Of a stretch of DNA of 64,000 bases, positions 1 through 64,000 are shown piece by piece. The notes beneath the pieces were generated by a model that was given only the letters and a program-made list of their open reading frames with translations, made no database searches and was not told where the DNA came from. The stretch's first letter is position 1; each line of letters begins with the position of its first letter. The stretch is from Thermoplasmata archaeon (GTDB taxonomy: Archaea > Thermoplasmatota > Thermoplasmata > Methanomassiliicoccales > Methanomethylophilaceae): NCBI GenBank assembly GCA_015063225.1, contig SUSU01000006.1:1-64000 (forward strand). The letters are read 5' to 3'. Made by a program: the position numbers and the translations under genes.

Positions 1-3000
1 AACAAGGGTACGCTGGACATAAGGAAGGCGGAGTTCAACCACATCCACTTCGACTCGGTGCTCGTCCGTTACGACGGCAGCGAGAAGACCCTGCTGATCA
101 CCGTCGACGCGGGATACGAGCTCCCCAGCGAGATTACGGTGGCGTACTCCGGCAACACCGGTACCGCCGTGGGAATCTACAACGCCACCGCCACGTTCAC
201 CGTGAGCGACAACTACGTAGCCATCCTCCCCATGTCCGCCACCCTCACCATCCACGATTTCAGCATGGACTTCGAGGTCGCGGCGTACAACGCCGTCTAT
301 GATGGCGCCGCCCACCCCGCCCTCGCCATAACCGTGGATCCGTCCATCGCCGACCCGTCGGTCACCTATTCTCTGGACGGTGTGGCTTACAGCGACGTGT
401 GCCCCTCTGTCACCGACGTCGGAAGCACCCTCGTGTACTACAGGATCACAGCTCCGCTGCAGGACGACGTCGACGGTTCCGTCACCGCCCAGGTCTCCGT
501 GCGCCCGGTGTCCTTCACCTCCGCAAGTGGATACAAGGTCTATGACACCACCCCGTTGACCCTCTCCACCGTCACCGTCGACGACGGATATAGCATCGCG
601 GCCGGACACACCGTTGTGCCCGCCGTCACCGGTACCATCACCAATTACGGAACCGCCGACAACGCGTTCACCGTGACCATCCTCGACAGCTCCGACAACG
701 ATGTCACCGCCAACTACGACGTGAAGTACAACGCAGGTACCCTGGAGATTAGGAAGGCTACCTATAACGGAACCATCGTCTTCCAGGACACAGAGGTCCG
801 CTACGACGGCACCCCGAAGACCCTGGAGATCACCGCGACCCCGGCTCTTCCCTCGGAGATCACCCCGGTCTACACAGGCAACTCCGGTACCGATATCGGC
901 ACATACCACGCCACCGTAACCTTCGAGGTCTCCGACAACTACAACGCCATCGAGGCGATGACCGCGGACCTGATCATCAGGACCTTCGACATGTCCTTCA
1001 CCGCCACGGCATATTCCGGCATCTACGACGGCGTCGCCCACGATGCCCTCACGGTCGTAGCCACTACTCCCGGCGCCGTGGTCACCTACTCGCTGGACGG
1101 ATCCGTCTTCAGTGACGTGTGCCCCACGATTAACGATGCCGGCTCGCTCCAGGTGTACTACAGGATTACAGCCCTCGGTTTCGACACCGTGAACGACTAC
1201 AAGGTCGCCAACGTCTCGAAGCTCAAGGTGTCCTTCACCTCCGCCGGAGCCTACAAGACCTACGATACCACCCCGCTGACCGAGTCCGGAGTCGTCATCA
1301 ACGACGGCTATGCTCTGGTCTCCGGCCACACATTCGCGGCCGACGTCACCGGCACCATCACCAACTTCGGAACCGCCGACAACACGTTCACCGTGACCAT
1401 CAGCGACAGTTCCGACAACGACGTCACCGCTAACTACGACCTCGAGTACAACTACGGAAGGCTGGAGATCAGGAAGGCCGTCTATTCCGGAACCATCGTC
1501 TTCCAGGACACCGAGGTCCGCTACGACGGCACCCCGAAGATGCTGGAGATCACCGCGACCCCGGCCCTCCCCTCGGAGATCACCCCGGTCTACACCAATA
1601 ACACCGGTACCGAGATCGATGTCTACCACGCCACCGTGACCTTCGAGGTCACCGCCAACTACGAGCCCATCGCCTCCATGTCCGCGGACCTGATCATCAG
1701 GACCTTCGACATCGATTACACCAAGACCGTGTACAGCGGAACCTACGACGGCACCGCCCACGCCGCCCTGACCCTCAGCGTCACCACCCTCGGTGCCGCT
1801 ATCCAGTACGCCGTGGACGGAGGGGCCCTCTCCGACACCGTCCCCCAGTTCACCGATGCCGGCACCAGGAGCGTGAGGTACGTCATCACCGCCCTCGGTT
1901 ACGACACCGTGGACGAGACCGTGAACGTCACCATCGACAAGTACAAGCTCACGGTGTCCTCCGGAAGCGCCTCCAAGACCTACGACGGCATCGCCCTGAC
2001 CGTCCCCGACCTCATCGTGACCGGGTCCCCGGTCGCCGGACACACCGTCAGCGGTACCGCCACCGGAACCGTTACCGATGTTGGTTCCGCGGTCAACCCG
2101 TTCACCGTATCCGTCATCGACGGCTCCGACAACGACGTTACCGCCAACTACGACATCCGCAAGGTCGAGGGTACCCTGAGCGTCAGCAAGGCCTTCGTGA
2201 CCATCGTCATCCTGGCCCACGAACCCTTCCAGTACGACGGCACCCCCAAGGAGCTCGAGTACACCGCCACTGGTCTCGCCCCCACCCACTCCGTCTACGT
2301 CCAGCTGAGGTACAACACCGCCACCGCCACGAACGTCAACCCCATCAACGCCGGCGACTACACCGTCACCGTGAGGACCTGGCAGATCATCGGCGGCGAC
2401 TCCTCCAACTACGATGTGGACTACAGTGCCGAGCAGACCATGAGCATCCTGCCTAGGTACATCGACGCCCCCGCCGCCGATGCCAGCGTGTTCGTCTACG
2501 ACGGTACCCTCAAGACCTACACGGTCGCCACCAGCAACCTGTACACCGTCTCCAACAACATGCAGTCCAATGCAGGCACCTACTATGTGACCATCAAGCT
2601 GAACGAGAAGACCAACAACGCCTGGAGCTCCACCGGAACCTCCGCAGACCTCACCTATCCCTTCGTCATAGAGAAGAGGAGCCTGAGCATCGTAGCCAAC
2701 CAGGTCTCCAAGGTCTACGGACAGAACGATCCCCAGTTCACCTACGTCGTCTACGGCGAGGCCCCCGGAGAGGTCGCCTGGTTCAGCGGATCACCCGCGG
2801 CCCTCACCCACAACCTCGGTACCAACGACATCGGTGTCGGCACCCTGCAGGTGGGCAACAACGGAGCCTTCAGAGCGGACAACTACACCTTCAGCTTCGA
2901 CGGTGTGGGCCGCTTCACCATCAACCCGCTGACTGTTGACATGCCCGCCGCTCCTGGTGAGTACGGAACCATCTACTACGACGGTACCGCCAAGGTTGCC

Positions 3001-3999
3001 TACGCCGACAGCGACTACTACACCGTCGCAGACGGAACCGCGACCGACGTGGGCACCTACACCGCCCACCTGACCCTGAAGGACACCGCCAACTACGTGT
3101 GGTCCGACACCCTCACCAGCGAGGTCAGGGACGTGCAGTACTGGATCGCCCTAGCCACCATAAACTTCTCCTACACGGTCTACGGCGGCGCCTACGACGG
3201 ACAGTGGCATGATGTCCTCACCGTCCTCAACGCCGACGGGTCCACAGTGGAGTACAGTCTCGACCAGATCACCTGGCAGTCCGATATCCCCAAGGTCAAG
3301 GATGCAATCGACTCCGGCATCGTGTACTTGCGCGCGACCAAGCTCTACTGCGAGGACTTCCTCGAGGAGATCCAGTTCACGATTACCAAGGTGCAGCTCG
3401 ACGTGTACGTCGACGACAAGACCTGGCTCACCTACCAGCCCATGCCGGAGTTCACTTTCACCGGTAGGGGATACGTGGGCAACGACGACGCCAGCAGCCT
3501 TACGTGCATGATCGACCTCGTGACCACCTACGGCTCCGGCAGCCCCTACGGAGATTATCCGATATTCTGCGCCGATGAGCCCGTGGATGTCAACTACGAT
3601 ATCGTCATGCACAACGGCACCCTCGCCGTGGCGCTCCACATGGTGAAGGTCATCTGGAACACCACCGAGTACGAGCACCGCGGCCGTGTCCTGCCCATCG
3701 ATGTCGAGATCGAGGACGAGACCGGCCACAGGACCCCCTGCGACGTCATCGTCACCGACATGGACGGAAACCCCGTGGAGTTCCGCGACGAGGGGGACTA
3801 CCTCGTGACCGTGGTCCTCCCCGACGGATACATCCTCGACCCCGCCGACACCGGCGGACTGACGCAGGAAGTGTCTATCATAGAGGGGTCCAAGAGCTTT
3901 GTCCTGTGGGCCGCCATCAGTCTGCTCTTCATCCTGATACTGATAGCCATCATCGTGGCGTACAGCATCAAGAAGAAGCGTGCCAGAGGCGCAGAGTAA
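1..3999 (+). CDS. Large surface/adhesin-like protein with tandem MBG-type beta repeats and C-terminal TM anchor (5' truncated by window)
   Basis: Frame 1 is open from base 1 (NKGTLDIRKAEFNHIHFDSVLVRYDGS..., matching the internal repeat GTLEIRKA...TEVRYDGTPKTLEI). Repeats KVYDTTPLTLS..., NDVTANYD; C-terminal hydrophobic segment followed by KKKRARGAE; TAA stop. Confidence 0.9.
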   Translation, partial: NKGTLDIRKAEFNHIHFDSVLVRYDGSEKTLLITVDAGYELPSEITVAYSGNTGTAVGIYNATATFTVSDNYVAILPMSATLTIHDFSMDFEVAAYNAVYDGAAHPALAITVDPSIADPSVTYSLDGVAYSDVCPSVTDVGSTLVYYRITAPLQDDVDGSVTAQVSVRPVSFTSASGYKVYDTTPLTLSTVTVDDGYSIAAGHTVVPAVTGTITNYGTADNAFTVTILDSSDNDVTANYDVKYNAGTLEIRKATYNGTIVFQDTEVRYDGTPKTLEITATPALPSEITPVYTGNSGTDIGTYHATVTFEVSDNYNAIEAMTADLIIRTFDMSFTATAYSGIYDGVAHDALTVVATTPGAVVTYSLDGSVFSDVCPTINDAGSLQVYYRITALGFDTVNDYKVANVSKLKVSFTSAGAYKTYDTTPLTESGVVINDGYALVSGHTFAADVTGTITNFGTADNTFTVTISDSSDNDVTANYDLEYNYGRLEIRKAVYSGTIVFQDTEVRYDGTPKMLEITATPALPSEITPVYTNNTGTEIDVYHATVTFEVTANYEPIASMSADLIIRTFDIDYTKTVYSGTYDGTAHAALTLSVTTLGAAIQYAVDGGALSDTVPQFTDAGTRSVRYVITALGYDTVDETVNVTIDKYKLTVSSGSASKTYDGIALTVPDLIVTGSPVAGHTVSGTATGTVTDVGSAVNPFTVSVIDGSDNDVTANYDIRKVEGTLSVSKAFVTIVILAHEPFQYDGTPKELEYTATGLAPTHSVYVQLRYNTATATNVNPINAGDYTVTVRTWQIIGGDSSNYDVDYSAEQTMSILPRYIDAPAADASVFVYDGTLKTYTVATSNLYTVSNNMQSNAGTYYVTIKLNEKTNNAWSSTGTSADLTYPFVIEKRSLSIVANQVSKVYGQNDPQFTYVVYGEAPGEVAWFSGSPAALTHNLGTNDIGVGTLQVGNNGAFRADNYTFSFDGVGRFTINPLTVDMPAAPGEYGTIYYDGTAKVAYADSDYYTVADGTATDVGTYTAHLTLKDTANYVWSDTLTSEVRDVQYWIALATINFSYTVYGGAYDGQWHDVLTVLNADGSTVEYSLDQITWQSDIPKVKDAIDSGIVYLRATKLYCEDFLEEIQFTITKVQLDVYVDDKTWLTYQPMPEFTFTGRGYVGNDDASSLTCMIDLVTTYGSGSPYGDYPIFCADEPVDVNYDIVMHNGTLAVALHMVKVIWNTTEYEHRGRVLPIDVEIEDETGHRTPCDVIVTDMDGNPVEFRDEGDYLVTVVLPDGYILDPADTGGLTQEVSIIEGSKSFVLWAAISLLFILILIAIIVAYSIKKKRARGAE

Positions 4000-4197
4000 A
4001 CATTTTAAGGGGATGATGGGAACATCGTCCCCTTCCTTTTTCCATACTGTTTCCTTTCTTCCATCTGTGCCCTAAGGTCTCCTCATCCATCTCCTGTCTG
4101 GTGGCTTTCGGAGTGTCCTCACAGATGCCCATCCGGCTCATTCTTGGAGGGATTGAAAGTAAGGGATGAAAAGGGGGATCACTCCCCCTAAATGATT

Positions 4198-4866
4198 TCA
4201 GCAGTAGATCTCCATGGAACCGGTCATCTTGCCGAAGTAGGCGCAGTTCGTGATGTAGATGATGGTCTGCGTCCCGAGTTCGTTTCCGGAAGCGCCGCCG
4301 GAGCCTCCGCTGTCATCCGACCAGGAACCCCTGTAGGTTATGTCGACTGTTCCGACGAGGGATTCCACGAGGACCTGGGAATCGCCGGCGAAGCTGAACA
4401 CCTGACCGTTGGAGATGGTGCTGCCGCCAGAGGTGACCTTGAACTTGGACTCGTCGAAGGAGAAGGTGAGGTCTATGGGGTAGAGGTCATCCGTGTCGAG
4501 TATCTTCGCGTTGAACTTCCCTTCGTAATCTCCGCGGTCGAAGGAAACCTTGAATTCAGTGTACAAGGACTCTTCCACGGTACCGGAAGCGGTCACGACG
4601 GAATCGCCGGAGGTCCACTTCCCTGTATAGGCGAAAGGTGCCGCGACGGGTGCGTCGATGCGGAAGCAGAGCTCCCTGTGGTCGGTGGTGACGCGGATGT
4701 CCGTTCCGCAGGAATAGGTCTCCCCGTCTATGGTGCACGTGATGTCGTCCTCGAGGGTTATGGTCATGGAGACCTCGTCCTCGTCTGTGATATAGGTGTA
4801 GATGGCGCCGGCCGTGATGATGATCGCTGCGGCCACTACCACCGAGAAATATGGCATCGGGTTCAT
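4198..4866 (-). CDS. Membrane-anchored hypothetical protein (single N-terminal TM)
   Basis: ORF with N-terminal MPYFSVVVAAAIIITAGAIYTYITDED; start chosen at MNPMPYFS. Confidence 0.7.
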   Translation of the reverse strand: MNPMPYFSVVVAAAIIITAGAIYTYITDEDEVSMTITLEDDITCTIDGETYSCGTDIRVTTDHRELCFRIDAPVAAPFAYTGKWTSGDSVVTASGTVEESLYTEFKVSFDRGDYEGKFNAKILDTDDLYPIDLTFSFDESKFKVTSGGSTISNGQVFSFAGDSQVLVESLVGTVDITYRGSWSDDSGGSGGASGNELGTQTIIYITNCAYFGKMTGSMEIYC

Positions 4867-5059
4867 GTGTTGCCTCCGGAAGGTCCCCATATCGGGGAAT
4901 CCGTCAATCGGTTTCCCGGGAGAATGGGAATCATCATCCTGCATACGGAACCGGACACTGCATAGATAATCCCTATCGTACCATTTCCGCACTATTGTCA
5001 ACAAACCGCTGTCAGGATGACTTCCGGGTGCTTGCCAGTCGTGGGTCCCGTTGAAATCA

Positions 5060-5328
5060 TACGCTAAGCCTCCAATCGCAGCCCAGTCTTATCGAATTGG
5101 AGATGTTGAACGAGATGCTTTCGAGAGCGCCTTGTTCTCGCGCGATTTCGGAATGTTCTCATCGATGTGGTCGCCCGTAGTGAACTTGATCATGAAATTG
5201 CAGGATTCCACGACCGCCCTCCGCCCGTAATCCTTCCTCCACGTGTCCTCGTCCTCCATAAGAGCCAGCATATTCCTCCTGAATACGCCGTGGACGACGT
5301 ATCCGCGTTTCCCGCGGCTCTTCCTCAC
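5060..5328 (-). pseudogene. Degenerate DDE transposase C-terminal remnant
   Basis: KRGYVVHGVFRRNMLALMEDEDTWRKDYGRRAVVESCNFMIKFTTGDHIDENIPKSRENKAL, then a frameshift into ESISFNISNSIRLG. Resembles the C-terminal pattern of IS4/IS5-like transposases (R..VE..F...K...G...RS...Q..E...I.YN). Confidence 0.5.
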
Positions 5329-5469
5329 CGGTAGGTGGGTCTCACATCCCCCTGGATTACACCTTCATTCCGGAGGCGGAAGACGGAGTATCCCGTGTAT
5401 TCCACATCGGTGGGGAGCCAGACGGATTTGAGATTGTTGCAGCCGGAGTATGCGGGATGTTGTGCGATG

Positions 5470-5859
5470 TCATTCGTTATAACTTACCCCTGTGTCCTCG
5501 CACCATTCACGGGCCTTCCTCAGTATGAAATCCTCTTTGAAGGAATACCATTCATCCAAAAGCCCTAGGCATTCCACAGCCGTTCTGAATCTCCCGAATG
5601 CCCCATTTCCGGAGATTGCATGACCGAGCATCTCCGCCTTCGAATCATCCTCGATGCCGTCGATGAAACACTCCATGGCTCTGTATCCGACATTGTATTC
5701 GAAGAAGATGCACACTGTGTCATGCCCGTCGTCCGTTTCTTCATAATCATCGAATCCATCGAAACGATAGATTATCTCCCCGGTGTCGAGATCGATGTAC
5801 GCCTCCTGACCGGAATCAATGGCATCCGCTATATCGGAAAGCTTGACTCTGACGGACAT
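5470..5859 (-). CDS. UPF0158 family protein
   Basis: MSVRVKLSDIADAIDSGQEAYIDLDTGEII... FRTAVECLGLLDEWYSFKEDFILRKAREWCEDTGVSY matches the UPF0158 pattern (recognised from memory). Confidence 0.65.
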   Translation of the reverse strand: MSVRVKLSDIADAIDSGQEAYIDLDTGEIIYRFDGFDDYEETDDGHDTVCIFFEYNVGYRAMECFIDGIEDDSKAEMLGHAISGNGAFGRFRTAVECLGLLDEWYSFKEDFILRKAREWCEDTGVSYNE

Positions 5860-6257
5860 GATGCAGGAATCGAAATACTGATAGAAACCGATTCCTGCAC
5901 ATCGGGATTGTCTGCAACGTCTCCGCCTAATTTGCGACACGTATTGTTCGAAAACTTCTCCGGAACCTTATGGGTAAGTCTGCTCGTTTCGTTTATTGTT
6001 TTGTATAGCAAGCATCTTGTATCACATTAGAGAAGAGCATCACCATATTGCGGAATCATTTGGGAAGATTGAGGAAGTTTAACGGAAGATTGCAGCAATA
6101 ATGCAGACATTTAGGGTACGATTGAGGAACCATTGCGGAACATTGCGGAAGAACGGTGGCTATCAAGCAGTTCAGAATCCGGAAAGGAATCCATAATCCG
6201 GATCTTCCCAGGGCGCAGGTGCCAGCACACGGTTTTAATCTGCAACAGAACCCATCC

Positions 6258-6899
6258 TCAGCGCACCCCGTCCCACTCCGCATGGAACTCCTCCAGGAAC
6301 ACCTCCATGAACCTGTGCCTTCCCTCGGCGATCCTCCTCGCGGTATCCGTGTTCATCATGTCCTTAAGCAGGAGGAGCTTCTCGTGGAAGTGGTCGATGG
6401 TCGTGCCCTCGCGAGAATAGTACGTCTCCGCATCCATATCCTCTACACTAACGGACCCCGGCACGTGCATCGGGCGCCCCCTGCTCCCGCCGTACGCGAA
6501 AGCCCTCCCGATGCCCACGGCACCTATGGCATCCAAACGGTCGGCGTCCTGCACGATCCTCCCCTCGAGGGTCTCCGGTACCACCGAATCCCTCCCCTTG
6601 AACGAGACCTCGGAGATGATCCGGACGACCCTCTCCTGCACATCATCCGGTATGCCGTTGTCGTCCATGAATTTCCGGGCGTTATCATGATCAGCGGAAT
6701 CGAAAAGCTTGCGGTCGTCGGCGTCGTGCAGCAGCGCGGCAAGCCTTATGATATCGATGTCCCCTCCCTCGGAATGCTGTATAGCCACCGCGGTATCGTG
6801 CACCCTGATGGAATGATAGAAATCGTGCCCGCTGGCATCTCCCCCGAACAGGTCCATGATGTAACCGCGGGCGTTGTCGAACACGGACTCCCCGAGCAT
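6258..6899 (-). CDS. HD-domain phosphohydrolase
   Basis: HDFYHSIRVHDTAVAIQ...LAALLHDADDRKL...QDADRLDAIGAVGIGRAF is the HD superfamily signature; start at MLGESVFDN. Confidence 0.85.
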   Translation of the reverse strand: MLGESVFDNARGYIMDLFGGDASGHDFYHSIRVHDTAVAIQHSEGGDIDIIRLAALLHDADDRKLFDSADHDNARKFMDDNGIPDDVQERVVRIISEVSFKGRDSVVPETLEGRIVQDADRLDAIGAVGIGRAFAYGGSRGRPMHVPGSVSVEDMDAETYYSREGTTIDHFHEKLLLLKDMMNTDTARRIAEGRHRFMEVFLEEFHAEWDGVR

Positions 6900-7005
6900 G
6901 ATATCGTCACTGCACCGCCGTATAAGCACATGTTGCCGGGACCTCCCTATATGGGGAGGGTCCGTGCCAACATTTATACGCCCACCCCCGATGGTCCGCA
7001 ACATT

Positions 7006-8688
7006 ATGTCCGCCATCGAGGACGAGATAAGGAAACTCGCACTGCAGAACGCCGTCCAGTTCAAGGGACAGGCCAACCCCAAGGCCATAATCGGCAAGAT
7101 CCTCGGCACCCACCCGGAATGCCGTTCCGACGTCCCCGGTACCACCGAGCTCATCAACAAGATCGTGGGGGACGTCAACGCCATGTCCCCCGAGGCCCAG
7201 AAGGCGGAACTCGATTCCATCGATCCCTCCCTCGCCAAGAAGGAGAAAAAGGTCCGCACCTACGAGCTCGCCGATCTCAAGAACGTGGAGCAGGGGAAGA
7301 CCGTCATGAGGATCGCCCCTGGTCCCTCCGGTCCCCTCCACATCGGACACACCCGTGTCTCCGTCCTCAACGACGAGTACACCAAACGCTACGAGGGGAA
7401 ACTGATCCTCCGCTTCGAGGACACCAACCCCGAGAAGATCGACCCCGACGCTTACGACATGATCCCCGAGGACCTCGACTGGCTTGGCGTGAAGATCCAC
7501 GAGAAGTACATCCAGAGCGAGAGGTTCGAGCTCTACTACGATATCACCCGCAAACTCATCGAGCAGGGCAACGCCTACGTCTGCACCTGCGACCCCGAGG
7601 ACTGGAGGGCGAAGAAGGAGAAGAAGCAGGCCTGCCCCTGCAGGGACCTCCCCGTCAACGAGCAGATGGAACGCTACGACAAGCTCCTCAGCGGCGGATA
7701 CGCCCCGGGAGAGGCCATCGCCGTGGTCAAAACGGACATCGCCCACCCCAACCCCGCCGTCAGGGACTTCGTCGCCTTGAGGCTGGTGGACACCCCCCAC
7801 CCCCGCACCGGTTCCAAGTACCAGGCGTATCCCATGATGAATCTCTCAGTCGCCGTCGACGATCATCTGATGGGGATGACCCACGTCATCCGCGGGAAGG
7901 ACCACCTCAACAACACCGAGCGCCAGAAGTACGTGTTCGGTTACATGGGCTGGAAGATGCCCGAGTACCTCCACTACGGTCTCGTCAACATCCCCGACAC
8001 CGTTCTCAAGACATCGCTCATCAAGCAGAGCATCCGCGCCGGGGAGTACTCCGGATGGGACGACGTCCGCACCGGCACCGTGAGGGCCCTGGCACGCCGC
8101 GGCATCAAGCCCGAGGCGGTCCGCAGGTACTGGGTCGAATCCGGTATAAAATCCGTCGACATCGAGTTCTCCTGGGACAACCTCTACGGCATGAACAGGA
8201 GCATCATCGATCCCGTGTCCCACAGGTACTTCTTCGTGGAGGACCCCGTCCGTTACGACATCTCAGGCACATCTGAGCTCAAGGGAAGGGCTCCCCTCCT
8301 CCCCGACGACCCCTCCGCGGGCTTCAGGGAGTTCGATGTCCCCTCCCCCTACACCGTGTTCATCTCCGAGAAGGACTCCTCCGTGTTCGCCAAGGACGGC
8401 AGGATCCGCCTCAAGGACCTTTGCAACCTTTCCTACGGCACCCCCGCCAAGTACGACGGCAACGAGGTCTCCGACATCAGGAAGTACGGCATGAAGGCCG
8501 TCCAGTGGGTCGGCAGGGATTCCGTCCCCTGTACCGTGGCCATGCCCGACGGGAACGTCGTGAAGGGACTCGTGGAGTCCTCCCTCCTCGGTGAGAAAGG
8601 CGATTCCGTCCAGTTCGAGAGGTTCGGATTCGTCAGGATCGAGGAGAAGGACGCCGACCACGTCGGATGCGTGTTCACGCACGACTGA
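7006..8688 (+). CDS. gltX: Glutamyl-tRNA synthetase (archaeal type)
   Basis: RIAPGPSGPLHIGHTRVSVLNDEY...GKLILRFEDTNPEKIDPDAYDMIPEDLDWLG; start MSAIEDEIRKLALQNAV. Confidence 0.95.
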   Translation: MSAIEDEIRKLALQNAVQFKGQANPKAIIGKILGTHPECRSDVPGTTELINKIVGDVNAMSPEAQKAELDSIDPSLAKKEKKVRTYELADLKNVEQGKTVMRIAPGPSGPLHIGHTRVSVLNDEYTKRYEGKLILRFEDTNPEKIDPDAYDMIPEDLDWLGVKIHEKYIQSERFELYYDITRKLIEQGNAYVCTCDPEDWRAKKEKKQACPCRDLPVNEQMERYDKLLSGGYAPGEAIAVVKTDIAHPNPAVRDFVALRLVDTPHPRTGSKYQAYPMMNLSVAVDDHLMGMTHVIRGKDHLNNTERQKYVFGYMGWKMPEYLHYGLVNIPDTVLKTSLIKQSIRAGEYSGWDDVRTGTVRALARRGIKPEAVRRYWVESGIKSVDIEFSWDNLYGMNRSIIDPVSHRYFFVEDPVRYDISGTSELKGRAPLLPDDPSAGFREFDVPSPYTVFISEKDSSVFAKDGRIRLKDLCNLSYGTPAKYDGNEVSDIRKYGMKAVQWVGRDSVPCTVAMPDGNVVKGLVESSLLGEKGDSVQFERFGFVRIEEKDADHVGCVFTHD

Positions 8689-8784
8689 TTCTGCAGTCCG
8701 CACCATATTGCGACTGCCGGCATCTGGAGTGCATGCACCTACTCCTTATGCATCCCGAATGATGTCTGTACCGGGAGGGAACCT

Positions 8785-9114
8785 GTGGTAATCGATGACG
8801 ATTCCGAATATCTCGTCTCAGATGATCTCACATTGGACGATTTGAGATCATTGGTGGGGATGTATGCACCACTTTATGGTTTCGCCAAGGTTTTCCTTTT
8901 CGGTTCACGTGCCCGTGGTGTTTTCATCGACGACAGCGACTTCGATTTCTGCGTCGTTCCCGGCGAGGGGTGCGATTTACTGGCTCTCGGAGGTTTCCTG
9001 ATGGATATGGAGGATTGTCTCGGGAAAGAGGTCAGTGTTGTCTCTAAGAATGGGATGAAACCTTATTTCCTCAGGTCCATCGAATCCGATATGAGGTTGC
9101 TCTATGAAGCTTGA
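8785..9114 (+). CDS. MNT-type nucleotidyltransferase domain protein (antitoxin-like)
   Basis: FAKVFLFGSRARGVFIDDSDFDFCVV is the GSxARG...SDxDF minimal nucleotidyltransferase motif. Confidence 0.8.
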   Translation: MVIDDDSEYLVSDDLTLDDLRSLVGMYAPLYGFAKVFLFGSRARGVFIDDSDFDFCVVPGEGCDLLALGGFLMDMEDCLGKEVSVVSKNGMKPYFLRSIESDMRLLYEA

Positions 9115-9232
9115 GATCGAGACTTCGAGGAGTATCGTTGACTATTTCGCGCAATGAACGATTTTATCGATTCGAATGTGCGCGGTCGGCGGAATACCAA
9201 TCAAGTTCGGGTAGGTGATCCACGCCGTGTAT

Positions 9233-10552
9233 TCAGTCGTCGCTGATGAGACTGAGGTACGCCGGGCGGATGATCTTGTTCGAGGATATGGTCTCCTCCA
9301 TGTGGTGCGCGCACCACCCCACGGTTCTCGCCACCGCGAACATGGGCGTGTAGAGGTCCCTGGGGATCCCCAGCAGGTCGTAGGCGAAACCGCTGTACAG
9401 GTCTATGTTGGCGCACTTCGGCCCCCCGTTATGCTTCTCGTTGACTATCGCGGGACCCTTGTCGGCGATGATGTTGAGCATGGCGAACTCTTTCTCCCTG
9501 CCCTTCTCCCTGGCGAGATCCCCGAGGGATCCCCTGAGTATCTCCGCGCGGGGGTCCGAGATGGTGTACACCGCGTGCCCCACGCCGTATATCAGACCGG
9601 AGCGGTCGAAGGCCTTCCCGTCCACGATCCTGCGGAGGTAATCGCACACCATCCCCTCGTCCGATATGTCGGATACATGTTTCTCGATGTCCTCGATCAT
9701 GTTCCCGACCATGTAGCTGGCACCTCCGTGCTTGGGTCCCTTCAGGGACAGTATGGCGGCGGCTATCACCGAATATGTATCGGAACCGGCCGAGGACACC
9801 ACGCGGGCGGTGAAGGTGGAGTTGTTCCCTCCCCCGTGCTCCTGGTGGAGGACGAGCACCCTGTCGAGTATGAGTGCTTCCAATCTCGTATACCTCCCGT
9901 CGGGACGTAGCATCCTCAGGATGTTCTCCGCTATGGTGAGTTCCGGGTCGGGGGACCTGATGGTGAGGGCCTCCCCCAGCCCGTAGTGGGCGTGCGCGCG
10001 GTACCCGAAGACCGCGATGGCGGGCATCGACGCGATTATGTTCATGGAATGCCTGAGGTTGTCCTCCGGGTCGTGGTTCCCGAGGGTGTCGTCGTACATG
10101 GCGAGATTCAGCACGCCCCTCGAGAGGGTGTTCATCACGTCGAAACCGTTGTCCCTGAGGATGACGCTCCTCACGAACCCCTTGGGCAGACCGATCTGCT
10201 CGTTGAGGAAACCGCGGAACTCCTTCAGCTGTTCCGCGTCCGGCATCTCCCCGAAAAGGAGGAGGTATGCGGATTTCTCGAAGAGCCCGAGCTCATCCCC
10301 CTGGGAGGATATGAGGTCCTCCACGTTGTACCCCCTGTAGATCAGACGCCCGCGGACGGGTCTGACCTCCCCATTGACCTTCCTCGTGCCCTCGACGCGC
10401 GAGATGCGGGTGAGCCCCGCTACTACTCCTTTCCCGTTACGGTCGCGGAGCCCCTTCTTGACATCGTTGCTCTCGAAAAGGTCCTGGGGGATCCTCCCGT
10501 CCCTGACGCATTTCTCGGTCCTGTCCTTCAGGAATTCATCATAGGTCCTCAT
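9233..10552 (-). CDS. Citrate synthase
   Basis: RGRLIYRGYNVEDL...DRVLVLHQEHGGGNNSTFTARVVSSAGSDTYSVIAAAILSLKGPKHGGAS...IYGVGHAVYTISDPRA; start MRTYDEFLKDRTEK. Confidence 0.95.
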   Translation of the reverse strand: MRTYDEFLKDRTEKCVRDGRIPQDLFESNDVKKGLRDRNGKGVVAGLTRISRVEGTRKVNGEVRPVRGRLIYRGYNVEDLISSQGDELGLFEKSAYLLLFGEMPDAEQLKEFRGFLNEQIGLPKGFVRSVILRDNGFDVMNTLSRGVLNLAMYDDTLGNHDPEDNLRHSMNIIASMPAIAVFGYRAHAHYGLGEALTIRSPDPELTIAENILRMLRPDGRYTRLEALILDRVLVLHQEHGGGNNSTFTARVVSSAGSDTYSVIAAAILSLKGPKHGGASYMVGNMIEDIEKHVSDISDEGMVCDYLRRIVDGKAFDRSGLIYGVGHAVYTISDPRAEILRGSLGDLAREKGREKEFAMLNIIADKGPAIVNEKHNGGPKCANIDLYSGFAYDLLGIPRDLYTPMFAVARTVGWCAHHMEETISSNKIIRPAYLSLISDD

Positions 10553-10737
10553 GTCCGTCACCTTCGTGTGACACTGCGGCATGCTGGCCGGTGTAACGGG
10601 ATTGATATCTTTTATCTGTTTAAAAACCCGCCCTCTTAGCCTGTAGGTCTGGGATGGCTGTTTGTCCGGTCTGTTTTCCTTTGTGTGCTGTGATTTGTTA
10701 ACTCTCGCAAAAAGGACTATAGCCCTCCCGACGGTTC

Positions 10738-10990
10738 GGCATGTGCCAGGAAGGAAGCTCGGTGAACAGAGCTTCTTGATGCGCTGGGCTCCAGGTCCTG
10801 AAAATCTGAATGGAGGTGAGAACACTCCTGAAGAAAGGAAGGACCAGGAAAGCGCGTAGCAAGCCATCATCCTGGTCCTCGGAGCAGCCCGTCTTATCGT
10901 CGGATTACTCGCACTCATCGTGAGATGAGCCGAGGAAACCACCTGGGGTTCCATTCTGATATCTGTATCATCCATAGATAACCGTTTGCC
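10738..10990 (+). ncRNA. Putative structured ncRNA, copy 1 of a tandem pair
   Basis: High nucleotide identity to copy 2 (11085-11362) without coding conservation. TATA-like AAAAAGGACTATAGCC upstream; conserved hairpins (GGACCAGG/CCTGGTCC, GGAG/CTCC, CTCATC-GTGA-GATGAG, ATCTGT/ATAGAT). Boundaries approximate. Confidence 0.6.
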
Positions 10991-11084
10991 ATTGTGTACT
11001 GAACACACAGTTCGTGAGTGTTGACAAGAATATGTTCTCTTTTGTTAACTCTGGTGAAAAGGATTATAACCTATCCGATAGTTT

Positions 11085-11362
11085 GGCATGTGCCAGGAAG
11101 GAAGCTCGGTCGACAGGGCTTCTGATGGACCGGGCTTCCGGTCCTGAGAGTCTGAAAGGAGGTGAGAACACTCCTGAAGAAAGGAAGGACCAGGAAATTG
11201 CCTAGCAAGCCATCATCCTGGTCCTCGGAGCAGCCCGGCTGATCGTCGGGCTTCTCGCACTCATCATGAGGTGAGTGTAGAGGAAACCACTTAGGGTCCC
11301 GAAAGGGACCCGTCCGAGGTTCTGAATCTAATATCTGCTTTCACAGTAGATAACCGTTTGCG
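11085..11362 (+). ncRNA. Putative structured ncRNA, copy 2 of a tandem pair
   Basis: See copy 1. TATA-like GAAAAGGATTATAACC upstream; compensatory changes relative to copy 1 (CCGG/CCGG vs CTGG/CCAG; ATCTGC/GTAGAT vs ATCTGT/ATAGAT). Extra hairpin GGGTCCCGAAAGGGACCC. Confidence 0.6.
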
Positions 11363-11456
11363 TCCGATGGGGATACGGCCCGGTTGGAAATGCGGCTATC
11401 AGAATGAATCCCGGCCAATCGCCATCATAAAACCGCCATGACCGCGAATGCCCTTC

Positions 11457-12227
11457 TCAGTGCGAGGAGATGAACCTCAGATATTCGGGGATGTAGAGTG
11501 CGGGACGAAGAAGGTGTCCGTCTCCTTGGATGCGGATCCTGTCCTTACATCCGAGCGCGTCCGCGATGGCATCGCCGTCCGCGGGTGACGACATGATGTC
11601 CTCCAGGCCATGTATCGAGAGGACCGGGCATCTCACACGGCGGACGTCCTTCACAGGATCGTATCCCGCGGCCGCTTCCAACTGCATGAGCATAGCCTCC
11701 CTCGGCCCCAACCTCATGTTCCTCACGCCCTTCCCGTTCTCCTCCGCGAATCTGAAGAACCCCTCGGTCCTGAGCAGGACGTTCATGAACGATGCCACGG
11801 CCTCTTCGGATATGTCCTCGTCCCTGTACCAGCGGGCCATGAGATCGAGTATGTACGACGTCCTCGCGGGCCGGCGGAGGTACGAGGATGCGACGGTCAG
11901 CGTGCGTACCCTGTCCGGATACCTGGCGGCCATGCTGAGCGCGATGTGGGATCCCATGGACCACCCGAGGACGTGCGCTGATGCTATGCCCAAGTGGTCC
12001 ATCAGGCGTACGACATCGTCGGCCATGTCCTCCAACGAGAACCTTCCCCGGCACTCGGTGAGCCCGGCGCCGCGGTTGTCGAGGGTGATCACGTCGCACC
12101 CCTCCATGAGGGGGATTGTCTTGGACCAGAAACCGGTGTCGCCGACCAGGCCCGTTATCAGCACGACGGGGATCCCCGAGCCCGAACGCTCGTAGTTGAT
12201 CCTTACGTCCCCGAGGTCGGTGAACAT
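11457..12227 (-). CDS. Alpha/beta hydrolase
   Basis: VVLITGLVGDTGFW...VITLDNRGAGLT...HVLGWSMGSHIALSMA (GxSxG nucleophile elbow)...GDGHLL; start MFTDLGDVRINYERSG. Confidence 0.88.
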   Translation of the reverse strand: MFTDLGDVRINYERSGSGIPVVLITGLVGDTGFWSKTIPLMEGCDVITLDNRGAGLTECRGRFSLEDMADDVVRLMDHLGIASAHVLGWSMGSHIALSMAARYPDRVRTLTVASSYLRRPARTSYILDLMARWYRDEDISEEAVASFMNVLLRTEGFFRFAEENGKGVRNMRLGPREAMLMQLEAAAGYDPVKDVRRVRCPVLSIHGLEDIMSSPADGDAIADALGCKDRIRIQGDGHLLRPALYIPEYLRFISSH

Positions 12228-12262
12228 ATCTATACACTGCAAGAGCCAGATGTGAAAATTAT

Positions 12263-12283
12263 GGCCGGGGTGTAACCCCGGCC
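12263..12283 (-). terminator. Hairpin between dapB and the alpha/beta hydrolase gene
   Basis: GGCCGGGG-TGTAA-CCCCGGCC perfect 8-bp stem downstream of dapB. Confidence 0.5.
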
Positions 12284-12289
12284 GGAGTT

Positions 12290-13102
12290 TCAGGCGAGGA
12301 CGTCGGTCATGGCGTAAACCTTGCCCTTCTTCTGCGAGACGACCCACTTGGCGGCCATGACGGCGCCGCCGACGAAAATCTCCCTGGAGTGGGCCTGGTG
12401 GCGTACCTCGATGCGCTCGGAGTTGCCGATGAACATGACGGTGTGGTCGCCGACGATGTCCCCTCCCCTGATGGAGTGCATTCCGATTTCCTTTCCGCGG
12501 GGGCAGACGCCCTCGCGCCCGCAGACGATCTCCTTCTTTCCGAGCTCCTCCTGGATGATCTCGGCGGTGGTCATGGCGGTGCCGCTGGGGGCGTCCTTCT
12601 TCTGGTTGTGGTGAGCCTCGATGATCTCCACGTCGTAGTCGAGGCCGAGGTTCTTCGCGGCCTCCCTGACGAGCTTGAAGAACACCCCGACACCGATGGA
12701 GTAGTTGGTGGAGATGACGGCCGCCACGTTGTTCTCCTCGACGGCCTTGGCGATGTCGGCCTTCACCTCATCGGACAGTCCGGTGGTGCCGATGATGAGG
12801 TTCACTCCCGCCTTGGCGGCGACCGGGGCGTTGGCGGCGGTGGCCGGGGCGACGGTGAAGTCGATGAGGACGTCCGTCTTGGATTCCTTGAGGACGGAGG
12901 CGAGGTCCTTGACGTCGGAGACGGGGACATCGATCTTCCCGATGCCTGCAACCTCTCCGACATCCTTCCCGACATTTACGAGGTCGAATGCTGCGGACAC
13001 GGTGATGCCCTCGGTGTTCATGAGACGGCGGACGATCATGGTCCCCATGCGTCCGCAGGCGCCTACCAGGGCGGCCCTTATTTCGCGGTTCTCTGCGCTC
13101 AT
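12290..13102 (-). CDS. dapB: 4-hydroxy-tetrahydrodipicolinate reductase
   Basis: ALVGACGRMGTMIVRRLM...DVLIDFTVAPATAANAPVAAKAGVNLIIGTTGL...EIIEAHHNQKKDAPSGTAMTTAE. Confidence 0.95.
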   Translation of the reverse strand: MSAENREIRAALVGACGRMGTMIVRRLMNTEGITVSAAFDLVNVGKDVGEVAGIGKIDVPVSDVKDLASVLKESKTDVLIDFTVAPATAANAPVAAKAGVNLIIGTTGLSDEVKADIAKAVEENNVAAVISTNYSIGVGVFFKLVREAAKNLGLDYDVEIIEAHHNQKKDAPSGTAMTTAEIIQEELGKKEIVCGREGVCPRGKEIGMHSIRGGDIVGDHTVMFIGNSERIEVRHQAHSREIFVGGAVMAAKWVVSQKKGKVYAMTDVLA

Positions 13103-13359
13103 TTCAATCATCTACTCGATTCCCAAGTTCGTATATAACGGATGGGTTCACATGGGGTTTTGCTGATGTTCTCCGATTACCCCTCCATCTGATTTCTCCA
13201 TATGTCTGCGATATCTCTAGTCTTACGGATTGAGTACTGCTATATTCCCGCATTCTCGATGGCTTTCTCGGAATTGCGAAACCGATGGAGGGAGGAGTCC
13301 GACACGATGGAAGAATTAAAGAGTCAGGCCGACAATGCGTCGTAAAAAGAGGCGTTGAG

Positions 13360-13596
13360 ATGGGTGAACTCTACGATGGGTTGGTAAAGTCCTTACGGCG
13401 TGATTTGAGGGATGAAGTAAAAGCCGAGGTAAAAGCCGAGGTAGATTCAGATTATGCGCGCTCTATAGCCGAGCTCTACTTCCCTGATATCAAATCTGGT
13501 GAGGTTACTATTGAAAAAGCACTCACATATGTCCCCCCTCCGCTGAAGGATGAGTTCAAACGCAACATTGACAGGATGCTCGCTTCATCGGAGTGA
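13360..13596 (+). CDS. Small hypothetical protein
   Basis: MGELYDGLVKSLRRDLRDEVKAEVKAEVDSDYARSIAELYFPDIKSGEVTIEKALTYVPPPLKDEFKRNIDRMLASSE; no recognised family. Confidence 0.45.
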   Translation: MGELYDGLVKSLRRDLRDEVKAEVKAEVDSDYARSIAELYFPDIKSGEVTIEKALTYVPPPLKDEFKRNIDRMLASSE

Positions 13597-13647
13597 TTTG
13601 TCCATCATCCTTGTGTGCGTTCTTTATACCGCCACATAGGTCACCCA

Positions 13648-14616
13648 TCCATGGTAGACCTCATGGCCGAGGTGGAGAACCTCCGCCGTAAATGCATAGG
13701 GTGCGGGAAGTGCAGCAGGGTCTGTCCCTCGCTGAAACACGGGGGGCTCGATCCCATGGAGATGATGATCTCCGGGGAAGGGGACATAACCCAATGCATC
13801 GCCTGCGGCAACTGTTCGCAGGTGTGCCGCCGCAGCAATCCCTATGCGGTCATGAGGGACCTCATCGCCCTTGCGAAGGACGTCCATCCCTCCGAGGCTT
13901 TCAACGCCCGCGGGACCACCACCTTCCCTGCCGAGAACCCCGTCGACCCGGGGTGGGACGGCGACGAGGTGAGCATCATGCCCGGCTGCATCGTGAACGG
14001 GAAGCTCCCCTACCTGAGGCACGCCGCAAGGGTGGCCGTTACCTCCGTGGGCAGGACATCGAAGGAACTCGAGGGCTGGACCTGCTGCATGCATCCCGTC
14101 ATGGTGCGCGAACTGGGGGAGATGGTCCGCCACTCCTACAGGCTGGAGATGGGGAAGAAGGCCGCGGGATCGGAATTGGTCACGCTGTGCGGAGGATGCA
14201 GCGACGAGCTCAACACCGACAACATCGCGTGCGAGCACATCATCGAGTTCCTCCACAGGCATCTCGGGAAACTCCCTCATCTTTCAGAGGGATACAAAGT
14301 GTCGATGGAGCCCGGGTGTGCGTCGATGAGCTATGCCTCGAAGATGAGGGAGGTCATCACCGCCCTCGGGTGCGAGGTGGTCAACAAGACGACGGGGTGC
14401 TGCGGAAAGAGCGCCCCTGTCTCCGTTTCATTGATGGCCGAGAGGCAGACCGAATCCTCCGGAGCGGATTTCATAGTCGTGGGATGTCCCATGTGCCAGG
14501 TGAAGTACGATTCGTACGAGGGAGGCATCCCGGTGATGCACATCTCCGAGCTTGTAGCTCTAGCCGCGGGAGATAAGGAGACACTGCGTTTCCACAAGAT
14601 TCCTCTCGGTATCTGA
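13648..14616 (+). CDS. HdrC/HdrB (HdrD-like) fused Fe-S oxidoreductase with CCG domains
   Basis: Two CxxCxxCxxxCP-type 4Fe-4S motifs (CIGCGKCSRVCP, CIACGNCSQVC) followed by CCG-type cysteine motifs (MEPGCASM...TTGCCGKSA...CPMCQ). Confidence 0.8.
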   Translation, partial: SMVDLMAEVENLRRKCIGCGKCSRVCPSLKHGGLDPMEMMISGEGDITQCIACGNCSQVCRRSNPYAVMRDLIALAKDVHPSEAFNARGTTTFPAENPVDPGWDGDEVSIMPGCIVNGKLPYLRHAARVAVTSVGRTSKELEGWTCCMHPVMVRELGEMVRHSYRLEMGKKAAGSELVTLCGGCSDELNTDNIACEHIIEFLHRHLGKLPHLSEGYKVSMEPGCASMSYASKMREVITALGCEVVNKTTGCCGKSAPVSVSLMAERQTESSGADFIVVGCPMCQVKYDSYEGGIPVMHISELVALAAGDKETLRFHKIPLGI

Positions 14617-14620
14617 TGCT

Positions 14621-15415
14621 TCAGACCGCGGGTTTTACGGTGATCCTCAGCCTGTGCGACGCCCTCGCGGCCGCGCCCGAATCCCCTTCGGCGGCATCCA
14701 TCAACCATGAGAACATCTCATCGCCGGATTTCCCGATGCATGATCTTACGCGTCCGTGCTTCGAATAAAGGGATTCCGCGAACTCGGCGAAACGGTCTCC
14801 CCTGAGGAAACCGTAGAGCTGCTCCTTCTGCGGAGGGAGCGAGAACGACGAAGGGTCCACTACCCAGTAGGAGACGGCCCCGTCGGCGATGCGGCCCGTC
14901 TTGGAAGGGTCCCAATCCATGCTGTCGCGGCAGTAGAGGATGTTCCCGTCCTCCATCATGTAGAATCCCTCGTAATCGGCATCGTAGAGGTCCTGCTCAC
15001 CGATTGGTCCCCCGAACGGGATGATCCCCTTGGAGAGGAGGCGCCTGATGAGGTCCCTCACGCGGAACAGCTGAAGGCGGTCCCCCTCCTGGAGAAGCCT
15101 CTGAATCTCGGCGTGCCTGTCGGGGGTCTCGACGGAATCGCTGAGCCTGAGGGTGAGTCCCAAAGGACAGACATCCGAGATCTCCATGTTCACGGACGAG
15201 AGGGTGCTATCCTCCCGATAATCCATCGTTCCCTGCTTGAGGACCTTTCCGTCGGACAGTCTGTAGACCGTATATCCCAAGGACGACTGGCTCATGTCGG
15301 TAAGTTCGACCGCGGCATCGGGCCCGGATGCGTAGAAACCCTCCCAGTAATCCATCGACAGCACCTGCCCGCCGATGGGTTTGGAGGTCTTTTTCCTGCG
15401 TCTCGAACCGCTCAA
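14621..15415 (-). CDS. Hypothetical protein
   Basis: Open 264-aa ORF between two well-supported genes; no recognised family. Confidence 0.6.
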   Translation of the reverse strand: MSGSRRRKKTSKPIGGQVLSMDYWEGFYASGPDAAVELTDMSQSSLGYTVYRLSDGKVLKQGTMDYREDSTLSSVNMEISDVCPLGLTLRLSDSVETPDRHAEIQRLLQEGDRLQLFRVRDLIRRLLSKGIIPFGGPIGEQDLYDADYEGFYMMEDGNILYCRDSMDWDPSKTGRIADGAVSYWVVDPSSFSLPPQKEQLYGFLRGDRFAEFAESLYSKHGRVRSCIGKSGDEMFSWLMDAAEGDSGAAARASHRLRITVKPAV

Positions 15416-15420
15416 ATCGT

Positions 15421-16215
15421 TCAGTCCCCGGCCGGTCGCCTGTCTTTACCGAGGATCTCGTCGGCGCGGTCGATGATGATGTTCCGCAGACAGGGATACA
15501 GTCCGATGGGTTGAGTGAGGACAACCATTATCTTTTTTCCGTCATGGTCCACGCAGCCGACGGTGCCTCTTTCGGGCAGTCCAATCTTCGGCGGGATGTC
15601 GCGGGTGACGTGCACCCCTTCCGCGATGAAGAACGGGACGGCGATGACGAGGTCGTCCGCTTTACTTAGTGCGGAGGCGAAGGCGTCCTCTACGGTCGGG
15701 TCGTTGAACTCGTTGAAGCAGGCGGTAATGTCGGAGTAACCGGCCTTCTTCAGGCTGTCCGCCAGGGCCGAGACGATCTCGGGGTTCTTCATGTCCTTGG
15801 AGCCGTGTCCGATGACGAGGATGGGTGTGTCCTTCTTCGCGTTGTTCTTCTCCACTGCTTCTGCGATGTATTCGGCGATGCGCGGGTCGGTTCCGACGGC
15901 CCTTGCCATGCGGAGTCTGATTATGTGCCCATCTACGGTCACCTCCCCTTCGGGGTAGGTTATGCCGAGGAGATCGGGGATCATTTTCGTGGTGACCATG
16001 CCTTCGGAGATGACGAGGGGTATGACGACGGCCTCGTCGATACCGTCCTCCGCCATCTGGCTGAGGGTCTCGTCCACGGAAGGGCTGTTCACGCGGGTGT
16101 AGGCCCAGTAGACGGGGTATGTGCGGGTGTCCTTTATCCTCCCGGCCTGCATCCTGACCACTTCGGCAGAGTCGGGTTCGTTCGAGCCGTATCCGATGAT
16201 GACGATGCCTTTCAT
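15421..16215 (-). CDS. cbiX: Sirohydrochlorin cobaltochelatase-like protein (CbiX family)
   Basis: MKGIVIIGYGSNEPD... second half ILVIGHGSKDMKNPEIVSALADSLKKAGYSDITACFNEFNDPTVEDA...VIAVPFFIAEGVHVTRDIP, typical of CbiX. Confidence 0.88.
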   Translation of the reverse strand: MKGIVIIGYGSNEPDSAEVVRMQAGRIKDTRTYPVYWAYTRVNSPSVDETLSQMAEDGIDEAVVIPLVISEGMVTTKMIPDLLGITYPEGEVTVDGHIIRLRMARAVGTDPRIAEYIAEAVEKNNAKKDTPILVIGHGSKDMKNPEIVSALADSLKKAGYSDITACFNEFNDPTVEDAFASALSKADDLVIAVPFFIAEGVHVTRDIPPKIGLPERGTVGCVDHDGKKIMVVLTQPIGLYPCLRNIIIDRADEILGKDRRPAGD

Positions 16216-16340
16216 ACTTTCGAGTACGGTCCGGCCTCTAATAATACTATTTGAACCAACCGTGATTATTGTTTGATTTTCTGTCCACTCGTATTTAACG
16301 ATTCAGCATCATTTATCTACGATTTGCGAGATTCGTATCC

Positions 16341-17351
16341 ATGAATACGAAGGATGAGATCGTCAGGATATTCGACGACAAGGGCGGGGACACTCATCCC
16401 CCTGCGATCTTCACTCAGACCGGCACCGTCGGTCAGATGGAGGCCTGCGGGGCTTCCTGGCCGGAGGCCAATTTCGATGCCACGAAGATGGCGGAATTGG
16501 CCCTTCAGCCCAGCCGGATGTTCGGTTTCGCCACCGCCCGCATCCCGTTCTGCATCACCGTCGATGCGGATGCCTTCGGATGCGAGATCTTCGAGGGCAC
16601 CTCGTCCTCGCAGCCCTCCGTGAGGGGTTCGAAGTACCGCACCGATTACGGTTTCGTCCCCGTTCCCGATGACCTCATCTCCCCCGACGAGTTCGTCTCG
16701 AGCAAGCGCGTAACCACTGTGCTCGAGGCCGGGAGGATCCTCTCCGGCCATGAGGAACTGTTCCTGGTATCGGGGATGAACGGCCCCGTGGCCTGCATCA
16801 ACAACCTGCTCGGGATGGAGAGCGTCCTCATGGCGCTCATGATGGAACCCGAGACCGTTACCTCCTGGCTCGATGCGATCACTCCCCACATGGAAGTCTA
16901 TTCATCTGCCCTCGCTGAGGTCTCGGACGACGTGATGATCATCGAGGAAGCCTCTTCCGAGATAGTGCCTCCCGAGTGTTTCGATACCGTCTTCGCTCCC
17001 TATCTTCCCAAGGTCATAAAGAGCGCTCAGAAACATTCTTTCTGCACCACCCACACCTGCGGGAGCACCCTCGACGTCGCCGACAGGCTGTCCGCCCTCG
17101 GCATGGACGGCATCTCCCTGGAGGCCTCGGCCGACCCGGAGAGGTATATCGAGCTCATCGGCCGCCGTACCCTCGCTCTCGGATGTGTAAACCCCGTGGG
17201 GACCCTCCTCCAGAAGGGCCCTGCGGATGTGATCGCCGAGGCGAAGCGTTCCGCGGAGGTCGGTTTCGACATCGTCACCCCCGAGTGCGGCGTTCCTCCG
17301 CAGACCCCGAACGAGAACCTGATGGCGCTGTCGCATTACCGCGAATCCTGA
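16341..17351 (+). CDS. Methylcobamide:CoM methyltransferase (MtaA/MtbA/CmuA, uroporphyrinogen decarboxylase fold)
   Basis: IFTQTGTVGQMEACGASWPEANFD...FCTTHTCGSTLDVADRLSALGMDGISLEA, with the Zn-ligand type HxC motif HTC; VNPVGTLLQKGPADVIAEAKRS. Confidence 0.85.
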   Translation: MNTKDEIVRIFDDKGGDTHPPAIFTQTGTVGQMEACGASWPEANFDATKMAELALQPSRMFGFATARIPFCITVDADAFGCEIFEGTSSSQPSVRGSKYRTDYGFVPVPDDLISPDEFVSSKRVTTVLEAGRILSGHEELFLVSGMNGPVACINNLLGMESVLMALMMEPETVTSWLDAITPHMEVYSSALAEVSDDVMIIEEASSEIVPPECFDTVFAPYLPKVIKSAQKHSFCTTHTCGSTLDVADRLSALGMDGISLEASADPERYIELIGRRTLALGCVNPVGTLLQKGPADVIAEAKRSAEVGFDIVTPECGVPPQTPNENLMALSHYRES

Positions 17352-17362
17352 GACCTGATCCG

Positions 17363-18544
17363 ATGGGCGGGAATGCCGGTATCGTCACGGGCCGTTTCAT
17401 CGCTGCAGCGGCCTCATGCTTCTTCATGACGTTGGTGTTTTTCGCCCATTTCTCCGCCACGCCGTCCTATTCCATGGACCGCATGGGGACGGACGCAGCC
17501 CTCGCGGGTTTCGTCGCGGGCGTGTTCATCCTCGGCGATATCGCCGGGAGGATACTGCTCAGAAACCGCATCTGGCTCATCGGCCCCAACCGCTTATGCC
17601 TCCTCTCCATGGCGGCCGGTACGGGGATATCCGTCCTGTATTTCCTGACCGATGATGTGACCGCGGTATGTCTTATCGGCGTTGTTCACGGGTTCACCTA
17701 CGGCGTCGCGGAACTCTGCGTATTCGCAAGGGTGACCGCGGACCTGCCTGAGTCGGTCAGGGGGAAGGGACTCGGTTACTTCACGCTCAGCTACAGCCTC
17801 GCCTGCGCACTCGGACCGTTCCTCAGCATCGTGATGGTGAACGAGGGTCTCTACGACGAGGTCTTCATGCTGGGATTGGCGGCTTCCGCTCTGTCCGCGG
17901 TATGCGCACTCGCGATGGGGAGGGATACCCCGCCCGAGGACAATCTCGATGAATCCGCCGATGTCCCACAGCATAATGCGGTCCTCGGTGCGCTGCCCAT
18001 ATCCGTCATCACCCTCGTCTTCCTGATCTCGTATTCCGGAGTCCTGACTTTCATCGCCCCCTATGGCATCGAAATGGGCATCGAATCCTACGCCGCGGTC
18101 TTCTACATCGTATTGGCAATCGCCACCGTGGTGAGCCGCATACTGATAATGGGGAGGTACGACCGCATCGGACCCGACCTCGTCCTCATCCCGACCTTCA
18201 TCATCTTTACCATCGGGATGGTCCTCATGGGTTTCGCTTCCGTGGGTGCCGTCCTGCTGGTCTCCGCTTTCCTCATCGGCCTTGCGCTCGGCACGGTGAT
18301 GTCATCGAGCCAGGTGATTGCTGTGGAGGGCCTTCATCCGAGGGAACAGGGTACCGCCCTCGCCACCGTACAGGTGTTCATAGACCTGTCATACATCATC
18401 GGACCCGTTGCGTACGGGGCGGTCCTCTCCGGCACCGGCTACTCGGACTGCTACATGATAATGGGTATCCTGGGTATCGTGGCCCTGCTGATGTACCTGC
18501 TGACCTGTTCGTCCTTCGCGGGAAAAAGAAAGAGGGGTCACTGA
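17363..18544 (+). CDS. MFS transporter
   Basis: 12-TM hydrophobic profile; MDRMGTDAALAGFVAGVFILGDIAGRILLRN; ATG 12 nt after the methyltransferase gene. Confidence 0.88.
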   Translation: MGGNAGIVTGRFIAAAASCFFMTLVFFAHFSATPSYSMDRMGTDAALAGFVAGVFILGDIAGRILLRNRIWLIGPNRLCLLSMAAGTGISVLYFLTDDVTAVCLIGVVHGFTYGVAELCVFARVTADLPESVRGKGLGYFTLSYSLACALGPFLSIVMVNEGLYDEVFMLGLAASALSAVCALAMGRDTPPEDNLDESADVPQHNAVLGALPISVITLVFLISYSGVLTFIAPYGIEMGIESYAAVFYIVLAIATVVSRILIMGRYDRIGPDLVLIPTFIIFTIGMVLMGFASVGAVLLVSAFLIGLALGTVMSSSQVIAVEGLHPREQGTALATVQVFIDLSYIIGPVAYGAVLSGTGYSDCYMIMGILGIVALLMYLLTCSSFAGKRKRGH

Positions 18545-18816
18545 TCGGATACGGACAGTTCGAGCTTCCCGAGCTTAGCGAAGATCTGAAGGACCGTACC
18601 CTCCCTGAACATGAACGTTCCCGAGGTGCGGATGCCGTGGAAGACGGACACCTCGACGAAATGCTCCCCGGGTTCTACGTCGAAGAAGATGGTGCCGTTG
18701 ACGGTGATCTTCCCCACGTGCTTGTGGTCGACGGAGACGTGGAGGACGACGTTAGGCATCGAGAGGGTGTTCTTCCTCTTCACGGTGATCCTGACCTTGC
18801 CTTCCTCCGGGTCCAT
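18538..18816 (-). CDS. Small hypothetical protein
   Basis: 92-aa ORF; beta-rich sequence; overlaps the MFS stop convergently. Confidence 0.55.
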   Translation of the reverse strand: MDPEEGKVRITVKRKNTLSMPNVVLHVSVDHKHVGKITVNGTIFFDVEPGEHFVEVSVFHGIRTSGTFMFREGTVLQIFAKLGKLELSVSDQ

Positions 18817-18889
18817 GCCCCTGCGATGCTGATGCCCGATAAATCGTTGACTGTGGTTGTTTATATCCTGCGGTTTCCATCATCATGGC

Positions 18890-19204
18890 ATGAAGGACGT
18901 CAGGATAACCGTCATGCGCATCATCCGCCACGACGACCTCATCTCCCGGTTCGAGAACCCCATCGAGCACGCCTGTGACATGCTCGAGGGGATGGTGTTC
19001 GTCTCCCATGACGCTTCGAAGCCCGAGGGTATGTGCGATGCCGCCTGGCGCGTGATGCTCCCCTATGTCAGGGAACTCGCCGAGGGAGGGGGCAATTTCT
19101 TCGACGGGTGGATGAAGGACCCCTATTCAGCTATGATATCCTGTGACGACGGATTCCGTCCCGTTTCTTTCTTATTAGAGACCGTTATTGGTGAATCTGA
19201 GTAA
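18890..19204 (+). CDS. TIGR04076 family protein
   Basis: KDVRITVMRIIRHDDLISRF...EGMCDAAWRVMLPYVRELAEGGGNFFDGWMKDPYSAMISCDDGFRPVSFLLE fits the TIGR04076 pattern. Confidence 0.7.
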   Translation: MKDVRITVMRIIRHDDLISRFENPIEHACDMLEGMVFVSHDASKPEGMCDAAWRVMLPYVRELAEGGGNFFDGWMKDPYSAMISCDDGFRPVSFLLETVIGESE

Positions 19205-19207
19205 TAA

Positions 19208-19244
19208 TGTATATTTCTATACACTAATGTATATATTATAGACA
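19208..19244. promoter_or_regulatory. Tandem operator-like dyads upstream of trpB2
   Basis: TGTATATTTCTATACA (perfect TGTATA/TATACA dyad) and TGTATATATTATAGACA; TAATGTATAT is repeated exactly 20 bp apart. Confidence 0.5.
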
Positions 19245-19259
19245 TCAGATTGACCAGGC

Positions 19260-20594
19260 ATGTCTATCCCTAAGGATGCTAGAATCAATCTCTCTCCGGA
19301 AGACATTCCGAAGAAATGGTACAACTTCGCCGCCGAGGTCCCCGATATCAAACCCCCGATCAACCCCGGGACCAAAGAGCCCGCCAAGCCCGAGGACTTC
19401 GAGCCCATCTTCTGTAAGGAGATCATCAGGCAGGAGGGCTCCACGGAGAGGTTCATCAACATCCCCGAGGAGGTCCGCGACAACCTCATCTACCTCAACC
19501 GCCCCGCTCCCCTGCAGAGGGCGTACAGGCTCGAGAAGGCTCTGAAGACCCCCGCCAGGATCTACTTCAAGAGGGAGGACATGAGCCCCCTCGGAAGCCA
19601 CAAGGGTAACACCGCCCTCGCTCAGGCGTTCTACAACGCCGATGCCGGTATCCACACCCTCACCACCGAGACCGGTGCCGGCCAGTGGGGAACCGCCCTC
19701 GCCATGGTCTCCAACCTCTACGACATCAAGACTACTGTTTTCATGGTCAAGGGAAGCTTCATGGCGAAGCCCCTGAGGAAGACCATCATCAACACCTACG
19801 GCGCCACTATCTACGCCTCCCCGTCCGAGTACACCGAGTTCGGGAAGAAGGTGCTCAAGGAGCACCCCGACACCTCCGGTTCCCTCGGTATCGCCATCTC
19901 CGAGGCCTGCGAGATGGCCGCCAAGGACGAGCACACCTGCTATTCCCTGGGATCTGTGCTGAACCATGTCATGCTCCATCAGTCCGTCATCGGTCTCGAG
20001 ACCATGCAGCAGATGGACATCGGCGAGATCGACCCCGACTACGTCATCGCCTGCGCCGGAGGAGGCTCCAACTTCGCCGGAATGGTCCTCCCCATGCTCG
20101 GTGAGAAGATGGCCGGAAGGAAGTTCGCCGACACCCAGTTCATCGCCGTCGAGCCCAAGGCCGCCCCGTCCCTCACCAAGGGAGAGTACAAGTACGACTA
20201 CGGGGACACCGCCGGGTTTACCCCGCTCCTCATGATGTACACCCTCGGAAGCGACTACATCCCCTCCGCCATCCACGCCGGAGGACTCAGGTACCACGGG
20301 ATGTCTCCGCTGGTCTCCGCCGCCTACGACAGGAACCTCATCACCGCCCGCTCCTACGACCAGACGCAGACCTTCGAGGCCGGTCTCATGTTCGCCAGGA
20401 CCGAGGGCATCATCCCCGCTCCCGAATCCTGCCACGCCCTCAAGGCCGCCATCGACGTCGCCCTCGAGTGCAAGGAGAAGAAGGAGGAGAAGGACATCGT
20501 GTTCTGCCTCTCCGGACACGGTCTGCTCGACCTGTACGGCTACGAGCAGTACATGGACGGCACCCTCCCCTCCTCCGACAGGAACGATCTCTGA
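19260..20594 (+). CDS. trpB: Tryptophan synthase beta chain, TrpB2 type
   Basis: FKREDMSPLGSHKGNTALAQAFYN...TETGAGQWGTALAMV...YVIACAGGGSNFAGMVLPMLGEK. Confidence 0.95.
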   Translation: MSIPKDARINLSPEDIPKKWYNFAAEVPDIKPPINPGTKEPAKPEDFEPIFCKEIIRQEGSTERFINIPEEVRDNLIYLNRPAPLQRAYRLEKALKTPARIYFKREDMSPLGSHKGNTALAQAFYNADAGIHTLTTETGAGQWGTALAMVSNLYDIKTTVFMVKGSFMAKPLRKTIINTYGATIYASPSEYTEFGKKVLKEHPDTSGSLGIAISEACEMAAKDEHTCYSLGSVLNHVMLHQSVIGLETMQQMDIGEIDPDYVIACAGGGSNFAGMVLPMLGEKMAGRKFADTQFIAVEPKAAPSLTKGEYKYDYGDTAGFTPLLMMYTLGSDYIPSAIHAGGLRYHGMSPLVSAAYDRNLITARSYDQTQTFEAGLMFARTEGIIPAPESCHALKAAIDVALECKEKKEEKDIVFCLSGHGLLDLYGYEQYMDGTLPSSDRNDL

Positions 20595-20603
20595 AACCCA
20601 TTA

Positions 20604-20630
20604 CCGGGCTCCGGCCCGGTTCCTTTTTCC
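20604..20630 (+). terminator. trpB2 terminator hairpin
   Basis: CCGGGCTCCGGCCCGG followed by TTCCTTTTTCC just after the trpB2 stop. Confidence 0.6.
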
Positions 20631-20943
20631 CATCAACACGCTGGTAACCTAACCCGTCATCAACACGGAGGTCACCTATCCCCGCCGGATCACGTGTAGT
20701 TCACCGCCGTGTTGGTCACTATTCGTTCCGGGTCTCCCGTACACGCTTTTCCGGAGGGTCGGAAGCCCGATACGGTGCCTGGGATGGCCCAGGGGCAAAA
20801 ATAGCATGCTGAAGGTAGGTAAGTCCCTTCGTCGATGATGCGGCTACCTGGGCCGTTCTAGGTGTAAACGGGGGCAAGTCCGCTCGGACGGTCCCCATCA
20901 ACACGGAGGTCACCTACGCCTCACCAACACGCTGGTAACCTAT
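20631..20943. repeat. Five ~20 bp degenerate repeats (consensus AYCAACACGNNGGTNACCTA) bracketing a non-coding block
   Basis: Copies at 20631 (CATCAACACGCTGGTAACCTA), 20658 (CATCAACACGGAGGTCACCTA), 20698-20719 (inverted, GTGACCAACACGGCGGTGAACTA), 20896 (CATCAACACGGAGGTCACCTA) and 20922 (CACCAACACGCTGGTAACCTA). Confidence 0.75.
20720..20895. ncRNA. Candidate structured RNA, orientation undetermined
   Basis: No coding potential. Strong hairpins: CCTGGG-ATG-GCCCAGG, GGTAG...CTACC, GGCCCAGG...CCTGGGCC, GGGGGCAAGTCCGCTCGGACGGTCCCC. Confidence 0.4.
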
Positions 20944-21001
20944 GCTACAAAAGAAATCTGGCTCTTATGAAAAATAAGGGGTGTTTCACACCCCTAAAAG
21001 T

Positions 21002-21373
21002 TTAGTGGTGGCAGCCGCCCTGACAGCTGTGACCGCCGTCGTGGTGGCCGCAGGTGGGGTCGGTACTCGAGGAGAGGTTACCCGCGAGGAACGCCTCGAC
21101 GGCCTTGTCGGAGTCACCGCTGTTGCCGGGATAGGTCTCGATACCCATCCTGCCGAGGGCCATGATTGCTCCTCCTCCGACTCCTCCGCATATGAGCTTG
21201 GAGACGCCGAGGTTCTTGAGGTAGACCGTGAGGGCCTCATGCCCTGCGCCGCCGTTGTCGATGACGCGGGAGGAGACGACCTTGTTGTCCTCGATCTCGT
21301 AGAGCTTGAACTGCTGCGTGTGTCCGAAATGCTGGAAGATTTCGCCGTTCCAGTATGTGGTAGCGATTATCAT
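21002..21373 (-). CDS. NifX/NifB-type dinitrogenase iron-molybdenum cofactor family protein
   Basis: MIIATTYWNGEIFQHFGHTQQFKLYEIEDNKV...LGVSKLICGGVGGGAIMALGRMGIETY; His/Cys-rich tail. Confidence 0.88.
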   Translation of the reverse strand: MIIATTYWNGEIFQHFGHTQQFKLYEIEDNKVVSSRVIDNGGAGHEALTVYLKNLGVSKLICGGVGGGAIMALGRMGIETYPGNSGDSDKAVEAFLAGNLSSSTDPTCGHHDGGHSCQGGCHH

Positions 21374-21432
21374 CAGGCAACAAGGATGCTCTTCGGATAG
21401 ATAGCACTATCCCGAAATCGGATTGTCATCGG

Positions 21433-21597
21433 TCAACCGAGCAGAATGTTCTTCGCAACGGTCCATACGGCGAGTGCGATGAGGATGAAGCCGCCTATGT
21501 AGCCAGCCGTCTTGGACCTGTTTGCGCCGAAACGGCTCCCGATGTACATCCCTAATGTGCTGAGGATGTCCAGGGACAGGAATGCGGCGATAATCAT
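21433..21597 (-). pseudogene. Remnant of MntP-like manganese efflux pump (C-terminal part only)
   Basis: MIIAAFLSLDILSTLGMYIGSRFGANRSKTAGYIGGFILIALAVWTVAKNILLG resembles the MntP C-terminal repeat; about 54 aa. Confidence 0.45.
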
Positions 21598-21747
21598 TTT
21601 GAACCGTGGTTTGGGGTTGCAAACCGGGGCCGGTATATGCCCGAAATGCTGTGATGGGTAATCCCGGAGCGCAGGATTTGACTATGGGTTCCTACCCGAA
21701 ACGTCAAAGAGCCAAAACATATTATCCGACCGCATCGCTTCCTAATT

Positions 21748-22707
21748 GTGAACGCTGCCTGGTTGCACCCGCTGCTAATGGTCGTTGCCGCGATTGCCGG
21801 TCTGGCCGCAGGCAGTATATCCGGTGCCGACGAATCCATATCCTGGCTCATCGAACCGTTCCTCATCGTCATGCTCTTCTCGGTGTTCCTCTGCATCGAT
21901 GTCGGGGATGTCGGCAGGTCTCTTTCAAACAGGCGTTTCCTGTTCGCTGCACTTCTCATAAACTTCGTTTGGACCCCCGTTCTCGCATATCTCCTCGGAA
22001 TCGGATTCTTCGGGGATTCAGTCGATGCGAGGATCGGGCTGATAATGCTCCTCGTCACGCCCTGTACCGATTGGTATCTCGTTTTCACCTCGATCGCCAA
22101 GGGGAATGTCCCCCTCAGCGGTTCCCTGCTGCCGTTCAACCTGGTCCTCCAGGTCCTGCTTCTTCCGGTCTACATAGAACTGTTCGTGGGTTCTGACGCA
22201 TCCTTCGATATGCTCAGGATGTTCATCGACATGGGGATTATTCTCATCCCCCTAGCCGCGGCCGCCGTCGTGAGAATCATCGCCTCCAGCTGCGCCCCCG
22301 TCCTCAGGATCACGGAATCAGTGAATTCCAGGGCGGATTCGATTCAGCTTTTCTTCCTCTGTCTTGCTATCGCGGTCATGTTCGCGGCCGAGAGCACCGT
22401 CCTCTCCGATAATTTGGGATTGTTGGCCGAGACCCTTCTCCCACTCATCGCTTTCTTCGTCATAAACTACATTCTGGCTCATATGGTTTCCAGGATGTTG
22501 TCCTTCCCCTATGACGACTGCACATCCTTGACGTTCACCACCATGGCGAGGAACTCCCCGTTGGCCCTTGCCATCGCAGTCATGGTCTTCCCGGACCAGC
22601 CCATAGTCATGCTGATGCTGGTCATCGGCCCACTGATCGAACTCCCCATACTGTCGGTGGCGGCGAGTCTGCGTCTCAGGGGCAGGAAATCAGCCCAATC
22701 CTCGTGA
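21748..22707 (+). CDS. Arsenite/bile-acid:sodium symporter superfamily permease (ACR3-like)
   Basis: ~10 TM; LIMLLVTPCTDWYLVFTSIAKGNVPLSGSLLPFNLVLQVLLLPVY...FTTMARNSPLALAIAV resembles ACR3/BASS conserved motifs. Confidence 0.8.
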   Translation: MNAAWLHPLLMVVAAIAGLAAGSISGADESISWLIEPFLIVMLFSVFLCIDVGDVGRSLSNRRFLFAALLINFVWTPVLAYLLGIGFFGDSVDARIGLIMLLVTPCTDWYLVFTSIAKGNVPLSGSLLPFNLVLQVLLLPVYIELFVGSDASFDMLRMFIDMGIILIPLAAAAVVRIIASSCAPVLRITESVNSRADSIQLFFLCLAIAVMFAAESTVLSDNLGLLAETLLPLIAFFVINYILAHMVSRMLSFPYDDCTSLTFTTMARNSPLALAIAVMVFPDQPIVMLMLVIGPLIELPILSVAASLRLRGRKSAQSS

Positions 22708-22775
22708 TAATCTGTGATAATCACTCGGTTTAGAAAAGATACTAAATATCTAACCGCTCATGGTCGCCCGATATC

Positions 22776-23132
22776 ATGGACCACAGCTGTACCGTCTACC
22801 GCACAATGGATTATCTTTCCCGCAGATGGGCGGTACTGATCCTCTGTGAGCTCAACAAGGGCGAGGAATGGAAGCGTTTCTCCGACATCCGTAGGTCTAT
22901 GAAGGACGTCACCCCCAAGATCCTCACCGAGCGCCTCAGGGAACTCGAGGCGGAGGGACTGGTGGAGAACAGGGTGGATTCCTCCTGTGTTCCCATCAGG
23001 AGCGAGTACCGTCTCACCCCCGCTAGCCGCGAGCTCATGGACGTCATCCACGAACTCAAGATGTGGGCGCTGAAATGGAAGATCGATAATCCTGATTGCG
23101 CCAAATCGAACTGCCAATTCTGCGAATTGTGA
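22776..23132 (+). CDS. HxlR family winged-helix transcriptional regulator
   Basis: CTVYRTMDYLSRRWAVLILCELNKGEEWKRFSDIRRSMKDVTPKILTERLRELEAEGLV, the HxlR signature. Confidence 0.92.
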   Translation: MDHSCTVYRTMDYLSRRWAVLILCELNKGEEWKRFSDIRRSMKDVTPKILTERLRELEAEGLVENRVDSSCVPIRSEYRLTPASRELMDVIHELKMWALKWKIDNPDCAKSNCQFCEL

Positions 23133-23180
23133 TGTTTTTCCCGTTCGGATTATATATCACATTGAAGTACGGTGTGTTAA

Positions 23181-23197
23181 GTGCTAACAATTAGCAC
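23181..23197. promoter_or_regulatory. Perfect palindrome upstream of the SSS symporter operon
   Basis: GTGCTAA-CAA-TTAGCAC, 7-bp arms, between the HxlR gene and the symporter pair. Confidence 0.6.
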
Positions 23198-23210
23198 GCG
23201 GATTGATAGA

Positions 23211-23342
23211 ATGAGTTTCTTCGGTTTGACGGACCCGTGGATCATCGGAGCGTACATCGGATGCTTCATCAGCGTGATCCTGTGCTGCTACGTGGGATTG
23301 AAGGCTAAAGGCCTCTCTGACGATGATGAGGGTGAGGACTGA
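23211..23342 (+). CDS. Small membrane accessory protein of SSS symporter (43 aa)
   Basis: MSFFGLTDPWIIGAYIGCFISVILCCYVGLKAKGLSDDDEGED; TGA overlaps the ATG of the next gene (TGATG). Confidence 0.75.
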   Translation: MSFFGLTDPWIIGAYIGCFISVILCCYVGLKAKGLSDDDEGED

Positions 23343-24976
23343 TGGCCGACGGCGTGTCCCTGCCGATCTTCGGCGCCATGCTTGTGGTCTTTTCTGTAAT
23401 CACCATCCTCCTCGGGCTCTACGGTTACCGCAACACGAAGAACAACGGTGAGTTCCTTCTCGGAAGGAACAAGACCAGCCCGGTGATCATCGGATTATCG
23501 TACGGGGCGACTTTCCTCTCCGCTTCCGCCGTCATCGGTTTCGGCGGTCAGGCGGCGACGCACGGTCTCACCGTCATGTGGCTGTGCTTCCTCAACCTGT
23601 TCGTCGGTCTCTTCATCGCATTCCTCATCTTCGGTCCGCGCACCAGGCGCATCGGGCGCAAACTCGGCGCCGCCACCTTCGCGGATCTCCTCGGTAAGAT
23701 GTACCGCTCCAAGGGGATCCGTGCCTTCACCGCTATCCTCATCATCGTGATGATGCCCATCTACTGCGCAGCCGTCCTCAAAGGAGGCGTCAACTCCGTC
23801 GCAGTCCTTACCGGACTGAACGACCTCTACGACGCCATCCTCATCATCATGGCCGTCATCGTCGGTGTCTACGTCGTGTACGGGGGAATCATCGCCGTCA
23901 TGTACAACGACGCCCTCCAGGCCGGCATCATGTTCGCCGGCATGGCCGTAATCCTCGTTGTCACCTTCTCCACCCTCGGCGGGGTCACCCCCGCGTTCTC
24001 CGCACTCGAGAACATAGACGTCTCCGCCGCCGCGGGCGTCCTCGACGGGTTCACCGGATGGACCTCCGTCGCGGAACTCGGGAGCATGGAATGGATGCTC
24101 GTCGTCACCACCTTCCTCATGGGTGTCGGTCTCGGTGTCCTCACCCAGCCCCAGCTGATCGTCAGGTTCATGTCCGCCAAGGACGACAAGATGCTCAACA
24201 GGTCGCTCATCGTCGGCAGCATCTTCATGATGCTCATCGTCGGGTCCGCCTACACCTGCGGTGCCCTCTGCAATGTCTACTTCATGGACGAGCACGGACT
24301 CGCCGCCAGCAAGTACGTCGCCGGTCTCGGTCTCGGTACCGATTTCATCGTTCCGCAGTACATCCTCGAGCTCTTCGCCGGCGGATTCAGCGGCGATTTC
24401 TTCATCTGCCTGTTCCTGCTCTCCCTGGTATGTGCCAGCATCTCCACCATCAGCGCACTCATGCACACCATCGGTGCCGCTGGTGGATACGATCTGTTCA
24501 CCCTCATCGAGAACAGGAAGGAGAGGAGGGTCCTCGATTCCCAGAACATCAGGGTTAACAGGATCGTCACCGCTTTCATGATGGTGTTGGTCGTCGTGTA
24601 CTGCTACATCATGCCCAACGACATCATCGCCAAGGCCACCTCCCTCTTCATGGGGATGACCGCCGCCGCTCTCCTCCCGTCCTACGTCCACGGCCTGTAC
24701 GCCAAGGGCATCACTGACAAGAGGGCCGCCATCTGCAGCATAACCGCAGGTACCGTGTCGTACCTCTTCTGGGCTCTGTTCATCAATCAGTCCAGTTCGG
24801 TCTTCCTTCCCGTCTGCAAGTGGATCACCGGCAAGGCCGTGCTGTTCACCGGCCCCATCGCCTTCTGCGATGCCCTCGTGATCTCCCTGCCCCTCTCGAT
24901 CGCGGTGTTCGCCATTGTGTGGTTCGTCGGGAAGCACACTTCCGCCAGTCCCGCACCCGCCGCCGGTGCTGAATGA
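23342..24976 (+). CDS. Sodium:solute symporter (SSS) family protein
   Basis: LGLYGYRNTKNNGEFLLGRNKTSPVIIGLSYGATFLSASAVIGFGGQAATHGL...TQPQLIVRFMSAKDDKMLNRSLI. Confidence 0.92.
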   Translation: MADGVSLPIFGAMLVVFSVITILLGLYGYRNTKNNGEFLLGRNKTSPVIIGLSYGATFLSASAVIGFGGQAATHGLTVMWLCFLNLFVGLFIAFLIFGPRTRRIGRKLGAATFADLLGKMYRSKGIRAFTAILIIVMMPIYCAAVLKGGVNSVAVLTGLNDLYDAILIIMAVIVGVYVVYGGIIAVMYNDALQAGIMFAGMAVILVVTFSTLGGVTPAFSALENIDVSAAAGVLDGFTGWTSVAELGSMEWMLVVTTFLMGVGLGVLTQPQLIVRFMSAKDDKMLNRSLIVGSIFMMLIVGSAYTCGALCNVYFMDEHGLAASKYVAGLGLGTDFIVPQYILELFAGGFSGDFFICLFLLSLVCASISTISALMHTIGAAGGYDLFTLIENRKERRVLDSQNIRVNRIVTAFMMVLVVVYCYIMPNDIIAKATSLFMGMTAAALLPSYVHGLYAKGITDKRAAICSITAGTVSYLFWALFINQSSSVFLPVCKWITGKAVLFTGPIAFCDALVISLPLSIAVFAIVWFVGKHTSASPAPAAGAE

Positions 24977-25086
24977 GGGGTCCACAGTCCCTCTTAAACC
25001 CTTTAACTCTCCTTTTTTAATTTGGAAAAAACGAGCGGCATCACATCTTAGAGGATATGCAGCCTTTGAAAAACTGGAAAAAGTTT

Positions 25087-25111
25087 CCCTGCCGGTACAC
25101 ATCCGGCAGGG
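25087..25111. terminator. Shared hairpin between convergent genes
   Basis: CCCTGCCGG-TACACAT-CCGGCAGGG, 9-bp perfect stem. Confidence 0.55.
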
Positions 25112-25128
25112 TCGTGTTTTAGGTATGA

Positions 25129-25953
25129 TTATCCTTCTACGGTGTGGATGTCGTCGCTCTGGTCGACGCTGAGGTCGAAGTCCTGGAACCTGTCGGAATC
25201 GGGAGTGATCATGACGAAGTCCGTGAGCTGGTTGAGCTCGACCGTTGCGTCGGTGACGGTTAGGTTCAGCACATGGCCTCCGAACTGCCTGTCGTCGGAG
25301 ATGAAATGCAGGTGCCAGCCGGGGGTGTTGACTTTGTCCATGTAGGCAGGGCAGTAGAGGGCTACGACGGTTCCGGTCATGTCGGATTCGGTCCATTCCC
25401 TCTGGTCGGTGGCGAGAACATTCACGAGGGGCTCGTAGGGCTCGGTCTGGGCGAGCTCGCTGCGGACGGTAATGGCGGGGAAGGTTGCGTGTATGGTCGC
25501 GAAATAGAACGAGTTGGGGGAATCTGATATTTTGGATGTCAGGGCGGCCTGCATGGAGGCGAGGCTGGTGGAGGACACGGTCGAGGTGATGTCGGCTTCC
25601 ATCTTCGCTACGTTGGCGAAGGGGACCTTCTCGGAATCATCCACGACCGTCACAAGGCATGTGTCGCCGGGACCTACGGCGGCACGGTAGACGATGCCGT
25701 CGAGCATGATGAGCTCCCCGTTGAGGCCGTCGAACGTGCCGATGCCCACGGTTCCGCGGTTCTTGAGTTCTTCGATGGTGATGGATCCCTCGTAATCCCC
25801 GAACATGAGTCCCTGGAGCAGGGAGACCTGGAAGAGGGTATCCGTATCGGAATCGGTATCGCCGTTGTTGTTCGCGAGTGCCCAGGTGATTCCTGCGGTG
25901 CTCGCGATAAGGACGACGGCGATGACAAGGATCGATGACGCCTGTTTGTCCAT
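25129..25953 (-). CDS. budA: Acetolactate decarboxylase with N-terminal TM/signal
   Basis: TLFQVSLLQGLMFGDYEGSITIEELKNRGTVGIGTFDGLNGELIMLDGIVYRA...FYFATIHATFPAITVRS...GWHLHFISDDRQFGGHVLNL. Confidence 0.9.
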   Translation of the reverse strand: MDKQASSILVIAVVLIASTAGITWALANNNGDTDSDTDTLFQVSLLQGLMFGDYEGSITIEELKNRGTVGIGTFDGLNGELIMLDGIVYRAAVGPGDTCLVTVVDDSEKVPFANVAKMEADITSTVSSTSLASMQAALTSKISDSPNSFYFATIHATFPAITVRSELAQTEPYEPLVNVLATDQREWTESDMTGTVVALYCPAYMDKVNTPGWHLHFISDDRQFGGHVLNLTVTDATVELNQLTDFVMITPDSDRFQDFDLSVDQSDDIHTVEG

Positions 25954-26190
25954 GTGCCCGCATCGCGCATTCTGTACTATTAAGGTTATTGGCACCCGTT
26001 CCTAACAAGGGCCGACAGCTGTTATGGAACGTTCCCGTTCATTTGCGGTTTTTGCATGACTGAACCGTTTGGGGAGATGGACGGGTCGTTCATCATCCAG
26101 TTCGGTGTACCGGCACGGCTATCCGCAGTCAATATCTTTCAAATAAAGGATAGAAACGGTTTAATAGGGTCCTTAATTACGCTGGATTAA

Positions 26191-26265
26191 GTCGGGGTAA
26201 CACAGCGGCTTATGTGGCGGACTGCAGATCCGCATACGGGAGTTCAACTCTCCCTCCCGACTCCA
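26191..26265 (+). tRNA. tRNA-Cys (GCA), CCA encoded
   Basis: GTCGGGGTAACACAGCGGCTTATGTGGCGGACTGCAGATCCGCATACGGGAGTTCAACTCTCCCTCCCGACTCCA folds as a cloverleaf with anticodon GCA. Confidence 0.93.
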
Positions 26266-26475
26266 TCTATCCCTTTATTATCGAGTTTGCAGGCTGCGGA
26301 TTCTGTCGTCACTGCATCCGCCTCCCTTGCCGGATTCTGTTGACTGTTTGTTGCGTACTTGTTAATTGCATCAGACAGATTCTTAAACCCATCAGGAGAA
26401 TCCACTCCACCGGCTCATAATCGGGCCGGTGCTCCCGGGATCGGGCCTTTTTCCACCCGGATATGAGGGATTCGA

Positions 26476-28203
26476 ATGGATCATCAATCAAAGATACGGG
26501 ATAGGATTACCGCCGTCATCGCAGTCGCATTGCTGGCGGCGGTCTGTTTGGTCCCGATGGCCGCGAGCGATTCCGACGCGGCATCGTTAAGGACCTATGA
26601 TGTGAATCTTGCGAAAGGCACCACCTGGGAGACGGAGTACAGTTACACCAGCACCCTGTCCCCTGCATTATCGATAGTTGTGAGCGGTTCGGCCATAACG
26701 GCTTCCACGACCGGATGGTCGGCCTCCGTCACCAACGGTTCGACGGTCTCGTCGGGCACGGACGCTGCCAACGCCGTGTATGCAGCCGCCCACCTCGACA
26801 CCTCCAACCACAAGGTCGTCGTATCGATCAAAGTGGGACAGAGTTTTTCCTCCGCGAAGTCCTACGTCGGTGTCAGGCTCGTGACCACCAACCCTTCGCA
26901 GACCGCGATAACGGCGTTCAGCGTTAATGTTCTCAGCCCCTCCTTCACGACGGGTTATGCAGGAGGTTCCTTCTACGACGGACAGACGATAACGGCTCAG
27001 ACCCCAGTTGTAAGTGCAGGGAACAACCATGCCTACAAGGCCGTCTCGTTCTCCATCGGTAACGGCGGTAACGGGAAGACCCTTGACGCCAACACCGGCC
27101 TGTCCTTCGATACAGCCACCGGTAAGGTCAGCGGTACGGTCTCCAAGACCACCAACAGCCAGCAGACTTACACCGTTACAGCAAGCATGACGTTCGCTTC
27201 GGGTTATCCCGCTTCCGTGACGTTCACCACCCCTCTGGTCATCGGGACTTACACATCTGCATCGATGGATGCGGTCACGGTCAACGCGATAAACAACAAG
27301 ACCGACATCTCCGTAGTGGCTCCGACCACGACGGGGATCTCCTATTCGCTCCAATCCGCCAAATACACCTTCAACGGCGGTTCCCAGACCTCCATTACGC
27401 CGGGCACCGCCTTTAACGGGATCACCGTTTCCAGCACAGGTGCCGTCAGCGGCAAGTGTACCGTTACGGGGACTTACGTGATAACGGAGAACTTCAAGGT
27501 CACCCAGACAAACCAGACGGTATCCCGTACGGTGACCGTTAAGGTCGAGGACCAGGTCACCGCCTCCGTGACCTCCACCTTTAACGGATATGTAGGGGGA
27601 TTGGCCGCCAACACCCTTATCTCGACTGCCACCCACGGGGAGACCAACCAGGTAGCGGGAAGCTGGTCCCTGACTCAGGATAAGGGCTCCTATTTCCAGA
27701 TCAACTCCGCTAACGGGAAGATAACCGTAAAGTCGGTCCCCGCGGCCGGTGTCTACACCTTAACGGTGAAGTACACCTCCTCCCTTATCTCCGCCAACAC
27801 CGCAACGGCACAGATTAAGGTGTACGTCGACCCCAATCTCGTGCTCTCCTGTTCGGATGCCGATAAGGTCCTCTACGCGGCCACGTCTTCCGAATCTTTG
27901 GATAACGGGCAGGACTCAGCCACCATGAGCCAGACTGCCACTTTGTATGCGGGTCAGAAGAAGGTCGCTTATTCCATAACGTGCTCCACCCTTACGGTCG
28001 GCACCGATATCTCCATCGACTCTGCAGGTAAGATAACGATAGCGGACACCCTTTCTCAGGAAAAGATCGGGGACCACACCGTTACGGTCACCTGTACCGA
28101 TTCCGCCGTAACGGCAAACACCGCTACGACGACCTTAACGGTCACTATCGTGCCCGGTATGTCCCTCGGTACCCCCACCGTCGGGAGGATAACCTCGAGC
28201 TGA
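26476..28203 (+). CDS. Secreted surface protein with Ig-like/putative Ig repeats, C-terminal VGRITSS tail
   Basis: Signal-like N-terminus ITAVIAVALLAAVCLVPMAASDSDA; Thr/Ser-rich beta repeats; ends IVPGMSLGTPTVGRITSS. Confidence 0.88.
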   Translation: MDHQSKIRDRITAVIAVALLAAVCLVPMAASDSDAASLRTYDVNLAKGTTWETEYSYTSTLSPALSIVVSGSAITASTTGWSASVTNGSTVSSGTDAANAVYAAAHLDTSNHKVVVSIKVGQSFSSAKSYVGVRLVTTNPSQTAITAFSVNVLSPSFTTGYAGGSFYDGQTITAQTPVVSAGNNHAYKAVSFSIGNGGNGKTLDANTGLSFDTATGKVSGTVSKTTNSQQTYTVTASMTFASGYPASVTFTTPLVIGTYTSASMDAVTVNAINNKTDISVVAPTTTGISYSLQSAKYTFNGGSQTSITPGTAFNGITVSSTGAVSGKCTVTGTYVITENFKVTQTNQTVSRTVTVKVEDQVTASVTSTFNGYVGGLAANTLISTATHGETNQVAGSWSLTQDKGSYFQINSANGKITVKSVPAAGVYTLTVKYTSSLISANTATAQIKVYVDPNLVLSCSDADKVLYAATSSESLDNGQDSATMSQTATLYAGQKKVAYSITCSTLTVGTDISIDSAGKITIADTLSQEKIGDHTVTVTCTDSAVTANTATTTLTVTIVPGMSLGTPTVGRITSS

Positions 28204-28207
28204 TACC

Positions 28208-29422
28208 ATGGCAGAGGGCGGTTGCCGTCATTTGCCGACGGCTCTAGTATTAATCGTGCTGACGCTATCGGTGATGGCGGCGACCGCCGCACCCTTAGCG
28301 TCGGCTGATAACGGTTACGATACGGACGAGCACCACAAGTTCGCGATAACGTTCGACATCCCCGGGGTATCGAACTGCGACCATTATCTCATAGATTTCG
28401 GGGACGGAACATCGATTGACAGTCTCTCGGATGACACCTCATCCGTGGATTCCACCTATGATTCGGGGTCGGATACGTGGACCTACAGGGTGATGCATGT
28501 CTATCCGGAGGTCCCCGGCACCTACACAATGGAGTTCACCGCGTACAACGGCGACGGGGAGGAGGCCACCAACGGCCTTAACGTCCGTCTTTTGGGATAT
28601 CCAGTTATCTCCTTCGAGACCAACGGCGGTAACGCCATCGACCCGATAACGGTCTCCAACGGACCCGCTAACGGCGGGACTGCGGCAGACAGCTACTACG
28701 TTCCCGCTAACGCCCCTGCGGATCCCGTTAAGGACGGCAGTGTGTTCTCCGGATGGTATTCCGACAGCGGCCTGCAGTACGCATGGGATTGGGATTATCC
28801 CGTTACGGGGGATATGACCCTTTACGCCACATGGACGGAATCGGCGGAGGAGTACACGATAACGTTCTACGTCGACCGTGTGCCTTACGATGTACGCACG
28901 TTCTCGGCCGGGGATAGGATCACCCTCCCCAACCAGCCTTCCAAGGACGGTTACAGGTTCATCGGATGGAAAGGATATTCGGATGGGATGACCGCCACTG
29001 AAACGAGAGGATTCTGCGCCATGTTCGAATCCGTTAACGCCGTATCGTATTCGGTCAGCTACGAGGTTAACGGGTCCGTTTATTCGGGATACATCGTAGC
29101 GGGATCCGTTATCGACTTCGAGCCTCCCGTAAGGGAGGGATATGTTTTCGAAGGATGGTATGCCGACCCCTCTTATTCCGTATCCTTAACGGATGCACCC
29201 GTTAACTCGGATATGCAGATCTATCCTAAGTTCACGAAGGAGGATAAGGGAGGACCGGACATGTATCTGGCATCTGCTTCGGCCGCTCTGGCTCTTATCG
29301 GAATAGGCATGGCTGCTGTGGGGTTCAAGACCAGGTCAGCAATCATTGCGATAGCGGGATGTGTGCTCGCGGCCGCCGGTATCGGCGTTATTGGACTGGA
29401 CTTTTCGGGGGTCATCGGATGA
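28208..29422 (+). CDS. Surface protein with PKD-like and InlB B-repeat domains and C-terminal TM
   Basis: YDTDEHHKFAITFDIPGV...; ISFETNGGNAIDPITV...DGSVFSGWYSDSGL and YEVNGSVYSGYIVAGSVIDFEPPVREGYVFEGWYADPSY (InlB-type repeats); C-terminal hydrophobic helices. Confidence 0.88.
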   Translation: MAEGGCRHLPTALVLIVLTLSVMAATAAPLASADNGYDTDEHHKFAITFDIPGVSNCDHYLIDFGDGTSIDSLSDDTSSVDSTYDSGSDTWTYRVMHVYPEVPGTYTMEFTAYNGDGEEATNGLNVRLLGYPVISFETNGGNAIDPITVSNGPANGGTAADSYYVPANAPADPVKDGSVFSGWYSDSGLQYAWDWDYPVTGDMTLYATWTESAEEYTITFYVDRVPYDVRTFSAGDRITLPNQPSKDGYRFIGWKGYSDGMTATETRGFCAMFESVNAVSYSVSYEVNGSVYSGYIVAGSVIDFEPPVREGYVFEGWYADPSYSVSLTDAPVNSDMQIYPKFTKEDKGGPDMYLASASAALALIGIGMAAVGFKTRSAIIAIAGCVLAAAGIGVIGLDFSGVIG

Positions 29423-30435
29423 AGGCGTCATCCCTTATCGTCCTGTTTTTGACCTTGTCGTTATCGGTATCCGCCGTCATCTTCTCCGATAGCGTAAATG
29501 CCGATCCGTTTCCGGGTACGGAAAACGATCTGGTCCCCCAATGCAACATGGTGATGTACGTCCCCGACCTGACAGACATTTGGCTGTTCGAGGGAGGGAG
29601 CGTGGATATCACATTCTCGGAAACCGATCCTTATGATTTTGCTTATAGTGAGTTCATAGGGGATTCGAACGGACTCGAGAGGCATCTTGAGTATGGTGCC
29701 GAGATTACCGGAATCCCGATGTCCGATACGATAGTCGAGGTTACCTGGATGAATCTGAGCACTGAAGAAGAGCACATCGGCTCATTCACCATCCATGTCG
29801 TGCCGACGACAACCCCGGGTACTGCAACCAACCCGGTCCGTGATTGCATCATGGTGATGTACGTCCCCGACCTGACCGACATATGGATTTACGAGGGAGG
29901 GAGCGTGGATATCGCGTTCTCGGAAACCGATCCTTATGATTTTGCTTATAGTGAGTTCATAGGTGATTCGAACGGACTTGTATGGCATGAGAACATAGGG
30001 AAGCGGATCACCGGGACTCCGACATCAGATACGGTCCTAGAAATCACCTACATGGACCTTAGTATGGAGGAAGAGCACATCGACAGTTTCACCATCCACG
30101 TCGTACCGATAACCACCACGACACAGTTCCTCCAGTCTTACATGTATATGGTCGAGGGCACCACCTCGCAGATAAGGCTGATTGGTACCGTGTCCGACGG
30201 TTCGAAATACAGGGCGGATGTCTCGGCGGACGGCGGGAGCCTTTCCACGGATAACGTGTCTAGCGGGCAGCCCTTCTATTTCACAGCCCCTATGGTCGAC
30301 GGTTCCGAGACGTTCTATGTCACGGCAACGTCGTCGGTGTCAGGAACCCAGTCGAGTTACGACGTATAGGAGGTAATCGTCGTCGATGCCCTGGTTGAGG
30401 GGAATCCCTCGGTCGGGAGAATCACCTCGTCATAA
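29419..30435 (+). CDS. Surface protein with two near-identical ~98-aa repeats and an in-frame amber codon (TAG 30367-30369)
   Basis: Starts in an ATGA overlap with the upstream gene. Reading through TAG gives EVIVVDALVEGNPSVGRITSS-TAA, homologous to the tail of the 26476-28203 protein. Confidence 0.7.
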
Positions 30436-30531
30436 ACACATTAACCCCGGGGGACCGGGGCACTCAAATCATTTCGAAATGACTGTTTTTGTCAGTAAGC
30501 ATAAGACAATGAACACCGCTTTTCTCGCCAT

Positions 30532-30980
30532 ATGGCGGACCCTGGTTCCAAGACATCCCTGACGGGCGGTGAGAAGATCCCTGACGGCTCTCATTCTCGG
30601 AGTGTTCATGACCTCCCTCGATGCGACCATCGTCTCCGTTGCATACCCACGATGGCCGAGGAGTTCGGAGAGGGAGGTCACGACACCAGCAACATCTCCT
30701 GGGTTCTGCTGATCTACACGATGATGCTCAGCAGTTTCATCCTCCTCTGGTCTAAACTCGGCACGAACCGGGGATACAAGAGGATCTTCGTGACGGGCAT
30801 CGCGGTCTTCACGTTCTCCTCGCTGGCCATCGGCGTCTGCGGGTTCAAGCCCTAACTGGGCCTTGGTGTCGTCATAGTACTGGGGGCCGTGCAGGGTCTC
30901 GGTGCGGGCATGGCGATGGCCATGTCCCTGGCGATGACGTTGCGATGTCCATGAAGAACGCGAAGGATGTCAGGGATTGA
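30532..30980 (+). pseudogene. Degraded MFS drug-transporter gene (EmrB/QacA-like N-terminal part)
   Basis: ALTALILGVFMTSLDATIVSVAYPR, then a frameshift to MAEEFGEGGHDTSNISWVLLIYTMMLSSFILLWSKLGTNRGYKRIFVTGIAVFTFSSLAIGVCGFKP, TAA, then LGLGVVIVLGAVQGLGAGMAMAMSLAM. Confidence 0.75.
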
Positions 30981-30995
30981 GTTCTGATTATTTGT

Positions 30996-31024
30996 AAAAA
31001 AAAAGCCCCCGCGCGGGCGGGGGC
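30996..31024 (-). terminator. Terminator of tbp
   Basis: On the minus strand: GCCCCCGCCCGCGCGGGGGC followed by nine Ts. Confidence 0.75.
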
Positions 31025-31042
31025 GGAGTTTAGGTGACCTTC

Positions 31043-31582
31043 TCAGTTCATGAGCCCCGCGTCGCGGAGCTCCTCGGCGATCTTGTCGACGGCACGGATG
31101 ACGTCGTTGGGGATTTTGGCGCCGGTGATGACCATCTTACCGGAGCTGAAGAGGAGGACGACGACCTTGGGGTCGTCGAGACGGTAGACGAGACCGGGGA
31201 ACTGCTCGGGCTCGTACTCGACCTTCTCGAGTCCGAGGGTGATGGCGACGGTGTTGAGGTTGATCTCGTCCCCGAGATCGGAGGAGGCGACGATGTTCTG
31301 GACTTCGACGACGGGCTCCTGGGTGATGAATATGTCTGCCTGTTCGAGATCCTTGATGACCTTTCCGACGGCCTTGATGACCTCGTCCTTGCTCTTACCG
31401 CCGGTGCAGACGATCTTTCCGCTGCGGAACAGGAGGGTGGCGGTCTTGGGCTCTTTGATGCGGTAGACGAGACCGGGGAACTGCTGGGGGTTGTACTCGG
31501 CACCTTTGAGGCATTCCTCGATGTGGTTGAGGTCGAGCTCCTGTCCGAGCGATGAGGAGGCAACGACGTTCTGGATTTCCAT
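31043..31582 (-). CDS. tbp: TATA-box-binding protein
   Basis: Two imperfect direct repeats: NVVASSSLGQELDLNHIE...YNPQQFPGLVYRIKEPKTATLLFRSGKIVCTGGKS and NIVASSDLGDEINLNTVA...YEPEQFPGLVYRLDDPKVVVLLFSSGKMVITGAK. Confidence 0.97.
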   Translation of the reverse strand: MEIQNVVASSSLGQELDLNHIEECLKGAEYNPQQFPGLVYRIKEPKTATLLFRSGKIVCTGGKSKDEVIKAVGKVIKDLEQADIFITQEPVVEVQNIVASSDLGDEINLNTVAITLGLEKVEYEPEQFPGLVYRLDDPKVVVLLFSSGKMVITGAKIPNDVIRAVDKIAEELRDAGLMN

Positions 31583-31733
31583 GTTGGTCAAACACAATCA
31601 CCTGTTTTCCCGATTTATAAAGCATTTATAAATACCTTTAGTCCGGAGGAAAAAATGGGCCAATCCTCCGACGGTCGCGGACGGTGTTGAAAACAGGCGG
31701 TGAGGGGGCTAGACGCCCCCTGATAATGTTTGC

Positions 31734-32471
31734 TCACTCGGAGGATTCCTGAGCGGATTCCTCGGGGAAGGATTCGCCGGAAAGGATGAACTTCCAGACG
31801 ACCCAGGCGAGGATGCCTCCGATGATGGGGGCGACGATGAAGACCCAGAGGTCGCTGAACGCACCGTCGACGAAGATGGCGAGACCGATGGACCTGGCGG
31901 GGTTGACGGAGGTTCCGGTCAGGTTGATACCGACGAGGTGGACCATGGTCAGGGCGAGACCGATGTAGAGTCCGCCGTTGATGGCGCCGCTGTTCTTGGA
32001 GGTGGCTCCGAAGACGACGAGCACGAAGAACATGGTCAGGATGATCTCGACAAGGAGTCCGATCCAGGCGGTGTCGTTGACACCGGCGAGGCTGTTGGCG
32101 CCTCCCATCCAGTACTTCATGGTATCTCCGAAGCTGAGGTCGTGGATACCCATCATGATGACAGTGAGGAGGAGACCGGCGATGATGGCGCCGATGACCT
32201 GGAAGATGATGTAGCCGATGAGGTCCTTGACGGAGAGTTTCTTGTCGAGGAACATGGCGATGGAGATGGCGGGGTTGAGGTGGCATCCGGAGATCTTGCC
32301 GACGGTGACGGACATGACCATGACGGTCAGACCGAAGGCGAGAGCACAGCAGACGAGGTCATACCCGTAGCCGGTTGCGTAGAGAGCGGCTCCGACACCG
32401 AAGAACACGAGAGTGAAGGTGCCGAAGAACTCAGCGAGGTATTTTCTGATGCAGTTGTCCATTAGTATCAC
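31734..32471 (-). CDS. Aquaporin / MIP family channel
   Basis: Two NPA motifs (SGCHLNPAISIAMF and TGTSVNPARSIGLAIF), 6 TM. Confidence 0.93.
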   Translation of the reverse strand: MILMDNCIRKYLAEFFGTFTLVFFGVGAALYATGYGYDLVCCALAFGLTVMVMSVTVGKISGCHLNPAISIAMFLDKKLSVKDLIGYIIFQVIGAIIAGLLLTVIMMGIHDLSFGDTMKYWMGGANSLAGVNDTAWIGLLVEIILTMFFVLVVFGATSKNSGAINGGLYIGLALTMVHLVGINLTGTSVNPARSIGLAIFVDGAFSDLWVFIVAPIIGGILAWVVWKFILSGESFPEESAQESSE

Positions 32472-32544
32472 CTATGGATTGGACACCTGTTATATCGCGT
32501 AGTATAAACGGTTTATCACAAAACTGGACTATTCCCGCGATTTG

Positions 32545-32958
32545 TCAGTAATGCTTTCTAGCTTCGTTGATCGCTTTGTAGCCTTCGGCGGTGTTCCCAA
32601 TTTCACACAGAAGTTTTCCCAGCTCCATCCATGCGTCCGCGTCCTCGGGGTCCTCCTCGAGGTGCTCGCGGAGGTGAGAGATCGCCCCTTTCTTATCCCC
32701 TTCGGAGGCCAATCTGCGGCTTGTGGAGATTCCTCCGGTCTCCTCGTCCCTGATTCTGAGGTACTCGGTGCGGGCCTTGTCCATCATCACGTCGAAGGAG
32801 TTCCTGGTGATCCACGGGTAGCGGGAGCGGACGAGTTCGTAGAAGGAATCGGCCTCTTTCGCGTCCACCTTCGCTAATGTCCCCTTGAAAAGACTGCGGG
32901 GCACATTGACCGAAAGGCTTCCGTGGTAGACGGTGAAATAACCCTCGGGGGCGGACAT
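32545..32958 (-). CDS. Small TPR-like hypothetical protein
   Basis: ISHLREHLEEDPEDADAWMELGKLLCEIGNTAEGYKAINEARK, a TPR-like motif. Confidence 0.65.
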   Translation of the reverse strand: MSAPEGYFTVYHGSLSVNVPRSLFKGTLAKVDAKEADSFYELVRSRYPWITRNSFDVMMDKARTEYLRIRDEETGGISTSRRLASEGDKKGAISHLREHLEEDPEDADAWMELGKLLCEIGNTAEGYKAINEARKHY

Positions 32959-32961
32959 GCG

Positions 32962-33723
32962 TCACTTCCTGATGACCACTCCGCACTCGTCCCTTCTGAC
33001 GGTGCCGAACTCGGGCATGAAGGCAATCTGCTCCCCGGTGAAGACGGGGCCGTCCTTGCACACGCGGAGGCCGTCGATGACGCAGCATCCGCAGACGCCG
33101 GCGCCGCATTTCATGTGCCTCTCGAGCGACAGCTGGCACTCCATCCCGAGCTCCTTGCATGCGAGGTACAGGAACTTGAGCATGATGGGCGGTCCGCAGG
33201 CGATGACGCAGTCGTACTTCTTCTTCTCGAGCTTCTGCCTCATGAGCTGTACGGCGTTGCCGTGGAAGCCCATGCTGCCATCGTCCGTGGAGATGGAGAC
33301 CTCGCAGGACTGTTTCGCCCTGTCGAGGAGGATGACATCCTTGTCGGTGCGCGCGCCGATGATGAGGTCGGAGCCGAACATCTCGGCGGCGGGCATGACC
33401 GATGCGGTCCCCACGCCTCCGGCGACGATGAGGTATCTCTTCCCGGATTCTAGGGTGTAACCATTGCCGTAGGGTCCGCGTACCTCGAGGATGTCCCCGG
33501 CCTTGAGCTCGTGGAACCTCTTCGTGGAGGGACCGATCGCCTTGACGGTGATCGACTTCATGCCTCCGGCGGTGGAGGAGAGGGACATGGGGATCTCCTC
33601 CGAACCCTCGCATCTCACCATCACGAACTGTCCGGGTTTGGCGTCGGCCTTCAGCGGGAAGGAGAAGGTCATGGTGTCGTAGTTCTCCCTCGTGACCGAG
33701 GCTATCCTCACGACCTCACTCAT
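32962..33723 (-). CDS. pyrK: Dihydroorotate dehydrogenase electron transfer subunit
   Basis: FAD/NAD-binding and C-terminal 2Fe-2S cysteine cluster (MKCGAGVCGCCVIDGLRVCKDGPVF). Confidence 0.9.
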   Translation of the reverse strand: MSEVVRIASVTRENYDTMTFSFPLKADAKPGQFVMVRCEGSEEIPMSLSSTAGGMKSITVKAIGPSTKRFHELKAGDILEVRGPYGNGYTLESGKRYLIVAGGVGTASVMPAAEMFGSDLIIGARTDKDVILLDRAKQSCEVSISTDDGSMGFHGNAVQLMRQKLEKKKYDCVIACGPPIMLKFLYLACKELGMECQLSLERHMKCGAGVCGCCVIDGLRVCKDGPVFTGEQIAFMPEFGTVRRDECGVVIRK

Positions 33724-34621
33724 GTGCGACCCCCCTCATGTCCTCGACGGAGGAGTAACCGTACTCGTCCATGAACTTGACGAGGTCCCCGTTTATCCTG
33801 CCGAAGACCTCGGGCCCCTGGTCGGCCACGGCGGAACCTATCTGATACGCGGAGGCCCCGGCCATGATGTACTGGGCGGCATCCCTCCATGTGGAGATGC
33901 CTCCGACCCCGACGATGGGGATGGATATCGAGTCGTAGAGGTCGTAGACCGCCCTGACCCCTACGGGTCTGACGGCAGGTCCGGAAAGCCCTCCGAACTT
34001 GTTGCTCAGGAATGGCTTCCCGAGTTCGGGGGTGATGACCATGGCCTTAAGCGTGTTGATGGCGACGACTGCGTCGCATCCTCCGTCCTCGGCGGCCTTC
34101 GCTATCTGCGTGAGGATGTGCGTGTTGGGTGTGAGTTTCGCCCACACGGGGATGGAGACCGCGGACGAGACCGCGGAGGAGATCTCCTTCACGATGACGG
34201 GGTCCGTGCCGAGCTCCATGCCGTATCCCTTGGCGTGGGGGCAGGAGAGGTTCATCTCTATCGCGCAGGCACCGTAATCCTCCATCTTGCCGGCGAGCAT
34301 GGCGAACTCCTCCGCGGATGCGCCGTAGATGGAACCGACGATCTTCCCCTTGGGGACGGCGACGTCCATCTCGGCCTTGAACTCCGCGATTCCGGGGTTG
34401 GGGAGTCCCATGGCGTTGACGAGTCCCCCCTCCACTTCGGTGAAGCACGGGTTCGCGTGTCCGGGGCGGGGCTCCGAACCGACGGATTTGGTGACGACTG
34501 CGCCGGCGCCTGCTTCGAGCATGCGGATCATCGAGGGCCCGGTCTCGTCCATGATTCCGGAGGCGACCATCCCGGGCCTTTCGAGGGAGAGCCTTCCCAC
34601 TTTGGTCGATAGCGATGACAT
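33716..34621 (-). CDS. pyrD: Dihydroorotate dehydrogenase (catalytic, class 1B)
   Basis: NPVxxASG-type start, GFACPGRGSEP antisense aside; LSCPHAKGYGMELGTDP, VWAKLTPNTHILTQIAKAAEDGGCDAVVAINTLKAM, GGLSGPAVRPVGVRAVYDLYDSISIPIVGVGGI. Confidence 0.92.
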   Translation of the reverse strand: MSSLSTKVGRLSLERPGMVASGIMDETGPSMIRMLEAGAGAVVTKSVGSEPRPGHANPCFTEVEGGLVNAMGLPNPGIAEFKAEMDVAVPKGKIVGSIYGASAEEFAMLAGKMEDYGACAIEMNLSCPHAKGYGMELGTDPVIVKEISSAVSSAVSIPVWAKLTPNTHILTQIAKAAEDGGCDAVVAINTLKAMVITPELGKPFLSNKFGGLSGPAVRPVGVRAVYDLYDSISIPIVGVGGISTWRDAAQYIMAGASAYQIGSAVADQGPEVFGRINGDLVKFMDEYGYSSVEDMRGVAHE

Positions 34622-34707
34622 GATGGTTCCCCATCGCGCCGCTTGTATATAGGTGCGTACGGGCGGGCGCGGGTATGCCTTTTATAAAACCCGCGGTATG
34701 GAGCATC

Positions 34708-35916
34708 ATGGACATGGAATCGCTGCGGAAGGATTTCCCCACGATGGCGACCGACAAGGGCGTCTATCTCGACAGCTCCTGTCAGTCCCTCCGCCCGCAG
34801 CAGGTCATCGACGCGGTGACGGAGTACTATACGAAGTATCCCGCCTGCGGCGGCCGCAGCGTCCACCACATGTCGAACGAGGTCTCCGTCCGCGTCGACG
34901 AGACCCGCGAGGCCTTCTGCCGTTTCCTCGGCGGGGAGGATCCCTCCCATTTCGTGTTCACCCGCAACACCACCGAGGCACTCAACGCCGTGGCGTTCGG
35001 ACTGGGCCTGAAGAAGGGCGACGCCGTCGTCACGACGGACGTGGAACACAACTCGAATTACGTACCCTGGCTCCGTCTCCGCGACACCGTAGGTTCGACA
35101 CTCAGGCACACCCCCTCCGGAGAGGACGGGGTGTTCGACATCGAGGCCTTCAAACAGACCATGGGCAGGGACGTGAAGGTCGTCTCCGTCGGTCAGGTGA
35201 GCAACGTCACAGGCTGCGAGGTCCCCGTCAAGGAGGTCGTCGAGATCGCCCACGATTACGGTTCCGTCGTGATCGTCGACGGTTCGCAGGCCGCCCCCCA
35301 CCTGTCGGTGGACCTGTGCGACATGGGTGCCGATTTCTACGCTCTCTCCGTGCACAAGATGCTCGGCCCGTCGGGTATGGGCGTGCTCTACGGCAGGCCC
35401 GGCATGCTCGAGGAACTCTCCCTCCCGAACTACGGAGGGGGCACCGTCGGTCTCGTGACCTACGATTCCTTCACAGTCGCCCCCGTCCCCGACCGTTTCG
35501 AGGCCGGTCTCCAGGATTATGCCGGCATAATCGGCTCCAAGGCGGCCGTCGAGTATCTCGAGAGGGTGGGGATGGACAACATTCGCCGCCGCGATTCGGA
35601 ACTCCTGGAGTACATGATGTCCTCGGTCGAGGATGTCAAGGGACTCTCCGTCGTCGGCCCTTCCGACCCCTCGTTACGCCGTTCGGTCTTCTCCTTCAAC
35701 ATCGAGGGCCTCGGAGCCCACGACGTCGCCATGATGCTCGACAGCATGGACGGCATCATGATCCGTTCGGGCATGCACTGTGCCCACTCCTACTTCGATT
35801 CCCGCGGGATCCACGGGAGCGCCCGCGCCTCGGTGTACCTGTACAACAACCGTCAGGACATCGACAGGTTCGCAGCGGCTGTGAAGAAGGTCGCCGAGAC
35901 GTTCGGCGGGCTCTGA
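34708..35916 (+). CDS. Class V aminotransferase / cysteine desulfurase-like (SufS family)
   Basis: VYLDSSCQSLRPQQVIDAV...FTRNTTEALNAVAFGL...VIVDGSQAAPHLSVDLCDMGADFYALSVHKMLGPSGMGVLYG...IRSGMHCAHSYF. Confidence 0.9.
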   Translation: MDMESLRKDFPTMATDKGVYLDSSCQSLRPQQVIDAVTEYYTKYPACGGRSVHHMSNEVSVRVDETREAFCRFLGGEDPSHFVFTRNTTEALNAVAFGLGLKKGDAVVTTDVEHNSNYVPWLRLRDTVGSTLRHTPSGEDGVFDIEAFKQTMGRDVKVVSVGQVSNVTGCEVPVKEVVEIAHDYGSVVIVDGSQAAPHLSVDLCDMGADFYALSVHKMLGPSGMGVLYGRPGMLEELSLPNYGGGTVGLVTYDSFTVAPVPDRFEAGLQDYAGIIGSKAAVEYLERVGMDNIRRRDSELLEYMMSSVEDVKGLSVVGPSDPSLRRSVFSFNIEGLGAHDVAMMLDSMDGIMIRSGMHCAHSYFDSRGIHGSARASVYLYNNRQDIDRFAAAVKKVAETFGGL

Positions 35917-36271
35917 CCTTCCCGTCCTCTAAGAACAGGGTGGTCGTCTCCCCGAAGGTTATCGTTATCCCCTCGGTCACTGAACCCGTGGCCGCCGTGT
36001 ATTCGCGGCCGTCCGCATGGAGGATGACCGTGTGCCCGTCCGCGGTGATGTACGATGACGGCGACGGCAGGATCTCCGTGCCCCTCACGGTCAGCTCGTC
36101 GAGTCCCGATTCCCTGTACATGTCGATGATCGATGCCGCGGAATGTGCGATGACCTCCTTCGCGTCGTTCTCGTCCGATTCGAGCAGGTCTCCGAAGGGG
36201 AGCGCGACGGTGCCGATGAGCACGGCACCACATACGAGCAGGGTCACCCTCGAGGTCAGGAACTCCATCAA
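35756..36271 (-). CDS. Small secreted/pilin-like protein, third gene of the operon (3' end uncertain)
   Basis: MMEFLTSRVTLLVCGAVLIGTVALPFGDLLESDEND...; start overlaps the previous stop. The ORF 3' end overlaps the convergent SufS-like gene by about 160 nt. Confidence 0.55.
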   Translation of the reverse strand: MMEFLTSRVTLLVCGAVLIGTVALPFGDLLESDENDAKEVIAHSAASIIDMYRESGLDELTVRGTEILPSPSSYITADGHTVILHADGREYTAATGSVTEGITITFGETTTLFLEDGKVRARRTSRRPSSQPLRTCRCPDGCCTGTPRRGRSRGSRGNRSRSGHSACPNGS

Positions 36272-36699
36272 GCGTATCCCGTCCTGATGCCGTAATTCCC
36301 CTCTTCATCGGATGTGCATTCCATAGTTAATACACATGAGCCAGTTGCCGTGAAAACCTCACCGAGGAACCTCACGTCGGGAGTCTCCATGAAATGTTTC
36401 TCCCTGACGGAATCTCCCTTCATTATAGAGTACGACCAGGCATCCGCACCGGTTCCTCCGAAGGTTAACGAATAACCCTGTTGCATGTGCAGTTCGACCG
36501 TCCCAGTGCTTCCTTTCCCCGCGAACCAGAGTTCCTCCGCGAGGGATTCAGCCTTATCCGCCTCGTTGCGCATCTCAGCCATGTCGGAATCGTCCCTGAA
36601 AGATTCCGCCGCGTTCACCAGGGAGGGGGCGAAGAGGGCGATTATCAGGAAAGCGATGGCTATCCTCAGCGGCAGCCCCAGGACCCCCCTCCCGTCCAT
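36268..36699 (-). CDS. Pilin-like secreted protein
   Basis: MDGRGVLGLPLRIAIAFLIIALFAPSLVNAAESF, short basic/Gly leader then hydrophobic helix; ATGA overlap with the upstream gene. Confidence 0.65.
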   Translation of the reverse strand: MDGRGVLGLPLRIAIAFLIIALFAPSLVNAAESFRDDSDMAEMRNEADKAESLAEELWFAGKGSTGTVELHMQQGYSLTFGGTGADAWSYSIMKGDSVREKHFMETPDVRFLGEVFTATGSCVLTMECTSDEEGNYGIRTGYA

Positions 36700-37172
36700 C
36701 AGCCCTTCACCACCGGGATCTTCAGTTCGGTGTCCCCGATGTCGGAGGATATGTTGGCCGTTATGTACCCGATTTCCGCAGGGACCGTCTTCACGGTCAG
36801 TCCTTTGAAGGTTATGTCCCCGTTCGAGTCGGTCTGTCCGTAGGTGGATGACCCTGTTATCCCCAATCCGGTGAGTTTCACTACGGCGTTCTCGATACCG
36901 TCCCCCTTGCCGTTGACCACGTGTACCGTCATGTCGAAGCTGGTGTCCGCGCATGTGCTGTCGCCGTTGACGGTGTACATGGAATCCTTCACGGACACCA
37001 TCGTCACGTCGCTGCTGATGTCTCCGTACGTCTCCGGTTCCTGCCCCTGCAGGTCGTTCATCCACCCTATCAGAATCCCCACTCCTATCGTCGCTACGAC
37101 GATGATGATGAGGAGTTCCATCGGGAGGCCTTCGATGCCTCCCCTCCTGTTGTTGCGTAATGCGTGAGTCAT
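36699..37172 (-). CDS. Pilin-like protein with class III-type signal
   Basis: MTHALRNNRRGGIEGLPMELLIIIVVATIGVGILIGWMNDLQGQ: positively charged leader, Gly, then hydrophobic helix. Confidence 0.65.
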   Translation of the reverse strand: MTHALRNNRRGGIEGLPMELLIIIVVATIGVGILIGWMNDLQGQEPETYGDISSDVTMVSVKDSMYTVNGDSTCADTSFDMTVHVVNGKGDGIENAVVKLTGLGITGSSTYGQTDSNGDITFKGLTVKTVPAEIGYITANISSDIGDTELKIPVVKG

Positions 37173-37380
37173 GAGACCACGCGGAGGTTTCGCCCGGGAG
37201 CTTATTAAACCCTCATATTGCAATCCGTGAGTACGCAACAAAAACAGCCGTCAAATCAATAGTAATCGGGATGTTGGCTCTATTATCCAGATGGCCAGTT
37301 TCTGACGGATGTCCGATTGTGTACATCAGTCTTTAAGTAATCACAAGCGCATTACTATCCGCAAACACGGGTGTGTTTCT

Positions 37381-40300
37381 ATGAACAAAAAATTGATTAT
37401 CGCTTTTGCCGTGGTCATGGCCTTCGCAATGGCCGTCCCCATTGCCGTTTTCGACGACGGGGACGTCTCCACAGCCGATTCTGACCCCGACCCGGAACCC
37501 GATTTCATGGAAATTCTCATGCAGATTGGTTCCATGTTCATGACTGAGGAGGCGTTGCCCGCCGAGACTCAGGAAGTTCACGCGGATATCATCGTCGGAG
37601 CCGGCGAGATGTTCGTCCTGGACAAGAACTACGTTTTCGATGAGGGTAAGAAGATTGTCATCCAGGAGGATGCTTATCTCATCGTCTACCCCATGCAGTC
37701 CTTCGGATTCTCCAGCACAACTGGATTCGCCGCAATCTCTGTGGAGGAGGATGCTGCCCTCGTCATCGTCAGCGAGCTGCCCGATGCCGTCACCGATATC
37801 GATGACGTCGCCATCTACGAGTCGGTCGCCGAGGACGACGACGTCGTCTACTTCAGCGGTTCCCTGTCCTACGAGCTTTCCAAGACCGGCAGCCTTATCT
37901 CCATGATGCAGGGCAACCCCTTCATCGTCAACTTCGGATTCGAGATCTCCAAGGGTTTCACCGTCAAGGACGACCTCGAGAACCCCTTCTCCGTCATCAC
38001 CTTCAACGACGATTCCTACCTCGACATCGGCGTCGAGATCAAACTCTCCGCCGACGAGGGCTCGGACAATGTCGCTGGGAACGCCACTCTTGACATCGAC
38101 TTCGCTATGGACGCCACCGTCCAGCAGTACCCCGAGAAGGACAAGGTCTACACCCTCAACATCGGTGCCGATGCTGACCTCTCCGTCGAAGCCTACAGCG
38201 ACAACGTCATTGACCTCATGGCCGAATCCGGTTCCCTCGAGGTATCCGTTGACGGAGATCTTTCCGTCGACATCGAGGCCATCGATGCCGAGGGCAACTC
38301 CGTTCCCCTTGGAATTGACGCCGACATCGGAATTGACGCCGAAGTGACCGACCTCTACGTCCTCTTCGACGAAATCGCCACCAATGACGAAGCCTATCAG
38401 GTGGACCTCTCCGGAGACGTCTCCTTCGATTTCGACCTCGGCGACTTCTCGGACATCACCCTCGGAGAGGCCGTCGCTACGGTGAAGGGCTTCGACCTCG
38501 GCGGCAGCATCTCCTTCGACGACCTCTCTGCGATTGTCGAGGCCCACGCCGGATTCGACAGGATCTACGCTTCTCCCGACCCGACGGATCCCGAATACGA
38601 CGGCACCTATTTCGAGTTCTCCGATGTCGAGGTCTCCGTCGCGTACGGATTCGACTTCATCCCCGAGGACTTCGACTTCGAGATGCCGCTCACCGGCGAA
38701 CCTAGCCCCGCCGACATCTTCGAGATGCTTGCGGCACAGTACCTCTCCGGTGCAAAGGACATCAAGGCTGAGGATTGGAACGCCGACAAGTACGCCGGAG
38801 ATTTCTTCCTCGACATGATCGATGATGAAGCCACCCCTCTCTCCTCGATGGGTATCAAGTCCACCCTCATCTCCGTCTCCGCCAGTGTCGGAGAGATTGA
38901 CGTGAACCTCGTCGGGGACATGGTCATGGAAGGTTCCGACCTCTCGATCAATGCATCCGTCGACAGGGAGGACGGCCTCATTCTCGTCTACGAGACCGGC
39001 TACCTCTTCATGACCCCCTACAGCGGTGGTGAAGATGTCTCCGGTATCTATCTCGCCGAGGACCTGTACTTCTCCGTCGTCAACGCCGAGGCCCAGGACT
39101 CCTTCCTGACCGCCAACGCCTCCGGAAGCGTTGAGGCATTCATCTATGGTGATGATTACGTCATCGCCGACATCTTCATTGACGGCTTCGGAGCCGACCT
39201 GACCTTCAAGGACAAGCTCACCCCCATCTTCGACTACGTCGGCTACGACGAGTTCTACGTCGAGTACGTCGGAATGGTCATCGAGAGCACCTCCAGCGAC
39301 TTCGATGCCGAAACCCACACCTTCACCGTCGGGGACATCGAGGTATCCGGCACCTACGCCGCTCCCGGCTCCTTCCTCGCATCCACCGACGGAGAGATCG
39401 GTGACATCACCGTCGTTCTCGATCTCTACAACAATGTGAAGCCCAAGCCCATCATCTACGACTTCGACCTCGAACTGACCGATGTCTTCGGCAACGTCAT
39501 GTTCATGAAGCAGTCCTACGATTCCGAGACCAAGACGCTCACCAGGGACTTCGGTTCCGACGGAATCTTCTGGCCGGAGGTTGCCATGGATTCCCCCGTC
39601 GTCATGATGCTCGGCTTGAGCGCGCCCACCGACGTGAACTCCATCGTCTACAACTACTCCGGTCAGCTGGTCTTCGAGATATTCGACTTCACGCCCGTCT
39701 CAGGAACCCCCTCCGAGACGAAGAACGGTACAGTCGGCGTCTCCGCCACCGCTGTCGATGGCAGATACATCGGCCCCGGAGAGCTTTCCTTCGACTCTAC
39801 AACCGTCGATGTCGACTTCATTGGATGCTTCCTCCTGGCCACCAAGACCGCCGAAGGCATGACCTACAAGGCCGTCGCCCTGCCCGGTTACACCCTCGAG
39901 GGCACCCCCGAGATGGCCAACATCACCCTGACCAAGGCCACCGACGGGACCTTCGACGTCACCATCACCGATCTCGAAGAGACCGTGAAGCTCTACGCCG
40001 TCGCCGAGACCTACAACATCTACATCGACGACAAGCTCATCATGGACAACGCCCACATCGCCGAGATGGTCAACTATCCCGTCGCCTCGGACGTCATCAT
40101 GCTCATCAACGAGAACGGCGGCATCATCGGAGACGTTTACGACAGCCAGTGGCATTACGTCCGCCACATCGGTACCGACGACCTCAGGCTGACCACCGTC
40201 ACCGCCACCCCCATCACCGACGTCAAGGCCGGTGAGAACAGCGTCACCTCCGAGTCCGTCTCCTTCACGATGCCCGACCTCGGTGCGCAGAAGCCCATCT

Positions 40301-40731
40301 TCGTCTTCGAGAACGCCGGCCGCGTCGCCTTCACCGGCTCCGCCAGTGTGGGCACCCCCGTCTCCGTGACCTTCCAGGCCACCAAGTACGACGGCCACAA
40401 CGGATTCCTCGTCAAGGTCCTCAACAGCGGTGAGGCCCTCGCTTCCGAGATCTACGTCCCCGTCAAGAACGCCGACTCCGTCCTCAAGCACGTCGACCAG
40501 TACGGAAGGGTCATCACCCTCCCCTCCACCCCGGTCACGATCGGTGAGCAGACGTACCTCAAGGTTGCCATGAGCGACTACTCCATCGTCTACGCCGAGG
40601 ATTTCGAACCCCACATCGAGCCCTCCAGCCACAAGGACAGCAACATCGTGATCTACGCGGCCATCGCCGCCGCCATCATCGCCGTTGCCGCCATCGGAGC
40701 CTTCGTGGTCCTCAGGGGCAAGAGCGCCTGA
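37381..40731 (+). CDS. Very large acidic surface protein with signal peptide and C-terminal TM anchor
   Basis: MNKKLIIAFAVVMAFAMAVPIAVFDDGDVSTADS...; long beta-rich Asp/Glu-rich region; C-terminal NIVIYAAIAAAIIAVAAIGAFVVLRGKSA. Confidence 0.9.
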   Translation: MNKKLIIAFAVVMAFAMAVPIAVFDDGDVSTADSDPDPEPDFMEILMQIGSMFMTEEALPAETQEVHADIIVGAGEMFVLDKNYVFDEGKKIVIQEDAYLIVYPMQSFGFSSTTGFAAISVEEDAALVIVSELPDAVTDIDDVAIYESVAEDDDVVYFSGSLSYELSKTGSLISMMQGNPFIVNFGFEISKGFTVKDDLENPFSVITFNDDSYLDIGVEIKLSADEGSDNVAGNATLDIDFAMDATVQQYPEKDKVYTLNIGADADLSVEAYSDNVIDLMAESGSLEVSVDGDLSVDIEAIDAEGNSVPLGIDADIGIDAEVTDLYVLFDEIATNDEAYQVDLSGDVSFDFDLGDFSDITLGEAVATVKGFDLGGSISFDDLSAIVEAHAGFDRIYASPDPTDPEYDGTYFEFSDVEVSVAYGFDFIPEDFDFEMPLTGEPSPADIFEMLAAQYLSGAKDIKAEDWNADKYAGDFFLDMIDDEATPLSSMGIKSTLISVSASVGEIDVNLVGDMVMEGSDLSINASVDREDGLILVYETGYLFMTPYSGGEDVSGIYLAEDLYFSVVNAEAQDSFLTANASGSVEAFIYGDDYVIADIFIDGFGADLTFKDKLTPIFDYVGYDEFYVEYVGMVIESTSSDFDAETHTFTVGDIEVSGTYAAPGSFLASTDGEIGDITVVLDLYNNVKPKPIIYDFDLELTDVFGNVMFMKQSYDSETKTLTRDFGSDGIFWPEVAMDSPVVMMLGLSAPTDVNSIVYNYSGQLVFEIFDFTPVSGTPSETKNGTVGVSATAVDGRYIGPGELSFDSTTVDVDFIGCFLLATKTAEGMTYKAVALPGYTLEGTPEMANITLTKATDGTFDVTITDLEETVKLYAVAETYNIYIDDKLIMDNAHIAEMVNYPVASDVIMLINENGGIIGDVYDSQWHYVRHIGTDDLRLTTVTATPITDVKAGENSVTSESVSFTMPDLGAQKPIFVFENAGRVAFTGSASVGTPVSVTFQATKYDGHNGFLVKVLNSGEALASEIYVPVKNADSVLKHVDQYGRVITLPSTPVTIGEQTYLKVAMSDYSIVYAEDFEPHIEPSSHKDSNIVIYAAIAAAIIAVAAIGAFVVLRGKSA

Positions 40732-40773
40732 AACCTTTCACGGGTCCGGTCCCCGGACCCTCAAATACCTTAC

Positions 40774-40803
40774 CCTCTCCCTTCGGGAGGGGGATTTTTT
40801 TTT
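40774..40803 (+). terminator. Terminator of the large surface protein gene
   Basis: CCCTCTCCC-TTCG-GGAGGGGG followed by a run of nine Ts. Confidence 0.75.
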
Positions 40804-40817
40804 GTAAAATCATTCAT

Positions 40818-41357
40818 TCAACGGAGTTCGCAGCTCTTGAGGATCGTGTGCTTCGCTCCCTCGGGGGAGAGCTCGCTGCCCATGACCATGACGTCGTGCG
40901 CGATGAAAGTGGCGAACTCCGTGGTGCGGTACTTCCCTATCAGGACGGAGAGGTCGGCGGGCCCCTGAATCCTGCCTACGGTGATGTGGGGTTTGAAGGG
41001 TTTCTCATCGAAGGGTATGCCGTTGGTGGACAGCCTCCTCCTGATCTCCGATGCCAGGGATTCCAGGGGGATGCCGGTCTCCAGTCCCACATAGAGTATG
41101 CGGGGACGTTTGGGGTTCGGGAAGCATCCCACGCCCTTGAGGGTTATCCTCCCGGGTTTGATGCCCTTCACGGAGGCGGAGACAATCTCCCCAACCTCCT
41201 CCACCCTCTCCTCGGGGATCTCCCCGATGAAACAGAGCGTGATATGGAGCTGGAACTTGGGGGATGTCCTCACACCGCGTTTTCCCGAAAGGTCGCGGTA
41301 GAGCGGTTCCAGACCGGACGCATTGCCCACAGGGATGGATACGAACACCCTCGTCAT
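40818..41357 (-). CDS. thpR: RNA 2',3'-cyclic phosphodiesterase
   Basis: Two HxT motifs (LHITLCFIGE, KPHITVGRI) in a 2H phosphoesterase context. Confidence 0.92.
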   Translation of the reverse strand: MTRVFVSIPVGNASGLEPLYRDLSGKRGVRTSPKFQLHITLCFIGEIPEERVEEVGEIVSASVKGIKPGRITLKGVGCFPNPKRPRILYVGLETGIPLESLASEIRRRLSTNGIPFDEKPFKPHITVGRIQGPADLSVLIGKYRTTEFATFIAHDVMVMGSELSPEGAKHTILKSCELR

Positions 41358-41408
41358 ATGGACCGACAGGGTGTTCTCTTTTTATAAGAGCCTATTGATA
41401 CCTTGACT

Positions 41409-41522
41409 ATGTTACCGTGGTCCGACAACTCGACCCAGGGCAAAGTCGTGAAACAGCTCCCGCTCATCACCTTCGGCATAGTCATTATCGCCGCCATCGC
41501 CCTGTTCTATCTCTGGGCGTGA
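41409..41522 (+). CDS. 37-aa single-TM protein
   Basis: MLPWSDNSTQGKVVKQLPLITFGIVIIAAIALFYLWA; hydrophilic N-terminus, C-terminal TM. Confidence 0.5.
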   Translation: MLPWSDNSTQGKVVKQLPLITFGIVIIAAIALFYLWA

Positions 41523-41543
41523 TTCCAGATCAAACTTCTCCCC

Positions 41544-43352
41544 TCATTCCGAGGGGGATTCCTCTTCTTTCTCCGCAGGTTCTTCCTGGGGTGTCTGCTG
41601 TTCCTTCTGGTCCAGCTGTTCGAGTGCGCGTTTGGCGGCCTCGTTACCCGCTTCCGCGGCCTTCGAGTACCACTCGCGTGCCTTGACGGGGTCCTTGTCG
41701 ACGCGTACGCCTGACTCGTAGCACATCCCGATCATGTACATAGACTGCGCATCGCCCGCCTCGGCCTGTTTCATGAATCCGTCGAAGGGGCTCTCGAGGT
41801 TCTTCTGCTGCTCGATCTTCTTGCGGGAGAGGACATGTCCTTTGTCGGCTGCCTTCTCGTACCATTCCATGGCCTTGTCCGTGTCCTTCTCGATGCCGTT
41901 GCCGTACTCGCAGGCATCGCCCATCCAGTACATGCAGAACACGTTGCCCGCCTCGGCGCCCTTGGAGAACCATTCCACGGCCTTGACGGGGTCCCTCTGG
42001 ACGTTGTCGCCGTTGTAAAGGCATTCGCCGACGAACACCATGGATTTGATGTATCCTTTCTCCGCGAGGTCGTTGTGGAGCTCGAACGCTTTCTTGCGGT
42101 CCTTGGGGACGCCCTTACCGGTGGCGTAGCAGTTGGCGATGAGGTAGGCGGATTTCATGTATCCTTCCTCTGCGGCCATAGAGAGCATGCGGAATCCCCT
42201 CTCCTCGTCCTTAGTGATGCCGTTGCCGGTGAGGTAGGCGCTGCCTGCTTCGTGCAGTGCTTCCACATTGCCGTGGAGTCCGGCGCGGATGTAGAACCTG
42301 ACGGCCTCGGAGTTGTTCTTCTGGACGCCTTCGCCGGTAGCGTACATGCGGGCCACTACGGCTTCGGCCACGGGGTTGCCGCGGACGGCGGCGAGCCTGA
42401 AGTACTCTGCGGCCATGGCGGGGTCCTTCTTGACGACCCTGCCGCCTTTGGCGTACATCTGTGCGAGCATCAGCCCCGCATCGGTGCATCCGGCCTCGAA
42501 GGCGGCCTCGAGCATACCGACGCCCTCCTTGACGTTATTGACGACGCCTGCTAGGGTACATCTAGCGACACCGAACATGCCGTAGGGGTCTCCCGCGCTC
42601 TCGGAGAGCTCGAACCATGTGAGGGCCTCCTTGCGGTCCTCTTCCACGCCGATCCCGTCGAGGTAGAATCTCCCGATGTGGTATTTGGCCAGGGAGCATC
42701 CGGCGTTGGAGGCGGATTTGTAGGTCTCCAGCGCGGCGGAGCGGTCCTTCTTGACACCTATGCCCTTCTCGAGGCATTCGGCATAGCCGAGCATGCCGGG
42801 GATGTATCCGCGGTCGGCGAGGTCCCTGTAAATGGCTGCGCCAGCCTCCGCATCCCTCTTCACGCCGGCACCGCGGGTCAGGCAGGAGGCCTTGGCGGCG
42901 GTGCAGTAGGGGTTGCCGAGGGATTCGCCGGAACAGTAGAGCGAATACGCGGTATCGACATCGATCTCCGCGCCGCGTCCGTTCTCCAGGAAGCGGCCTG
43001 CGAGGAGCATGCCTGCGGGGTTGCCCGCTTTCGCCTCCTCGGTGAAAATGGAGAGGAGATCCTCGTCCTTGGGGAGCCCGTCCGGGAACGCCTCCTTCAG
43101 CCATGAGGCGGCGGGATGGAAGAAGTCCGAGACGGAGTACGCCCATGTGAGAGCCTTGTGCTCATCCTCCGGGGTACCGATGCCGCTGTAGTACAGCTGG
43201 CTCACCATGAACGCTGCGGGTACGCAGCCGAGCACGGCGGCCTCGAGGTAGGGTTCGAAAGCCTCCTCGGTCTTCTCGGCGATCGCAAGTTCCTGTGCCC
43301 TGCCGAAGATCTCCTCGGCATCATGACACGTTTTCGCGGACGGGTCGGTCAT
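41544..43352 (-). CDS. SEL1-like repeat protein
   Basis: More than ten repeats of the type A...YxxGxGVxKDxxKAxxWYxKAAExG. Confidence 0.92.
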   Translation of the reverse strand: MTDPSAKTCHDAEEIFGRAQELAIAEKTEEAFEPYLEAAVLGCVPAAFMVSQLYYSGIGTPEDEHKALTWAYSVSDFFHPAASWLKEAFPDGLPKDEDLLSIFTEEAKAGNPAGMLLAGRFLENGRGAEIDVDTAYSLYCSGESLGNPYCTAAKASCLTRGAGVKRDAEAGAAIYRDLADRGYIPGMLGYAECLEKGIGVKKDRSAALETYKSASNAGCSLAKYHIGRFYLDGIGVEEDRKEALTWFELSESAGDPYGMFGVARCTLAGVVNNVKEGVGMLEAAFEAGCTDAGLMLAQMYAKGGRVVKKDPAMAAEYFRLAAVRGNPVAEAVVARMYATGEGVQKNNSEAVRFYIRAGLHGNVEALHEAGSAYLTGNGITKDEERGFRMLSMAAEEGYMKSAYLIANCYATGKGVPKDRKKAFELHNDLAEKGYIKSMVFVGECLYNGDNVQRDPVKAVEWFSKGAEAGNVFCMYWMGDACEYGNGIEKDTDKAMEWYEKAADKGHVLSRKKIEQQKNLESPFDGFMKQAEAGDAQSMYMIGMCYESGVRVDKDPVKAREWYSKAAEAGNEAAKRALEQLDQKEQQTPQEEPAEKEEESPSE

Positions 43353-43369
43353 ATGAATCTCTCCAGATT

Positions 43370-43864
43370 TCAGTTGTCGTATGTGCCTTTCAGCACGGCT
43401 TTGGCTAGAATGTGGGTTCCGGCGACCTTCTCGAGGGTCGCGGCGTCGAATCCGTTCCTCAGCGCGGGCACGAAGTCCAGTGCGAGGACGGTCAGGACGT
43501 ATGTGTGCGGGCGGTCGGGCGGTGCGGGTCCGCCGTAGCGGCTCGCCTCCTCCTTGCTGTCGATACCGTGCAGGTACCAGCTGTTGACGCCCTGTATGAT
43601 GTCGGAACGTTTGCGAGAGGCATCCTCCTCCAGTTCGGGTTCCTTCAGCCCTGCGACGAGCCAATGGACCCACTTGAACCCGCAGACGGGTACGGAGTCG
43701 GGGTCGTCGAAGATCACGGCGAAGGATGCAGTACCCGCGGGGGCGCCGCTGATCCTCAGGGGGAACGACAGCGCGGGCATACGGTCCGCACCGAACTGGG
43801 ATCCCCTCTTACCGTACTTCTCGGCGATAATGCCGTTCGCGAATGCGTCGCTCTCGACAATCAT
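43370..43864 (-). CDS. PEBP / YbhB-YbcL family protein
   Basis: PALSFPLRISGAPAGTASFAVIFDDPDSVP...FKWVHWLVAGL...YGGPAPPDRPHTYVLTVLALD. Confidence 0.92.
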   Translation of the reverse strand: MIVESDAFANGIIAEKYGKRGSQFGADRMPALSFPLRISGAPAGTASFAVIFDDPDSVPVCGFKWVHWLVAGLKEPELEEDASRKRSDIIQGVNSWYLHGIDSKEEASRYGGPAPPDRPHTYVLTVLALDFVPALRNGFDAATLEKVAGTHILAKAVLKGTYDN

Positions 43865-43893
43865 AAAGGATGAATCGCGCTTCCCTGTTATAA

Positions 43894-44190
43894 TTACGCG
43901 CCCTCGCGCGAGCCTTCCTGCTCCCGCATCGCATCCAAACGCCTGTTCCTGATGTAGAGGCACAGGTCTATGGCGACGAGGGCGAAATCCAGGATGTAGA
44001 ACGCGAAGACGTAGTTGACGGAGTCGTTAACAACCTTGTTGAGCATCCCGAAGACGTATCCGATCTCGATGATGACCTCGAACATCACGCTCTTGAACCT
44101 CGCGGTGCGCGCACGGTAAGAAGCGCGGATGTTGAACGGCCATGAGACGGCGAAGCACAGCAGCATCAGAACCTCGAATACGCTCGACAT
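43894..44190 (-). CDS. Small membrane protein, hypothetical
   Basis: 98-aa ORF with about 3 hydrophobic segments. Confidence 0.6.
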   Translation of the reverse strand: MSSVFEVLMLLCFAVSWPFNIRASYRARTARFKSVMFEVIIEIGYVFGMLNKVVNDSVNYVFAFYILDFALVAIDLCLYIRNRRLDAMREQEGSREGA

Positions 44191-44324
44191 TTGCTCCCCT
44201 GATTGTCGGAGCAGTTACAACATGTGATAAAAAAGTCCCTGTAGAGACTGTTACCGGGGATTGTTTGAAATATCAGATTCCGATGAATGATTAAGCACCG
44301 CCATCGGTGCTATGAGGATTGGAA

Positions 44325-44750
44325 ATGTATTCCATGAGCCCTTACGCAGGTCCGCTCCTCTCCGATGAGGAAGCAATCGCAAAGTACAACAACGAGAAAC
44401 ACTGGGGACTCCTCGTCAGCATCGATCTGGGGGAGTGTGACCACTTCAAGATCTCCGACGGGGAGACCATCAGGCAGTTCGCCATCGACCTCGCCAAAGA
44501 GATCGACATGAAGCGCTACGGCGAGCCCACCGTGGTCTACTTCGGCTCCGAGCCCAAGGTCATGGGCTACTCCCTGTGTCAGCTCATCGAGACCTCGATG
44601 ATCTCCGGCCACTTCGCCGAGGACACCGACCGCGCCTTCATCGACGTCTTCTCCTGCAAGCAGTTTGCTCCCGGGAAGACCGCCGAGTACGTCCAGAAGT
44701 ACTTCGGCGCGAAGAAGATGCAGTACAGCGTCTCCTTCCGCGACATCTGA
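44325..44750 (+). CDS. S-adenosylmethionine decarboxylase-related protein (AdoMetDC fold)
   Basis: GLLVSIDLGECDHFKI...VYFGSEPKVMGYSLCQLIETSMISGHFAEDTDRAFIDVFSCKQFAPGKTAEYVQKYFGAKKMQYSVSFR, SpeD/SpeH-like core. Confidence 0.65.
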   Translation: MYSMSPYAGPLLSDEEAIAKYNNEKHWGLLVSIDLGECDHFKISDGETIRQFAIDLAKEIDMKRYGEPTVVYFGSEPKVMGYSLCQLIETSMISGHFAEDTDRAFIDVFSCKQFAPGKTAEYVQKYFGAKKMQYSVSFRDI

Positions 44751-44782
44751 ACTCAAATCACTTAGCCCCCTCGGGGGCTTTC

Positions 44783-45181
44783 TCATTCTTCCTTCGGCTC
44801 CGCCTTCTTCTTCCTGGGGGTTATGCTGACTTTCTCCAGTTTAGATTTGGCGGTGGCCTTGACGCCGGCCTTCGCGGCGTTCTTCGCCGTGGTGTCGCGG
44901 GTTTTCTCCGCCTGTTCCACGGTGCTCCTCATCTCGTCCGAGAGGGGCATCGCCTTGACGGCGGCCTCCATGCACTGGATGAACTCCATGCAGCCGTTGA
45001 AGAAGTGCTTCTGCACCTCGGGGTCGGCCATGACCTTGAGCATGTCGGATGCTGCCTTCGCGAAGGAATCCCTGATGTCCTCTGCAGTCCTCTTCGGTTC
45101 ATCCTCCCCGAGGATGCGGAGGATTTCCTCCCTGTGCTCCTTCACGAACCTCTCGAAATCGTCGGACGCCATCAGTCCCAC
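44783..45181 (-). CDS. Hypothetical protein
   Basis: 132-aa ORF; overlaps the start of the upstream ligase CDS end by about 10 nt. Confidence 0.6.
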   Translation of the reverse strand: MGLMASDDFERFVKEHREEILRILGEDEPKRTAEDIRDSFAKAASDMLKVMADPEVQKHFFNGCMEFIQCMEAAVKAMPLSDEMRSTVEQAEKTRDTTAKNAAKAGVKATAKSKLEKVSITPRKKKAEPKEE

Positions 45182-46482
45182 GACCTGTTGTCGGTGACGT
45201 GCTTAGCCTTGCCTTCGAACCTCTCGAGGGTTCCGGGCAGGTTCATCTTGATGATGGTCTTGAGGTTCAGGATCTCCTTCATGCGGGCCTGAACCTCGAG
45301 GGAGTATCCGTTGAGCTTCACGGGGTCATCGGTGAGGTACTCGGGGGAGATCTCCACGTCCACGACCATCTTGTCCATGTAGTTCTCGTTGGTGAGGGTG
45401 ATGTGGTAGAACGGGGCGAGGAAGGGCATCTCGCCGATGACGCTCTCGATCTGCGACGGGAACACGTTGATGCCCCTGACCACGAGCATGTCGTCCGCCC
45501 TTCCGGAGAGACGGGACAGGCGGGGGTGGGTGCGGCCGCAGGCGCACTTCTCCCAGGTGATGGAGGAGATGTCCCCGATTTTGTAGCGGATGAGCGGGAA
45601 GGCCTCCTTCTGGAGCATGGTGATGACGATCTCTCCCTTCTCTCCTTCCGCGCACTGCTCCCCGTTCTTGTCGAGGATCTCGATAAGAGCCAGATCGGCC
45701 CATGCGTGGAATCCGTCCTGCTGTTCGCACTCGGTGAACATGGGTCCGTAGAACTCGGAGGCGCCGTAGCAGTTGTACGTTTTGATGCCGGTCCTCTCGT
45801 AGAGCTTCTGCCTCATGGATTCGGACCACGGCTCGCCGCCGGCAAGTCCGCGGGTGACCTTCATGTCCTTCCTGATGTCGATGCCCCTCTGGTCGCAGAC
45901 GTCGGCGATGTGGAAGTAGTAGCTGGGGGTGCCCGCGAGGCAGGTGACGTGGAGGTCGTGCATCAGCTGGATCTGCCTGTCGGTGTTTCCGGTGCCGGCG
46001 GGGATGACGGTCGCACCGCATCTCTCTGCTGCGTAGTGGGCACCGAGGCCGCCGGTGAACAGCCCGTAGCCGTGCATGTTCTGGAAGATGTCCTTCCTGG
46101 TGACCCCGAAAGAGGTCATGCCCCTGCAGAGCGCGTCCGTCCAGTTGTCGAGGTCCTTCTGGGTGTACCCGACCACGGTGGGGCGGCCGGTGGTGCCGCT
46201 GGAGACGTGGATGCGGACGAGATCTTCGTAGGGGCGGACGAAGAGTCCGTCGGGATAGGTGTCCCTGAGGTCGGTCTTCCTCATCGGCGGGATGAGAGCG
46301 AGCTTCTCGACGGAATCGACGTCCTCGGGCAGGAGGTTGACGGATTTCATGCGGTCGTGGATGAACTTCGAGGAATCGTACATCGTGCGGAGTTCCTTCC
46401 TGAGGAGCGTCATCTGCATCTTTCTGAGGTCTTCCGTCGGCATGGTTTCAAGTTCTTTGTTCCAGAAGTTCATCGTTTCCAC
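45172..46482 (-). CDS. Phenylacetate-CoA ligase-like AMP-forming ligase (PaaK family)
   Basis: RIHVSSGTTGRPTVVGYTQKDLDNW...YNCYGASEFYGPMFTECEQQDGFHAWAD...GRADDMLVVRGINVFPSQIESVI. Confidence 0.92.
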   Translation of the reverse strand: METMNFWNKELETMPTEDLRKMQMTLLRKELRTMYDSSKFIHDRMKSVNLLPEDVDSVEKLALIPPMRKTDLRDTYPDGLFVRPYEDLVRIHVSSGTTGRPTVVGYTQKDLDNWTDALCRGMTSFGVTRKDIFQNMHGYGLFTGGLGAHYAAERCGATVIPAGTGNTDRQIQLMHDLHVTCLAGTPSYYFHIADVCDQRGIDIRKDMKVTRGLAGGEPWSESMRQKLYERTGIKTYNCYGASEFYGPMFTECEQQDGFHAWADLALIEILDKNGEQCAEGEKGEIVITMLQKEAFPLIRYKIGDISSITWEKCACGRTHPRLSRLSGRADDMLVVRGINVFPSQIESVIGEMPFLAPFYHITLTNENYMDKMVVDVEISPEYLTDDPVKLNGYSLEVQARMKEILNLKTIIKMNLPGTLERFEGKAKHVTDNRSWD

Positions 46483-46665
46483 CGTATGCTATGTGCCAAC
46501 AAGTGACACGGTAGTTTTCGGTACTTGCTTCCTTTATTTAGGGGTTTCAGTCAGGCCCTTATCGTCCACCTTCCGTCAGGAGGATTGTCCCTCGCGGGAC
46601 GTGCATGTGGAATTTTTTATCAGTTGGATATTTATTCCACTTATGCGATTTCGCTCACGATACCT

Positions 46666-47523
46666 ATGGCATCGTTTGACGAACTGTGCAAATACATCGA
46701 AGACCTCGACGGTGAGACCTTCACCGCCGTTTTCAACAAGAAATCGACCGACGTGCTGACCGCCCTGACCGAACTCTCCAACGGTCATGCGGCCATCAAC
46801 GCCTACCTGCACTTCATCCTCGCCTCCGTCGCCGCCGACGGGGTCCTCTCCGAGGCCGAGTTCAACCTCCTCAAGCCGATGTTCGAGAACCTCAACGGAG
46901 GGGAGGTCGATTACAACGGTGCCAAGGCCATCTTCGAGGAGATGGGTCTCAGCAACGCCGACGGGTACAAGGAGATCGTCGACACCATGGTCGATATCCT
47001 CGGCGTCTTCGACGACTCCGTGAAGGACGACATCATCATGCTCTGCCTCATGACCTGCGCCGTGGACGGCAAGGTCTCCGACAAGGAGAAGGAGTGGATC
47101 AGACAGCTCGCCCGCCCCCTGGAACTCACCCCCGCCGAGGCCATCTCCACCCTCTTGAAGAGGGCCGGATCCTTCATCCTCGCCACCACCGACGGCGACC
47201 AGCCCAGGACCAGGGTCCTCGGGTTCCACGCCCTCCTCGACGACAAGGTGTACTTCGCCGTCGGGGACTTCAAGGACGTCTACAAGCAGCTCCAGGCCAA
47301 CCCCAAGTGCGAGATCCTCGCCGACCTCGGCAAGGAGTTCATGCGCTGGTCCGGTACCGCCACCTTCGTCGAGGACGACAGGCTCATGAAGGTCGCCGAG
47401 GAGCTCATGCCCCAGGTCGTCGAGGCCTACGCCAAGAACAACCTGAAGCTCAAGTTCTTCACCCTCGAGAACGGCTCCGCCGAGCTCGTCAGCATCGACA
47501 ACACCAAACAGAAGATGTTCTGA
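46666..47523 (+). CDS. Fusion of TerB-like helical domain and PNPOx-like FMN-binding split barrel
   Basis: N-terminal LHFILASVAADGVLSEAEFNLLK...LMTCAVDGKVSDKEKEWIRQLA (TerB-like), C-terminal AGSFILATTDGDQPRTRVLGFHALLDDKVYFAVGDFKDVYKQLQANPKCEI (PNPOx-like). Confidence 0.78.
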   Translation: MASFDELCKYIEDLDGETFTAVFNKKSTDVLTALTELSNGHAAINAYLHFILASVAADGVLSEAEFNLLKPMFENLNGGEVDYNGAKAIFEEMGLSNADGYKEIVDTMVDILGVFDDSVKDDIIMLCLMTCAVDGKVSDKEKEWIRQLARPLELTPAEAISTLLKRAGSFILATTDGDQPRTRVLGFHALLDDKVYFAVGDFKDVYKQLQANPKCEILADLGKEFMRWSGTATFVEDDRLMKVAEELMPQVVEAYAKNNLKLKFFTLENGSAELVSIDNTKQKMF

Positions 47524-47665
47524 TAAAACCCCGCGGCCTCTGCGGAGGCCGCATCCTTCTCATTCTGGCTCTTTTATTTTTCTGGCCATCCCGCAGCCCG
47601 CGTCGGAGTTCATCTGCGTTCCCTTCCCTCGAATGTTCTATAAAGGCAATCGCTCATCCTCGGTC

Positions 47666-48613
47666 ATGGCTTACGAGACCCAGCTGATCACGCCGTACGA
47701 TGTACGCGCCAACCTCGAGAATTACGGAGAACAGATCCTCTTCAGCGACAAGGCCGATATCAACGGGCTCATCATCGAACTCCACACCTACGACCGCGAC
47801 CACATCGATATGTGGAGGGACAACCTCTTCTCCGCCTCGGAGAGGATGCGCTCCCACGGAAGGCTTTACTGTGTCAGGGACGAGGAGGAGGAACTCCACG
47901 TGGAGTTCGACCCCGAGACCTGCACCGCGTTCCTGTACAACTTCGACTACTACGGATGGGTCAAGAGCATCGCCCTCGGCATCGCGGGGTACATCCTCGA
48001 GGGCATCCACGGCATCTACTCCGTCCACGGCGCCGCCATCAGCGTCGATGACGTGGGGGTCACCATCATCGCCCCCTCCAAGACCGGTAAGACCACCCAG
48101 TCGTGGGGTCTCCTGAGGGATAAGAACTCCTGCCTCATCTCCGACGATTGGTACTTCGTCACCTTCGGCGACGGCCGTCCGCACATCAGGGGTTCCGAGA
48201 AGAACTGCTACGTCGATGCCGACATCGGCGACGTGTGGGAGGAGTTCAAGCCCCTGGTGGAGAACGTCAAGTTCGACAACAAGGGAAGGGGAATCGCTAA
48301 CATCCGCTGGGTGACCGGGGATTCATCGGTCATCAGCTCCTGCAGCCTCCGCTACATCATCCTCCTTCAGAGGGACCCGGACGAGACCGAGGACGTCCAG
48401 GAGTACGACCCGCACTGCGCCCTCGAGTATCTCATGAGGAACGACTTCTGCAACCCCCACCAGCTCGTGAGGGACCCCTTCAGGACCACCCTGAGGGCGC
48501 AGTTCTTCAAGAGGCTCCTCGAATCCTGTAAGGTATACCTTGTCAACACCATCCGTCCCGCCCGCGAGACCCAGGAACTCATCAGGGGTATCATCCGGGG
48601 GGACCTCGAGTGA
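47666..48613 (+). CDS. HPr kinase-like / PEPCK-like P-loop protein
   Basis: IYSVHGAAISVDDVGVTIIAPSKTGKTTQSWGLLRDKNSCLISDDWYFV, HprK-type Walker A and downstream SDD motif. Confidence 0.72.
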   Translation: MAYETQLITPYDVRANLENYGEQILFSDKADINGLIIELHTYDRDHIDMWRDNLFSASERMRSHGRLYCVRDEEEELHVEFDPETCTAFLYNFDYYGWVKSIALGIAGYILEGIHGIYSVHGAAISVDDVGVTIIAPSKTGKTTQSWGLLRDKNSCLISDDWYFVTFGDGRPHIRGSEKNCYVDADIGDVWEEFKPLVENVKFDNKGRGIANIRWVTGDSSVISSCSLRYIILLQRDPDETEDVQEYDPHCALEYLMRNDFCNPHQLVRDPFRTTLRAQFFKRLLESCKVYLVNTIRPARETQELIRGIIRGDLE

Positions 48614-48621
48614 GTTCATCG

Positions 48622-49545
48622 ATGGACCGTTCGCGCAGGGAGAAACAGCTGAGGAAGGCCCAGGAGAAGCAGGATAAGAAAGCGAGCAGTAAGAAGAGCA
48701 AGCCGAAGAAGGAGAGGAGCTACGCCGCCACAGGCACCTCCGCCCCCGCCACAAGGAGCGCCGCCAAGAGGGAGACCTCCCGTGCGATCAGCTTCATGTT
48801 CTTCTCGTCGATCATCCTGCTCGTGGTGTTCGTCATCTTCGAGGTCCTCCTCCTGGCGTATTCCGGGGGATGGGGGGACACGGAGACCCACCTCGCCAAC
48901 ATGGCCGACAACACCCTCGCCTTCGTGATCGGTCTCGGTGCCATGGACGCCGTCACCTACTTCAGTCAGGTAGGGAGGAAGAAGAGGAACGAGATGAGGG
49001 CCATCATCCGCCACAACCGCCTGCTGGAGCCCACCATCGACATGTTCACCGCCCGCAAGAACGTCCTCATCACCCGCCCCGGGGAGATCGTCGACCAGTA
49101 CCGCATGAAATCCGACATCCCCATGGAAGCCCTCGCCGACATGTACAGTCCTTCCGGCATCGCTTCCGATGCGGGGATGTCCAAGATCGACATGTACGAC
49201 TTCCACATGAACAAGCTCTACGAATCCTTCAAGAGGATGGTGGAGGACGTCGACTTCAGCTTCTATCCCGATGCAGCCGAGGCCGCCATGCAGTTCATCA
49301 ACGCCACCACCTACGGGTCCTCCTCGATGGCTTCCCTGAAGTCCTACCAGGATGAGAGCCAGAAGGTCAAGAGAGGGGCGCTTCTGAAGGCCATCCTCGC
49401 CGAGGCCCAGAACCCCACTCCGGAGAATCCCAAGCCCGAGCTCATGAGCGTCTACATCCTGATGCAGACCATCCGTTCCCAGGAGGAGGCGCTCAACATG
49501 TACCTCGACGCCGTCGCCGACATCGTCGACCCCGACAAGCACTGA
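48622..49545 (+). CDS. Membrane protein with Lys/Arg-rich N-terminus, hypothetical
   Basis: RSRREKQLRKAQEKQDKKASSKKSKPKKERS..., then two TM segments; immediately follows the HprK-like CDS. Confidence 0.7.
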   Translation: MDRSRREKQLRKAQEKQDKKASSKKSKPKKERSYAATGTSAPATRSAAKRETSRAISFMFFSSIILLVVFVIFEVLLLAYSGGWGDTETHLANMADNTLAFVIGLGAMDAVTYFSQVGRKKRNEMRAIIRHNRLLEPTIDMFTARKNVLITRPGEIVDQYRMKSDIPMEALADMYSPSGIASDAGMSKIDMYDFHMNKLYESFKRMVEDVDFSFYPDAAEAAMQFINATTYGSSSMASLKSYQDESQKVKRGALLKAILAEAQNPTPENPKPELMSVYILMQTIRSQEEALNMYLDAVADIVDPDKH

Positions 49546-49573
49546 AACTTCTTCCCGGGCATCGCCCGGGGCT

Positions 49574-50254
49574 TCATTCTCTGAAGACTACGGGGACGGG
49601 ATTCCCCAGTTCCAGACAATCCGGCTTTGTGCGGCAGGTGAACGCGAGTATCTCCACACCCGCTTCCGCCGCTTCCTCCAAAGCGATGCCGAACTCCTCG
49701 TGGATGGGATAATCCGGTGAGAATGAATCCGCACGCTCCATCTGGATGATGAAACATACGACGCAGCGGTACCCCTGTTTCACAAGACGAGTTAGTTCCC
49801 TTACGTGTTTGAGCCCCCTTTCCGTAGGTGCATCCGGGAAACAGGTCTTGTAATCCTCTTCTTTCGTGACTCCTTTCACTTCCATCAGGACCTTCATTCC
49901 GTCCTGTTCCGCGTAGAAATCGAAGCGGGATTCCCCCAGCGTGTATTCCGGCTTGACGATATTACACGGGCCGAGGATCCTCTCGATGGATTCCTTCGCC
50001 ACGGCGTTCGGGGCCTGTGAGTCTATGTTGATTATGAAGCCCCTTTTCTTCGCGGCGATGAGGTCATAGGGGGTGGAACGGGAGGGGTTCTTTCCCCTCT
50101 CGAGGTATACTTCCGTGCCGGGGACGAGAATCTCCTTGCATCTGCCGGTGTTCTTCACATGGCACTTCTCTATTTTACCGTCGATCTCGCAGTAGGCGAT
50201 GAACCTGTTGGGTCTCTCGATGAAGGTTCCCATTACGATTTGTTCGTATATCAT
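49574..50254 (-). CDS. sfsA: SfsA family protein (sugar fermentation stimulation protein homolog)
   Basis: GTFIERPNRFIAYCEIDGKIEKCHVKNTGRCKEILVPGTEVYLERG...ESRFDFYAEQDGMKVLMEVKGVT...FPDAPTERGLKHVRELTRL. Confidence 0.95.
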   Translation of the reverse strand: MIYEQIVMGTFIERPNRFIAYCEIDGKIEKCHVKNTGRCKEILVPGTEVYLERGKNPSRSTPYDLIAAKKRGFIINIDSQAPNAVAKESIERILGPCNIVKPEYTLGESRFDFYAEQDGMKVLMEVKGVTKEEDYKTCFPDAPTERGLKHVRELTRLVKQGYRCVVCFIIQMERADSFSPDYPIHEEFGIALEEAAEAGVEILAFTCRTKPDCLELGNPVPVVFRE

Positions 50255-50354
50255 GTTTTGACTTGCCGTGTTTCTTTTCCATCCACCATTTATTTGTTGG
50301 ACAGGAAGCCGATCTTGGAGATTTTTCCCGATTCAGTATCAATTCATTCCATTG

Positions 50355-50382
50355 CAAATTTATTGGATATAGCCAATAAATT
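50355..50382. repeat. 22-bp repeat/palindrome, left copy flanking the DUF4143 ATPase
   Basis: CAAATTTATTGGATATAGCCAA; embedded perfect palindrome AATTTATTGG-ATATAG-CCAATAAATT. Confidence 0.8.
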
Positions 50383-50387
50383 ATCAT

Positions 50388-51635
50388 TCATATAGTTCTG
50401 AGGCTTTCCGGATCCTTCATGAAATCGAGGACATTCATTATCCGGATTCCCTCTTTGGTCAAGTGGGGCGGAACATCATCGGCAACCAGGATGATCTTCA
50501 TGAACGCATCATTCACCTTCAGGAACGGCCTCAGTTCCTGATTCTTTTTGTCAGGGTCATCGATATTGTATGCCGATTGAATGTAGATTCTCTCTCCGCC
50601 TTTGTTGGCTACGAAATCGATCTCGAGCTGTTTGTATTCCCTCGTCCCGTTGATGTAGTCCCTTATGCCGATTATCCCTACATCCACGTTGTATCCTCTG
50701 GAACGGAGTTCGTTGTAAACCGCATTCTCCATGAGATGACTGTACTCGTTCTGCCTGAAACCCAATTCGGCGTTACGCAGACCAAGGTCCACGGCATAAT
50801 ACTTCGACGGTGTATCGATGTAATTGTTCCCTTTGAGATCGAACCTCTTCGATTTCTCGAATAGGAACGCATCTTCCAGGTAGGCGATGTAATTGGTGAC
50901 GGTATTGTCCTCCACCTTTACTTTATGGTCCTTCAGTATGTTGGTGACCCTGTTGGGGTTGGTCAGGGAGCCTACGGCGGACGATAGTATCTCGAAAACG
51001 GTTTCCAGGATATCGGGCATTTGGATCCTTTTCCTTTCGACGATGTCTCTGATATAAACGACATTTACGAGTTCGGTCAGGTATTGGATCTTGTCTTCTT
51101 CTGGTAAGCCTACGGTTGCAGGCAACCCTCCGTATGTCAGATACTCGCGCCAGGCCTTGCGTTCATCACCTCTGGTCGCCGATAAGTATTCGGAGAAGGA
51201 CAGGGGACGAACGCGAATCTCCGTTCCTCTGCCCCTGAATTCCGTAACGATGTCCGACGATAGGAATTTCGAATTGCTACCTGTGATGTACAGATCCACA
51301 TTCTTCATGTTCGAAAGCCCGTTGACGAAATCGACAAAATCAAGAGCGAGCTGGATCTCATCGACAAGGACATAATACTCGGATTCATCTTTCACTCTTG
51401 CGCATACCTCATCGTAGAGTTTCTTTGCATCACGCAGTGGTTTATTCTCTATGGAATCCAATGCGAATGTGAGGATATGATCCTCAGGAACTCCGGTATC
51501 AAGCAGATGGTCGCGATAGAGGTTGAACAGGAGAAAGGTCTTTCCGCAGCGTCTCACGCCTGTGATTATCTTGACTCCGCCTTTGAAACGAAGCCTCTTC
51601 AGGTGTTCCAAATAAGAATCGCGCCTGATGATCAT
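50388..51635 (-). CDS. AAA_14/DUF4143 family ATPase
   Basis: KIITGVRRCGKTFLLFNLYRDHLL (Walker A), YYVLVDEIQLALDFVDFVNGL (Walker B), DLYITGSNSKFLSSDIVTEFRGRGTEIRVRPLSFSEYL, C-terminal DUF4143 features. Confidence 0.9.
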   Translation of the reverse strand: MIIRRDSYLEHLKRLRFKGGVKIITGVRRCGKTFLLFNLYRDHLLDTGVPEDHILTFALDSIENKPLRDAKKLYDEVCARVKDESEYYVLVDEIQLALDFVDFVNGLSNMKNVDLYITGSNSKFLSSDIVTEFRGRGTEIRVRPLSFSEYLSATRGDERKAWREYLTYGGLPATVGLPEEDKIQYLTELVNVVYIRDIVERKRIQMPDILETVFEILSSAVGSLTNPNRVTNILKDHKVKVEDNTVTNYIAYLEDAFLFEKSKRFDLKGNNYIDTPSKYYAVDLGLRNAELGFRQNEYSHLMENAVYNELRSRGYNVDVGIIGIRDYINGTREYKQLEIDFVANKGGERIYIQSAYNIDDPDKKNQELRPFLKVNDAFMKIILVADDVPPHLTKEGIRIMNVLDFMKDPESLRTI

Positions 51636-51646
51636 GGATACCACTC

Positions 51647-51668
51647 CAAATTTATTGGATATATCCAA
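51647..51668. repeat. 22-bp repeat, right copy flanking the DUF4143 ATPase
   Basis: CAAATTTATTGGATATATCCAA, 21/22 identical to the left copy. Confidence 0.8.
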
Positions 51669-51744
51669 ATAATTCTGAATAAATATAATTGTTCCTCTGG
51701 CAGGAATAATCGAACTGCTTCAACGATATAGGGGAGCTTATGGT

Positions 51745-51875
51745 ATCTGCCGGTGTTCTTCACGTGGCATCTGATCACGGATTCTGGTTCACCTTCTTTC
51801 CCTTTTATGCGGACATTGGCGATGAACCTGTTCGGCCTGGTGATGAATGTCCCCGTTATTACGTGACTGTACCTC
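51745..51875 (-). pseudogene. Fragment of a second sfsA (N-terminal ~40 codons)
   Basis: Minus-strand translation SHVITGTFITRPNRFIANVRIKGKEGEPESVIRCHVKNTGRY vs functional sfsA EQIVMGTFIERPNRFIAYCEIDGKIEKCHVKNTGRC. Confidence 0.75.
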
Positions 51876-51963
51876 GTCTTACGGGACTACTCCCATTGAA
51901 AGTCGGATGTGAAAAAGTTCCAAAAGGGTTTGGTTGCCGCCCCTTTGGGGGTGGCGTTAATGT

Positions 51964-53481
51964 TTACTCGCGTCTTACGACGAGGGCAAGAGCCAGAACA
52001 GCGAAGATGGCGACAGCTGAAACCGCAGCGACGGATATCTCGGGCAGGTCCATCTTTGATTCGCCGTCCCCGTCGGGGACGAAGGATTGATCGGAGAGAT
52101 AGAACTGACGGGGCTCCTTGGCCACGAAGGTGCAGCCCTGCACGGTCTCGGGCGTCAGGTCGATCTTCTTGCCGTCGGTGTCGTAGAAGGAGAATCCGCG
52201 GAAGGAATCGTTGCTGACTGATGTGATGTTGCTACCGAATGTTATCTGCTTGAGGCCCTTGTTCCCCGCATCGGTGAACGCCTTCTCCATGATGGTGGTG
52301 CCGTCGAATACGACGGACTCGCATCTGTCGCTGTAAGCGAACCATCCGGTCGGGATGACGGATTCGGGGCCGAAGTACACCTTCATGTTGGCTTCGCTGG
52401 GGTCCATACAGTTGAACATGAAATCGACGGTGTTGGTGGGCTTCCCGTAGCAGTTGAACTCCTTGAGTGCGTAGGTGTCATCGAAGCAGCCGTCTCCGAT
52501 GTGGGTGACGCTGGCGGGGATGGTTATGGTCTTCAGTTTGCTGCATTCGGTGAATGCGGAGGGCCCGATTGTTGTCAGGCCTTTACCGAGGTCGACGGTC
52601 TCGAGACCGTTGCAGCCCCTGAAAGCATAACCCTTGATGGTGGTGACGCTATCGGGTAATGTGAGGGATTTCATTCCGGACACAATGAATGCGGAGTCAC
52701 CGATGGTGGTAACGGTGTCGGGAATTGTCAGGGAGGTCAGATTCCAGCATTCCGCGAATATCCCGGCGGGGATGGTCTTGATACCGGAAACGAATTCGAC
52801 GGAGAAGGTGGCGGAGGAGCAGAACACCGAGGCGGTAGAATCCCTCTGCATGTCGACGGCTTTGATGGTGACCTTCTCGAGAGCTGTGGCGGAGAAGAAG
52901 GCGTCCTCGTCTATGTGGGTGACGTTGGCGGGGATGGTGACATTCTTGATGCCCGTCGAGAAGTAGGCGAATGCAGGGATGCTCGTGATATCATCGGCGA
53001 AGTTGATCTCGGTGACCCCTGTAACGTCTCTGATAGCATCGAGGTTGATGTCGCGCAGGTTGACGGCATTCATATTCACGGTGGTTATTCCGCCGCAACC
53101 CTGGAACGCATGGATGTGGATCTCGGTCACACCCTTGCCGATGGTGACGGTTTTGAGGTCCCACTGGTCCTTGAAGGCTTCTTCGCCGATCACAGTGATT
53201 CCGTCACCGATGTCCACGGAGGTGAGCTTGGTGTATTCCCACGGGGAGTGCTGGAGGTAGTTGTAGTCGGGGAGCGCACCGGTGCCGGTGAGTGTGAGCA
53301 CGGTGTCGTTCACCTCGTAGTGTATGGTGCCGATGTCCCCGGAATAACTGTAATTCGTCGGCGTATCTGCGGACGAATCATCCGCGGAAACGGAGAACAA
53401 CGCTATGGCCGCAACGGCCATGGCCAGTGCGATGGCGAACGCGGGCAGGGTGGCCCCCGTTCCCTCTTTGATGCATTTCAT
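51964..53481 (-). CDS. BspA-like leucine-rich repeat (LRR_5) surface protein with C-terminal TM
   Basis: Repeats of FxxCxxLxxVTIPxSVTxIGxxAF type; C-terminal LPEISVAAVSAVAIFAVLALALVVRRE. Confidence 0.92.
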   Translation of the reverse strand: MKCIKEGTGATLPAFAIALAMAVAAIALFSVSADDSSADTPTNYSYSGDIGTIHYEVNDTVLTLTGTGALPDYNYLQHSPWEYTKLTSVDIGDGITVIGEEAFKDQWDLKTVTIGKGVTEIHIHAFQGCGGITTVNMNAVNLRDINLDAIRDVTGVTEINFADDITSIPAFAYFSTGIKNVTIPANVTHIDEDAFFSATALEKVTIKAVDMQRDSTASVFCSSATFSVEFVSGIKTIPAGIFAECWNLTSLTIPDTVTTIGDSAFIVSGMKSLTLPDSVTTIKGYAFRGCNGLETVDLGKGLTTIGPSAFTECSKLKTITIPASVTHIGDGCFDDTYALKEFNCYGKPTNTVDFMFNCMDPSEANMKVYFGPESVIPTGWFAYSDRCESVVFDGTTIMEKAFTDAGNKGLKQITFGSNITSVSNDSFRGFSFYDTDGKKIDLTPETVQGCTFVAKEPRQFYLSDQSFVPDGDGESKMDLPEISVAAVSAVAIFAVLALALVVRRE

Positions 53482-53626
53482 GTAATGTAATCGGGCACTA
53501 TCTACATAAAACGATGTTAGGATACATTACCGTTCCCGCTTTGTTTTGTGGTTGTTACATGCAACAGCCAGTCTTTTATCCTCCAACCAGATGGAAATGA
53601 TTTGCCCCTCGCGGCAGGACCGAAAA

Positions 53627-53917
53627 ATGGACGACGATTACAGGATCGACGACGATTTCAAGATGACGGATGTGGACATAAGGAAGATCGTCCCCTTCCT
53701 CCGGGCTCTTCCCGAGTTCCGCGGGATGTCGAAGCGGGAGATCTATCTCTTCCTGAAGAAGGAGCACGGGGACACGATAAAGGTGGGTCCGGTGGACGAA
53801 TGGGAGATGAACGGGGAGAAGGTGTACACGGTGGGGTTCATAGTCCGCATCCCGGGTACGAACGAGCTGCAGCCGCTTCTTCTGAACTTCTGCAACAGAC
53901 TGCCCTGGGAACAATGA
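53627..53917 (+). CDS. Small hypothetical protein
   Basis: MDDDYRIDDDFKMTDVDIRKIVPFLRALPEFRGMSKREIYLFLKKEHGD...; no recognised family. Confidence 0.6.
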   Translation: MDDDYRIDDDFKMTDVDIRKIVPFLRALPEFRGMSKREIYLFLKKEHGDTIKVGPVDEWEMNGEKVYTVGFIVRIPGTNELQPLLLNFCNRLPWEQ

Positions 53918-53921
53918 TGGA

Positions 53922-54007
53922 TGGCGCGGAAGGGGAGATTTGAACTCCCGAGGGAATTTCCCACCGGTTTTCAAGACCGGCGCTTTAGTCCGCTGAGCCA
54001 CTTCCGC
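53922..54007 (-). tRNA. tRNA-Ser (UGA), CCA encoded
   Basis: Minus strand GCGGAAGTGGCTCAGCGGACTAAAGCGCCGGTCTTGAAAACCGGTGGGAAATTCCCTCGGGAGTTCAAATCTCCCCTTCCGCGCCA; long variable arm, anticodon TGA. Confidence 0.93.
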
Positions 54008-54100
54008 TTATCCCCGCCTAAGGGAGAATCTGTAATAAAACTACCGTACGGATGCTCCCGCCAGGCCCAGGATTTTATCCTTTGGAGTGATGCAGTTACC

Positions 54101-54739
54101 ATGGATCGCAGCGGGATATTCAGGGACGTCTTCCACGGACGCAACCCCATCGGTATCCTGAACGATTCCGACTATCTTTTCGCCCTCATGGCGGAGAAGG
54201 GCCTCCCCCATTCCGACCGTAAGACGCTGTCCCGCGTCATGCAGGGTTTTCCCGACGAGTTCGTCAGCGTGCTGATGGAATCCGATGCCGTGAAGGCTTC
54301 CGAGATCGTGTCCAACATCTCCCGCCGCATGGGCGAGGACCTCGATTATCTCAATGCCCTTTTCGAGGACATCGTCATCGGATACGGCAACATCGAGGAC
54401 GTCAACACCTCCGGGGATTTCCCCGTCTGCGTGAACCTCGAGGACGTGGACGATGACGTTGTGCCAGTACTCTCCCGCGCTTGCGCCGGCGACCTCCGTG
54501 CCTGCATGGACATGGGCTTCCGCTACCGCCGCGGGGAGGGCGTCTTCTGTTCCGAGGAGGAGTCCTACCGCTGGTTCAAGAAGGCCGCCGATTCGGGTCT
54601 CGCCGAGGCGCAGTATCAGATGGGTCTCATCTACGAACTCGGGCTCGGTGTGATGAAGAGCATGGACGAGGCCCAGAGGTGGTTCTCCCTCGCGGCGGAG
54701 CAGGGTCTCCCCGAGGCCATCCTCGAGCTCGAGGACTGA
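54101..54739 (+). CDS. SEL1-repeat protein
   Basis: GDLRACMDMGFRYRRGEGVFCSEEESYRWFKKAADSGLAEAQYQMGLIYELGLGVMKSMDEAQRWFSLAAEQGLPEA. Confidence 0.8.
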   Translation: MDRSGIFRDVFHGRNPIGILNDSDYLFALMAEKGLPHSDRKTLSRVMQGFPDEFVSVLMESDAVKASEIVSNISRRMGEDLDYLNALFEDIVIGYGNIEDVNTSGDFPVCVNLEDVDDDVVPVLSRACAGDLRACMDMGFRYRRGEGVFCSEEESYRWFKKAADSGLAEAQYQMGLIYELGLGVMKSMDEAQRWFSLAAEQGLPEAILELED

Positions 54740-54740
54740 T

Positions 54741-55670
54741 TCATCTCGGGCTGCGGGCGATCTCCGGTTCCCAGTACTTGTTGATCATACCGTTCGCCAC
54801 GGCATACCACAGGGATTCCACCAGCAGGCAGACGGCGCAGGGGACCGCGGCCTGCGGCATGCCGGGGATGAGGATGAGGCACATAGATGTCGCTAGCCCG
54901 GTGTTCTTCCAGACTGCCATGGAGTTGTACACTATCGCGTCCCCCCTCGGGAAACCGTACTTCCTCAGGGCGGGGATGAGTATTGCGGAGAGCACGAACG
55001 TGCGCAGGACGGCGAAGACCACGATCCATCCGACGATGTCGAGGCTCGAGGTGATGTAATCGCTGTTCCTGCCAATCGAGAGGATGACGAGGATGAACAT
55101 CATGACGTTGATGAACACCGCGCGGGAGGTCTTCCCTATGTTCATGCGGTTCAGCGGGATGATGGCGATGAGCGGGATCACCACGAAAAGGACGATGTAC
55201 TTGAAAATCTCAAGCGGGGGGACCGCATCGCCGATGAATCCTGCGGTGATTACGGGTGTAACCGCGAGGGATACGAAGTAGACTCCCGCCAATCCCAGTA
55301 CGGAGAGCACCCTGTTGCCGTACATCGTCAGGGCTACTGTGACGCAGCTCACGGCGCAGGGTACGGCGGCGACCATCACCCATCCGCAGAACAGTCCGAA
55401 GTCGTCGGAAGGGAACACGTAGGCTATCGCCAGCGAAAGGCCCGTGTTCAGTCCGAAGCAGAACACTATGCAGAGGATGATCCTGCGGATGTCGTTCCTC
55501 ATCTCCTTGGGATCCAGCTTTATCCCGATCATGGAGGCGGTTATCTGCAGGAGGAGTACCACCACGAGGACGTCTGGCACCCATGATCCCATGTCGCCGA
55601 CGAGGAAGGCGAGAATCGCGGCGGAGAATATCCACGGCCGGATGTCCGTAACAATCTCCGCAGCGCTCAT
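54741..55670 (-). CDS. Bile acid:sodium symporter (BASS) superfamily permease
   Basis: ~9-10 TM; VMVAAVPCAVSCVTVALTMYGN..., IVYNSMAVWKNTGLATSMCLILIPGMPQAAVPCAVCLLVESLWYAVAN. Confidence 0.75.
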   Translation of the reverse strand: MSAAEIVTDIRPWIFSAAILAFLVGDMGSWVPDVLVVVLLLQITASMIGIKLDPKEMRNDIRRIILCIVFCFGLNTGLSLAIAYVFPSDDFGLFCGWVMVAAVPCAVSCVTVALTMYGNRVLSVLGLAGVYFVSLAVTPVITAGFIGDAVPPLEIFKYIVLFVVIPLIAIIPLNRMNIGKTSRAVFINVMMFILVILSIGRNSDYITSSLDIVGWIVVFAVLRTFVLSAILIPALRKYGFPRGDAIVYNSMAVWKNTGLATSMCLILIPGMPQAAVPCAVCLLVESLWYAVANGMINKYWEPEIARSPR

Positions 55671-55712
55671 GAGACACCCCATGAATTCAACAATAAAGAT
55701 GTTGTCAACCCG

Positions 55713-57758
55713 TCAGTCGCCGTAATAGAACTTCCTCGCCTCTCCGACGGGGTCGTCGGTGGGCTCGGCCTCGAGGATCTTGGCGAAGCGGGAGGCGCGG
55801 TTGTCGAGGATGACTGTAAGTCCCCTGTCGGTCTCCTTCCTTATCAGACGGCCGGATGCCTGGCGGATCTTCCTCTGGGCCGGTACGGAACTAACGTACT
55901 CCCATCCCTTCCCGGATCCGAACCTGGAGTCGAACATCTTGCTCATGGCGTCGGACTCGAGGGTCGGCGGGGGATAGGGGATCCCCACGATGATCGCGAA
56001 CTCCAGCTCGTCCCCGGGGAAGTCTATGCCCTCGGCGACGGAACCGCCCATGACGCAGAAGAATACCGCGTCCTTCTCCCGGCGGAACGAGTTGACCATC
56101 TGCATGGTCTGCCTCGATTTCCCGGATTCCTCCCAATACTGGGGTTTAGTGATGTGGCGGGAGAGGTAGTTCCTGAACTTGCTCATGAGGCTGTAGCTGG
56201 TGAAGAACACCATGGTGTTTTTATGCACCGTGTCGCAGAGGCTGACGATGCAGTCCTGGAGCTTCTCGTACATGCCCGGGTTCTTGCTCAGTTCGGAATA
56301 GAGGGTGGTGACGTCCTTGTAGTATACCGTCCTGCGGTTCTCGGCCGGGAACGGGGAGGGGTATTTGCGGGGTATGGTGTTGTCCGGGAGACCGAGGACC
56401 CTGACATATTGGGTGATGGGCTGAAGAGTTCCGGACATGTGGATGGAACCGTTCAGCTTGCGGAAGAACAGGGGGATCTCCGAGGGGTCTATGCAGGCCG
56501 CGGAGAGGTACTCCCCGTCGTCGTTGACCTTGATGGATTTCACGTAACGGTCGGAGGGGGAGCGCACCCATTTCTCCAGATTCACAGCGAGATCCCACAG
56601 AGGGGACGAGGGGTTCTCGGTGTCCGAGATTGCATCCATGCGCTTCTGTGCCAGCTCCATCAATCCGGATGACATGTCATCGATGGAACCAGGGAGGGTG
56701 CCGAGCGCCTTGCATACCCTGTCCTCGAACTCCCTCGCGGGTATGAGCGCCTCCTTCTTCCCGAACGCGATGCGTTCAGTGGCGATGGCGGACATGGAGG
56801 AGCGTATGGCGCGGATGAAGTCTTTCAGGCCCACGTCCTCGGTAACGTACGCGTTCTCGAATGCGATGCATTCGTCGAAAGCCGAGGCGACGAGGCGCAT
56901 GGGGATCGAGAAGCTCTCCATCTCCCTCGCGTGCTCGATCATGTTGTGAGCCTCGTCGACGATGAGGATGATGTCCTTCTCGTCGAGACCGAGGTTCTGG
57001 AAGAGGCTCGCGCGAATCCCGGGGTCGATGATGTGGATGTAGGGGGCGACGATGACGTCGAATTCCTTCATGATGAGCTTGCGGGACTCGTAGGGGCAGA
57101 TGCCCACGTTCTTGCAGTAGGCATCGAACTCGTCGGCCTTGGGGAAGAATCCCTTCGCCCATTTGGCGATGGTCTCCGCGCGCTCCTGTACGCCGGCGTA
57201 GTAGCTGCATCCTCCCGCCCTGCCCTGATTCGTGTGGGATTTCCTGTCGCTGCACAGCGTGGAGAGGGCGCTCGGGGAGAGCGATGCGAAATCCGGGCGG
57301 GACATGAGGAGGGGGCAGGACTTGTTGCGCCCCGATAGGGTGATCCCCGACACCGGGTGGAGGGCCGAGATGGCCTTGAGCTCCTTCATCACCTGGTCCG
57401 ACTGGGAGTTGGTGCGGGTGATGTAGATGATCTTCATGTTGTGGTTCTCTGGACGCTTGATGTACTCCAGAGCGCCTGCGAGTGATACGATGGTCTTCCC
57501 CGTACCGGTACCGGACTCCAGGACGATGTGCCTGTGGGATTCGAGGGCGTTGCGGATATCCGCGATGATATCGAGCTGCATCGGGCGGGGCTCGTAGGGC
57601 AGGTAGGGGGCGTCCTTGTTCTCCTCGGTGAGGGTCTCCGCAGGCGGGGCCGTGTTCCTGGGCGTCCAGGGCTCACCGTCGAAACGGTAGCCGCAGTTCA
57701 CACACATCACGTTCCCGGGACGCACTAACGAACCGCAATTGGTACAGAACAGGGCCAT
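55713..57758 (-). CDS. XPD/Rad3-family (DinG-like) Fe-S helicase with N-terminal zinc ribbon
   Basis: MALFCTNCGSLVRPGNVMCVNCGYRF, then YEPRPMQLDIIADI..., HIVLESGTGTGKTIVSLAGAL, Fe-S cysteines (CPLL..., LCSDRK..., GGCSYYAG, CPYESRKL), VDEAHN. Confidence 0.92.
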   Translation of the reverse strand: MALFCTNCGSLVRPGNVMCVNCGYRFDGEPWTPRNTAPPAETLTEENKDAPYLPYEPRPMQLDIIADIRNALESHRHIVLESGTGTGKTIVSLAGALEYIKRPENHNMKIIYITRTNSQSDQVMKELKAISALHPVSGITLSGRNKSCPLLMSRPDFASLSPSALSTLCSDRKSHTNQGRAGGCSYYAGVQERAETIAKWAKGFFPKADEFDAYCKNVGICPYESRKLIMKEFDVIVAPYIHIIDPGIRASLFQNLGLDEKDIILIVDEAHNMIEHAREMESFSIPMRLVASAFDECIAFENAYVTEDVGLKDFIRAIRSSMSAIATERIAFGKKEALIPAREFEDRVCKALGTLPGSIDDMSSGLMELAQKRMDAISDTENPSSPLWDLAVNLEKWVRSPSDRYVKSIKVNDDGEYLSAACIDPSEIPLFFRKLNGSIHMSGTLQPITQYVRVLGLPDNTIPRKYPSPFPAENRRTVYYKDVTTLYSELSKNPGMYEKLQDCIVSLCDTVHKNTMVFFTSYSLMSKFRNYLSRHITKPQYWEESGKSRQTMQMVNSFRREKDAVFFCVMGGSVAEGIDFPGDELEFAIIVGIPYPPPTLESDAMSKMFDSRFGSGKGWEYVSSVPAQRKIRQASGRLIRKETDRGLTVILDNRASRFAKILEAEPTDDPVGEARKFYYGD

Positions 57759-58116
57759 CGGAAGACCCATGTTAGGCCTGTATATGAAACGAGCGATGTT
57801 ATGCAACAACGCTGTCGATCCCTTCTGCAGTTTCGTGATTCGTGACCGTCGGTACCTGCGGTCCGTGTCAGAGTGATCCTGCACCGGGTTCCTTTGTTGG
57901 ATGGATTGGAGTTCGTTTCCCGTATGAAATCCAATTTAAACCAATATGCCGTCTGCATTATGCAGTTGGATGGGATTGTCACGTCCCTATAATCGTTCTC
58001 TGGCTTATCGACATTATCAACATAATTATTGAGGATTCATTTTTATTATTGTTTTTCTCAACAAATTCAAGCACTTTCCTACACAATGTGTAAATAGTCT
58101 CCACATCGTTCTTGTT

Positions 58117-58137
58117 CCGACCGTAATGGTCGGGAGG
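58117..58137 (+). promoter_or_regulatory. 5' UTR hairpin overlapping the Shine-Dalgarno of the 58144 gene
   Basis: CCGACC-GTAAT-GGTCGG immediately overlapping GGGAGGA, 10 nt before the ATG. Confidence 0.45.
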
Positions 58138-58143
58138 AATAAA

Positions 58144-58650
58144 ATGTCAGAAAACGAGAATCAACTGTTGGATCCGGGAACACTCGGGTTCTTCCTGGTG
58201 GCGGTAGTATCGCTGCCTTTGGCGTTATCTCAGCTGCTTGAGAAAGGAGACCCCTCGGCTCATTTCTTCATGGTCATCGGCCTGATGATCGTCGGAGTGG
58301 GAGCATGGGCGTGGTTCTGCAAGGCGAATTTCGGATTCACAGTCTTCGCTCTTGTGGGTGCCGCGGTCTTCCTCACGGGATACGGAATGGGGTATTTCGA
58401 GTGCATCGCGTTCGGAATCGCCTTCGTGTTCGCGATAATCTGGTCCATCGTCATAGGCACCGGCAAGAACCTCACTCTTCTGCTGGTCACCACCGCCCTG
58501 ATCTTCCTGTTCGTCGGATTGTCGAACGAGGAGATGATCGGCGGAGACTATTGGCACTGGCTGATCGGAATAGTTGCCCTGTTCAATTTTCTGTTCAACT
58601 TCTACATGGCCGTCTCCTGCGCCGCGCCCGAGAAGTTCAAGCCCTTCTGA
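58144..58650 (+). CDS. GPR1/FUN34/YaaH (acetate transporter)-like membrane protein
   Basis: Six hydrophobic segments; LLDPGTLGFFLVAVVSLPLALSQLLEKG resembles the family N-terminal motif. Confidence 0.6.
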   Translation: MSENENQLLDPGTLGFFLVAVVSLPLALSQLLEKGDPSAHFFMVIGLMIVGVGAWAWFCKANFGFTVFALVGAAVFLTGYGMGYFECIAFGIAFVFAIIWSIVIGTGKNLTLLLVTTALIFLFVGLSNEEMIGGDYWHWLIGIVALFNFLFNFYMAVSCAAPEKFKPF

Positions 58651-58686
58651 GAAACACCACCGCCGCCCGCACGGGCGGCATTATCT

Positions 58687-59592
58687 TCACCTGCTCCCGT
58701 CGAGTTTCTGCTGTATGGCCTCTCTGAGGATGGAATCGTCCCCCTTGAGGCTGAATGCAGCCTGTCTGAGCAGGTGTTTCTCCGCCTCCTCCACGGAACC
58801 GAGTTCCATGAGGTTCTTCCCCACGGCACCGTGGAGGTCGGAGAGATCCTGAGAATCGATCCGGTCGGAGAACTGTTTGTCGTCCAGGAGAGATGAGAGC
58901 GCATCGGTGTACATGCGGGCGGCCTCGCGGTCATCGATCTCCATGAGGCACTCGCAGAGGTTGACCAAACAGAATGCGTAGGCGGTGGGGTCGTAAAGAT
59001 CCCCAGAATCGAGCAACTCCCCGCCGAGTCTCGCGGCCTCGTTAAGAAGGTTCGCGGCGCGCGGGTACTGCTTATCGTCGATCTTCAGGTCCGCGGCGAG
59101 GCAGAGCGCCTCGAAGCAGATGTTCCTGCCGTTGCTGTCCTCGGCGCGGCGCGATGCGAGTGCGGCCTCGGCGAACGGGACGCAATCGTCCTGGAAATCG
59201 GCATCGCAGAGGTCCTCCGCGCATCTTAAGCAGGTGCGTGCGCAGGAGACGGGGTCGGTGAGGCGGGGTATGAAGGCCGCGGCCTTCGCGTAGATCTCCC
59301 TCATGGCGTCCGCATCGTCGTCATCGGCGTATACGGAACCGAGGGCGGCATAGGTGCGCAGGCAGAGGTCGGGGAGCACGTCCTTTCCATCCTCAAGAAG
59401 GGAATCGAGATGTTCCGCGGCATCGATGAAGTCCTCGGCGGCGGACACACCGTATCCGAGGAGGGTGAGCACCTTCCCGCGTTTCTGGAGTGCGTCCACG
59501 AGGTCGGATGTGACGGGGCCGTTCTCGAGTTCCGAGATGCGGGCGTTGTATTCCGATAGTGCCTTCTCGAGGTGGGCGTCCGACGACTGCAT
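58687..59592 (-). CDS. TPR-like repeat protein
   Basis: Helical repeats (AAEDFIDAAEHLDSLLEDGK..., YPRAANLLNEAARLGGELL..., VEEAEKHLLRQAAFSL); start MQSSDAHLEKALSEYNARI. Confidence 0.75.
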   Translation of the reverse strand: MQSSDAHLEKALSEYNARISELENGPVTSDLVDALQKRGKVLTLLGYGVSAAEDFIDAAEHLDSLLEDGKDVLPDLCLRTYAALGSVYADDDDADAMREIYAKAAAFIPRLTDPVSCARTCLRCAEDLCDADFQDDCVPFAEAALASRRAEDSNGRNICFEALCLAADLKIDDKQYPRAANLLNEAARLGGELLDSGDLYDPTAYAFCLVNLCECLMEIDDREAARMYTDALSSLLDDKQFSDRIDSQDLSDLHGAVGKNLMELGSVEEAEKHLLRQAAFSLKGDDSILREAIQQKLDGSR

Positions 59593-59661
59593 GCACGAGC
59601 ATCCCCGAATCAGTATATCTACCGAACCCCCGCTACTATTAAATCGCGTACGCATACGGGT

Positions 59662-61401
59662 GTGCGAGGGGATAATCTGTTCATACCAACGACGGCGGAG
59701 GAGATGCAGGCGCTTGGATGGCATCAGCTCGACATCATTCTCGTGTCCGGCGACACCTACATAGATTCTCCCTACAACGGCTCCGCCCTCCTCGGACATT
59801 GGCTGATCGACCACGGTTTCAAGGTCGGCATCATCTGTCAGCCCGATGTGAAGACCGATGCCGACATCTCCCGTCTCGGCGAACCCGCCCTCTACTGGTC
59901 CGTCTCCGCGGGCTGCGTGGATTCCATGGTGGCCAACTACGTCCCCTCCGGCAAGTTCCGCAAGGACGACGACTTCACTCCCGGGGGCGTCAACAACCGC
60001 CGTCCCGACAGGGCCTGCATCGCCTATTCCAATCTCATCAGGCGCTACTTCAAGGGTGCCGTCATCTTCCTCGGCGGTATCGAGGCCTCCCTGCGCAGGG
60101 TCGTCCATTACGATTTCTGGTCGGATTCCGTCCGCCGTTCCATCCTCTTCGATGCCAAGGCGGACGGCATCACATACGGCATGTCCGAGCTCGCGAATCT
60201 CGAACTGGCTCAATGCCTCCGCGACAAGAAGGACTGGCATGACATCCGCGGGATCTGCTACGCATCCCGCGACCCTCCGTTCCTCTACGGGAGGCTCGCC
60301 TCGTTCGACGAATGCATCGCCAACCGCAGGTCCTTCATGCAAGCGTTCCACATCTTCTACGAGAACTGCGACCCCGTCTCGGCCATCGGCCTCTCCCAGC
60401 AGAACGGCGACCGCTATCTGGTGCAGAACCCCCCTCAGAGGCATGTCACCACCGAGGAACTTGACGCGATCTACGAGTCCTCCTTCGAGTACCGCGTCCA
60501 CCCCTACTACCTCGCCGACGGTCCCGTGAGGGCGATGGACACCATCAAGAACTCCATCACCACCCACCGCGGCTGCTACGGGGAATGCTCCTTCTGCGCC
60601 ATCGCCGTCCACCAGGGACGCGCCGTCATCTCTCGTTCCGCGGACTCCATCGTCAGGGAGGCGGAGCGGATCTCCAAGCTCCCCGGTTTCAACGGCATCA
60701 TCTACGATGTCGGCGGACCAACCGCCAACATGTGGGGCATCGACTGCCCCATGAAGAAGGCGAAAGGACCGTGCAAGGACAGGAAGTGCCTGTTCCCCCG
60801 CATCTGCCCCTATCTCCCCGTGGACCACTCCAAGCAGATCGAGCTGCTGGACCGCATAAAGGCCATCCCTGGCGTGAAGAAGGTCTTCGTCGCATCGGGG
60901 ATACGCTACGACATGGTAGTCTTCGACGAGGGTCACGGCCAGGAATACGTGGATGCCATCGTGAAGGACCATGTCTCCGGACAGCTGAAGGTCGCCCCCG
61001 AGCATACCGACCCGAAGGTCCTCGAGCTCATCGGTAAGCCCGAGGCGAACGTCCTCCTGGATTTCAAGGACATGTTCGACGAGTCCTGCAAGCGCCAGAA
61101 CAAGGACTACTACCTCACGTACTACTTCATGGCCGCCCTGCCCGGCTGCGGTATCAAGGCGATGAACGAGCTCGCTTCCTTCTGCAGGAACGAGCTCCAC
61201 ACCCGCCCCGAGCAGGTGCAGGTCTTCACCCCCACCCCGTCCACCGCCGCCACTGCCATGTACTATTCCGGCAGGGATTTCGAGGACGGTTCCAACGTGT
61301 GGTGCGAGAAGAGCTACGCTCTGAAGCTCCAGCAGAAGGAGGCCGTCACCGGGAAGCAGGTTGTCGGCCGTCTTAAGGATAAGTTCGGCCGCAAGAAGTG
61401 A
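59662..61401 (+). CDS. YgiQ-family radical SAM protein
   Basis: FIPTTAEEMQALGWHQLDIILVSGDTYIDSPYNGSALLGHWLIDHGFKVGII...THRGCYGECSFCAIAVHQGRAVISRS (CxxxCxxC). Probable GTG start. Confidence 0.93.
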   Translation: MRGDNLFIPTTAEEMQALGWHQLDIILVSGDTYIDSPYNGSALLGHWLIDHGFKVGIICQPDVKTDADISRLGEPALYWSVSAGCVDSMVANYVPSGKFRKDDDFTPGGVNNRRPDRACIAYSNLIRRYFKGAVIFLGGIEASLRRVVHYDFWSDSVRRSILFDAKADGITYGMSELANLELAQCLRDKKDWHDIRGICYASRDPPFLYGRLASFDECIANRRSFMQAFHIFYENCDPVSAIGLSQQNGDRYLVQNPPQRHVTTEELDAIYESSFEYRVHPYYLADGPVRAMDTIKNSITTHRGCYGECSFCAIAVHQGRAVISRSADSIVREAERISKLPGFNGIIYDVGGPTANMWGIDCPMKKAKGPCKDRKCLFPRICPYLPVDHSKQIELLDRIKAIPGVKKVFVASGIRYDMVVFDEGHGQEYVDAIVKDHVSGQLKVAPEHTDPKVLELIGKPEANVLLDFKDMFDESCKRQNKDYYLTYYFMAALPGCGIKAMNELASFCRNELHTRPEQVQVFTPTPSTAATAMYYSGRDFEDGSNVWCEKSYALKLQQKEAVTGKQVVGRLKDKFGRKK

Positions 61402-62556
61402 TCAGAGTCCGCCGCTGCGCCTCTTGTACTCCTCGGCGAAGTCCTTCATCACCTTGGGGATGTCGATGGATTGCGGGCAGACCTTGCTGCATGCCCCGCA
61501 TCCGATGCAGGCGGTCATCCACTTGTCCTTGGGGGTACCGATCATCGCGAAGGTGGTGACGAACTCGATCTTGTCCCTGTTGTAGAGCATCTCGTTGTAC
61601 CTGGAGATGAGGGTGGGGATGTCGAGCTCCTTGGGGCACTTGGGGGTGCAGTAGCGGCAGGCGGTACAGGGGACGGAGGTCTTGGAGACGATGTCCCTGC
61701 CGACCGCAACGATGGCCTCGAACTCCTTCTCGGAGAGGACGTCGGGTTCGGCGTAATAGCTTATCTTCTCGGTCTGCTGGTCGGCGTCCGACATTCCTGT
61801 GAGTGTGGTGAGGATGCCGGGGATGCTCTGCAGGAAGGAGAACGCCCACTGGACGGGGGTCCTCTCCTTACCTACTGAATTCACACGAGCCAGGAGCGAC
61901 GGTTCGATGTCGGCGATCTTGCCTCCGCGGAGGGGTTCCATGACCATGATAGCCCATCCCCTCTGCCTGCAGAACTCCACCTTCTCCTTTGAGTGCTGGA
62001 ACTCCCAGTCGACGTAGTTCACCTGGAGCTGACAGAACTCCATGATGTCCCCGTATACCACGGCGAAGCGCTCGAGGACGTCCATCTCGCCGTGGAGGGA
62101 GAATCCGAGGTGTTTGATCCTTCCGTTCTTAACCTGCTCGGCGAAGTACTCCTTGATCCCGAACTTGGGGTCGAGGTACTTGTCGATGTTCATGGCGCAG
62201 ACGTTGTGAATGAGATAGAAATCGAAGTAGTCCACCTTGCAGAGCTCGAGCTGTTTCTCGAAGATTTCCTTGGACTTCGGCATGTTCGACAGGTCGTATC
62301 CGGGGAACTTGTTCGTCAGGAAGTAGGATGAACGGTCGTAGTCCCTCAGGCAGTCGGCGAGGACTATCTGGGATTTCCCACCGTGGTAGCCCCATGCGGT
62401 GTCGTAGTAGTTGATTCCGGCGGCCATCGCGTCATCTACGAGTTTCTTGGCTGCGGCACGGTCTATGTCGGCATCGTTCCCTCCGATGACCGGAAGGCGC
62501 ATGGCGCCGAATGCGAGGGCCGAGACCCTCAGTCCTTTGAAACTGTTGTAGTACAT
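61402..62556 (-). CDS. Aldo/keto reductase with C-terminal 4Fe-4S domain
   Basis: MYYNSFKGLRVSALAFGAMRLP...AAGINYYDTAWGYHGGKSQ... C-terminal CTACRYCTPKCPKELDIP and CIGCGACSKVCPQSIDIP. Confidence 0.95.
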   Translation of the reverse strand: MYYNSFKGLRVSALAFGAMRLPVIGGNDADIDRAAAKKLVDDAMAAGINYYDTAWGYHGGKSQIVLADCLRDYDRSSYFLTNKFPGYDLSNMPKSKEIFEKQLELCKVDYFDFYLIHNVCAMNIDKYLDPKFGIKEYFAEQVKNGRIKHLGFSLHGEMDVLERFAVVYGDIMEFCQLQVNYVDWEFQHSKEKVEFCRQRGWAIMVMEPLRGGKIADIEPSLLARVNSVGKERTPVQWAFSFLQSIPGILTTLTGMSDADQQTEKISYYAEPDVLSEKEFEAIVAVGRDIVSKTSVPCTACRYCTPKCPKELDIPTLISRYNEMLYNRDKIEFVTTFAMIGTPKDKWMTACIGCGACSKVCPQSIDIPKVMKDFAEEYKRRSGGL

Positions 62557-62617
62557 CGAATCACTCCGTCTAAAAAATGCGGTAAACTATGTAAACTGTT
62601 TCTTCATGGGTTCGCAC

Positions 62618-63352
62618 ATGGCCGACGGGGACCCGGGACTTATCACGATTGCGGAGAGGGTCTTCCCCCGTTACGGGTTCACCCCCCTGGAGGCGGATTA
62701 CGTGGCCATGAAGGACCTGTCTTTCAAGTGGAGTTTCCGGAAGAAGGAGCTCCGGCTTTTCATATCTGATTATCTGAAGGGGGCCCCCGATTACGTCATA
62801 GAGGATTTCGTCAGCGGCGCCCTCCATTTCATCAAGACGAAGGAGCGTTGCTTCGACGGTGCCTTCGCGCAATACGCGAGGACGGACGAGTTCGTCCTCC
62901 GCACCCGTCCCGTCTATATGAGCAGGATGCGCAGCATCACGCACGACGGACAGGGGAATGAGAGGAGCCTCTACGATTCGGTGCAGAGGCTGATGGACGC
63001 CGGGCTGGTGTTTCCCCCGGACATCGACAACACGGTGTTCGTATGGACCAAGAGGCCCACCTACACCCGTTTGGGATACTGTGCGACCATCGTGAGGCTC
63101 ATAGTGATCTCCTGCATATTCGACGACCTGAACGTGGACGACAGGATCGTCGATTACGTGGTCTACCACGAGATCGTCCACAACCGCATCGGGTACCGTC
63201 CCTTCGACAGGAATCCCCACGATGCGCAGTTCAAACGTTACGAGAAGATGTATCCGGACACGGAAGGGATCAACGAGGAGCTCCGGCAGATGACCGCTTC
63301 CCGTCCGGCAGAAAACAGGAGGGTTAACCGCCATGGAAGGAAAAGACGATGA
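62618..63352 (+). CDS. YgjP/SprT-like zinc metallopeptidase
   Basis: VDYVVYHEIVHNRIGYRPFDRNPHDAQFKRYEKMYPD, an HExxH-type motif with downstream H. Confidence 0.7.
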   Translation: MADGDPGLITIAERVFPRYGFTPLEADYVAMKDLSFKWSFRKKELRLFISDYLKGAPDYVIEDFVSGALHFIKTKERCFDGAFAQYARTDEFVLRTRPVYMSRMRSITHDGQGNERSLYDSVQRLMDAGLVFPPDIDNTVFVWTKRPTYTRLGYCATIVRLIVISCIFDDLNVDDRIVDYVVYHEIVHNRIGYRPFDRNPHDAQFKRYEKMYPDTEGINEELRQMTASRPAENRRVNRHGRKRR

Positions 63353-64000
63353 GAAACTGAGCTTCGTGCTCGAAACCGACGACGGACCGATAGACGCCAC
63401 CATGGAGGATATCGAGGAACTCTCCGCACAGGGCAACGCGGGGGCGATGTACGCCCTCGGCTATTGCTATCTTTTCGGTGTGGAGAAGGAGCTCGACAAG
63501 GGCAAAGGATATGACCTTATCGAGAAGGCAGCCGAAAACGACAGCCCCGATGCCAAGGCCCTCCTGTGCAGGATGTACATCGAGGGCGACTACTTCGACA
63601 TGGACCACGAGAAGGCCGCATCCTATGCCAAGGACGCCGCCGACGAGGGTGTTCCCGACGGTATGCTCCTCTACGGTCTGGCTCTTCTCGACGGAGCGGG
63701 CGTTGAGAGGGACCCGGAGAAGGCCGCCTCATACATCCGTAAGGCCATGAACCAGGGCAATTCGGAAGCACGCAACACCCTGGGGTGCATGTATCTCACG
63801 GGCGAGGGCGTGGAGAAGGACGAGGGGAAGGCGTACAAGCTCTTCCTCCAGGCTGCCAAGGCCGGGAACGGCAATGCGATGTATCAGGTCGGCGCCTGCC
63901 TTGAGAGCGGCACCGGTACCGCGGAGGACCTCCCCAAGGCCATCGAATGGTATACGAAGGCCTCCGAGCTCGGCGATGCCGAGGCGGATTTCCGTCTGGC
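63333..64000 (+). CDS. SEL1-like repeat protein (3' truncated by window; absent from the ORF track)
   Basis: ATG at 63333: MEGKDDEKLSFVLETDDGPIDATMEDIEELSAQGNAGAMYALGYCYLFGVEKELDKGKGYDLIEKAAEN...; no stop before 64000. Confidence 0.9.
   Translation, partial: MEGKDDEKLSFVLETDDGPIDATMEDIEELSAQGNAGAMYALGYCYLFGVEKELDKGKGYDLIEKAAENDSPDAKALLCRMYIEGDYFDMDHEKAASYAKDAADEGVPDGMLLYGLALLDGAGVERDPEKAASYIRKAMNQGNSEARNTLGCMYLTGEGVEKDEGKAYKLFLQAAKAGNGNAMYQVGACLESGTGTAEDLPKAIEWYTKASELGDAEADFRL

Follow-up and report, generated by a model that had tools for sequence, protein, structure and literature searches.

TxpA/RatA and BsrG/SR4 of B. subtilis as well as Fst/RNAII are convergent type I toxin-antitoxin modules in which the two RNAs overlap at their 3' ends. 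In E. coli, Ldr/Rdl and Ibs/Sib form multi-copy direct repeats in intergenic regions, each repeat encoding a toxin mRNA and a cis antisense RNA. Ldr is reference 80 of PMC8309996. According to a paper of 2025, type I systems were known only in Proteobacteria, Firmicutes and Tenericutes, with Cyanobacteria proposed next (PMC12390103). No archaeal case was found in the literature, which is weak evidence as subscription papers were thinly covered. The archaeal family described here matches the bacterial modules in peptide size, in a single amphipathic helix, in its tandem multi-copy chromosomal layout and in the predicted 3'-overlapping antisense RNA (PMC8309996, PMC6563280).

Two diverged copies of one element lie in tandem at 10738-10990 (copy 1) and 11085-11362 (copy 2) of the window, i.e. 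the whole stretch of 64,000 nucleotides that was analysed. The original prediction had described two adjacent units with long identical blocks, and these were found there as direct repeats of 83 nt at 83% (10694/11041), 153 nt at 88% (10777/11123) and 35 nt at 77% (10955/11327) with a spacing of 346-372. Judged from sequence comparison, each unit may represent a small type I toxin-antitoxin-like gene, a reading to which we give an even chance. It consists of the following parts.

Copy 1, 10709..10724, + strand: sense promoter-like sequence (A-rich BRE-like stretch and CTATAG), located some 20 nt upstream of the conserved 5' end; seen in the sequence
Copy 1, 10738..10811, + strand: structured 5' leader GGCATGTGCCAGG; layout kept, paired sequences different in most relatives
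Copy 1, 10754-10760/10769-10775, + strand: leader hairpin GAAGCTC/GAGCTTC; the loop can also pair downstream (pseudoknot or alternative helix)
Copy 1, 10812..10819, + strand: Shine-Dalgarno sequence GGAGGTGA; GGAGG at the equivalent place in 70 of 89 relatives
Copy 1, 10830..10928, + strand: peptide ORF with the conserved part EERKDQESA[TAG]QAIILVLGAARLIVGLLALIVR; frame and peptide common to relatives
Copy 1, 10926-10928, + strand: stop codon TGA of the ORF, with an in-frame TAG at 10857-10859; seen in the sequence
Copy 1, 10841..10878, + strand: helix H3, GGACCAGG (10841-10848)/CCTGGTCC (10871-10878); covariation in relatives
Copy 1, 10888..10903, + strand: helix H4 region CCCGTCTTATCGTCGG; covariation in relatives
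Copy 1, 10975..10989, - strand: predicted antisense promoter GCAAACG-GTTATCTA, TATA-like at 10975-10982; block identical in copy 2, TATA enrichment in relatives
Copy 2, 11056..11071, + strand: sense promoter-like sequence GAAAAGGATTATAACC; seen in the sequence
Copy 2, 11085..11157, + strand: structured 5' leader with hairpin GAAGCTC (11101-11107)/GGGCTTC (11116-11122)
Copy 2, + strand: alternative leader pairing AGCTCGGTC/GACCGGGCT (11128-11136); seen in the sequence
Copy 2, 11158..11165, + strand: Shine-Dalgarno sequence GGAGGTGA, corresponding to GGAGG of relatives
Copy 2, 11176..11274, + strand: peptide ORF with the conserved part EERKDQEIA[TAG]QAIILVLGAARLIVGLLALIMR
Copy 2, 11272-11274, + strand: stop codon TGA of the ORF, with an in-frame TAG at 11203-11205; seen in the sequence
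Copy 2, 11187..11224, + strand: helix H3, GGACCAGG (11187-11194)/CCTGGTCC (11217-11224); covariation in relatives
Copy 2, 11234..11250, + strand: helix H4, CCCGGC-TGATC-GTCGGG; covariation in relatives
Copy 2, 11283..11321, + strand: 3' element GAAACCACTTA-GGGTCCC-GAAA-GGGACCC-GTCCGAGGTT, close to where the antisense RNA is predicted to start
Copy 2, 11347..11361, - strand: predicted antisense promoter GCAAACG-GTTATCTA; TATA enrichment in relatives

When both units were compared with Rfam (4227 families), no family reached its gathering score and only chance-level matches appeared up to an E-value of 10. An identity as SRP RNA, RNase P RNA or riboswitch was unsupported. The family is new to Rfam, as had been proposed, and the reported lack of a match to SRP RNA or RNase P RNA was confirmed there. 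A DNA search of 40 relatives returned a third copy in the source genome (contig C6, 76-78% identity) as the sole match, while a peptide search across the order yielded relatives in other genera. The first covariance model, made of 20 core sequences with helices H3 and H4, matched 28 of the 147 genomes from the order Methanomassiliicoccales. A second one, built from 93 matches, left this picture unchanged. In total, about 110 copies were counted. They are spread over 27 genomes that all belong to one archaeal family (Methanomethylophilaceae-type), in agreement with the archaeal nature of the elements originally assumed; this count leaves out genome G026, a weak match in another family. Between 1 and 14 copies were present per genome, often in tandem (e.g. 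G119 contig C11, G107 contig C35 and G053 contig C3). A class-wide covariance search gave no matches beyond the same family of genomes, and none were obtained in plasmids, phages and viral contigs, the viral scan being one exact pattern. Hosts in a stem-pattern search were a Thermoplasmata MAG (SIG8) and a Methanomethylophilaceae MAG from goat abomasum, next to bacterial sequences that are unrelated and match the palindrome by chance. The weak matches in G026 and at C12:21316 of the source genome were not accepted, being without the layout of Shine-Dalgarno sequence and ORF, and neither was a weak match in G087 accepted as family member. Short plus/minus matches to the H3 stem alone were dropped as palindrome artefacts. 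Apparently, this is a multi-copy gene family of gut methanogens that was undescribed before.

The recurring parts of the family are an upstream TATA-like box, a folded 5' leader, the Shine-Dalgarno sequence GGAGGTGA, an ORF and a 3' hairpin. As predicted, each window unit has a promoter-like TATA box of its own, and many relatives carry one at the place equivalent to the sense promoter of copy 1. Two 10-bp helices, H3 and H4, lie inside the ORF and covary. In 91 distinct copies, fitted to the covariance model, 88.7% of the cells were paired and 19 of 20 pairs showed two-sided changes, among them all 10 pairs of H4. The two-sided cells amounted to 188 compared to 61±7 in shuffles, and in a MAFFT alignment of 20 sequences with 89.0% paired cells to 36 compared to 14±3; the copies are related and these figures are thus not probabilities. 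Paired cells dropped to 27-51% and 30-49% when the helices were slid. The hairpins with compensatory changes that had been quoted for the window are present, and the covariation extends across the relatives. Once these are included, the structure is far beyond chance.

The 5' leader forms a hairpin GGAAGTCC-loop-GGACTTCC. A second pairing, with a segment further downstream, involves its loop and 3' half, and the sequence of this pairing covaries as judged by eye. The leader is predicted to be a pseudoknot or to have two alternative folds. Predicted accessibility of the Shine-Dalgarno sequence was low with a mean unpaired probability of 0.30. Past the stop codon, the family has a 3' element AAACCxCTTA-hairpin. 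The extra hairpin announced for copy 2 was found in this element as GGGTCCC-GAAA-GGGACCC within 11283-11321. Of this element, 38 nt recur unchanged in the third genomic copy and in a single G011 copy, and a pattern search with the identical element had matches in the source genome and G011 only. The element is largely lost in copy 1. The 3' element of most relatives has the layout of copy 2 with a different stem. Some copies in G044 and G125 (L036, L027) carry an additional hairpin, inserted past the stop codon and ahead of the AAACC element; the 3' region therefore gains and loses hairpins, as seen between copy 1 and copy 2.

Given the very strong covariation, a structured regulatory RNA with a secondary ORF, either dual-function or non-coding as originally predicted, has to be weighed. 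It would also agree with the broken ORF of the window copies and with a 3' element that is identical in three copies despite differing ORFs. We nevertheless regard it as quite unlikely, as the placement of start codons, the openness of one frame and the variation at third codon positions are unexpected for a non-coding RNA. In nearly all copies, a single short ORF occupies a common frame, with its end immediately 3' of H4. It comprises 28-36 codons in most of about 90 copies and would encode a peptide of about 30 residues with the consensus of roughly xxEKDQGxxLxKLxLVLEAIRLLVELLR. From a fixed upstream point to the stop codon, this frame was open in 69 of 89 copies, the other frames in 2 and 24, with the stretch past the LVL codons being open in the coding frame by construction. 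The start codons provide an independent test on the 70 relatives with GGAGG: a start-like codon 4-10 nt 3' of this motif was in frame in 57 cases and in the other frames in 9 and 6; ATG occurred 18 times in frame and 0 and 0 times out of frame. ATG, CTG, ATC, ATA, TTG, ACG and GTG were used, most commonly 7-8 nt from the Shine-Dalgarno sequence, and about half of the starts were near-cognate (CTG, ATC, ATA, ACG). Their positions fall outside the paired regions and are therefore not explained by the helices. Between close copies, 157, 133 and 244 differences were counted at codon positions 1, 2 and 3, and the peptide was kept across strongly diverged DNA. The original prediction had itself named a coding signal in some frame as evidence against a non-coding RNA, and its term 'non-coding' is not supported by these counts. 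Its small ORFs, judged 'not coherent', contain one coherent frame per copy if the TAG at 10857 and 11203 is read through, and intact relatives share this frame. On the strength of these comparisons, the units can be considered as protein-coding, tightly folded mRNAs rather than non-coding RNAs.

The N-terminal part of the peptide is charged (EKDQG-like). Next comes a single hydrophobic helix of amphipathic character (LVLEAIRLLVELLR-like), for which a mean Eisenberg hydrophobicity of 0.38 and a moment of 0.39 were calculated over 18 residues. MSKSSKDQGGLIAKVNLVLQAIRLLVELLKV is an example of an intact family peptide. No family in Pfam, NCBIfam, PHROGs or PADLOC, which include known type I toxins, matched any of 28 members up to an E-value of 0.1, and the PDB gave no meaningful match to the peptide. 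A small ORF for a hydrophobic single-helix peptide is typical of type I toxins and was found here. The coding and structure evidence would fit equally well to genes of small membrane or signalling peptides with structured mRNAs and without toxicity, e.g. a stress-regulated membrane protein, a secreted peptide or a peptide antibiotic family, with the antisense promoter as regulator only. The copies are chromosomal, multi-copy and without a common mobile-element context, which agrees with such genes. This explanation is possible and, in our view, somewhat doubtful: tandem copies, near-cognate starts, a promoter facing in antisense direction and a Shine-Dalgarno sequence buried in structure together suggest the tight silencing that is typical of toxic products.

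The antisense-facing promoter was deduced from TATA-like boxes that read back into the element and are concentrated 50-100 nt past the stop codon. At a threshold of at least 7 of 8 consensus bases, 28 of 82 copies had a minus-strand TATA box at a distance of 40-125 nt from the stop, compared to 4.7±2.1 in dinucleotide shuffles; at other ORF ends, it was present in 11 of 291. It was equally frequent with the upstream neighbour on the minus (19/57) or plus strand (8/27) and is therefore not simply the promoter of the neighbour. Plus-strand matches downstream also exceeded expectation (14/82 compared to 4.9), partly because the motif is near-palindromic, so that the orientation is deduced from minus-strand matches outnumbering plus-strand ones. 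Two thirds of the copies are without a strong minus-strand match. The minus strands of relatives often read TTTATATA, a gap of about 20-35 nt, (C)AGAAC..GACC and the 3' hairpin. Within the window, the block AGATAACCGTTTGC common to both copies is the predicted antisense promoter. It corresponds to the shared block TAGATAACCGTTTGC (10975-10989 and 11347-11361), which reads GCAAACGGTTATCTA on the minus strand, and its TATA box agrees with the consensus at 6 of 8 positions only. The 3' hairpin ATCTGT/ATAGAT of the original prediction is present as sequence, and its region is better explained as this antisense promoter.

A short ORF behind a leader with alternative pairings could also point to a leader peptide and attenuator or to another cis-regulatory element of downstream genes. 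This is highly improbable and largely refuted by the context: downstream genes vary by locus and are divided about equally between the opposite and the same strand (42 minus, 40 plus), and the next gene in the window is convergent (11457-12347, -). No shared neighbour or partner gene was seen at nine loci inspected in detail, the neighbours varying from locus to locus. On the other side of the window units, the element lies upstream of a citrate synthase-like gene on the opposite strand (9236-10570, -). A second such gene, about 50% identical to the first, is located at C30:43552-44868 of the same genome. Synteny with close relatives was uninformative as these are too distant, with at best about 60% protein identity for the neighbouring citrate synthase. 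In G053 and G068 (L068 and L069), groups of elements flank a block of about 3.4 kb with two ORFs of 258 and 495 aa that are conserved between both genomes.

Both window copies carry the in-frame TAG in the loop of H3 and have no start-like codon 4-10 nt 3' of the Shine-Dalgarno sequence, and may therefore be decaying. A state as pseudogenes, which is compatible with any reading of the family, has slightly less than an even chance. Besides the missing start and the TAG, the absent 3' hairpin of copy 1 and two better-formed copies in the same genome speak for it. The latter (C6:26425-26522, L006 and L007; C30:30843-30928, L104) both have an ATC start-like codon 7-8 nt 3' of GGAGG, and the C6 copy is an open frame reading MMPGKKLGAQSFSMRRAPALRIRREVKTIPKDDKGQGLTWLLTLALGAAQLLVGLLALILR. 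Several observations stand against decay. Copies 1 and 2 differ by six synonymous and two non-synonymous codons, with five of the six synonymous ones past the TAG, which suggests selection on the peptide in this part, although RNA structure could contribute. Sense and antisense promoter blocks are conserved in both copies. The source genome encodes PylS (275.7 bits, well above the cut-off) and UAG may thus be read as pyrrolysine, which is the case in members of the order Methanomassiliicoccales (PMC5011839). An in-frame TAG was also found in relatives from four other genomes, and just 1 of 87 copies terminates with TAG. In-frame TAA and TGA likewise occur in relatives, which makes decay about as likely as pyrrolysine. 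The in-frame TAG mostly lies 15-21 nt before the LVL codons (L080, L068, L071:10329, L170, L172), in L172 at -15 as in the window copies. Such a recurring position suggests repeated use of pyrrolysine or tolerance, and the window copies may be pyrrolysine-containing variants or decaying ones.

The type I-like reading is based on the hydrophobic helix, the structured mRNA, the weak starts, the tandem copies and the convergent antisense promoter; the missing usually spaced start of copies 1 and 2 and the missing 3' hairpin of copy 1 count against it. Under the type I reading, a folded mRNA of about 250-280 nt would start near 10738 or 11085 and, from a strong Shine-Dalgarno sequence embedded in structure, would be translated to a limited extent into the peptide of about 30 residues. 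The convergent promoter 50-100 nt past the stop would yield an antisense RNA with its 5' end at the 3' hairpin, overlapping the last part of the mRNA. Its pairing with the mRNA would block translation or trigger decay, so that fold, weak start codons and antisense RNA together keep peptide output low. If the antisense RNA failed, membrane insertion of the peptide would follow and lead to growth arrest.

The most far-reaching version, a first archaeal type I family with routine near-cognate initiation (AUC, CUG, AUA, ACG) and some members extended through UAG by pyrrolysine, is unlikely. If true, it would tie toxin production to the supply of pyrrolysine and hence to methylamine metabolism. An archaeal family with the same logic and unrelated sequence would mean either an independent origin of the scheme or a much greater age than has been assumed. 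The family would also be a rare archaeal case of systematic near-cognate translation starts and a rare case of a coding sequence that is strongly constrained as RNA. As the hosts are methanogens of rumen and gut, inducible small peptides that arrest growth would be practically relevant there.

Among the known type I toxins, none was found to be homologous to the family. It resembles the archaeal RNAs in Rfam (SRP RNA, RNase P RNA and others) in length and compact structure, but differs by its coding capacity and lacks a match to them. With TisB/IstR-1 of E. coli it shares a peptide of about 30 residues with one amphipathic helix and alternating charges, a structured 5' leader and, as predictions for the family, limited ribosome access and an RNA antitoxin (PMC8309996). 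The two systems belong to different domains of life, TisB is SOS-regulated, and the pairing site of IstR-1 is located upstream of the toxin ORF, while the predicted antisense RNA of the family would overlap the 3' end. The repeat expansion is like that of Ldr/Rdl and Ibs/Sib, again without homology and with a different antisense geometry. Compared to the 3'-overlapping modules, to which it has no homology either, the family has archaeal TATA promoters, frequent near-cognate starts and covarying helices within the coding sequence. The arrangement predicted here, a convergent antisense RNA over the mRNA of a short hydrophobic peptide, is the one described for CD2517.1-RCd8 and CD2907.1-RCd9 of C. 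difficile (PMC6563280).
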